Shown piece by piece: positions 1 through 36,806 of a stretch of DNA of 36,806 nucleotides; position 1 is the first letter of the stretch, and every line of letters starts with the position of its first letter. Origin of the DNA: an uncultured cyanobacterium (GTDB lineage Bacteria; Cyanobacteriota; Cyanobacteriia; Thermostichales; Thermostichaceae). The stretch spans positions 1 to 36,806 of the forward strand of contig CALFBB010000062.1 in the NCBI GenBank assembly GCA_937944885.1, given 5' to 3'. The translations under genes were made by a program, and so were the position numbers. The notes beneath the pieces were generated by a model. It worked only from the letters and a program-made list of their open reading frames with translations. It ran no database searches and was not told where the DNA came from.

Positions 1-323
1 ACGCCAATGCCCGCACAAAAATCAAGCGCTTCTCGTGCCTGCCCTTGGAGACCAACACCCAGAACTGGTCTTTGCATCGTGTGGGCGACACCTTCAGTAT
101 CGGCTTTGGGTTGCTGCGTGGGATCAAGAAGCGGGTGCCTCTGGATGTTCATGCTGCTTCTCAGCATGAGTGTCTTGTGGCGTTATTGGCAGGTCGGGCC
201 AAAGCAGGCAGTCTAAAGCTGGTGCGATCCCGCAAAGGGATTGGGTACGCCTGTATCTTGGTATCGATGGAAGTTCCCGATGCTGAGGATACGGGACTGA
301 CACGGGCTGTGCTGCCCGCTTGA
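1..323 (+). pseudogene. TnpB-family (IS200/IS605) remnant, truncated
   Basis: The frame is open from the left edge (codons starting at position 3) to a TGA at 321-323. It reads like the N-terminal half of IS200/IS605-type TnpB proteins: a NWSLHRVGDTFSIGFG-like stretch, then KLVRSRKGIGYACILVS and PDAEDTG, which resemble the strand-rich region just before the first RuvC motif in this family. The RuvC catalytic residues and the zinc finger that should follow are absent. The frame stops and is followed directly by GC-rich hairpin DNA that looks like an element end. I infer an internally deleted element. The true 5' end lies outside the window. Family assignment rests on pattern memory only; a degenerate unrelated gene is possible. 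Confidence 0.5.
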
Positions 324-463
324 GCTTGATGTTCGGGCGGGCGGGCCGAATGACCCGGCCCTGAAGCGTGTAAGCCAAACCGACGCGCAAGCGGCGGCGT
401 AGCGAGAAGCGCAACCAACCCCCTTCGGGCGGGGGAGGAGGTCAAGATAGTTAAATCATGCAA
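324..463 (+). mobile_element. Probable right-end remnant of IS200/IS605-type element
   Basis: GC-rich non-coding DNA directly follows the broken TnpB frame. It holds a 6-bp stem (GGGCCG 343-348 with CGGCCC 356-361) and a C-rich/G-rich hairpin around 419-436 with a TTCGGGC loop region, then GAGGAGGTCAAG. Subterminal hairpins just after tnpB are typical of IS200/IS605 right ends and overlap the guide (omega/reRNA) region in intact elements. The exact boundary and the target site cannot be fixed without an intact relative. Confidence 0.4.
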
Positions 464-488
464 CAGATCTGAGGGGAGGATGGCAACG

Positions 489-1070
489 ATGACAGCAGCA
501 AAAGGGCGATTGGCTCAGTTCAGCCGATGGATACCAAGAATGGTGTTGCTTCTCTGCATGGGTCTAAGCCTGCTGATAAGTGCCTGTTCTGGTGCATCCA
601 ACCTGCGGGCCTATAGCGATCCTAGCGGCGCCTTTGCCTTTGCTTATCCCAACGGTATGGTGGCTGTCAATTTGCAGCCAGGGAAAGGGCCAGCCGTGCT
701 GTTGCGAGATTTGGTTTACGAAAGTGAGAATATCAGCCTAATGATCGCCCCTTTTGACAAAGGTGAAACCATTGCTGACCTGGGTAGTCCAGAAACGGTC
801 GGGAAATTGGTTGCAGAGAAAATTTTGGCTCCCGAGGGATCCGGTCGCTCTACTACCCTGCTGGCTTCAGAAGGCTTTGAGCGGCAAGGTCATCCTTATT
901 ATTTGCTGGAATACCAAACCAATATGGGATCCCAACTGCGCCATGAGCTAGTAACTGTAACTGTGCGGCACCATCGCCTTTACACCCTGACTGCTTCTAC
1001 GCAAGAATCCCGTTGGCCGCAAGTGGAGGCCACCTTCAAAAACGTCGGCCATTCTTTGAACGTTTCTTGA
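489..1070 (+). CDS. PsbP-like photosystem II lipoprotein (CyanoP)
   Basis: A 193-residue lumenal lipoprotein of the PsbP family, associated with photosystem II assembly or stability in cyanobacteria. A basic N-terminus and hydrophobic segment end in the lipobox ISAC, with the lipidated Cys at residue 33. The mature part carries family hallmarks: FAFAYPNG near the start, RDLVYESENISLMIAP, YYLLEY, and a C-terminal TLTASTQESRWPQVEATFKN-like segment. An in-frame ATG at 480 touches the GGGGAGG ribosome site with no spacing. The ATG at 489 sits 9 nt from it and is preferred. The gene follows the transposon remnant and precedes cpdA on the same strand. Residue-level function beyond family membership is not visible. 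Confidence 0.9.
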   Translation: MTAAKGRLAQFSRWIPRMVLLLCMGLSLLISACSGASNLRAYSDPSGAFAFAYPNGMVAVNLQPGKGPAVLLRDLVYESENISLMIAPFDKGETIADLGSPETVGKLVAEKILAPEGSGRSTTLLASEGFERQGHPYYLLEYQTNMGSQLRHELVTVTVRHHRLYTLTASTQESRWPQVEATFKNVGHSLNVS

Positions 1071-1145
1071 AGTTTTTGCCAGCTTTCAAGACCAAGTTAG
1101 AGAAGCGTTAAACTGAAGGATGTGCGGTTTCCGAGGGTAAAACCA

Positions 1146-1238
1146 ATGCTAGAGCAATGGAAATGGCCTGTAACTGTGGATGTAGTCAGCTTAGCCCTCT
1201 TCAAACCTTTTTATGACTATCTACTTAGTTCAGATTAG
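1146..1238 (+). CDS. Possible 30-residue leader ORF overlapping cpdA
   Basis: An ATG at 1146 lies about 10 nt after a GAGGG ribosome-site-like sequence. It opens a 30-codon frame beginning MLEQWKWPVTVDVVSL that ends with TAG at 1236-1238, inside the first codons of the phosphodiesterase gene in another frame. The downstream gene has only pyrimidine-rich sequence before its ATG, so translational coupling through this short frame is plausible. No family is recognised; it may be chance. Confidence 0.3.
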   Translation: MLEQWKWPVTVDVVSLALFKPFYDYLLSSD

Positions 1239-2007
1239 CGATCTTCATCTGTTTGCCAAGCCGCATCACCGACTTTTGGGGGTGACTACGGAAACCTCTT
1301 TTTTGCAGGTGCAGAAGGCCATTTTGGCCTTGGATCCGTTACCTGATCTGCTGCTGTTGACGGGGGATCTCTCCCAAGATGGCAGTGCTGCTTCCTATGC
1401 CCGTTTGAAAGCTCATCTGCAAGCAGTGCCTATTGATACTTACTGGTTGGCGGGTAACCATGATCGTCTGCACAACATGAACTTAGAACTACAGGCAAAG
1501 CGCTTGTTTGTGGACAAGAGCTTCAGCCGGGAGAACTGGAGCTTTATTTTGATGAATTCCTTGGTGCCGGGTAAAGACAGTGGCTATCTGACGGATCGCT
1601 CCTTGCTGTGGTTAAGGCAGGAATTGCAACGGAGCGAAGCCGCCCAACACCATGTTCTTCTTGCTCTGCATCATCCTCCTTTTTCGGTTGATTCCACCTG
1701 GCTAGATCGCAGCACTCTCCAGCAACCGGAGCGCCTGTTTCAGGTTCTAGACGAGTTTAGCCATATTCGTCTGGTGCTGTTCGGGCACATACACCAGGAC
1801 CTACACCGCCGACGGCAAGGTGTAGATTACTTTGCTTGTCCTTCCACCTGCGTGCAATTTCGCCCCAAGAGTGCTGAGTTTGGTCTAGAGGTGGTACCGC
1901 CGGCTTTGCGGCAGGTGTGGCTAGAACCGGATGGTAGCTTCCGCACCCAGGTGCAGCGGGTCGCCTCTGCTCTGCAGCGCCCAAACTTGGCTTTGGCCGG
2001 GTACTAG
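1213..2007 (+). CDS. cpdA: CpdA/Icc-type 3',5'-cyclic nucleotide phosphodiesterase
   Basis: A 264-residue calcineurin-like metallophosphoesterase, likely cytoplasmic, hydrolysing cyclic AMP or a related phosphodiester. The metal-binding motifs appear in order: SDLHL (Asp10, His12), GDLSQDG (51-57), GNHD (81-84), LHHPP (His153-154) and GHIH (191-194). Length and motif spacing fit the CpdA/Icc subfamily. The ATG at 1213 has no clear ribosome site and lies within a small upstream frame, so initiation may be coupled. The stop overlaps the convergent permease gene by 4 bp. Other members of this superfamily act on different phosphodiesters, so cAMP as the substrate is an inference. Confidence 0.85.
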   Translation: MTIYLVQISDLHLFAKPHHRLLGVTTETSFLQVQKAILALDPLPDLLLLTGDLSQDGSAASYARLKAHLQAVPIDTYWLAGNHDRLHNMNLELQAKRLFVDKSFSRENWSFILMNSLVPGKDSGYLTDRSLLWLRQELQRSEAAQHHVLLALHHPPFSVDSTWLDRSTLQQPERLFQVLDEFSHIRLVLFGHIHQDLHRRRQGVDYFACPSTCVQFRPKSAEFGLEVVPPALRQVWLEPDGSFRTQVQRVASALQRPNLALAGY

Positions 2008-2837
2008 CTCCCTCCCTCTTTGAGGTCTGTGGGCGATACACCAACCGCTTGTCCCAGGCATACACTTACCCCCAGCAGTGCTAACCATCCCGGCAGCAGC
2101 GACAGGATAGCCACCGTCGCCACCGAAGTGTTGTTGCCCCCTTGTAGCAGGCCGTAGAGCAGCATCGGTAGGGTCAAAACTCGCCCTCCACCGACAAAAA
2201 AGGTAAGCAGAAACTCATTCCAGGAGATCAAAAAGGCAAACACCGCCCCGATGGCCATTCCCGGCAAAATTAACGGCAAGGTTACCTGCCACCACACCTG
2301 CCAGGGATCCGCCCCCAAACTGCGCGCCTGCGCCTCATAACCGAAATCGAAGCGGGAAAACACACTGCCCATCACCAGCGCCATGTAGGGAATCACCGGA
2401 ATAAGATGCACCAGCACCACCCCCAGGAGCGTGCCCTGTAGACGCAGATGGATCAGCACCGCTTGCAGTCCCATCAACACCGGCAACGGCGAGGTGATAA
2501 TCGGCATCAGGAGAATTAGCCGCATCCAAGCAGGCACAAGCTGTTTGCCCAAAACCCGCCCCACTGGGATCCCCAGCAACAGGGCCAGTAGGGTGGTGGT
2601 CAGGGCAATGGTTAAGCTCTGCCCGAAGCTAGGCCCTACTTGGGATCCTGAGCTGAGCAGCTGTTGCCATCCTTTCAGACTCCACACCCGTGGCCATCCG
2701 TCTGGGAAATACCAGGACTGGGTCAAGGACCACATTCCCAGTACCCCAAAGGGTAAGCTCCAGATCAGGGCCAGCCCACCGATCCCAATTCTGTGCAGGA
2801 TTTTCCCACCCCCTGTCGGGATCCCGTTCTGGCTCAT
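2004..2837 (-). CDS. ABC transporter permease (PotC-like, second permease)
   Basis: A 277-residue inner-membrane permease with about six transmembrane helices. The cytoplasmic EAA loop is clear: EAQARSLGADPWQVWWQVTLP from about residue 168, ending PLILPG at 188-193, where the ATPase docks. Its size and the hydrophobic lead-in fit the binding-protein-dependent permeases of the polyamine/iron/sulfate/phosphonate group. It starts 2 bp after the stop of the upstream permease, so the two are almost certainly cotranscribed and form a heterodimeric pore. No ATPase or solute-binding protein gene is adjacent; downstream lies the convergent cpdA, overlapping by 4 bp. The substrate cannot be read from the sequence. 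Confidence 0.88.
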   Translation of the reverse strand: MSQNGIPTGGGKILHRIGIGGLALIWSLPFGVLGMWSLTQSWYFPDGWPRVWSLKGWQQLLSSGSQVGPSFGQSLTIALTTTLLALLLGIPVGRVLGKQLVPAWMRLILLMPIITSPLPVLMGLQAVLIHLRLQGTLLGVVLVHLIPVIPYMALVMGSVFSRFDFGYEAQARSLGADPWQVWWQVTLPLILPGMAIGAVFAFLISWNEFLLTFFVGGGRVLTLPMLLYGLLQGGNNTSVATVAILSLLPGWLALLGVSVCLGQAVGVSPTDLKEGGS

Positions 2838-2839
2838 GG

Positions 2840-3721
2840 TTACCCCTCCTGCCTCGATCGGGATCCCACTTCCCCCAGCACCCCTGCTGCCAAGCCCACC
2901 ACAGCTGCTGCCACCGCCAGCAAGATCAGGCCCAAAGCAATCGCCTGCTGCCGTTGCTCGAGGTTGATGTGGGTAAAGCGCTGATAGACCAAGACCGGCA
3001 AAGTGCGCGGATAGGTAGGCCCAAGGAGGAGAGGAATTTCAAAGGAGCTAAAGACAAACCCAAAGATTAAAACGCCGCTGGCCAGTAAACCCGGTCGCAG
3101 CAACGGCAAGGTAACGGCCCAAAGGCTTTGCCAAAAAGAGGCCCCCAACAGGCGGGCTTGTTGTTCGAGCTCCCGTCCCATGCTGCGCAGCAGCGTCAGG
3201 GTTACCAAAGCCGCAAAGGGGATCTCCTTCCACAGCCAGTAGATCAGGACTCCTGCGTAGCCGCGATCATTCACCCACAGGGGGAAGTCTTGGTCAGAGG
3301 CAATCCACCCCAGCTGGAAGGCCAAGCGGGCCAACCAACCGCTAGGTGCCAGCAATAACAGCATCCCTGCCACCCCCACCAAATGCGGAATTGGTAGGGT
3401 CAACTGCCAGATCCAGATGGCCCACCCCCCTAGCCCCCGCAGCCCCAGGGCCAGCCCTAACCCCAAGAGCACTGCCAAGCCCGTTGCCAACCCTGCCACC
3501 CCAAGGCTAAGCACCAGGGATCCGATTACCTCCGGATCCCGGAGCAGCTCTCCATACCCCTGCAACGTAAAGCCGCTATGGCCAAGCCCGTACAGACCCA
3601 CACTTTGGGCTGTTGCCAGCAGCAAACCACCCCCGTACAGCAGCCCTACCAAAGCCAGAGCCGGTAGAAGTAACCCATAGTGGTTGAGCCAGGTCCACCG
3701 AGCACCCCGTAAGCTATTCAT
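2840..3721 (-). CDS. ABC transporter permease (PotB-like, first permease)
   Basis: A 293-residue polytopic membrane protein with the permease EAA-type loop EQQARLLGASFWQSLWAVTLP (from about residue 186), ending PLLRPG. It is the first gene of a two-permease operon: the next permease starts 2 bp after it. The N-terminal helix is followed by a sizeable periplasmic stretch, as in PotB-like permeases. The start at 3721 faces the DUF39 gene across 58 bp, so divergent promoters probably share this gap. Cognate ATPase and binding protein are not in the window. Polyamine, iron, phosphonate or thiamine are all possible substrates. Confidence 0.87.
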   Translation of the reverse strand: MNSLRGARWTWLNHYGLLLPALALVGLLYGGGLLLATAQSVGLYGLGHSGFTLQGYGELLRDPEVIGSLVLSLGVAGLATGLAVLLGLGLALGLRGLGGWAIWIWQLTLPIPHLVGVAGMLLLLAPSGWLARLAFQLGWIASDQDFPLWVNDRGYAGVLIYWLWKEIPFAALVTLTLLRSMGRELEQQARLLGASFWQSLWAVTLPLLRPGLLASGVLIFGFVFSSFEIPLLLGPTYPRTLPVLVYQRFTHINLEQRQQAIALGLILLAVAAAVVGLAAGVLGEVGSRSRQEG

Positions 3722-3779
3722 AAGCCTCTACCTTGCCTCCAGGACAGGGATTGCCTTCAGCCATTGCGACTTTTGCCCT

Positions 3780-4934
3780 ATGGAAAGAACTCTTGACCAG
3801 ATTAACCAGCGGATTGCCGCCGGCACCATACGGGTTTGGACGGTCATGGAAGCGAAGGAGAAGATCGCCGCCCTAGGGATCCCGGCTGCCTTTGAGGCGG
3901 TGGATGTGGTGACCACCGGGACCTTCGAGTCGATGGAATCTTCCGGGGCCATTTTCAACCTCGGCCATACAGATCCACCCATCAAAATTCGCCAAGCTTG
4001 GTTGAACGGCGTTCCCGCTTATGCCGGATTTGGCGCTGTGGACCTTTACCTGGGGGCAGCTCAGCCTGCAGAACAATCGGATGCAGCCTATGGCGGTGGG
4101 CATGTCATTGCCGATCTAATCGCCGGTAAACGGGTACATCTGCGAGCCTTGGGCCAAGTTACCGATTGTTACCCTCGCCCTGATTACGAAACCCATCTCA
4201 CCCGCGAGCAGCTTAACCAGTTCTACCTATTTAACCCGCGCAACGTTTACCAAAACTTTATTGTTGGTGTCAATGGCGGCGAACGCCCCCTCTATACTTA
4301 CCTGGGCCTGTTGGAACCCCACTTGGGCAATGCTGTCTATTCCAATCCAGGAGAACTCTCTCCCTTGTTCAACGACCCGCTCCTACGGCGGGTGGGGATC
4401 GGCAGTCGCATCTTTCTAGGCGGAGGGGTTGGCTACATTGCTTGGGAGGGGACGCAGCATTTTCCTTTGCAAAAACGCTTGCCCAACCAAACGCCAATTG
4501 GCCCGGCAGCTACGCTGGCCCTAATCGGGGATGCCAAACAGATGCAGCCGGAGTGGGTGAGAGGCTGCTACTTCCGCAACTATGGCCCCGGCTTGATGTT
4601 GGGCGTCGGGATCCCGATCCCGATTCTTTCCCCTGCCGACTTGGAACCGATTGCCATTCGCGATGAAGAGCTAGTGGCACCTGTAATTGACTTTTCCATC
4701 CCCCGCCGGGTCCGGCCCACCTTTGGCCTGGTTAGCTATGCCCAACTCAAATCCGGCCAGATTCTCCTCAACGGACGTAAAGTTCGTACCGCTCCTTTGG
4801 TGAGTTTGCGGCGCTCAATGCAAGTGGCCGAAATCCTCAAGGAGTGGATTCAAACAGGCCGCTTTACCCTCACCCAACCAGTTACCCCTCTGCCCACCGA
4901 CCGAGAGTTCCTCTCCCAAAATCCCTCCTTCTGA
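3780..4934 (+). CDS. DUF39 / homocysteine biosynthesis-type protein
   Basis: A 384-residue protein resembling the DUF39 family, whose archaeal members are implicated in making homocysteine from aspartate semialdehyde with reduced sulfur. Recognisable stretches are VWTVMEAKEKI, DVVTTGTFESMESSGAIFNLGHTDPPIKI, DLYLGAAQ, GGGHVIADLIAGK and YTYLGLLEPHLGNAVYSNPGELSPL. The frame stays open upstream to 3684, but that would overlap the divergent permease; the ATG at 3780 gives the expected N-terminus. No ribosome site is evident. The archaeal partner (a ferredoxin/NIL-type protein) is not nearby. The role in cyanobacteria is inferred from family only. Confidence 0.75.
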   Translation: MERTLDQINQRIAAGTIRVWTVMEAKEKIAALGIPAAFEAVDVVTTGTFESMESSGAIFNLGHTDPPIKIRQAWLNGVPAYAGFGAVDLYLGAAQPAEQSDAAYGGGHVIADLIAGKRVHLRALGQVTDCYPRPDYETHLTREQLNQFYLFNPRNVYQNFIVGVNGGERPLYTYLGLLEPHLGNAVYSNPGELSPLFNDPLLRRVGIGSRIFLGGGVGYIAWEGTQHFPLQKRLPNQTPIGPAATLALIGDAKQMQPEWVRGCYFRNYGPGLMLGVGIPIPILSPADLEPIAIRDEELVAPVIDFSIPRRVRPTFGLVSYAQLKSGQILLNGRKVRTAPLVSLRRSMQVAEILKEWIQTGRFTLTQPVTPLPTDREFLSQNPSF

Positions 4935-5011
4935 CTTTTGAATTTTTTGAATTTTTTAAACTGACCTCACCCCAACAGTCCTCCTGCTTCCCCTGCTCTT
5001 GGCCAGAAAGC
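4935..5011. other. Convergent intergenic spacer with short T-rich direct repeat
   Basis: A 77-bp spacer between two converging genes. It begins with a short T-rich direct repeat in which TTGAATTTTTT occurs in tandem (about 4938-4961). The T-runs could help end transcription from the plus strand, but no stable stem precedes them, so a classic intrinsic terminator is not shown. Confidence 0.3.
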
Positions 5012-6088
5012 CTAAGGAGAGGGAGTCCCAGAGTTGCTAGGAATGCGCAGCTCAACCGTAGTATCCAGGCGAGAACGAGGGGGTGGAGGTTCTTCTGGGG
5101 CTGCTTCTAAGTAGCGGGCAAGGGGATGGTTTTCTTGCCAGCGGGATCCCACCTCACTGACCATTTGGGTGACCTGAATCTGATAGAGCTGTGCCAGTTC
5201 TGCAGCATTGAGGTTACTTCGCTCCACTTGAGCGCGGCTGGCCTCCGCCAGGACCTCCACCACCAGGTTCCCCTGCTCATCGAACCGCCACAGTTCCAGC
5301 CGGCTACGGGAGCGCAGACTTAGCTCTGTTGGCGAAGCCGGGCGGGTGAGTACATCCACGCGAGCAATAACAATCGCTTCCAACCCCAGGTAGTCAAAGA
5401 ATTGGGCAACCGCTTCCGGCTTGCGGCGGTCCCACTCAAACAGCTCATAGATTGGCCAGCCCACTTTGCGCAGAACCGGCTGCAGGCGGCGGTTGTCAAG
5501 GGGCACCACCGTTTCACTGTTGGGAATAAGACCGAGACGCACCGCCTCCAGCGTGAGACGCTGCCCCAACTGTTGAGTATGCTCCAGCCCTCCTACCCCC
5601 AAGATACCGAGGCGACGACGGGGCTGCGGTTGAATCAGCGGCTGCAAAACCACATCCACAGGGGTGGTCAGGTCTGCTTGCAGCAGGATTTCCTTTTCGG
5701 CCAATTCGTAGTCGGGATGCCAGACCGTCAACAGGCGGCGCCCTGCTTGTACCTGGTTCAGCTCAAAAACACCGCGCTCGTCCGTTTGCAGGGGTTGATT
5801 GGGATTCTCAACCCCCTCCAACCTTACCTGGGCCCCCACAACCGGCTCGCCAACACTGTTGCTCACTTGCCCCACCAGCCGGGCAGATCCCTGTGGGGTA
5901 GAACCCGAGTTGGCAGGGGGAAAAGGAGGGTTCTGAAAAGGAAACAGGGGTGTGAAGCGGGGAATGGGAGTAGTCGTTGCTTGAGCTAGAGCTACCCCGG
6001 CCAGGGCCAACCCGCTTCCGAGAAGAAGAAGGCCTGAGCTGATCATGCATTGCCAAAAGGAGCGGGGAGAGAAAGAGGGCATGGGCAA
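5012..6088 (-). CDS. Exported protein with carboxypeptidase-regulatory-like domain
   Basis: A 358-residue protein of unknown function. An N-terminal signal segment ends around ALAQA (residue 36), followed by a Pro-rich stretch (40-67). Residues about 69-148 form a carboxypeptidase-regulatory-like/Ig-type fold (RLVGQVSNSVGEPVVGAQVRLEG, then DERGVFELNQVQAGRRLLTV). The remainder to about 335 resembles the C-terminus of the next gene upstream: GLEAIVIARVDVL and YQIQVTQMVSEVGSRWQENHPLARY correspond to [13 protein letters not shown] and [24 protein letters not shown]. The tail is Pro-rich. It is the second gene of a probable operon, 53 bp after its paralogue. A cell-envelope role is inferred. Confidence 0.72.
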   Translation of the reverse strand: MPMPSFSPRSFWQCMISSGLLLLGSGLALAGVALAQATTTPIPRFTPLFPFQNPPFPPANSGSTPQGSARLVGQVSNSVGEPVVGAQVRLEGVENPNQPLQTDERGVFELNQVQAGRRLLTVWHPDYELAEKEILLQADLTTPVDVVLQPLIQPQPRRRLGILGVGGLEHTQQLGQRLTLEAVRLGLIPNSETVVPLDNRRLQPVLRKVGWPIYELFEWDRRKPEAVAQFFDYLGLEAIVIARVDVLTRPASPTELSLRSRSRLELWRFDEQGNLVVEVLAEASRAQVERSNLNAAELAQLYQIQVTQMVSEVGSRWQENHPLARYLEAAPEEPPPPRSRLDTTVELRIPSNSGTPSP

Positions 6089-6141
6089 GAGTCGGTAACG
6101 TCAGGCACAAAAAGCAGTTACAGGGATCTGCTCAAGGATCC

Positions 6142-8073
6142 TCACCCAGCAAAGGGGTTGTTGGATTGCCATTGATTGACAAAGACAGGCACCATGTTGC
6201 GCACCTGCAACCGGAACAACCCTGCTGCTGCATCTTCAAACAGGGGATCGCCCCCCACATCATCCCGTCCGTAGGCTTCGTAATAGCGAGCCTGATCCCC
6301 GGGGCGATCCCGCTGTAGATCGACCACCACTACCAAGCCGCGGCTGCGTAACTGATTGGGAGTAAAGTTGGGAATCTCCACCGGTACCATCGGGGCCACA
6401 AAGCGCAGAGCTGTATTTAACAAGGAGTTGCCCTGACGACTGTACTCCCGTGAGATTTGCAGTTGGGTCAAGAGAATGTAGCGCAAGCCAAGGGCATCGC
6501 CGATCACCTTCAGCTTGGCCAAATCAGAAGTGTAGCGTTCATCCCGATCCAACAGAGTGAGACCACGGGTAAGGGGTAACAGGGGCTCAAACTTAGGATC
6601 CGGCCCCAGTGGCCCATTGAGGAGCATCACCTGCCGCTGCGGCTGGAGTTCCTGCAGCGCAATGCTCAAGTGGCGGGCCAACTCATCCGAATAAACCGGT
6701 TCATCCGGCAGAAGGCCAATCCCCTGCGGCTGGTGGATTGGCTCCCCCGGCGGCAAGTGAATATCTTGGCTGGCTACAAAACCGGAGCGCACCTCCACCT
6801 GGGTACTGGTGATCGGGAAACCTGGCACCTCCACATCCACCAAGTACAACCCGGCCGGCAATGGCGGCAGAACATAACTGCCATCGGCAGCAATGCGGAT
6901 CTCCTGCTGGGGGTGGGTGGCAGTGGCGGCTAGGCGCAAAACCCCTGTCTGGACAGGCTTACCGGCAATATCCAAAACCTGCCCCGTTACCACACCATAA
7001 CCAGGTACGGCTGTTGCCTCTGCCAAATCCCCTTGCTTGGCAGTGATAGCCGCAGCCCGAGTTTGCATATCCCGCAACTGTAGTAAAGCCGGGATCCCTG
7101 CTGCTACCACCCACAGGTCTCGACCTGCCATCATCAAACCGGTCGGCTGTCCTTCCAGCCGCAGGGAAGCCACCAACCGTCCCTGCTGCAAATTCACCAC
7201 CTGCAGACGGTTGCTATCCCGCGAGGTAACATAGGCCCACTGCCCATCGGGGGAGAGCACCAGTCGAGTCGGTCGCCAATCCAGGCCGATGCGCTGCAAG
7301 GTTTCCCCGCTGCGGTTCAAGTCCAGCACTGTTAGATCTTGGCTGCCGGAGTTGAGGATCACCAAACGTTGCCCCCTCGAATCAAGTGCCAACATCTCTG
7401 GGGTATTTCCACCGCGCCAACGGGCCAGTAACTCGCCGTTATCGGGATTGACCACCACCAAACTGAGGGGATCCTCCCCAGCTAGGCCCACAAACAGGGA
7501 TCCCCGCTCCGGCTCATAGACCAAAGCCAAGGGTGGTCCTGGCAGCGGTAGGTTGCGCGCCCGTGGCTGATCCGGATGGATCACAGCCAAGCTCTGGGCA
7601 GAGGGCATGGAGGCAAAAACCCGCCCCGTGGCCGGATCCAAGGCAATATCCAATACCCCTGCCGCCAATCCATAGGCCTGGATCAGCTCCCCCGTGCGCA
7701 GGTCAATGGCCACCAACCCCGGCGCGTTGGGACCAGAGGCATAGAGCACTTGCCGCGCTGCATCCACCCGCACAACACTGGGGGCAAAACCCACCGAGGT
7801 GTACCAAAGGGGATCCCCATCCCCACCGGCCAGGTCCAGCAGAGTCACCGCCTGCTCCTCTAGCAACCCAACCGCCACCCAACCCCGCTCTGCCACCCCA
7901 TCAATCCGGTCGGCAGAGCCGCCCAAGGGCAGAAGAAAATCCGTTTCTGCGGTTAACCGGTTCTGACCGAGAACCGATTCCCTGGACCCAGATGGAGAAT
8001 TTGCTGGGATCCCTTGTCCCCACACCGGGGATCCCAACAGCATGCTTACCACAGCCAGCCATTGCCACCGCAT
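6142..8073 (-). CDS. Exported beta-propeller protein with regulatory-like domain
   Basis: A 643-residue exported protein. The signal peptide ends near VWGQG (residue 20). About residues 45-360 form a YVTN/NHL-like beta-propeller: repeats such as [55 protein letters not shown] and [21 protein letters not shown] carboxypeptidase-regulatory-like domain follows ([18 protein letters not shown], then [25 protein letters not shown]). A C-terminal domain of about 170 residues is related to that of the downstream gene and ends in [10 protein letters not shown]. The pair reads as one transcription unit divergent from the ribosomal operon. No enzymatic motif is seen; a scaffolding or surface role is a guess. 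Confidence 0.75.
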
Positions 8074-8191
8074 TCACCTTCTCCACTCTGCAATTCCGCC
8101 GCAACCCATCGATTGGAACACAGGTCTAGCAACCCTTTGCCCAACCAGCATAGCCAACCTACTTCATCTGCCTAGAGAACCCAAACAAACT

Positions 8192-8220
8192 TTGACAGGT
8201 TACACAGACAAATCTAGAAT
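8192..8220 (+). promoter_or_regulatory. Sigma-70-type promoter for the ribosomal/rpoA operon
   Basis: A perfect -35 TTGACA (8192-8197) and a near-consensus -10 TAGAAT (8215-8220) are separated by exactly 17 bp. Transcription would begin near 8227, giving rpmJ a leader of about 25 nt. It is the best promoter-like sequence in the window and lies in the gap between the divergent propeller gene and rpmJ. Confidence 0.75.
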
Positions 8221-8251
8221 GGATATTCGCTGGTTTTGTGCAGGATCAACC

Positions 8252-8368
8252 ATGAAGGTGCGGCCCTCCGTCCGTCGGATCTGTGAAAAATGCCGTGTCA
8301 TCCGCCGCCATGGTCGGGTGATGGTGATTTGTTCTTCTAACCCGAAGCACAAACAGCGGCAGGGGTAA
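8252..8368 (+). CDS. rpmJ: 50S ribosomal protein L36
   Basis: A complete 38-residue L36: [20 protein letters not shown], then [14 protein letters not shown]. The zinc ligands Cys11, Cys14, Cys27 and His33 are present, marking the zinc-binding form. The frame is open further upstream, but family length and an AGGA at 8242-8245 fix this ATG. It is the first gene after the promoter. In many bacteria infA, adk and secY come just before; here they are absent and a divergent unrelated gene takes their place. Confidence 0.96.
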
Positions 8369-8588
8369 TTTACACTTTCTGGTTGCCGTTCTGAGTTACA
8401 AGTTGAGCCGTCTGCCAGATGAACAGGCCCAATTGGAAGCCAAACAGAAGCAAAATCTATGATTGGGTGAGGCTCCAGGTCTTTGTTACATCTGGGCTCG
8501 GTCGATCAGATGCTTTCACCTCAGGGTAGCAGATCCGCCCCAAGCTGCATCATGTTTATTCGAGTTTGTTTGGAAGGTACCACCAACT
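8369..8588. other. rpmJ-rpsM spacer, 220 bp
   Basis: An unusually long gap for neighbouring ribosomal protein genes. No gene is recognised in it. The frame of rpsM is open back to 8463 but nothing there matches S13. GGAAGGT at about 8572-8578 lies 10 nt before the rpsM ATG and is its likely ribosome site. Confidence 0.4.
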
Positions 8589-8972
8589 ATGGCACGGATT
8601 GCGGGAGTTGACATCCCACGCGAAAAACGAGTTGAGATTGCCCTGACCTATATCTACGGGATTGGCTTAACGCGTGCCCGCCAAATTTTGGCAAAAACCG
8701 GGGTGAACCCAGATACCCGCACCCGTGATCTAACGGATGCAGAGGTAGCCGCTTTGCGGGCAACCGTGGAGGGTGACTACCAGGTAGAAGGGGATCTGCG
8801 TCGGCAAGAGGCGATGAACATCAAGCGGTTAATCGATATCGGCACCTACCGCGGTCGTCGCCATCGCCTGGGCCTGCCTGTGCGAGGCCAGCGCACCCGC
8901 ACCAATGCCCGTACTCGCAAAGGGGTCAAGAAAACGGTGGCCGGCAAGAAAAAGGCTCCTGCCAAGAAATAG
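8589..8972 (+). CDS. rpsM: 30S ribosomal protein S13
   Basis: A 127-residue S13, the head protein of the small subunit that contacts 5S/L5 bridges and tRNA. It begins [21 protein letters not shown], with the helix-two-turn-helix region [12 protein letters not shown] and the conserved [19 protein letters not shown] followed by NARTRKG. The C-terminus is Lys-rich. The ATG at 8589 matches the family start and has a ribosome site 10 nt upstream. A stretch of about 130 bp with short tandem repeats follows before rpsK. Confidence 0.97.
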
Positions 8973-9101
8973 TAACTGGACTTTGGCAGAAGGGAAGATG
9001 ATCTAAGTGATCTAAGACTGATCTAAGACGATCTAGGACAATCTAGGACGATCTTAGTATCCTAAGCAGTTAACAAAAGGACGTAAAGGACGTACAGGTA
9101 C
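8973..9101 (+). repeat. Tandem ~10-bp repeat tract before rpsK
   Basis: In the rpsM-rpsK gap the 8-mer GATCTAAG or a one/two-base variant recurs at 9000, 9009, 9020, 9030, about 9040 and 9050, a period close to one helical turn. The first three units are identical (GATCTAAG), the later ones GATCTAGG, AATCTAGG and GATCTTAG. The tract ends about 45 bp before the rpsK ATG. Such phased repeats could bind a protein or be a slippage-derived array; no function is shown. Confidence 0.7.
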
Positions 9102-9488
9102 ATGGCTCGGCAGCAACGGCGCGGACGTAAGGTCAAAAAGAACATCCCCAGTGGGGTGGCTTACATCCAGTCCACCTTCAACAACACCATCGTCACCATT
9201 ACGGATCCCAACGGGGATGTTGTCTCTTGGGCTTCGGCGGGATCCACCGGGTTCAAGGGGGCCAAGAAAGGCACCCCCTTTGCCGCTCAGACCGCTGCAG
9301 AAAGTGCGGCTCGTCAAGCGATGGAGAACGGTATGCGTCAGATTGAGGTGATGGTGAGTGGTCCTGGTGCTGGACGGGAAACGGCCATTCGTTCTCTGCA
9401 GGCCACGGGCTTGGAAATTACTCTAATTCGGGACATCACTCCTATCCCTCACAATGGATGTCGTCCCCCCAAGCGGCGGCGGGTCTAG
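9102..9488 (+). CDS. rpsK: 30S ribosomal protein S11
   Basis: A 128-residue S11, part of the small-subunit platform near the E site. It has the expected [21 protein letters not shown], then [19 protein letters not shown] and the C-terminal [18 protein letters not shown] with the near-invariant HNGCRPPK block. The start has no strong ribosome site beyond a GGACG run upstream. It is followed by a 135-bp spacer containing an inverted repeat and then rpoA. Confidence 0.97.
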
Positions 9489-9533
9489 AGGATCCCAGCT
9501 TCTAGGGATCCCTTGCTATTCTGGGATCCCCTC
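9488..9533 (+). terminator. Inverted repeat between rpsK and rpoA (possible attenuator)
   Basis: GAGGATCCCAG (9488-9498) can pair with CTGGGATCCCCTC (9521-9533) with a two-base bulge, and a GGGATCCC palindrome (about 9505-9512) lies in the loop. No T-run follows, so a full intrinsic terminator is unlikely. It could be an RNA-processing or attenuation site, or simply clustered copies of the genome-wide GGGATCCC octamer. Confidence 0.35.
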
Positions 9534-9623
9534 TGAGAACTGCCTCAGATGATCTGTTGGTCTATTTGATTTGATCTATCCACGTAGCACTTTCCCAAAA
9601 TCAAGCCAAACGGATAAGGCCCT

Positions 9624-10619
9624 ATGATGCAAACCAGTCGGACACTTCACAACTTGGGCAGCAAGGGAAGTTTGAGCACCACTACCTACCAAACTGAGTG
9701 TGTCGAATCCCATCAGGATGCTGCTGGTGTGCACTATGGTAAGTTTGCTTTGGGGCCATTGGAGCGGGGCCAGGGGATCACTGTAGGCAATGCCCTGCGG
9801 CGGGTTTTGCTCTCCAACTTAGAGGGCACAGCGGTCACGGCTGTGCGGATCGCCGGGGTGAGCCATGAATTTTCTACGGTGCCAGGGGTACGGGAGGATG
9901 TTATGGAAATCCTCCTGAACATGAAAGATCTGGTGCTGCGTTCCACAGCTCCAGAGAATCAGATGGGCCGTTTGCTAGCGCAAGGGCCAGGAGAGGTCAC
10001 TGCCGAGAAGCTGCAACTGCCCAGTGAGGTGGAGGTGGTCAATCCCCGTCACCACATCGCTACCCTCTCGGAGGGGGCCATTTTGGAAATGGAGTTCATG
10101 ATCAGCCGTGGACGTGGCTATCGGGCTGTGGATTACTCGAATAACCAGGCCATGGCGATTGACTTTTTGCAGATCGATTCTGTCTTCATGCCGGTGCGCA
10201 AGGTGAACTACTCGGTGGAGGCGGCTCGGGTTGGCGAGTCTCTAGAAAAAGATCGCCTGATGCTAGAGATTTGGACCAATGGTAGCCTTACCCCCCAAGA
10301 GGCTCTGAGCCAAGCTGCACGTATTTTGGTGGAATTGTTCCTGCCCCTGCAGGAGGTCAGCTTCGATACCCCAATTGCGCCTCAGCAAACGGAAGACAAT
10401 CAGAAAAACCAGATCCCGATCGAAGAGCTACAGCTGTCGGTACGTGCCTACAACTGTCTGAAGCGAGCTCAGATCAACACAGTAGCCGATCTGTTGGTTT
10501 ACACCGAGGAGGATTTGCTGGAGATCAAAAACTTTGGCCAGAAATCTGCCGAAGAGGTGGTCCAGGCGCTGAAGACACGCCTGGGCCTGACCTTACCGCG
10601 AGAAAAGAGCAGGACCTAG
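9624..10619 (+). CDS. rpoA: RNA polymerase subunit alpha
   Basis: The alpha subunit nucleates RNA polymerase assembly and contacts UP elements and activators. The N-terminal dimerisation domain carries HYGKFALGPLERGQGITVGNALRRVLLSNLEG, and the C-terminal domain (about 262-322) carries LSVRAYNCLKRAQINTVADLL and LLEIKNFGQKSAEEVVQAL. Total length is 331 residues. The first ~21 residues precede the usual start (YQTECVES here) and are not typical of the family. A TTG at 9672 with AAGGGA just before it would give a conventional N-terminus, so the start is uncertain. Confidence 0.97.
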   Translation: MMQTSRTLHNLGSKGSLSTTTYQTECVESHQDAAGVHYGKFALGPLERGQGITVGNALRRVLLSNLEGTAVTAVRIAGVSHEFSTVPGVREDVMEILLNMKDLVLRSTAPENQMGRLLAQGPGEVTAEKLQLPSEVEVVNPRHHIATLSEGAILEMEFMISRGRGYRAVDYSNNQAMAIDFLQIDSVFMPVRKVNYSVEAARVGESLEKDRLMLEIWTNGSLTPQEALSQAARILVELFLPLQEVSFDTPIAPQQTEDNQKNQIPIEELQLSVRAYNCLKRAQINTVADLLVYTEEDLLEIKNFGQKSAEEVVQALKTRLGLTLPREKSRT

Positions 10620-10683
10620 GGATCCTGCTACCCCCGTATGGATGGTATGGATTGAAATCAGTTGAATCAGGATACAGGCTACC

Positions 10684-11034
10684 ATGCGTCACCGTTGTCG
10701 TACCCCCCACCTAAACAAACCTGCCGACCAACGCAAAGCCCTGTTGCGGGCTCTCACCACGGCGCTACTGCGGGAGGGGCGCATTATCACCACCAAAGCT
10801 CGCGCCAAGGCGATTCGCTCCACCACCGAGAAGATGATCACTTTGGCCAAGGATGGATCCCTGGCGGCACGTCGGCAGGCGATGGGCTATGTCTATGACA
10901 AAGCTTTGGTTAGCTCCTTGTTTGAGCAGGCTCCTGAGCGCTATCGGGATCGAGCCGGTGGCTACACCCGCATTTTGCGCACCGTGCGACGGCGGGGTGA
11001 TGGGGCAGAAATGGCTGTGATCGAACTGGTCTGA
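10684..11034 (+). CDS. rplQ: 50S ribosomal protein L17
   Basis: A 116-residue L17, located near the exit tunnel of the large subunit. It starts [29 protein letters not shown], a family hallmark, followed by [26 protein letters not shown] and the C-terminal [25 protein letters not shown]. Length is normal. It follows rpoA by 64 bp and precedes truA by only 6 bp, so the three are probably cotranscribed. Confidence 0.97.
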
Positions 11035-11040
11035 GATTCC

Positions 11041-11886
11041 ATGCAGTACTGTCGCATTGCTCTTAGAGTTCAATACCTCGGTAGCAGCTTCCATGGTTGG
11101 CAGCGTCAAGTAGCCCACCGCACGGTGCAGGGGGTTTTGGAAGAGGCGATTGCCTCCCGGGCCGGCCATGAGGTTACTGTGCATGGGGCTGGCCGTACAG
11201 ATGCAGGGGTGCATGCGGCAGGTCAAGTGGCCCATTTCGACACTACCTCTACCATTCGCCCTGGTGATTGGAGCAGGATTTTGAATGCCTGTCTGCCAGA
11301 CGATGTGGTGGTGTTGGCTTCGGTGCAGGTGTCCGATACCTGGCATGCTCGTTTTTCAGCAATATGGCGACGCTATCGTTACTTAATCCTGAACCGGGAG
11401 CAGCCGGATGTCTTTTGGCGGCTGTTTAGTTGGCATGTGCGCTGGCCCCTGCAGGTGGAGCGAATGTCGGAGGCTCTCAACTCATTGCTGGGAGAGCATA
11501 GCCTAGAAGCTTTTCGCTGCACGGGATCCCAACGGGCTCATTCTCTGGTTCAGGTGCAGGAGGTGCTTTGCCAAAGGTTAGGGGAGATGATCAGCATCGA
11601 GGTGCAGGCCAGTGGCTTTCTCTACCGCATGATGCGGCTGCTGGTGGGATCCCTGCAGGTGGTGGGTCGTGGTGAGCTGAGCCCGCAGGAATTTGTGCGA
11701 CTGTGGCAACACAACGACTGGAGGTTGATGCGTACCCGCTACAGTGCCCCCCCCCAAGGCCTCTGCCTGACGGATGTGGGTTATGTGACGGATCCCTTTG
11801 GCCAGCTGTTTGCTCACTCGCCGCCCTTTTGGGCACTGACCGCTTCTACTCCCCCGTTTGCTCCTCTCATCCATTCCTTCGCTTAA
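11041..11886 (+). CDS. truA: tRNA pseudouridine(38-40) synthase
   Basis: A 281-residue TruA, which converts uridines 38-40 of the tRNA anticodon arm to pseudouridine. Family blocks are [15 protein letters not shown] near the N-terminus, [18 protein letters not shown] with the catalytic Asp, [12 protein letters not shown], and [19 protein letters not shown]. The final ~30 residues after [12 protein letters not shown] are poorly conserved in general. It begins 6 bp after rplQ and ends 17 bp before rplM. This gene order is common in cyanobacteria. Confidence 0.95.
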
Positions 11887-11903
11887 TTTTTTCCTTGACT
11901 GCT

Positions 11904-12359
11904 ATGAACAAAACTCCTCTGCCCCCTCCACAGACCACAACCCCTCAGTGGTACCTGGTGGATGCTGCCAATCAGCGCCTGGGTCGTCTGGCTGCTGCCG
12001 TTGCTACCTTGTTGCGGGGAAAACATAAACCTGGCTTTACCCCTCACCTGGATACAGGTGATTATGTCGTTGTGATCAACGCCGAGAAAGTGGCCATTAC
12101 CGGCAAGAAGCGCACCCAAAAGATTTACCGGCGTCACTCGGGGCGTCCGGGTGGCATGAAAACAGAAACCTTTGCCCAACTCCAAGCCCGCTTGCCAGAA
12201 CGAGTCATCGAGAAAGCTGTCAAAGGTATGTTGCCCCACACCCGCTTAGGCCGTCAGCAGTTCACCAAACTCAAGGTCTATGCCGGGCCGCAACACCCTC
12301 ATGAGGCACAACAGCCTCAGGTTTATCCTCTCAACACGATTCCAGGAGCAAAAGCATGA
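11904..12359 (+). CDS. rplM: 50S ribosomal protein L13
   Basis: A 151-residue L13, an early-assembling large-subunit protein. After a short Pro/Thr-rich lead ([10 protein letters not shown]) come [56 protein letters not shown] and a [33 protein letters not shown]-type ending. The upstream open frame overlaps truA in another frame, so the ATG at 11904 is chosen by family length. Its stop overlaps the rpsI start in an ATGA, indicating translational coupling. Confidence 0.97.
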
Positions 12360-12763
12360 CACAAGCGAGCAGCCCAGCCGTCTATTGGGGAACCGGACGC
12401 CGTAAAACTGCTGTTGCCCGTGTCCGTTTGGTGCCGGGTACCGGCAAGGTGATCATCAACGACAGACCCGGTGATCAGTACTTGCAGTATCAAGAACTGC
12501 TGTTAACCAACGTGAAGGGGCCACTGGAGATCCTTGGATTGGAAAATTCCTACGACATTCTGGTACGCGCCCATGGAGGCGGAGTCCATGGCCAGGCGGA
12601 TGCCATCAAACTGGGCGTAGCACGGGCCCTGTGCGAGATGGATCCCGCCAACCGCGGCCCTCTCAAAGTGGAAGGCTACCTGAAGCGGGATCCACGGGCG
12701 GTGGAACGGAAGAAATACGGTTTGCGCAAAGCCCGCAAAGCTCCTCAATACTCGAAGCGTTAG
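12356..12763 (+). CDS. rpsI: 30S ribosomal protein S9
   Basis: A 135-residue S9, whose C-terminal tail reaches the P site. It has [22 protein letters not shown], then [20 protein letters not shown] and the [26 protein letters not shown] tail ending in the family's Lys-Arg. The start overlaps the rplM stop by 4 bp. A 90-bp gap separates it from rpmE. Confidence 0.97.
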
Positions 12764-12853
12764 TTCCGGCCCGGGGGATTGACTGGCATCCCTGTCCTTG
12801 TTTTTCATGGATGAATATAGACTTAAGAGTTTGGAGAAAGCTTGGAGGTTACC

Positions 12854-13081
12854 ATGCCCAAGAAAGGACTACACCCACAGTGGTACCCAGAGGCCAAAGT
12901 TATTTGCAATGGGGAAGTGGTGATGACAGTGGGATCCACCCAACCGGAGCTAAAAGTGGATGTCTGGTCCGGCAATCATCCCTTTTTCACCGGTAGCCAG
13001 AAGATCATCGACACCGAGGGCCGGGTCGAGAAGTTCATGCGCAAATACGGCATGGGTGTTAGCAAAAAGGCCAAGTCCTAG
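12854..13081 (+). CDS. rpmE: 50S ribosomal protein L31
   Basis: A 75-residue L31. It begins MPKKGLHPQWYPEAKVICNGEVV and contains WSGNHPFFTGSQKIIDTEGRVEKF. Only one cysteine is visible and the CxxC zinc site is missing, so this is the zinc-independent (C-minus) form. TGGAGGT at 12843-12849 lies 4-5 nt before the ATG at 12854; an in-frame TTG at 12842 would overlap that ribosome site and is rejected. It is followed after 56 bp by prfA. Confidence 0.95.
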   Translation: MPKKGLHPQWYPEAKVICNGEVVMTVGSTQPELKVDVWSGNHPFFTGSQKIIDTEGRVEKFMRKYGMGVSKKAKS

Positions 13082-13137
13082 ATAGGGCAAGGCTGGATTT
13101 GTCGGTAATGCTTTGAGTCCTGGGTAGCACTGGATCT

Positions 13138-14229
13138 ATGGCTTCTGCTCAACTAATCGATCAGCTCAAACAGGTCGAAACCACCTTTGAGGAACTGACG
13201 GTGCGTCTGGCGGATCCAGATGTGGCCACTGACCCTGTTGAATTGCAACGCATTGCCAAGGCGCGCTCTTCTTTGGAAGCAACCGTAAAGGCTTTTCACG
13301 ACTGGCAAAACCTGATTCGAGATCTCAAGCAGGCAGAAGAAGTGTTGCGGGAGTCCACCGCCGACCCAGATATGGCGGCTATGGCCGCACTGGAGCTACA
13401 AGAACTGCGCTCCCGTCAGCAACAGCTGGAAGCACAGCTAACCCTGCTGCTCTTGCCGCGGGATCCCAACGATGACAAAAACATCATGTTGGAGATTCGT
13501 GCCGGTACGGGTGGGGATGAGGCAGCCCTATGGGCAGCGGATTTAGCTCGCATGTACATTCGCTATGCCGAGAAGCTGGGTTGGTCGGTGCGGTTGGCCA
13601 GTCTCTCGGAAGGGGAATTGGGGGGATACAAAGAAGCGATTCTAGAAATTGAGGGGGATCAGGTCTACAGCAAACTCAAGTTTGAGGCGGGGGTACACCG
13701 GGTGCAGCGGGTACCGGCTACAGAAGCCCAGGGGCGCGTCCACACCTCGACGGCAACTGTGGCGGTGATGCCGGAAGTGGATGAAGTGGATGTTGTGATT
13801 GACCCCAAAGATATTGAAATCAAGACAGCTCGATCTGGTGGAGCGGGGGGCCAAAATGTGAACAAGGTGGAAACGGCGGTGGATCTGATTCACAAGCCCA
13901 CCGGGATCCGCGTGTTTTGTACTGAAGAACGATCCCAGTTGCAGAACCGCCAGCGGGCGATGCAGATTTTGCGGGCCAAGCTTTATGAGATGAAGTTGCA
14001 GGAGCAACTGGCTTCCATCAGTTCCAGCCGGCGCATGCAGGTGGGTACGGGATCCCGTTCGGAGAAAATTCGCACCTACAACTACAAAGACAACCGTGTT
14101 ACTGATCATCGCTTGAATCAGAACTTCCCTCTGCAACCGATTCTGGAAGGGGAGCTGGATGACCTCATTCAAGCCTGTATCGGTCTTTATCAAAAAGAAT
14201 TGTTGGCAGAAATGTCATCTTCCTCTTAG
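13138..14229 (+). CDS. prfA: Peptide chain release factor 1
   Basis: A 363-residue RF1 that ends translation at UAA and UAG. The stop-codon reading motif is PAT (residues 193-195) in [14 protein letters not shown], which marks RF1 as opposed to the SPF motif of RF2. The peptidyl-transferase motif GGQ is at 237-239 in [16 protein letters not shown]; its Gln is normally methylated by PrmC. N-terminal coiled-coil domain and length are normal. It is the last gene of the translation cluster and is followed by about 335 bp without a recognised gene. Confidence 0.96.
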
Positions 14230-14565
14230 TTTCTATCCTGGAAAGCAACGGGAAAACCGCTCTGGAGAACCCATATTTGGGCGATGTATTAAGACAAGAA
14301 AGCCCTGGTCAAGCGAGCCCACCTCTGTTGGCAGGGGTGCTGCACCCGTAGCTGGGATTGGGAGCAGCAGCAGGCGGTCCTCCATGGGCGGAGGGCGGTG
14401 TCTTTGGATCAAAGGGATCCCCACGTTTGGCTCAAGGAACACTCGACACTCATCCTTAGAGGTGAGGCTTCCCACCGTTTGAGCTAAGCTGAGCAGGGGC
14501 TTTTGGGGAAGGGGAGGGATCCCTTCCCGGCATTGTGGATGGCTTGGCTCAAGGATGTTCTGGTT
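14230..14565. other. prfA-downstream spacer, 336 bp, with one hairpin
   Basis: No gene is recognised here. Near its end GGGAAGGG (14506-14513) pairs perfectly with CCCTTCCC (14521-14528) across a 7-nt loop, forming an 8-bp stem that includes a GGGATCCC copy. No T-run follows, so its role as terminator of the operon is uncertain; it may affect the leader of the next gene. Confidence 0.35.
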
Positions 14566-15786
14566 ATGCCTCTTTCTCCTCTTAGTTGGGCAGAATTGCA
14601 AGCTCTGGATACCTTCCACTGGGATCGAGTAGACGGGCCGACCAATGCCCAAGCCCGCTTGAGGCTCTTTGGTCATACCGAGGCGGAGGTCCAGGTGACC
14701 CTCTACCGGGATCACCACGCCTGGTGCCCCTATTGCCAGAAGGTTTGGTTGTGGCTGGAAGAGAAGCGGATCCCTTACCGCATTGAGAAGGTCACAATGT
14801 TTTGCTATGGGCAGAAAGAGAGCTGGTACAAGCGTAAAGTGCCCTCTGGGATGCTGCCTGCTTTAGAGCTGCAGGGCAGACTTCTTACAGAGAGTGACGA
14901 CATTTTGCTGGCGCTAGAACAGGTTTATGGTCCTCTCGGCCAAGGGATCCAGGATGCGCGGGTGGTACCTTTGCGGCAATTGGAGCGTCTACTCTTTCGG
15001 GCCTGGTGTCAGTGGTTGTGTTCACCGGTTCGTAGCGCTTCCCAGGAAGAACAGCATCGTCTGCAATTTCTTCAGGTGGTGAACAGGGTGGAAACAGCCC
15101 TTGCTCAAACCCCTGGCCCTTATTTTTTGCAGGAGTTTGGGGTAGTGGATGTAGTGTTTACCCCCTTTCTGGAGCGGATGAATGCCAGCCTGTACTACTA
15201 CAAAGGCTATTCGCTACGGGAAGAAAACCCCTATCTGCAAGCCTGGTTTGCCGCCATGGAGAGCCGGCCCACCTACCGGGGCACCCAGGGGGATTTTCAT
15301 ACCCATGTGCATGATCTGCCACCTCAACTGGGCGGTTGTTGGGAAAATAGGGAACCGCAAACCTTGCTTAACCAGCGGCGGGTGGATCACGGCCCCTGGA
15401 TGGGGTTACCAGATGTTGCTTATCCAGAGCCGGAAACTGCTCGAGTAGAAGCTCTGCATCGGGTGCTCAAGCATCGGACCAATCTGATTCGGGTGAATCC
15501 GGCAGAGGATAAGTTAATTGATGAGGCCTTACGAGCCGCACTCACCTACTTGATGACGGCAGAGGTTTGTCTACCGCCGCCCGGATCCGACTCGGCTCTG
15601 CGCTACCTGCGGGACCGGATAAGTGTGCCGCGGGATATGTCCATTTATGCAGCCAAGCGCTTGCGAGAGGCTTTGGAGACAACCGCAGCTCTGGTGGGAG
15701 ATGAGCAAGGGATCCCCATTCCCATCCGGCACCGCCGGGATCAAGATCCGGCCAACTTCCTCAGCACAGCCAGGTCGGCGGTTTAG
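14566..15786 (+). CDS. Large glutathione S-transferase-like protein
   Basis: A 406-residue soluble protein with an N-terminal thioredoxin-fold domain carrying CPYC (residues 54-57) in [22 protein letters not shown], followed by [24 protein letters not shown], the cis-Pro and substrate-contact region of GST N-domains. A helical C-domain with [15 protein letters not shown] follows. About 150 extra residues at the end (from HDLPPQLGG) lie beyond normal GST length; similar long versions are known in cyanobacteria and plastids. AAGGA at 14550-14554 supports the ATG at 14566; in-frame starts at 14539 and 14503 are less likely. Actual substrate is unknown; the dithiol CPYC suggests glutaredoxin-like redox work rather than classical conjugation. 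Confidence 0.8.
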
Positions 15787-15817
15787 GGTGATGTCCAGAT
15801 CGTTGCACAACCGTTCC

Positions 15818-16672
15818 TCAGGAGGGATCCCTGCTGAGGTGGGCTGTCGGGGAACTGTCGAGGACCCGTCGCAGCACCCCGTTGATAAAGGTGGCTGACT
15901 CTGGATCCCCGTATTTCTTGGCCAATTCCACCGCTTCATTGATGGCTACTTTAACGGGGTTACTGGCTAGGATTTCCATTTCCACCACTGCCAAGCGCAG
16001 GATGTTCCGTTCAATACGGCCTAGGCGCTGCAATTGCCAACCCACCAAAGCTGCCTGCAAGCGAGCATCAATGGTTTCTTTGTGGCTCTGCAGAGCTGTC
16101 AGCAGTTGTAGGGCGTAGGCACGCACCTCCCGGGACTGGGCAATGTGTAGCAGCTCCGGCATGGACAAGGCTGTTCCCAGCCGGTTAACTGCCCCTTGGG
16201 TTAGATGCACCACATCATCCAAAATGTGCCGAACGCTGTTTAACCGTTTTTCCAGGTGGTCTAAAGATTGGCTGGCGTTGCTGAGGGCAACTTGGGCTTG
16301 CTGGGTTAACCCCACCAGCTCGCTATGGAGAGCTTGAACCGGTTGAGCATTGGCTCCACCGAGGGCGGTTTGCAGCTGTTTGAGCTGCCGTTGAATTTGC
16401 TGAATGCGGCTGCTAGAGGAACGGGATCCCCCAACTTCCTCAGGATCTTCTGTTTCGGTCAACAGCAGCGGATCACTCTCGTGTAGCAGACGGTCACTGC
16501 GTTGGATTTCGGCAGCAGCTGTAGAGAGCATTTCGGAGGTTTCCTCACTCAGGGCGCGCACCGCTGCCAGCAGTAAATCCTCCAGTTGTTTTTCGCTCAG
16601 TTTGGCCGCACTGGTCGGTAATTGATTTGCCCCCAGCAGGGCCAGTTCGCGGGCAATACGCCGAGGTTGCAT
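15818..16672 (-). CDS. nusB: Transcription antitermination factor NusB (long form)
   Basis: NusB binds boxA RNA with S10 to support processive transcription of rRNA. The N-terminus [16 protein letters not shown] and the C-terminus [48 protein letters not shown] are the usual family ends. At 284 residues it is about twice the size of E. coli NusB: residues about 45-155 form a Gln/Leu-rich, probably coiled-coil insertion. Cyanobacterial NusB proteins often carry such an insert. It lies downstream of the helicase on the same strand across a 165-bp gap with two small hairpins. Confidence 0.92.
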
Positions 16673-16714
16673 TGCAGAATACCCCTGACTCTAAAAACTA
16701 CCCTTCTACCCTTT

Positions 16715-16738
16715 CGCCGTAAGGCGGCACGCAAGTGC
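16715..16738 (-). promoter_or_regulatory. Twin GNRA-like tetraloop hairpins upstream of nusB
   Basis: Two perfect 4-bp-stem hairpins lie back to back: CGCC-GTAA-GGCG (16715-16726) and GCAC-GCAA-GTGC (16727-16738) as written on the plus strand. As plus-strand RNA both loops fit GNRA; on the minus strand, the nusB transcript, they become TTAC and TTGC loops. They sit 40-70 nt before the nusB ATG. A structured leader or the remnant of another RNA is possible. Confidence 0.35.
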
Positions 16739-16837
16739 TACCGGGCCTAGCTATGTTAACAGGCAGATAGGTACCGTTCGGGTTAGCGAGACGGAGTCCT
16801 TTGGATGGTTGGGGCAGGCTCAAGGGGTGAGTATGGC

Positions 16838-18994
16838 TCAGGAAGCAGCAGATTCCGACCTGAGGACCCGAAACAGCAGAGAAGGACTTTGCTCCTTGCC
16901 AAAACGGGAGTGGCTGGAGACCGAAAGGGTAAGCTGCCGTTTGCTGCGGGTAATCCCTACGTATAGCAGCCGCAATCGCTCGCCAGCCAGGTCCCAAAAG
17001 GCTTGTTCGGTAGCTGAGTCTGCCTGGGAATTCGAGTCCCCCTTAAGGCGGCGCAACTGTGCCAGGGCCTCCGCCTGTAAATCCACATCTTCTAAAAAAG
17101 CCAAGCCCAGACGGCGCTCCCCATGTTGGGTAGGGAACTCATAGGCCGACAGCTGTGGGATAAAGACCTGATCCCATTCTAGGCCTTTGGAGCGATGCAG
17201 AGTGGTAACAGTGATGCTACCCGGTTCTGGGTTAAAGGTGAGGATCTCAGAGGGTAGGTTGTTAAGGCGGTGATCCAGAATCAACTGGAACTCCTGGGCA
17301 ATCTCTTGCCAATCGGTTTCCGGCAGGGATCCCAGCGTCTGTTCCAATTGATCGATGACGTAGCGGCCGATAAACAACTCTTCTGGTTTGCGATAGAGGC
17401 TTTGCACAACTAAGTTGAGCACCTCCGCCCAAGGGGCACGCCCTGCCCGCAGCCAACCGGCAAGGGTACGCAACAGGGTAGCAAGTTTTTGCCAAGAGGG
17501 GATATCCGGTAGAACAGGAGCCTCACCCAAAGAGGGAAACAACAATCGTTCCGGCAGAGAAGCGCGGATCCAGGTCAGCATCGGCTCTAGCTCCGCCCGT
17601 GGGATCCCGGCCCAATCCGCCAACTGTTCCACTGCCGCTGCCAGGCGTCCCGGTGCTGTAGGCACTGCAAACAGGTTAATCACCCCCTTCAGTTGCAGCA
17701 GCACCCGCCGTTGGCTGGGGTTATTGCGCAACAGATCCAGCACACGCTCGGCCCCTATCCCCTGGAGGTAGTTAAGGACCTTGGCGCCCATCTCGTTGGT
17801 GGTGACCAAAATGGCCACCGTATGTTCAGGAAAGGCTTGTGTCGCTTGAACAGCCTGCAGTGCTACCTGTTGCAGCTCCTTTTCCGGGGGGCCAGGCACC
17901 AATTGAAAGACCACGCTGCCTTCACTGTAGGGAGGATTTTCAGCACCGGCGCCGGCCAATTGAATGTGTTGGGGGGCAAGGGCAGAGCGGAGCACAGGGA
18001 GGGGATGTTCCCGATTTACCCAATCCACCAGACGGTTGGCCAAGGCAATAATCTGGGGAGCACTACGGCTGGACTCCGTCAAGATCAGCTGGGGATGAGC
18101 CTGGCAAAAGGCGCGAAACAGACGCGGCTCGGCAGTGGTGAAGGTACTCATAATGCTTTGGTTGGGATCCCCAACCCGCACCAAGTTGCCGCTGCGTTGG
18201 CTGAGCAGACGCAGCAGCTCCTCCTGTAAAGGGGAGCTATCCTGGGCTTCATCTTCCAACAGGTAGTCGTACCAGTTCTGCACCTGCTGGCGGAGCTGAG
18301 GGCTGCGCTCAATCCACTCCACCGCTTGCCAGGCCAAGTCGTCGTAGTCCAGTTTTCCAAGGCGCTGCAACTCCGCCTGGTAGCTGGCATAGATGGGGGC
18401 AGCCCATGCCAAATAGCCGCCACTATCGGCAGGGATGGCTTCAGGGGGCAAGCGCAGATTTTTGGCCGTGCTGATCACAGCTTGCACCATCTGCTGAAAC
18501 CCTCTTCGGAAACGGACTCGGTTGTCCGCTACCTTCTGCGGGTTCCCATCCGTGGGGATGAGGGGCTCCCACAGCTGGGCATGGCGGTTGAGCCAAGCCC
18601 GACACAAACGACCCAGGAGACGCTCCTGCTCATATTGCTCCAGAATAGATAGCTCCTCCTGCAGTGCCGGCGCTTCCCGCAGCACCCGCAACGACAGAGA
18701 ATGCAGGGTGAAAGCTTGGGTAAAGCGGTTCGGATAGCCCGCCTGCTGTAAACGCTGGTTGATGCGGTTGATCAAATTGCCCCGCGCCGAGCGCATGTAG
18801 GTAAATACGCCAATCCGCTCCGGTGGGATCCCGCGGTTGAGAATTAAATCCGAGATCAACAGCTCCAGAATAAAGGTCTTGCCACTGCCGGGCACAGCGG
18901 CAATTCCCAAAGGCCCCGATTGGTAAGCCAAGGCCTGCTGCTGCGCCGGGCGTAGACTCGGCCAGGGAAAAGGAGGAGAGGCCAAAGTAACCAT
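16838..18994 (-). CDS. UvrD/Rep-family superfamily 1 helicase
   Basis: A 718-residue SF1A DNA helicase, probably in repair or fork restart. Motif I is AAVPGSGKTF (GSGKT at 36-40), motif II LEDEAQD (246-252), motif III VGDPNQSI, motif V ITVTTLHRSKGLEWDQVF and motif VI LLYVGITRSKRQLTLS. The Q-like start RPAQQQAL is present. Motif Ia reads VFTYMRSARGNL (63-74) instead of the common TFTNKAA type, a divergent feature. No nuclease domain is seen at the C-terminus. It starts 13 bp after the HAD hydrolase stop, so the two are probably cotranscribed. It is shorter than and different from UvrD/PcrA; a cyanobacterial-specific branch is likely. Confidence 0.88.
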   Translation of the reverse strand: MVTLASPPFPWPSLRPAQQQALAYQSGPLGIAAVPGSGKTFILELLISDLILNRGIPPERIGVFTYMRSARGNLINRINQRLQQAGYPNRFTQAFTLHSLSLRVLREAPALQEELSILEQYEQERLLGRLCRAWLNRHAQLWEPLIPTDGNPQKVADNRVRFRRGFQQMVQAVISTAKNLRLPPEAIPADSGGYLAWAAPIYASYQAELQRLGKLDYDDLAWQAVEWIERSPQLRQQVQNWYDYLLEDEAQDSSPLQEELLRLLSQRSGNLVRVGDPNQSIMSTFTTAEPRLFRAFCQAHPQLILTESSRSAPQIIALANRLVDWVNREHPLPVLRSALAPQHIQLAGAGAENPPYSEGSVVFQLVPGPPEKELQQVALQAVQATQAFPEHTVAILVTTNEMGAKVLNYLQGIGAERVLDLLRNNPSQRRVLLQLKGVINLFAVPTAPGRLAAAVEQLADWAGIPRAELEPMLTWIRASLPERLLFPSLGEAPVLPDIPSWQKLATLLRTLAGWLRAGRAPWAEVLNLVVQSLYRKPEELFIGRYVIDQLEQTLGSLPETDWQEIAQEFQLILDHRLNNLPSEILTFNPEPGSITVTTLHRSKGLEWDQVFIPQLSAYEFPTQHGERRLGLAFLEDVDLQAEALAQLRRLKGDSNSQADSATEQAFWDLAGERLRLLYVGITRSKRQLTLSVSSHSRFGKEQSPSLLFRVLRSESAAS

Positions 18995-19007
18995 GGAGGG
19001 ATCCCGC

Positions 19008-19886
19008 CTAACTCAGGATGAATGTCTCGATTGCTGCAGCCACCCCATCTTGATCCACAGAAGGAGCCACCCAGTCAGCGTGGGGCAACAAAGCGGCAGA
19101 AGCATTGCCCATGGCCACCCCAATCCCAGCATATTGAATCATCTCAATATCGTTATCCCCATCCCCAATGGCCATCACTTGATCTGCCGATATCCCTAGC
19201 ACCTCCTCCGCCAGAAAACGCACCGCATTGCCCTTGTTCACCGCCGGATGGGTAGCTTCTAGAAAGTTTGGCTCAGAACGAGTGAAGTAAAGCTGCTCAC
19301 GGGAATACTGTTGCCGCAGGGATCCCAACAATTGGCCGATCAAATCGACATCCTCCGACATGGCCAGTACCTTCGTAGGCCGTTGTCCTTGTTGGGCAGC
19401 CGAGAACAGCTGAAAAGGCACCTGGGAGCGCTGGGCATAGGACTGGCTCAGGGGACTGAGCTCCCGCAAATAGAGTTGATCCTCGATGTAAAGATGCACC
19501 ATCAGCGGATAATCCCGCAATTTTTCCAGCAAATCTTCCGCCAGTTCCCAAGCCATAGCCCAGTGCTTTAGGGTGACTTGGCTAACCGGATCCCGGATCA
19601 AAGCCCCCTGGTAGCTACATAAAGGCATATCCGCCCCAATCACATGGTGAAACCGTTCTGCCGAGCGATGCATGCGCCCGGTGGCAATAGCCACCCGTAC
19701 CCCGGCAGCTTTGGCCCTTTGGATGGCCTCCCGCACCGGTTGAGAAACCTCGTTGGAACGCCCGGCAATGGTACCGTCAATATCGAGCACCAGCAGACGA
19801 ATATCTCGCCGAGTAGGTGGATGGGTGGATTTCTCTCCCTGCTCCTTAAACTGAGCTTCAGGTTGAACAACTGGCTGAATTTGCAT
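19008..19886 (-). CDS. Cof-type HAD-IIB family hydrolase
   Basis: A 292-residue haloacid-dehalogenase-type phosphatase. Motif I is LDIDGT (nucleophile and acid Asp, 35-39), motif II ATGR, and motif III/IV KGNAVRFLAEEVLG with GDGDNDIEMIQYAG. The cap is of the C2 (Cof) type, acting on sugar phosphates or nucleotide-like substrates. The frame is open back to 19979, but the ATG at 19886 follows an AGGAGG ribosome site by 6 nt and gives a normal length with a short low-complexity N-terminal tail. It precedes the helicase by 13 bp. Confidence 0.88.
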   Translation of the reverse strand: MQIQPVVQPEAQFKEQGEKSTHPPTRRDIRLLVLDIDGTIAGRSNEVSQPVREAIQRAKAAGVRVAIATGRMHRSAERFHHVIGADMPLCSYQGALIRDPVSQVTLKHWAMAWELAEDLLEKLRDYPLMVHLYIEDQLYLRELSPLSQSYAQRSQVPFQLFSAAQQGQRPTKVLAMSEDVDLIGQLLGSLRQQYSREQLYFTRSEPNFLEATHPAVNKGNAVRFLAEEVLGISADQVMAIGDGDNDIEMIQYAGIGVAMGNASAALLPHADWVAPSVDQDGVAAAIETFILS

Positions 19887-20039
19887 TGCCCCTCCTACTG
19901 GCAACCTTCCAGACGGTAACATGGCTGTAACCAGATTGACTGGCCCCATCAATCTGTGGGATGGATGGAGAAAACCCAAAACCCTGCGGATCGGTTCTCT
20001 CCCGTACGCTTTTGGGAGAGAGTTCTACAATGGAGCAAG

Positions 20040-21008
20040 ATGGATGCCCTAATGGACAAAAACACCGTGACTATGCTGAAACGAATTGGTCGCATTGGCC
20101 GGCCCTTGTTGGCCATTGCTTTGGCGTTGATCCTGGCTTTGGCTCCGGTGAGCAGCGTCTGGGCCCGCAGTGGGGGTCGGATTGGGGGCGGCTCCTTCCG
20201 AGCTCCGACTTTCTCAGCTCCCCGCTCGATCGACCCGCGCTCAGCCCCTGTCTATCCCGGTGGTGGCTACGGAGGTGGCTTTGGCTTTCCTCTGCTGTTG
20301 CCCTTTTTCTGGGGAGGTGGCGGTGGCGGTCTACTGACCCTGTTGCTGTTGATCGGAGCAGGTAGCTTCTTGGTACAGACCTTGCGCTCCGCAGCCGACT
20401 CTGAAGATGGAGACAGCATCCTCGGCAGCCGCGATCCACAAGTAACCGTCGCTCAGGTGAAAGTGGGCTTACTGGCCAGTGCTCGCCAACTGCAAAAGGA
20501 TATCAATACCTTGGCCTTGGAAGCAGATACCCGGTCGCCAGAAGGGCTAAGCCAATTGCTGCAAAATGTCAGCCTTAGCCTGATGCGCTACAGCGACTAC
20601 TGGGCCTATGGCCATGCAGAAGCCGGTAAACTGCCTCTATCCCGTGCTGAATCTCTTTTTTACCAAGCCTCTTTGCAAGAGCGCAGCAAGTTTAGCATCG
20701 AAAGCCTCACCAACCGCAACAATCAGCTACAGCGCGCCTGGCAACCAGCGCTCGAGGGAAACGCCGGTGGGATCCCGGGTGTAGGGGAATATCTGGTTGT
20801 TACGCTGCTAGTGGCGTATCGGGGTGATTCGGATACACTACCAGTAGTTAACTCCGTGGCGGAGCTGCGGCAGTGCCTCATGCAGTTGGCATCCATCCCG
20901 GCAGGGCGGATTGTGGCCGTTGAAGTGCTGTGGACGCCGCAGCTGGAGGGAGACACCCTGTCGGCAGATGCGCTTTTGACTGAGTACCCTGAAATGCGGC
21001 TCCTATGA
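20040..21008 (+). CDS. DUF1517 family membrane protein
   Basis: A 322-residue membrane protein of the DUF1517 family found in cyanobacteria and plants, where a plastid member (FLAP1) has been linked to acclimation to fluctuating light; transfer of that role here is inference. A signal-like helix (ending around VSSVWA) is followed by a Gly/Ser/Arg-rich linker (RSGGRIGGGSFRAPTFSAP), a Gly-rich stretch, then a second helix (LLTLLLLIGAGSFLVQTL). The soluble C-domain includes DPQVTVAQVKVGLLASARQLQKDI and EYLVVTLLVAYRGD, ending VLWTPQ. ATGs at 20040, 20052 and 20073 are all possible and none has a strong ribosome site. Likely cotranscribed with the next two genes. Confidence 0.82.
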   Translation: MDALMDKNTVTMLKRIGRIGRPLLAIALALILALAPVSSVWARSGGRIGGGSFRAPTFSAPRSIDPRSAPVYPGGGYGGGFGFPLLLPFFWGGGGGGLLTLLLLIGAGSFLVQTLRSAADSEDGDSILGSRDPQVTVAQVKVGLLASARQLQKDINTLALEADTRSPEGLSQLLQNVSLSLMRYSDYWAYGHAEAGKLPLSRAESLFYQASLQERSKFSIESLTNRNNQLQRAWQPALEGNAGGIPGVGEYLVVTLLVAYRGDSDTLPVVNSVAELRQCLMQLASIPAGRIVAVEVLWTPQLEGDTLSADALLTEYPEMRLL

Positions 21009-21094
21009 GCGTCTAGGGGTGAACAGAGGGCGGCTCCGGCTGAGTGTCTTAACCCTTTTCGAGCTCCCCGCCGCTGTGGTTTGGGAGAGGTTCT

Positions 21095-21859
21095 ATGTCT
21101 GGGTATGATACTGGAGGTCGCCGTTCCTCCTGGAGTGTCGGTAAAGCAAAGCAAGCGGATGCTTTGCTGGAGGATCTGTTCAAGGATCTGGAGCGCAGCT
21201 TTGAGGAAGGGTTAGAGCAGCTGGAGGAGTATCCCTATTTCGGTACGCGCCCCCCGTTGTTTCCTCGCCGTTCCTACGCCGCTGCAGGGATGCTGCTGGG
21301 GATGGCCTCGGCTGCTACCTGTGTGGCGGGGCTGGTCTTTTGGATGAGCTTACGCCCACAAGCTTTGGTCTTCTTGGATGAGGGGCTACTCCCTTCTGTG
21401 CAAGAGAGGGGGGGTTTGCCGTCGGATCCCCTACCGGATTCTTTTCTGGAGCAAGAGTTGGCAACTCAGCTTACGGCGGAGGATCAGCCTGAGGTCACTG
21501 CCGAGAAGGGAGAAAATTCAGCAAATCCCAATCCCTCAGTAACCACGACAACGGCTACTGCAACAGCGCCGGCTTCAACCCGGGTGGCTGCTTCGGTTGT
21601 TTCTGCACCCTCTGCGTCGGTAGCCCCACCCGTTCGGATCCCGCCCCAGCCAGTACCGCAGATGAAACTGGTTGGTTTAATCCACGACCCAGGTGCACCT
21701 AAGGCTCTGATTTTGATCGACAACGTGGTGCGGCAGGTGCCAGTTGGTCACCCTGTCAAAGGGGAGTGGCGCGTCACTTCCATCAGCCCCTATGGGGTAG
21801 CGGTTAGCAATGGGGCTCAAAGTGTCACTTTGCAGTTGGGGTTAACGCAGCGAGTTTGA
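21095..21859 (+). CDS. Single-pass membrane protein with GspC/PilP-like C-domain
   Basis: A 254-residue protein not recognised by name. The cytoplasmic N-terminus contains an acidic helical stretch (about 20-48), followed by one membrane helix (about 61-84), a Thr/Ala/Ser/Pro-rich linker (about 135-188), and a periplasmic C-terminal domain (190-254): MKLVGLIHDPGAPKALILID, VRQVPVGHPVKGEWRVTSISPYGVAVSNG and QSVTLQLG. That arrangement of helix, linker and small beta-domain looks like GspC/PilP homology-region proteins of type II secretion and type IV pili. GGAGAGG lies just before the ATG. It sits 86 bp after the DUF1517 gene and before a cyclophilin lipoprotein. Confidence 0.6.
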   Translation: MSGYDTGGRRSSWSVGKAKQADALLEDLFKDLERSFEEGLEQLEEYPYFGTRPPLFPRRSYAAAGMLLGMASAATCVAGLVFWMSLRPQALVFLDEGLLPSVQERGGLPSDPLPDSFLEQELATQLTAEDQPEVTAEKGENSANPNPSVTTTTATATAPASTRVAASVVSAPSASVAPPVRIPPQPVPQMKLVGLIHDPGAPKALILIDNVVRQVPVGHPVKGEWRVTSISPYGVAVSNGAQSVTLQLGLTQRV

Positions 21860-21936
21860 GGTACGGAGGAGAGGGAGATCTCATTTCATTCAAGGGGGAT
21901 CCTAGTCTTGGTGGTGGACGGGAAAGGAGCGCATAC

Positions 21937-22698
21937 ATGAATCGGTACGGAGCGGGTATGGCTTTAGCCCTTGGGTACCTCTGCTTGGGTTTGCTGAGTT
22001 GTCGGAGTAGGACTCCGCCACCAGCCTCGCTTCAGCAAGGGATCCCGGCGGCCTATGCCGATCGTCCGCAGTTGCGGGGCAAGGCCCTGGTGGAATTGGA
22101 ACTGCAAACTGCTAAAGCGGGGGTGGGCAAGGTAATTCTCGAGCTCCACGGCGAGGCTGCCCCTCTGACTGCTGGCCAGTTTGTGGACTTGGTCCGGCGC
22201 GGTTTCTACAATGGCCTCACCTTCCACCGGGTGGAGAAAGATCCACAGCCTTTTGTGGTCCAGGGGGGGGACCCACGGGGGGATGGCACAGGCGGTGCAA
22301 CTGAACCCGGTAGCAACCGTATCCGCACCCTGCCCTTGGAAATTCAGGTACGGGGTGAGCCTTATCCTCGTTACAACACCTTGATTGAGGATCCCATTAC
22401 CTTGCGTCAGTTGGTTTTGCCTCATCGTTTGGGGGCAGTGGCCATGGCCCGTTCTAGCCCCCTGGATTCTGCGTCTTCTCAGTTTTACATTAGCCTGTCT
22501 GCCCTGCCAATTTTGGATGGACGTTACGCCGTCTTCGGGTATGTCATCGAAGGGATGGAATGGGTAGACCAGATTCAGGTGGGAGATGTGATCCGCTCAG
22601 CACGGGTGATCGAGGGGGAAGAATGGCTTGTAGTTGAAGCAGCAGCCTCTCGGCAACAGGAGCAAGAACAACAAACTAGGGATCCCAACCGTTTATGA
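21937..22698 (+). CDS. Cyclophilin-type peptidyl-prolyl isomerase, lipoprotein
   Basis: A 253-residue peptidyl-prolyl cis-trans isomerase, probably anchored in the periplasm or thylakoid lumen. The signal helix ends in the lipobox LLSC (Cys22). The cyclophilin fold shows TAGQFVDLVRRGFYNGLTFHRV, FVVQGGDPRGDGTGG, and the later SSQFYISLSALPILDGRYAVFGYVIEGM; the catalytic Arg is in FHRV. AAGGAG (21924-21929) with 7-nt spacing fixes the ATG at 21937; the frame reads through back to the stop of the preceding gene. An insertion carrying EIQVRGEPYPRYNT is typical of cyanobacterial/plastid members. Probably folds exported proteins. Confidence 0.92.
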   Translation: MNRYGAGMALALGYLCLGLLSCRSRTPPPASLQQGIPAAYADRPQLRGKALVELELQTAKAGVGKVILELHGEAAPLTAGQFVDLVRRGFYNGLTFHRVEKDPQPFVVQGGDPRGDGTGGATEPGSNRIRTLPLEIQVRGEPYPRYNTLIEDPITLRQLVLPHRLGAVAMARSSPLDSASSQFYISLSALPILDGRYAVFGYVIEGMEWVDQIQVGDVIRSARVIEGEEWLVVEAAASRQQEQEQQTRDPNRL

Positions 22699-22746
22699 TG
22701 GGCAACAGGTTGACGGCTTCGGATGTTCTGGGTTGAAGAGCAGGTG

Positions 22747-22775
22747 TTGCAACGGTTTTCCATGCACTGTAGCCT
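22747..22775 (+). promoter_or_regulatory. Possible promoter for the HEAT-repeat gene
   Basis: TTGCAA (22747-22752) and TAGCCT (22770-22775) are separated by 17 bp, about 50 bp before the HEAT-repeat gene's ATG. The -10 element is weak. Offered as a candidate only. Confidence 0.25.
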
Positions 22776-22826
22776 AGCCCTTGCGCCCTCCCTGCTGGTG
22801 GCCTCATCTGCCAGGGGCACCCTTTC

Positions 22827-23606
22827 ATGTACGAAGATGCTTTTTCCCCACTAGAACCGTTAGATGAACTTCCACCGCATCCGCCTCCAGAGGTGGATGT
22901 GGAGCTGATGCTGCAGCAGCTACAGGATAGGGATCCCTATTTGCGCATACAGGCGGTGCGTGCCTTCTGCGATATAGAAGAACCCCGTGCTGTTCAGCAT
23001 CTGCTGGCGTTGGTCCGGGATCCCTGCCCATTGGTGCGGGTAGGGGCTGCCTATGCCCTAGGGCGCAACCCCGATCCCAGCGGCGTGGAGGTCTTGATCG
23101 AGGGCTTGCGTTGGGACTGGAATGGCTATGTGCGCAAAGGCCTAGTTTGGGCGCTAGGCAACGCTAAGGATCCCCGTGCCTATCCGGTGTTGATGGAGGC
23201 TTTGGCGGGCGACATCACAGCTGTGCGGCTGTGGGCTGCCGGTGCCCTCGGACAATTGGCGCAAGCGCTGCCCAGTTCAGCCTTACCTGAGGTGGTTGCA
23301 GCCCTCTGTCGGGGTTTGGCTTCGGATCCGGTTGCACCTGTACGGGGCAACTGTGCCTGGGCGCTGGGCATTCTTGGGCAACAACTCAAGCAACAACTCA
23401 AACAGATGCCAATGGATCCCATTCAGGATCAAGCTCCCTACCTAACCTTAATCCGGCAGCTGTTGGCCAGTGCCAGTGGTGATCCCGACTGGGGAGTGCG
23501 GGATGATGCGCGCCTCTCTTTACAAAAGTTGGCCGATCCAGAAACAGAGTCCTTTCTGCAGGAGCAGCTGGAGAGTCTGGATGGATCTGACCAGATGATG
23601 AACTGA
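22827..23606 (+). CDS. HEAT-repeat protein (PBS-lyase-type repeats)
   Basis: A 259-residue helical-repeat protein. Repeats are seen as DRDPYLRIQAVRAFCDIEEPRAVQHLLALV, DPCPLVRVGAAYALGRNPDPSGVEVLIEGL, WDWNGYVRKGLVWALGNAKDPRAYPVLMEAL, GDITAVRLWAAGALGQLAQ and PVAPVRGNCAWALGILGQ. These match the phycobilisome-lyase HEAT-like repeat family. CpcE/F-type phycobilin lyases belong here, but many repeats of this kind serve other roles and no phycobiliprotein gene is adjacent. The gene follows the cyclophilin gene by 128 bp. The specific partner is unknown. Confidence 0.82.
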   Translation: MYEDAFSPLEPLDELPPHPPPEVDVELMLQQLQDRDPYLRIQAVRAFCDIEEPRAVQHLLALVRDPCPLVRVGAAYALGRNPDPSGVEVLIEGLRWDWNGYVRKGLVWALGNAKDPRAYPVLMEALAGDITAVRLWAAGALGQLAQALPSSALPEVVAALCRGLASDPVAPVRGNCAWALGILGQQLKQQLKQMPMDPIQDQAPYLTLIRQLLASASGDPDWGVRDDARLSLQKLADPETESFLQEQLESLDGSDQMMN

Positions 23607-23976
23607 CTTCCGGCGTTTTTGATTCACTTGTACTGCTTGGAATAGAAGCATCGGGTTTCTTGTACAAATTGAAAAGATAGGGAAGCTCATCTATCTGGAT
23701 ACAGGTGTGACCGACATCGCTACCCCTAGCAGAGTGGAAGCCGCTTACAGGGTGTCAGCCAGGTGCAGGTGAATATTTATGCGGGCTTTAAAGACAGAAG
23801 TGTTGCTCCGTTTAGCTTAGCCAAATTGATAAGTTGTAGTTGAAGACACAGGGGCGTGGAATCCGGAGTTCCTAGCCTTGCGGGTCTGGACAAGAGGCGC
23901 TATCAAGCTTAGGTCTGATCCAGATTCGGCACATCCTATCGTTGAGATCAGTTTCTGCTGCAGGGAAGGGAAAACT
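23607..23976. other. Intergenic region, 370 bp, no feature recognised
   Basis: Between the HEAT-repeat gene and the convergent HyuA-type gene. I looked for a tRNA, SRP RNA, 6S RNA, tmRNA or small ORF and found none that can be supported. Base composition is more A/T-rich than the neighbouring genes. Confidence 0.4.
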
Positions 23977-26094
23977 CTACTGATGACTTAGAATTAGCGT
24001 TCCCACGGGATCTACCTGCCCTTGCCAGCCCGCTTCGATCACGGCTGTTGCCTCCGGCAGTTCTACAATCGCCGGCCCCTGCAGCTGAAATCCTACTCCC
24101 ATGCGCAGCCGATCGTAGACGGGCACCGTTTGCCAGGTCCTTTCAAACCAAGCCAGCCGCCGGCCTATGCAGGGATCCCCTGGCAGAGGGGTGGGAGCCA
24201 CCAAGGGAACTCTGGGCAGAGCCTGCACAGCTTGCAAACGTAACTGAACGGCTTCTACCGGTTGGGCCGGATCCTGCCAGCCATAGCGCTGCTGGTGAGC
24301 GGCATGAAAGTGTTGCTCTATCTGGGCCACGGGATCCGACAGGTGCACCGGGATCCCCAACTCAAAAGATTGACCCCGGTAGCGTAGATCTAGGCTAAAG
24401 TGCAGAGTCGGATCCTGTAAATCTGCTTGTGCTTGTTGGATCAGGGGGGCCGCCCAGGTTTCCAGAGGGGATCCCTGCAAGTCAAGCTGTCGCAGCGGTT
24501 GCAAGATTGGCCGCCGATAATCGCGTCGTAAATCGGCCAAGGCCATCCCTAAAGCGGAGAGAACCCCACAGGCTGCCGGGATCAAAAGGGTGCGCATTCC
24601 TAAGGCCTCAGCCAGTGCACAGGCATGCATCGGCCCTGCCCCCCCAAAAGCCAGTAGGGCAAACTCTGCCGGATCCAGGCCTCGTTCTACGCTGATCACC
24701 CGCAAGGCCCGCGACATGGCTACATTGGCCAGGGTACGGATGCCAACGGCTGCTTCCTCCAGGCTTAAGCCCAAGGGATCCGCCACTGTCTGCAGAGCCT
24801 GTTCTGCCAGATCCCGCCGCAGCTGCACCGCCTCTCCCAACCAGCCCCTGTCTGGCAAATAGCCCAACCAGAGATTGGCATCGGTAACAGTAGGGGCTGT
24901 TCCACCGCGGCCATAGCAAGCCGGCCCTGGATCGGATCCAGCACTTTCCGGCCCCACCTCTAACCCTCCCCCTGGCAGCAAGCGGGCCAGGGATCCTCCC
25001 CCGGCACTGACAGTGTGTAGATCAATTTGGGGCTGCTGCACAGGCAACCCACACACCACCGCCGCAGGAGTTACCTGAGGGATCCCATTCTGGATCAAGG
25101 CCACATCTGTGCTGGTGCCCCCCATATCAAAGCTGAGCAAATGGGTATAGCCGCTTAACCGGCCCAGGTAAGCTGCACCGTACACGCCACCGGCCGGCCC
25201 CGATAACAAGGCCAGGGAAGCATGGGCCGCTGCCTGGGCAGTAGAGGTGACTCCACCGGAAGACTGCATGATTAGAGGCTGGGGGATCCGCCGTTTTTCA
25301 CAGCCTTCGGTTAACCGCTGCAGATAACCCGCCAGAGCTGGGCTGAGGTAGGCGTCGATGGCCGTGGTACTAAACCGTTCGTATTCCCGGAACTCCGGTG
25401 CTACCTCGCAAGATAGAGAAACATGCAGATTGGGAAATCTTTTTCTCAAGGCTGCTCCCAGCCGCTGCTCATGCTGCGGGTAAAGGAAAGAGAACAAAAA
25501 CCCCACCCCAATGGAGCGGATCCCATCCCGTTGCACTCGTTCGGCAACCACTTGCAGTACCCGCTCTATCTCTGAGTCGGTAAGAGGTTGGAGAACCCCA
25601 GACCTACTACAGCGCTCCCGCACCTCAATGCAGTGGTGACGGGGCACCACCGGCTCCGGTTTCGGTTGGGTCAAATCGTAAAGGGAGGGGCGGTTTTGCC
25701 GAGCAATGGCTAAGATATCGCGGAACCCTGCTGTTGTTAAAAACAGCGTCGGGGATCCCTTGCGCTCCAGCAGCGCATTGGTAGCCACCGTCATGCCATG
25801 GCAAAATAGAGCGATATCTACTGGGCGGATCCTGTCTAGGGCAGCAAACACCCCCACCTCCGGGCTAGGAGTCGAGAGAACCTTTGCCGTTTGCATCTGC
25901 CCATCCCGCAACAGCACCAAATCCGTAAAAGTCCCCCCAACATCAATCCCTAGGCGCGCCCCGCTGCCTTTGGGCTGCCCTTGCTCAGGGGTAGAGGGAT
26001 TCACAGGTACATTGACAGCAGCATCAGAAGAAGGAGGCACAACTTCCACCCCTACAGCTACGTGAATGCTCCGCTTATGACGCTTTGCGTGCAT
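23977..26094 (-). CDS. Hydantoinase/oxoprolinase HyuA-type ATP-dependent hydrolase
   Basis: A 705-residue protein of the HyuA family, ATP-dependent ring-opening hydrolases of the actin/ASKHA fold (5-oxoprolinase, N-methylhydantoinase A, acetone carboxylase beta). The phosphate-binding GIDVGGTFTD is at 49-58, followed by GMTVATNALLERKG, a SSGGVTS stretch, LSGPAGGVYGAAYLG, DMGGTSTDVALI and LLAFGGAGPMHACALAEALG. The frame is open to 26172, but the first 26 residues lie in the duplicated ~350-bp sequence, so the ATG at 26094 is chosen; the real start may be later, near the conserved block. The usual HyuB partner is not adjacent. Substrate unknown. Confidence 0.82.
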   Translation of the reverse strand: MHAKRHKRSIHVAVGVEVVPPSSDAAVNVPVNPSTPEQGQPKGSGARLGIDVGGTFTDLVLLRDGQMQTAKVLSTPSPEVGVFAALDRIRPVDIALFCHGMTVATNALLERKGSPTLFLTTAGFRDILAIARQNRPSLYDLTQPKPEPVVPRHHCIEVRERCSRSGVLQPLTDSEIERVLQVVAERVQRDGIRSIGVGFLFSFLYPQHEQRLGAALRKRFPNLHVSLSCEVAPEFREYERFSTTAIDAYLSPALAGYLQRLTEGCEKRRIPQPLIMQSSGGVTSTAQAAAHASLALLSGPAGGVYGAAYLGRLSGYTHLLSFDMGGTSTDVALIQNGIPQVTPAAVVCGLPVQQPQIDLHTVSAGGGSLARLLPGGGLEVGPESAGSDPGPACYGRGGTAPTVTDANLWLGYLPDRGWLGEAVQLRRDLAEQALQTVADPLGLSLEEAAVGIRTLANVAMSRALRVISVERGLDPAEFALLAFGGAGPMHACALAEALGMRTLLIPAACGVLSALGMALADLRRDYRRPILQPLRQLDLQGSPLETWAAPLIQQAQADLQDPTLHFSLDLRYRGQSFELGIPVHLSDPVAQIEQHFHAAHQQRYGWQDPAQPVEAVQLRLQAVQALPRVPLVAPTPLPGDPCIGRRLAWFERTWQTVPVYDRLRMGVGFQLQGPAIVELPEATAVIEAGWQGQVDPVGTLILSHQ

Positions 26095-26099
26095 AATCG

Positions 26100-26448
26100 G
26101 CTTCCCAATCCTGTTGCCAGAGAGGGAGGCGGCGCTCTCGCCTACTGCTAGGAACTTTTGCCTTTGCAGCACCCCAGGTCATTTCTGCCTGTGGGTTTTG
26201 GGTTGAAAGTGTTCATGCCAACTTCTGGCCTGTTCCCTAGGTTTATAAATTTTATAAATCGGGTGATGCCAGGACTTGCAGGTTCAGTTGTACCTTGCCA
26301 AGGAGGTCTTAGATCTACCCAGACGCCGAGAGTTCTGGTCTGGTGGGCAATAGTGTCGTACTTGACTGCAACAACTATACCCCCTCCGTCGCTAACTAGC
26401 CAATAACCCTTCCCGTCCCTTCGTAGGATGCGCGGCGGCTTTGCTCAA
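26100..26448 (-). repeat. ~350-bp duplicated sequence, copy A (inverted relative to copy B)
   Basis: The reverse complement of this stretch matches 36236-36589 almost base for base, with roughly a dozen to fifteen substitutions and one 5-bp indel in an A/T-rich spot. Blocks shared include CTACGAAGGGACGGGAAGG, GTATAGTTGTTGCAGTCAAG, TGGGTAGATCTAAGACCTCC and GGCAACAGGATTGGGAAGC. The sequence ends 5 bp before the HyuA-type start and covers almost the whole gap to the next gene. It has no long ORF or clear terminal inverted repeat. Confidence 0.93.
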
Positions 26449-26485
26449 AGGATCTTGCTTAAGGATCCAGCTCATGGTCAGGCCC

Positions 26486-27862
26486 CTATTGTGGGCGGGG
26501 CTTGTGCACCTGTTTTTTTCCCACTTCTCTGCCCAAGTATTCTGCTTCTGTGGCTTCCGATTCCAAAAGCTGACGAAACTCCGGCTCATCCAAACGGTAA
26601 TCCCGTTGCTCAATCAAATCCCGCTCCGTAGAGTAAAGGGTATCTGATTCCTGCACCACCTCTTGACGGCTGAAGCGGCGGGCAAAATTGAGCTTACGCA
26701 ACAGAGCTTCTGTGGGATTCTTCAGCTGCTGCTGCCAGAGTTGGCGAACCCGGTTGCGGCGCTCCACCCCTCGGTTGCGTGCCTGTAGGGCAAACCAACG
26801 AATCGTGGGTATAGCCAGGAACAGGGTGCCGTAAAGAAACAGAAAGCCGATCAAGGGATAGATAAACGCCAAAAAAGCATTGCTCCCAGCCGCCGCCGCC
26901 ACTTCCCCGCGCGCTCCGTAAAGAATGGCCGCCAAGAAGAAATTGAGAACCCCTAACCCCCCTGCCAGCACCAACTGCTCCGGTGTAGCACGGCTAAAGA
27001 CCCAAGGCTTCTCCTGCAAGGCAGCCGGGATCCGCTGCGGCCGACGCTCCGCTGCCACTACCTGTAGCTCAGGGAAGCGGTAAACAATATCTCCCTCTTC
27101 ACTCACCTCCGGCTGACCATCAAACTTCATCAAAATCGGCAGCATGTAGTCTTCATATTCCAGAGCAGCCGATCCTGGCTCCACATCCAGATAAGGCAAC
27201 ACCTGCTCTGCCGCGATTACTCCTCCGTTGGCCTGAATCACCTGAGCAATCAGGGCGTAGCGTTCCTCCTCCAGATTGGCATTGGGATCCCCATCCCCAA
27301 ACAAAAAGCTGTAAACCGCCTCCAAGAAGTTCAGCTCCGATTTTTCCTGCTGTCTTGGATGCGGCCGTCTTGAGTGCTCACCCCGATATTCATATTCATA
27401 GTAAGGGTAGGGCTGCCAGAAGGGGTTGCCGATCCAAAGATTAGGAAAGTAGTAAAACCCTATCCCACCTCGCGAACGCCCGCGATTGTTGTCCTCACCG
27501 CGGCTGGCCGCCATCTGCAGAGCAATCAAGGCCAGGATGATCAAAACAATTGACACCACCAGCATGATGCCGAAGGAAATGCGCAACCCATAAAGGAACC
27601 CTCCCCAGAGTTTGCGTCGCAGAGCAGCCAGCCGATCCTGTTGTTCCTTGCGACTGAGAATGCTGCGAAACCCAGGTGGGAAAACGTAGGTAATCTCCCC
27701 CTGCTGGGAAACTTGTAAATGTCCTTCTGCCTTTTGGGCCAAGTTGAGCAGTTCTTGTTTGGCCTCATGTAGGGCCAAGCCCGTACGGGAGACAATATCT
27801 CCCAGCGTCACCCGTAGGCCCAGCTGTTCCACCGCATCCATTACCAATGTCTGTGCAGCCAC
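26486..27862 (-). CDS. Conserved two-module membrane protein
   Basis: A 458-residue membrane protein, conserved in cyanobacteria and, as I recall, related to an Arabidopsis plastid protein (At5g03900); function not established. A winged-helix-like module (about 8-62) ends in HLQVSQQGEITYVFPP. A helix (about 91-116) is followed by a Tyr/Arg-rich hydrophilic stretch, then a second module whose end, QPEVSEEGDIVYRFPE, mirrors the first. Two or three more helices and an Arg-rich C-terminus follow. A GTG at 27862 is preceded by GGAGGT with 5 nt spacing and is preferred over the TTG at 27949. The gene follows the TIR-TPR gene by about 210 bp. Confidence 0.75.
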   Translation of the reverse strand: MAAQTLVMDAVEQLGLRVTLGDIVSRTGLALHEAKQELLNLAQKAEGHLQVSQQGEITYVFPPGFRSILSRKEQQDRLAALRRKLWGGFLYGLRISFGIMLVVSIVLIILALIALQMAASRGEDNNRGRSRGGIGFYYFPNLWIGNPFWQPYPYYEYEYRGEHSRRPHPRQQEKSELNFLEAVYSFLFGDGDPNANLEEERYALIAQVIQANGGVIAAEQVLPYLDVEPGSAALEYEDYMLPILMKFDGQPEVSEEGDIVYRFPELQVVAAERRPQRIPAALQEKPWVFSRATPEQLVLAGGLGVLNFFLAAILYGARGEVAAAAGSNAFLAFIYPLIGFLFLYGTLFLAIPTIRWFALQARNRGVERRNRVRQLWQQQLKNPTEALLRKLNFARRFSRQEVVQESDTLYSTERDLIEQRDYRLDEPEFRQLLESEATEAEYLGREVGKKQVHKPRPQ

Positions 27863-28074
27863 TTTTGACCTCCACTTGTAGCCTGAACCTACAGCCCAAA
27901 CCCCCGAGGGATCCCGTTCCGCTATTCGACACAGGAGCTGCTGGGTCAAACCAGAACCCTCTATTCCCAGTATCCCTCTTCAACTCAAGAGCGGCGAGAG
28001 CAGGTCTCGGTTCCTCCTCAAGATTTGTGCCGGGACAGGGGAGCAAAGAGGGGAGCCAATTCAGTTCAGAAACC
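27863..28074. other. Spacer between TIR-TPR gene and membrane protein gene
   Basis: A 212-bp spacer with two same-strand genes on either side. The GGAGGT ribosome site (27863-27873 region, minus strand) of the membrane protein is its only recognisable feature. An upstream in-frame extension to 27949 is not supported by a ribosome site. Confidence 0.35.
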
Positions 28075-30183
28075 CTAAGAACCACCGTCCACCGGCTGCG
28101 GTTCCGGTTGGGGAGTAAGCTGCTCCAGCTTCGGCAAGGGCGTTTGCTCCAGAGAGCGCTGGTGGGCCAACTCCTGCAAGCCTGCTTTGGCCGGCTGAAA
28201 TTGCGGATCCAACTGCAGGCAACGCTGCAAACTGCTCTGCGCCGCTTCCCTCTGCCCTAGATGCAGTTGAATCAAGCCCAAAGTGTGCCAGAAACCAGGG
28301 CGATCCGGTTGCAATTGCGTAGCCTGCTGGGCATCTGCTAAAGCAGACTCCAGCTTCTCTAACTTCAGAGATTCCCAAGCGCGATTGTTCAGAGCCACTG
28401 CATCTTCGGGGGTGAGCTGTAAAACCCGTGAGTAAGCTTGGATGGCCTTTTCCGGATCCCCCCAATCACCATAGGTGAGCCCAAGGGCAAACCAGCCAAG
28501 GGGATCCTGGGCATTGAGACGAATCATCTCTTGGCAAGCGCTGTGGGCTTCTGGAAAGCGGCCCAGACGACGCAAACTGGTAATCTGGCCAAACCAACAG
28601 ACAAAACTGCCGGAACGTTGCTGCAGTAGCTGTTCAAAATGAGCCAGGCTGGCCTCGTACTGCCCTAACTCTTGTCGGGCTAGGGCTAGAGCATAACGGG
28701 CCGGAAAATGCCTAGGATCAATCTTGAGCGCTTCCTCGAAATGGATACAGGCTTCTTTTAGGTAGCCCAATTTCTGAAAGACCACGCCGCGGGCGTACCA
28801 ACTCTTCAAGTTGTCGGCATCGTAGCGCAGAGCTTTTTCCAGGGCATCACTGGCCAGTCGATACTGCCCCAAACGCAGCAACGCCACTCCCAAATTGTGC
28901 AAAGTGACCGGATCCCGTCGCCGCAGCCGCAGGGAGCGTTTGTAACACTCGATGGCCGAGCGCAGCCGGTTGCAGTGAAAGAAAGCATTACCCTGGTAGC
29001 GCCAAACCCGGGCACTTTTGGGGTTGAGCTTCAAGACACGGGCAAAACTGGCCGCTGCTGAACTGGGCCGCCGTAGCCGTCGCAGCACAATCCCACGGGC
29101 CAACCAGGTGCGAGGTTGTTTCGGGTTGTAGCGCAGAGCCTTGTTCAAGCTATTCAAAGCCAGCTTGGGTCGCTTCAACTGCAGCAGGCGAATGCCCCGG
29201 TTATGCCAGGCTAGAGCATCTTCCGGGTTGCTCTCCAGCACCTTGTCATAATTGACCACCGCCGACTTGTATTTTCCCAAACGCCCCAGGATCAAGGCCA
29301 GTCGGAGGCGGGTCTCCTCATCGTAAGGGTTGATGGTCAGGGATCCGTTGTAGCTGTCCACCGCCTCCCGGTAGCGGGCCAGCTGCACCAGCACATCACC
29401 GCGCCGGCTCCAGGCCAGAGCGAAGTTGGGATCCATATTCAAGGCGCGGTCGTAAGCAGCCAGAGCTTCCGTTAAGTTACCGCGGCGGCGCCAGTCCTCC
29501 CCCCGCTCAAATTGGATATCGGCGCTATTCCACTGAAACAGCCGCTGAATAAATTGCAAAATGGCAATCTGGCGGGCCCCTTCTTCAGGAGTAGCAGAGG
29601 GGGTTTCTCCGGTGGCAAGACGCATAATGGCCATCTGAATGGCCCGCAGAAAAGCTTGAAAGCCGCGTACTTCCTCGTCTTCCACAGGCTCAGAGCGGCG
29701 ATATTGCAACCGGAACCGTTGTAGATCCCCCGGCGGGGCAAAACGGGGATCCAAAAAATGCATCAGTTGCAGGGCGCGATACTCAAACAGCACCGCATCC
29801 TCATCTGAGCCGATAAAATCAAATAGCTCTGCTTGTTGGATAGGTCGGGGCAAATCCTCCACCGGCGTGTGGAGCAAAGCCAAAAGCCGCTGATTCTGCC
29901 GGGCAGGAGCATGGGGAAACCCGCTGTAAAGTTCATCTTTTGGCCAGGGATCTGCGAGAAATTCCGGGGAAACCACCAGGGCAATCCAGCGGCATTGCTC
30001 AATCGCTAGTTGCAGCTCCAGCTTGCGGTTGTCTCCCGGTTGCAGCATCCACTGGTCAAACCAGACCCTGAAGCCCTCCCGATCCAGCCGTTCCGCCAAC
30101 TGGCGTGCCCAACGAGCTTGAGCTCGGTGGTAGCGCAAAAAGAGATCAAACTTGTAATGCTCTTTGTAGTGTTCTGGAGACAT
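28075..30183 (-). CDS. TIR domain-TPR repeat protein
   Basis: A 702-residue protein with an N-terminal TIR domain (about 11-150): FDLFLRYHRAQARWARQLAERLDREGFRVWFDQ, then SPEFLADPWPKDELYSG. Trp80 and Glu84 have the W-x3-E spacing of the catalytic Glu in NAD-cleaving TIR domains such as SARM1, so NADase or cyclising activity is possible. A linker (150-219) is followed by 13 uninterrupted 34-residue TPRs (about 220-661) and a Pro/Gln-rich tail. TIR-TPR proteins occur in anti-phage and signalling contexts, but no defence effector neighbour is seen. Divergent from the polytopic membrane protein gene. A signalling or scaffold role is equally likely. Confidence 0.88.
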   Translation of the reverse strand: MSPEHYKEHYKFDLFLRYHRAQARWARQLAERLDREGFRVWFDQWMLQPGDNRKLELQLAIEQCRWIALVVSPEFLADPWPKDELYSGFPHAPARQNQRLLALLHTPVEDLPRPIQQAELFDFIGSDEDAVLFEYRALQLMHFLDPRFAPPGDLQRFRLQYRRSEPVEDEEVRGFQAFLRAIQMAIMRLATGETPSATPEEGARQIAILQFIQRLFQWNSADIQFERGEDWRRRGNLTEALAAYDRALNMDPNFALAWSRRGDVLVQLARYREAVDSYNGSLTINPYDEETRLRLALILGRLGKYKSAVVNYDKVLESNPEDALAWHNRGIRLLQLKRPKLALNSLNKALRYNPKQPRTWLARGIVLRRLRRPSSAAASFARVLKLNPKSARVWRYQGNAFFHCNRLRSAIECYKRSLRLRRRDPVTLHNLGVALLRLGQYRLASDALEKALRYDADNLKSWYARGVVFQKLGYLKEACIHFEEALKIDPRHFPARYALALARQELGQYEASLAHFEQLLQQRSGSFVCWFGQITSLRRLGRFPEAHSACQEMIRLNAQDPLGWFALGLTYGDWGDPEKAIQAYSRVLQLTPEDAVALNNRAWESLKLEKLESALADAQQATQLQPDRPGFWHTLGLIQLHLGQREAAQSSLQRCLQLDPQFQPAKAGLQELAHQRSLEQTPLPKLEQLTPQPEPQPVDGGS

Positions 30184-30320
30184 GAACGCCCGCTAGCTGC
30201 ATATCTCCAGCTTATCTTTGCTGCCGCCCGACTGGCTCGGCAGCAAGGAGCAAACCTTTTGTCGTGGCTGGCCAGATCCAGATCGGCGATAGTTGGGGAA
30301 GGATTGGGAGGGATAAACAA

Positions 30321-31856
30321 ATGTTGACCGGATTTTGGGTGCTTACTGCTGCCATTGGCCTAGCAGTCCTGGTGCTAGACGGGATCCGTTACCGCTGTTG
30401 GACAAGGGTTCACCCTTGGGACTTAGGGTTGGGTTTGGGCTTAGTGGCTCTGGTAGCGCTGGGATTGTGGCTGGGTCAGCTACCTGTGACTGCCTCTCTG
30501 GCCCTGTTGCTGGGGGGGCTGGTGGGGGTGGTATTGCTGGGCTTGAGCGGTTGTGGGCGGGCCGGCCAAGGGCTGGTGGTGCTGTTGCTGAGTTTGACTA
30601 CCGGCGCCAGTTTGCAGGGGTTTGGGGTAGAGATGGGGATAACCCTGTTGACCGGTGCAGGTTTGGGTTTGGGCCTGGTGGGGATCCCGCTCTTGGGCCG
30701 CTTTTGGCAAGGGGGCTCTGAGGGGATCCCCTTGCTGATGGCTTTTGGGCAAGCATGGCTGGGTCTTGCCGCCTTTGTCTGGGCAGCTCGGTTGATGGAG
30801 ATGGGATCTGAGCAGGACTTACCTTGGCAGCTGTTGTTGCCGGTTGGTTTAGCAGCCTTGAGCTTGGTGGCAGGCACCGTACCCCTGTTGACGGCTCCTG
30901 AGCAGGAGGCCACCGCCTCTTGGTTGCTGTCGGCTGTGGGCCATGGGGTGGGTTGGCTGGTGGCCACCACCTTGGCGCTGGTCTTGACTCGCAATGGCTT
31001 GTATCAGGATCCCTTTTGGGTGTTGTTATACGGAATAGGGGGGTTGCTCTCTTGGGGCCTGTTGGGATTAGAGTCTGGGCTCTCCTCTGACTCTGCCGGT
31101 TCTCTTCCTTCTTCAGCTAGGGCAGCAGCGGCATCGGCTCAACCGGAACGGGGCTTGTTGCTCTGGCGGGCCTGTTTGGGCCTCATGCTGGTGGGGGGAG
31201 GAGCCTTGCTGGCGCTGCGACTGGGGGGATCCTACGGGGCAGCTTTGCTGGGGCTGGGATGTTTGGCTTTTCCCAGCCGTTGGGGAGCCCTGGCCGCCCT
31301 CTTTTTGGCGGCCCGACCGCTGTTGCAAAATCTGCTGCACCAGTTCCATCTGCAAACTGCTGGGATCGATCTGACTCAGCCTTATGTCTATGCAGCGCTC
31401 TATTTGGGTATTGCAGGCATGCTGCTAGCGGCCCTGATCCATAGCTTGTACGGGCAGGATAACCCCCGCATCACGGGGATTAGCTTGACGCTGGCCAGCT
31501 TGGTTGTGCCGCCGGCGGTAGGGTATTTTATTCACGCCCAACCCCAGGCAGCCTTTCTCCTGGGAGCCTTGATGACAGCGTTGGTCCTGGCGGCTTTAGA
31601 GCCGGTTTTGGGGCAGCAAGCCTTCCAGGGAGGAGATAGGGGGTTGGCAACAAACTTTTGGGGGGCACAGGGCTTGTGCCTGGCGGTGGTGGCGATTCTA
31701 GCTGCTGACTTTAGCCGCGAGTGGACGGTAACAGGCTTCTATGCCACCCGCTGGGAGCGGGCTTTGGTCTTGGGGGGGATCGGCGGCCTTTTGCTGGTAT
31801 TCCTCTTGCTCTGGCAGGGTTGGAGCGCTTGGCAACAGATGCGGCTGCGGGCATGA
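30321..31856 (+). CDS. Polytopic membrane protein, unknown function
   Basis: A 511-residue very hydrophobic protein with perhaps 12-14 membrane helices and short loops, rich in Gly, Leu and Ala. I do not recognise a family; no transporter signature, quinone motif or catalytic motif is evident. The frame is open back to 30264, but GGGAGGG (about 30306-30312) lies 8 nt before the ATG at 30321, which begins MLTGFWVLTAAIGLAVLVLDG. Its stop overlaps the start of the thioesterase gene (ATGA at 31853-31856), so the two are translationally coupled and may act together. Confidence 0.72.
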   Translation: MLTGFWVLTAAIGLAVLVLDGIRYRCWTRVHPWDLGLGLGLVALVALGLWLGQLPVTASLALLLGGLVGVVLLGLSGCGRAGQGLVVLLLSLTTGASLQGFGVEMGITLLTGAGLGLGLVGIPLLGRFWQGGSEGIPLLMAFGQAWLGLAAFVWAARLMEMGSEQDLPWQLLLPVGLAALSLVAGTVPLLTAPEQEATASWLLSAVGHGVGWLVATTLALVLTRNGLYQDPFWVLLYGIGGLLSWGLLGLESGLSSDSAGSLPSSARAAAASAQPERGLLLWRACLGLMLVGGGALLALRLGGSYGAALLGLGCLAFPSRWGALAALFLAARPLLQNLLHQFHLQTAGIDLTQPYVYAALYLGIAGMLLAALIHSLYGQDNPRITGISLTLASLVVPPAVGYFIHAQPQAAFLLGALMTALVLAALEPVLGQQAFQGGDRGLATNFWGAQGLCLAVVAILAADFSREWTVTGFYATRWERALVLGGIGGLLLVFLLLWQGWSAWQQMRLRA

Positions 31857-32245
31857 AAGCCATTCCCCTCGGCACCACTGGTAGCTGGCAAGGGGTTCTC
31901 GGCCCCGAACAGACGGCAGAGGCTTTAGGCAACCCAGGGGTGAAGGTGATTGCATCCCCGGCTTTGTTGACCTTAATCGAGCGCTGTAGCCACGCCACCC
32001 TGCAACCCTTTTGTGAGGCTGAGGAAGCAGCAGTGGGCATCTACTTTCAACTGGAACACCAAGCTGCTGCTCTACCGGGGGATCCCCTACAGGTGGAAGT
32101 CAAGGTCACTCGCGTAGAGGGGAGACAGGTTGAATGGCAAGTGCAGATCCGGCAGCAGCAGCGGTTGGTGATGCAGGGATCCTACCGTTGCCGGGTGGTG
32201 AACTTGCCTCGCTTTTTGGCCCGCTATGGATTGGCCCCAGGCTAG
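31853..32245 (+). CDS. FlK-like hot-dog thioesterase
   Basis: A 130-residue hot-dog-fold protein resembling fluoroacetyl-CoA thioesterase-type (FlK) proteins that hydrolyse small acyl-CoA esters. Visible family features are PGVKVIASPALLTLIERCSH, with the Glu of the active site, and VGIYFQLEHQAAALPGDPLQVEVKVTRVEGRQVEWQVQI. The ATG lies in a 4-bp overlap with the preceding membrane protein gene. The stop region overlaps the convergent gvpF-like gene by 4 bp. The substrate is not known. Confidence 0.75.
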   Translation: MKAIPLGTTGSWQGVLGPEQTAEALGNPGVKVIASPALLTLIERCSHATLQPFCEAEEAAVGIYFQLEHQAAALPGDPLQVEVKVTRVEGRQVEWQVQIRQQQRLVMQGSYRCRVVNLPRFLARYGLAPG

Positions 32246-32970
32246 AGCTTGACAAAATTGTAGGGGGCGGTGAAGTTGTTGTAGCGAATGCGCAGCCGCC
32301 CCTGAAACGCCTGATCCAACTCCTCCACCTTTTGGGCAAAGCTGGGCTCATCCTCCCAATTGATCAAGAAAGAGCCGTTGTAGGCCATGTTCTCGGTGAG
32401 CAATTCGCCGTCCACTCGGTCACTGGCCAGCGGGCTGAGGGCTGTGGTGAAAGCTTGGGCAATCTGCTGCCGTCGCTGCTCCAGCAGCTGCTCCAAGGCT
32501 CGCCCGATTTGTACCACCGCATCCAAACCCAAGGGGGCTCCCGCCATTTCATCCCGTTTGGCTTTCAGGGCCGGATTTTCCGCCAACCCCAGTTGCAGCT
32601 CCTGTTCCGGATCCCAGAAGACTTTTACCCCCACCTCCCGTTTGCCCTGCAGGCGTTGTAGCAAAGCCAGCAGATCCGGCAAGCGGGGCTTCACCAAATC
32701 CCGTTCCACCTGTTCCCAGCTACTCACCACCAAGCCAAATTGCAAGGGCAGCAAAGCCGAGTGCCCCTCGCTCATCACTTTTTCCAGCACCGTTTCATGG
32801 GCTAGCAAATTGGCGCGGCTGGCCAAATATCGCTCCTGTTGCGCCGCAGAGTAGAGAAAGGCCAGGGATCCAAGAAGATGAACATGCACCGGTTGCTTAT
32901 CCAAGCCCACCACATGCAGGTGGCGGGGGCCGGGAGCAGCAACAATCCCGTACAGGTAAAGGGCACTCAT
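32242..32970 (-). CDS. GvpL/GvpF family gas vesicle-type protein
   Basis: A 242-residue protein of the GvpF/GvpL family, minor gas-vesicle or assembly proteins that bind GvpA. It begins SALYLYGIVAAPG and ends FQGRLRIRYNNFTAPYNFVKL, the usual N- and C-terminal hallmarks, with AHETVLEKVMSEGHSALLPLQFGLVV and WDPEQELQLGLAENPALKAKRDEM in between. No gvpA, gvpN, gvpK or other gas-vesicle gene lies in the window. It overlaps the convergent thioesterase by 4 bp. It may act outside gas vesicles, or the rest of the cluster may lie elsewhere. Confidence 0.85.
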   Translation of the reverse strand: MSALYLYGIVAAPGPRHLHVVGLDKQPVHVHLLGSLAFLYSAAQQERYLASRANLLAHETVLEKVMSEGHSALLPLQFGLVVSSWEQVERDLVKPRLPDLLALLQRLQGKREVGVKVFWDPEQELQLGLAENPALKAKRDEMAGAPLGLDAVVQIGRALEQLLEQRRQQIAQAFTTALSPLASDRVDGELLTENMAYNGSFLINWEDEPSFAQKVEELDQAFQGRLRIRYNNFTAPYNFVKL

Positions 32971-33099
32971 AGGTTACTCAGAAAAGACAGAGTAGGCGGG
33001 CTTAACGGAATCAAGTTCAAGGGGATCAATGCACACTAGAAAATCCACATTTTTAATTGTTGATCTTGATTGATATTGGTTGATCCTGACCGAATCCTG

Positions 33100-33131
33100 G
33101 AGTTGATGGATCTAAGAGTTGATGGATCTAA
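33100..33131. repeat. 16-bp perfect tandem duplication upstream of gvpF-like gene
   Basis: GAGTTGATGGATCTAA occurs twice in direct succession (33100-33115 and 33116-33131). Before it, TTGATCTTGATTGATATTGG and TTGATCCTGACC give further TTGAT-type repeats (about 33059-33090). The tract lies in the 199-bp gap upstream of the gvpF-like gene and just past the end of the nucleotidyltransferase gene. A protein-binding array is possible. Confidence 0.75.
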
Positions 33132-33169
33132 AATCGGCGGCATCTTCAGAACCCACTGCTGATAGAGGT

Positions 33170-34297
33170 TCAAGCAGAAACCTTATTGCCGTTGGAGCGG
33201 GCATCTCCGATCAGCCAGGTGAGGTTGGATTCCTCGGTATCAATGGCATTACCATCGGAGGAGATGCAGTAACGACCCATCACCATTTGATGGCGTAAGG
33301 TGATCCCTGCTGCGATCTGGGTGTAGTTAAAAATGAGGCTGCTATCCAGTGTACAGCCTTCATTCAAGACGCACCCGTAGCCAATTGCCGTTGGGCCGAT
33401 CAGCTTCACCCCATCGGCCAAATAGGTACTGGAGCCAATGTACACCGGTGGCTCAATGTGAATGCGATCCCAGTTGGCGCGGATGTTGATCCCGGTCCAG
33501 ACCCCTGGCTGAATCTCAATCCCCGGTACATGCACCCCTTTGATTTTGATTTCCCCGCGGAGCACCTTCTGCACTGCCAACCAGTAGTCAGGTGTACGCC
33601 CAATATCCACCCACTGGAAGTCGGCAGTAACTCCATAAAAGGGAGCACCTATTTTGACCAGGGCCGGGAAGAGATCCCCACCAATATCGTAGGGACAATT
33701 GCTGGGAATGTAGTCGAACACCTCTGGTTCGAAGACATAGATGCCGGTGTTGATGGTATGGCTCAGGGCTTCTTCTTGGTGGGGTTTTTCCTGAAACGCG
33801 AGGATGCGGCCCGTTTCATCTGTAAGCACAACTCCGTAGTTGGAAACTTCGCCGGGATCCACTTGTCGCAGTACCACCGTCGCCAGTGCCCCCTTGGCCT
33901 TGTGGAAGTTAACCACCTCTGTCAGGTTTAGGTCAATCAGGGCATCGCCGCAGAGCACCACAAAGGTGCTGTCAAAAAACCCAGAAAAATCTTGGATCTT
34001 GCGCATCCCGCCGGCGGAGCCAAGGGGTTGGGCCACAGGCCGGCCGTTCTCGAAATGGCCCTCGAAAGAGAAGCCAATGTGCACTCCCCACTGCTGCCCA
34101 TCGCGAAAATAGTCTTCGATTTGGTGAGCCAGGTGGCTGGTGTTGATCATGATCTGGTTAAACCCATGTTCCCGGAGCAACTCCACCAGAAACTCCATCA
34201 CGGGTTTGTGCAAAATTGGGATCATTGGCTTGGGCATCAGGTAGGTGATGGGCCGCACCCGTGTACCCTTGCCTGCTGCCAGGATCATGGCTTTCAT
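33170..34297 (-). CDS. Mannose-1-phosphate guanylyltransferase-like nucleotidyltransferase
   Basis: A 375-residue sugar-1-phosphate nucleotidyltransferase of the NTP_transferase family. The N-terminal Rossmann-like domain shows AAGKGTRVRPITYLMPKPMIPI (nucleotide-binding G-x-G-x-R and a PKPMIP block), LGSAGGMRKI, CGDALIDLNL and EKP in FQEKPHQEE. The C-terminal third is a left-handed beta-helix (INIRANWDRIHIEPPVYIGSSTYLADGVKLIGPTAIGYGCVLNEGC). It supplies GDP-mannose or a related NDP-sugar for cell-envelope polysaccharide. The exact base and sugar are not visible. The gene is single and upstream of the gvpF-like gene on the same strand. Confidence 0.87.
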   Translation of the reverse strand: MKAMILAAGKGTRVRPITYLMPKPMIPILHKPVMEFLVELLREHGFNQIMINTSHLAHQIEDYFRDGQQWGVHIGFSFEGHFENGRPVAQPLGSAGGMRKIQDFSGFFDSTFVVLCGDALIDLNLTEVVNFHKAKGALATVVLRQVDPGEVSNYGVVLTDETGRILAFQEKPHQEEALSHTINTGIYVFEPEVFDYIPSNCPYDIGGDLFPALVKIGAPFYGVTADFQWVDIGRTPDYWLAVQKVLRGEIKIKGVHVPGIEIQPGVWTGINIRANWDRIHIEPPVYIGSSTYLADGVKLIGPTAIGYGCVLNEGCTLDSSLIFNYTQIAAGITLRHQMVMGRYCISSDGNAIDTEESNLTWLIGDARSNGNKVSA

Positions 34298-34525
34298 GCC
34301 GCCGTCTACTCCTCGGGCTGACCGTGCTCTGACTTTACCATTCCAGGGTTAGGATCCCTCCCTGTGGTATGGAACAGGGGTGTGGAGAGCCTGAGCATTT
34401 AATTTACTTCCTTTTTGGTTTCGGTTGGTCTGCCGGTTCTGTCTCTACACAGAGATTAAGATTGACAGTGCAAGCACAAGGCCATTTGTGCACCTCCTCC
34501 TTTAGCAAGAGATCTCCTCGCCTCC
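34298..34525. other. hisG upstream region with hairpin and TTGACA
   Basis: A 228-bp divergent gap. TTGACA (34462-34467) could be a -35 element but no good -10 follows at 17 bp. GCACAA (34474-34479) and TTGTGC (34486-34491) form a 6-bp stem around a GGCCAT loop. The gap also holds an A/T-rich stretch around 34400. A T-box-like or histidine leader was not found. Confidence 0.4.
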
Positions 34526-35311
34526 ATGTTGATTGCTCCCGATCCCAAGCCGGTTCCCAATCTGGAAGATGGCAAGGCCGGTTTTGCAGACCAACCGATC
34601 ACCATTGCTCTGGCCAAGGGCGCGCTCCTGCCGGAGGCTATCCAATGCTTGCAGGAGGTGGGCATCGATTTCAGCCGTTTTTTGGATCCGAGCAATCGTC
34701 TGTTGCGGATTGAATCCCCTAGCCGTTGGCAGGGACAACGCTACGCGGCTTTGCTGGTGCGCACCCACGATGTGCCTGTGTATGTGGAGTATGGACAGGC
34801 ACAATTGGGCATTGTCGGCTATGACGTGTTGCGGGAGCGCTATGCCGGTAGGGAGGCGCGAGTAGCCCATTTGCTGGATTTGAAGTTTGGCTACTGCCGC
34901 ATGTCCGTAGCCTTGCCCAAAGAGAGTCCCTACGGCTCTGCAGCTCAGTTGCCTCCCCATGCCCGTGTTGCGTCTAAGTTTGTCGGCTGTGCCCGTGAGT
35001 ATTTTGACCGGTTGGATTTACCGGTGGAGTTGATCTCTTTGTATGGCTCGGTGGAATTGGCCCCTATCACCGGTATGGCCGATGCGATTGTGGATTTGGT
35101 GGCTACGGGGCGTACCCTGGCAGAAAATGGATTGGTAGAACGAGACTGCCTGTTTGAGAGTACTGCCCGCCTGATCGCTCACCCGATTAGTTACCGCATT
35201 GGCCGCTACCCTATCCAGGAGTTGGTGGCTCAAATCCGGGAACGCTGGCTGGGATCCGTTTCGGATTTGTCTGAGCCGCACCCCTCCCAGAGCTGGTTCG
35301 GGCAGTTGTGA
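34526..35311 (+). CDS. hisG: ATP phosphoribosyltransferase, catalytic subunit (short form)
   Basis: HisG catalyses the first step of histidine biosynthesis, condensing ATP with PRPP. Family blocks are [62 protein letters not shown], and the signature [37 protein letters not shown]. There is no C-terminal ACT-like regulatory domain, so it is the short form that pairs with HisZ; hisZ is not in the window. The N-terminus has about 23 extra residues before the first strand. The ATG at 34526 lacks a strong ribosome site. Confidence 0.94.
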
Positions 35312-35345
35312 AACTTCTTGCAACACAACAAAGAGAGGATCACTA

Positions 35346-35356
35346 TTGCGTACAAT
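35346..35356 (+). promoter_or_regulatory. Possible -10 element for psbO
   Basis: TACAAT (35351-35356) lies about 68 bp before the psbO ATG, with TGCG just before it. No good -35 is found 17 bp upstream, so this is only a weak candidate. Confidence 0.25.
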
Positions 35357-35423
35357 GGGTGCATTCTGGCTTGTTTTCCCCAGCAGCGTTCAGATTCAAA
35401 AAAAGGGTTTTTGAGGTTCGACC

Positions 35424-36218
35424 ATGCGGTATCGTCCACTGCTTGCTATTCTGCTGGCGCTTTGTCTAAGTGTCTTTGCCCTCCCGGCTGAGGCGGCCAA
35501 GGCCCCGCTCACCTATGACCAAATCCGCAACACCGGTAAGGCAGCTATTTGTCCTTCGGTCTCCGACAATTCCCGGGGCCGTATCGAAGTACCCAGTGGC
35601 GGATCCCTGAAGCTGGCGGATGTTTGCTTCCAACCGGTGCAAATTGAGGTGGAAGAGGAGAAGCGCAACGGTGAAAAAGAGTTTATCAAGGCCAAAAGTA
35701 TCATGATCTCCGCTGCCACTTTGGGGCCAATCAAGGCGGAGGTGACTCCAAAAGAGGGTGGGTTGCAATTTAAGGTGGTGGATGGTATCACCTTTCAACC
35801 GACAACCGGCCAGCTGCCTCGCCGAGAATTGGTGCCGCTTCTGTTTAGTGTGAAAGACCTGGTGGCCAATGCGCAGGGATCCGCTATTGACCCCTCCACC
35901 GATTTTGAAGGGGAGTTTTTGGTGCCGGGTTACCACAGTAGCTCTTTCTTGGATCCACGTGGGCGGGGTTCTAACACCGGCTACGACACGGCTGTGGGGT
36001 TGCAGGCTGCTAAGGATGAGTTTGCGACCAACCGCAAGGTGGATGAAGTCTCACGAGGGAAGATGTCCCTGCGCATTGCCCGTGTGGATCCCAGTACCGG
36101 AGAGATGGCGGGCTCTTTTGTCAGCATTCAGCCCTCCAGCACCGAGCAGGGAGCGCTAGAACCTCACACGGTCCGTATTCAGGGTCTGTTTTACGCCCGC
36201 TTGGCAGAGGATGCCTAA
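35424..36218 (+). CDS. psbO: Photosystem II manganese-stabilizing protein PsbO
   Basis: A 264-residue lumenal subunit that stabilises the oxygen-evolving Mn4CaO5 cluster of photosystem II. The signal peptide ends near ALPAEAA (about residue 25). The mature protein begins LTYDQIRNTGKAAICPSV; the conserved disulfide pair is in AAICPS and ADVCFQ. Other marks are RIEVPSGGSLKL, TGQLPRRELVPLLFSVKDLVA and LDPRGRGSNTGYDTAVGLQA. GAGG lies 7 nt before the ATG. It is followed by copy B of the 350-bp repeat within 20 bp of the stop. Confidence 0.98.
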   Translation: MRYRPLLAILLALCLSVFALPAEAAKAPLTYDQIRNTGKAAICPSVSDNSRGRIEVPSGGSLKLADVCFQPVQIEVEEEKRNGEKEFIKAKSIMISAATLGPIKAEVTPKEGGLQFKVVDGITFQPTTGQLPRRELVPLLFSVKDLVANAQGSAIDPSTDFEGEFLVPGYHSSSFLDPRGRGSNTGYDTAVGLQAAKDEFATNRKVDEVSRGKMSLRIARVDPSTGEMAGSFVSIQPSSTEQGALEPHTVRIQGLFYARLAEDA

Positions 36219-36235
36219 TTCCTACCTCGCCTAGG

Positions 36236-36589
36236 TTGAGGGTAGCCGCTGCGCATTCTACGAAGGGACGGGAAGGGTTATTGGCTAGTTAGCGACGGAG
36301 GGGGTATAGTTGTTGCAGTCAAGTACGGCACTATTGCCCACCAGACCAAAACTCTGGGCATCTGGGTAGATCTAAGACCTCCTTGGCAAGGTATAACTCA
36401 ACCTGCAAGTCCTGGCATCACCCGATTCATAAAATTTATATTATAAACCTAGGGAACAGGCCAAAAGTTGGCATGAACACTTTCAACCCAGAACCCACAG
36501 GCAGAAATGACCTGGGGTGCTGCAAAGGCAAAAGTTCCTGGCAGTAGGCGAGAGCGCCGCCTCCCTCTCTGGCAACAGGATTGGGAAGC
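36236..36589 (+). repeat. ~350-bp duplicated sequence, copy B
   Basis: Near-identical, inverted relative to copy A at 26100-26448. It begins TTGAG plus GGTAGCCGCTGCGCATTCTACG, continues through GGCTAGTTAGCGACGGAGGG and an A/T-rich CATAAAATTTATATTATAAACC block (5 bp longer than in copy A), and ends GGATTGGGAAGC. Both copies lie between a gene end and the start of a gene read in the same relative direction. No TIR or ORF long enough for a protein was seen; it may be a MITE-like or promoter-carrying repeat. Confidence 0.93.
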
Positions 36590-36641
36590 TAGGATTTAAT
36601 TGCGAAGCAATAAGTCGCTAGTTGCGTTCACGTATCAGAAG

Positions 36642-36806
36642 ATGCAAGCATTTGTGGCAGGGGCTACGGGAGAAACGGGGCGGCGCATCGTACGGGAGTT
36701 GGTTAGCCGTGGCATCCCGGTACGGGCGTTGGTGCGCAGTCGCCAGTTGGCTGCTCAGGTTTTGCCCCCAGAGGCTGAGATCGTTGTTGGGGATGTGCTG
36801 GATCCC
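36642..36806 (+). CDS. NAD(P)-binding SDR/NmrA-like protein, partial
   Basis: An N-terminal fragment (55 codons) cut by the window edge. It starts MQAFVAGATGETGRRIVREL, with the Rossmann glycine motif GATGETG in the second position of an NAD(P)-binding fold, followed by VSRGIPVRALVRSRQ and EAEIVVGDVLDP. This matches atypical short-chain dehydrogenases (NmrA-like/Ycf39-like), many of which act on redox, pigment or photosystem assembly tasks in cyanobacteria. No ribosome site stands out. The gene begins 53 bp after copy B of the repeat. Which subgroup it belongs to needs the rest of the gene. Confidence 0.75.
   Translation, partial: MQAFVAGATGETGRRIVRELVSRGIPVRALVRSRQLAAQVLPPEAEIVVGDVLDP

Follow-up and report, generated by a model that had tools for sequence, protein, structure and literature searches.

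Paired exported proteins of Thermostichales and Gloeobacterales-like cyanobacteria share a C-terminal domain family outside Pfam and NCBIfam

The window analysed here is a stretch of 36,806 nucleotides from the 2.8 Mb draft genome of an uncultured cyanobacterium of the family Thermostichaceae. Two neighbouring open reading frames (ORFs) on its minus strand encode exported proteins, gene A (6142..8073, 643 aa) followed by gene B (5012..6088, 358 aa), with a gap of 53 bases between them (6089..6141). The pair is flanked by a homocysteine-biosynthesis (HcyBio) gene on one side and by the ribosomal protein/rpoA cluster on the other. Elsewhere in the window, a 702-aa protein (28075-30183, minus strand) combines a TIR domain at its N-terminus with a long TPR array behind it and is possibly a defence or signalling protein, and three sizeable candidate ORFs lack a Pfam match (21095-21859, plus; 26486-27949, minus; 30264-31856, plus).

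The product of gene A, whose orthologues were found in 9/9 genomes of the order and in 9/9 deeper ones, consists of a signal peptide, a propeller, a CarboxypepD_reg domain and a C-terminal domain (CTD). Its signal peptide covers approximately residues 1-20 (8014..8073, minus strand, as are all features below) and contains no lipobox Cys, judged from the sequence, the alignment and a Cys/hydropathy check. Residues 45-335 (7069..7941) are predicted to form a 7-bladed beta-propeller, supported by AlphaFold2 (AF2), Foldseek and phmmer. The AF2 model has pLDDT values mostly of 80-95 and 28 strands, that is 7 x 4, and the best solved matches are of YncE type (YncE, Foldseek E 4.9e-18, TMt 0.79); phmmer matched the propeller to 1l0q at 4e-14. 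By propeller fold, A is thus closest to the YVTN-type 7-bladed propellers YncE of E. coli and Lp49 of Leptospira, which are likewise exported. It differs from both in carrying a CarboxypepD_reg domain and a CTD as well, and its propeller sequence stays under the YncE family cut-offs (PF21783, 19.5 against 27.1; NF052280, 29.1 against 400).

Gene B lacks the propeller. Its ORF opens at a TTG at 6088, and the orthologues favour an ATG at 6082 as the likely start. A signal peptide spans approximately residues 1-36 (5981..6088), assigned on the same basis as that of A, and no conserved Cys was found at the signal cleavage site of either protein in the Cys/hydropathy check. The CarboxypepD_reg domains of A (residues 362-440, 6754..6990) and B (residues 71-149, 5642..5878) both exceed the PF13620 gathering score, at 40.3 and 46.2 bits against a cut-off of 32.3. 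In the VIA comparison, the B domain aligned with the transthyretin (TTR)-like domain of carboxypeptidase D (Z 13.5, rmsd 1.4, 80 aligned) and with the NTE domain of SusC (Z 11.7, rmsd 2.0, 80 aligned). Since the VIA rows for B were filled by CarboxypepD_reg matches of this kind, that comparison excludes no family for its CTD. Unlike carboxypeptidase D and SusC, neither A nor B has a peptidase or a TonB-dependent barrel in the same protein. All these elements bear out the first-pass annotation, which had described tandem, exported proteins with a carboxypeptidase-regulatory-like domain, one of them with a 7-bladed-type propeller in front.

The same annotation had regarded the two proteins as paralogues sharing a CTD, and had proposed profile-profile comparison of the C-termini, for which no significant match, or domains occurring independently, would speak against the claim. 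We compared the CTD of A (residues 450-643, 6145..6726) with that of B (residues 155-325, 5114..5626) and obtained a significant match. Profiles built within the order only (9+9 sequences) gave P 4.1e-4, with a score of 31.0 where 100 column shuffles reached no more than 21.6, and profiles including the deep relatives (18+18) gave P 2e-6, with a score of 45.0 and no shuffle out of 200 column shuffles above 25.6. With a less redundant sequence set, P was 2.5e-8 (95%), and the CarboxypepD_reg domain and CTD taken as one unit yielded P 6e-16 over 241 columns. The reversed-profile control with the 18+18 sequences was null, as was the profile comparison of non-corresponding domains of A and B. Single-sequence similarity of the CTDs is weak, with a Z of 5.5 at best, for the window pair, and values near zero for several deeper pairs. 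The order of elements in the alignment agrees with the predicted secondary structures, read with a low-confidence model for A, and the CTD of A carries an insertion of about 35 residues relative to that of B. We conclude from these profile comparisons that the two CTDs are homologous.

Of the conserved motifs quoted in the first-pass annotation, LGL[RE][YA]I and the final W-x4-P are broadly kept, but the MV of QVxxMV is not a general feature of B, most of whose sequences have MA. Of the AlphaFold models that it had suggested, those of the propeller and of the B CTD came out well, and that of the A CTD was poor and of low confidence. In both proteins the CTD is more conserved than the CarboxypepD_reg domain and, in A, than the propeller. 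Neither CTD has a Pfam or NCBIfam match, and searches with the CTD profiles gave no convincing sequence relative in the PDB. The CTD defines a domain family outside Pfam and NCBIfam; the parts of A and B are known folds or look-alikes of them. We also found no papers on the A or B genes, in line with the earlier remark that the pair is not a named system.

The CTD of B is predicted to be an alpha/beta domain with the order b-a-b-a-a-a-b-b-b-a, modelled by AF2 with pLDDT mostly of 72-90 per block. Foldseek matched the B model moderately to GNA1162, CT253 and LptE of several species (E 3e-5 to 5e-4, TMt about 0.4-0.54). The Foldseek output for B gives no aligned ranges; however, these chains of 125-172 residues were aligned over 160-190 columns, so the matches must reach into the CTD. 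In the models, B would therefore resemble these outer-membrane accessory proteins outside its CarboxypepD_reg domain. Behind the CTD, a Pro-rich linker leads to a tail motif, TTVEL (5048..5062). The motif T-x-[VI]-[EK]-[LI] is kept across the deepest split in 17 of the 18 B proteins, the eighteenth having NVTVEL, while the surrounding linker varies. The motif may resemble a TonB box.

To survey their distribution, A and B were each sought by their own CTD profile in 378 Cyanobacteriia genomes from 157 genera. Both were present in the same 18 genomes, comprising nine Thermostichales and nine Gloeobacterales-like genomes from three other families, the latter including G. violaceus PCC 7421 and G. 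kilaueensis JS1. Matches were strong throughout the Thermostichales (n=9, E < 1e-93) and in the Gloeobacterales-like group (n=9, E at most 1e-61 for A and at most 1e-43 for B), except for the B copy of one genome, G329, which is truncated at a contig end (E 1e-6). Neither gene was found in the remaining 360 genomes, the best E of 0.003 being within chance for that many genomes. The joint presence in 18 of 18 carriers holds in the draft genomes too, and corresponds to a Fisher value of 4e-31, which is overstated since the genomes are related; the co-occurrence represents two clades and hence few independent events. The co-occurrence that the first-pass annotation had wished to see surveyed was thus found, even where the genes are unlinked, and independent occurrence was not.

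A sample across the phylum (292 genomes, other classes included) had returned no match outside the window's genus and suggested restriction to Thermostichales, a view overturned once the class-level sample reached the Gloeobacterales-like families. A contig scan with two conserved patterns matched members of the order only; these patterns do not fit Gloeobacter, and the scan is hence silent on the wider distribution. Viral contigs yielded no matches. Two groups of partial matches were rejected as relatives: propeller matches in other cyanobacteria belong to other architectures, for example a propeller together with an N-terminal extension but neither CarboxypepD_reg nor CTD, and CarboxypepD_reg matches in other classes of the phylum have different domain partners.

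Gene A is directly followed by gene B in 9/9 Thermostichales, and the flanking genes vary among the genera. The two are also adjacent in G329, one of the deep genomes, where the B frame opens where A ends, so adjacency is likely ancestral. Four closed Gloeobacterales-like genomes have 1.4-2.2 Mb between A and B. Their joint retention over such distances is not mere linkage and argues for a shared role. No conserved neighbourhood beyond A-B was found across the genera examined. In one genome, G360 (locus L110:8504-11460), an outer-membrane beta-barrel gene (OMP_b-brl) lies between two tandem B-type genes, 3 bases away from the second B copy; this is the sole case, and no barrel gene adjoins A-B in the other genomes examined. 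In several Gloeobacterales-like genomes, a gene of 100 aa without Pfam match (L116:10330-10632 in one of them) follows A, and the gene past it starts like a radical-SAM protein in most of these.

In the trees of both A and B, Thermostichales and Gloeobacterales-like sequences separate at 100% as opposite clades, "Gloeobacterales-like" meaning grouping with G. violaceus and G. kilaueensis in these trees, for G329 in the A tree only. Among the cyanobacterial orders, Gloeobacterales are described as having diverged first and Thermostichales second (PMC13326532). Presence in both early orders, absence elsewhere and the opposite clades are together consistent with genes inherited vertically from an early ancestor and later lost once. 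Transfer of the genes between the stems of the two groups may instead have produced the same pattern.

We propose, as a reading that we hold to be somewhat short of an even chance, that A and B are two subunits of one envelope system, a periplasmic or outer-membrane adaptor pair that arose by ancient duplication. The first-pass annotation had likewise seen modular versions of one envelope system, to which the signal peptides, the CarboxypepD_reg domains and the fold resemblances lend support. In the proposed scheme, a duplication before Gloeobacterales split from other cyanobacteria would have given two copies of an exported unit of CarboxypepD_reg plus alpha/beta CTD, after which A would have gained, or B lost, the YncE-type propeller. 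Both products would act in the periplasm as soluble adaptors, on the inner side of the outer membrane, with their CTDs pairing through related folds. The propeller of A might hold one client protein, and the strand motif TxVE[LI] in the flexible tail of B might use strand addition to dock to a partner in the outer membrane, probably a beta-barrel. We infer the placement at the outer membrane from the fold matches of the B CTD, the kept tail motif and the barrel neighbour in G360.

The same three observations would also fit A and B as accessory components of a transport or secretion machine in the outer membrane, steering one barrel as LptE does for LptD, or as GNA1162-like lipoproteins. We consider this unlikely: unlike those lipoproteins, A and B have no lipobox Cys and thus no lipid anchor, neither shows a sequence match to the LptE, GNA1162 or CT253 families, and the barrel gene next to B was seen in G360 only. 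A TolB-like role, in which A would tie outer-membrane and peptidoglycan complexes together during growth and division and B would be a propeller-less helper, has in its favour the combination of an alpha/beta domain and a propeller in one exported protein, as in A, and the general similarity of the strand and helix order of the B CTD to the clan in which Pfam groups CsgG and the TolB N-domain (PMC3173608). Moreover, TolB_N (PF04052) is missing from 9/9 genomes of the order; the control Synechococcus elongatus, however, gave no match either, and these lineages are therefore not unusual in lacking it. The domain order of A is the reverse of that in TolB, with the propeller first and an added CarboxypepD_reg domain, the propeller is of a different kind, with seven blades where TolB has six, and the CTDs show no TolB_N match in Pfam at E up to 1, which makes such a role quite improbable. 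Membership in the CsgG family was rejected as well, given that neither A nor B matches PF03783 and that the profile comparison of the CTD with the true CsgG of Thermostichus was not significant (P 0.03-0.1). By the features tested, A and B are not members of the TolB or CsgG families, though both may serve as functional analogies. Five further genomes of the window's genus (L070-L074) carry a true CsgG-family gene, away from A/B, but none turned up in the window's own draft genome or among the order's other genera.

Two further explanations were weighed. That A is an enzyme or a metal or redox protein acting through its propeller (lactonase, hydrazine synthase beta or similar), with B regulatory, is very hard to credit: the weak propeller sequence matches to lactonase and hydrazine synthase beta fall under the curated cut-offs, the best structural matches, YncE and Lp49, are non-enzymes, and the most conserved part of A is its CTD, not the propeller. 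Alternatively, A and B might share generic domains and do unrelated jobs, their common distribution reflecting no more than the disappearance of many old genes along the branch that led to the other cyanobacteria. The pattern does come from two clades only, and the genes are unlinked in most Gloeobacterales-like genomes; yet the joint presence in 18/18 genomes, drafts included, the homology of the CTDs and the adjacency kept in 9/9 Thermostichales whatever the neighbours render this improbable too.

Extending the adaptor-pair reading, we suggest, more tentatively than the pairing itself, that A and B may form an ancestral outer-envelope machine of cyanobacteria. The last common ancestor of the living ones would have had this machine, only Gloeobacterales and Thermostichales would still keep it, and a single loss would have removed it in the ancestor of all others; the CTD, as a new family of TolB-N/CsgG/LptE type, would be its assembly domain. 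What is chiefly new about the A/B pair is its phylogenetic pattern. A two-gene envelope system confined, within a sample this broad, to exactly these two groups would be a remnant of the cell surface of ancestral cyanobacteria, and losing it would signal that envelope make-up changed after the Thermostichales split.
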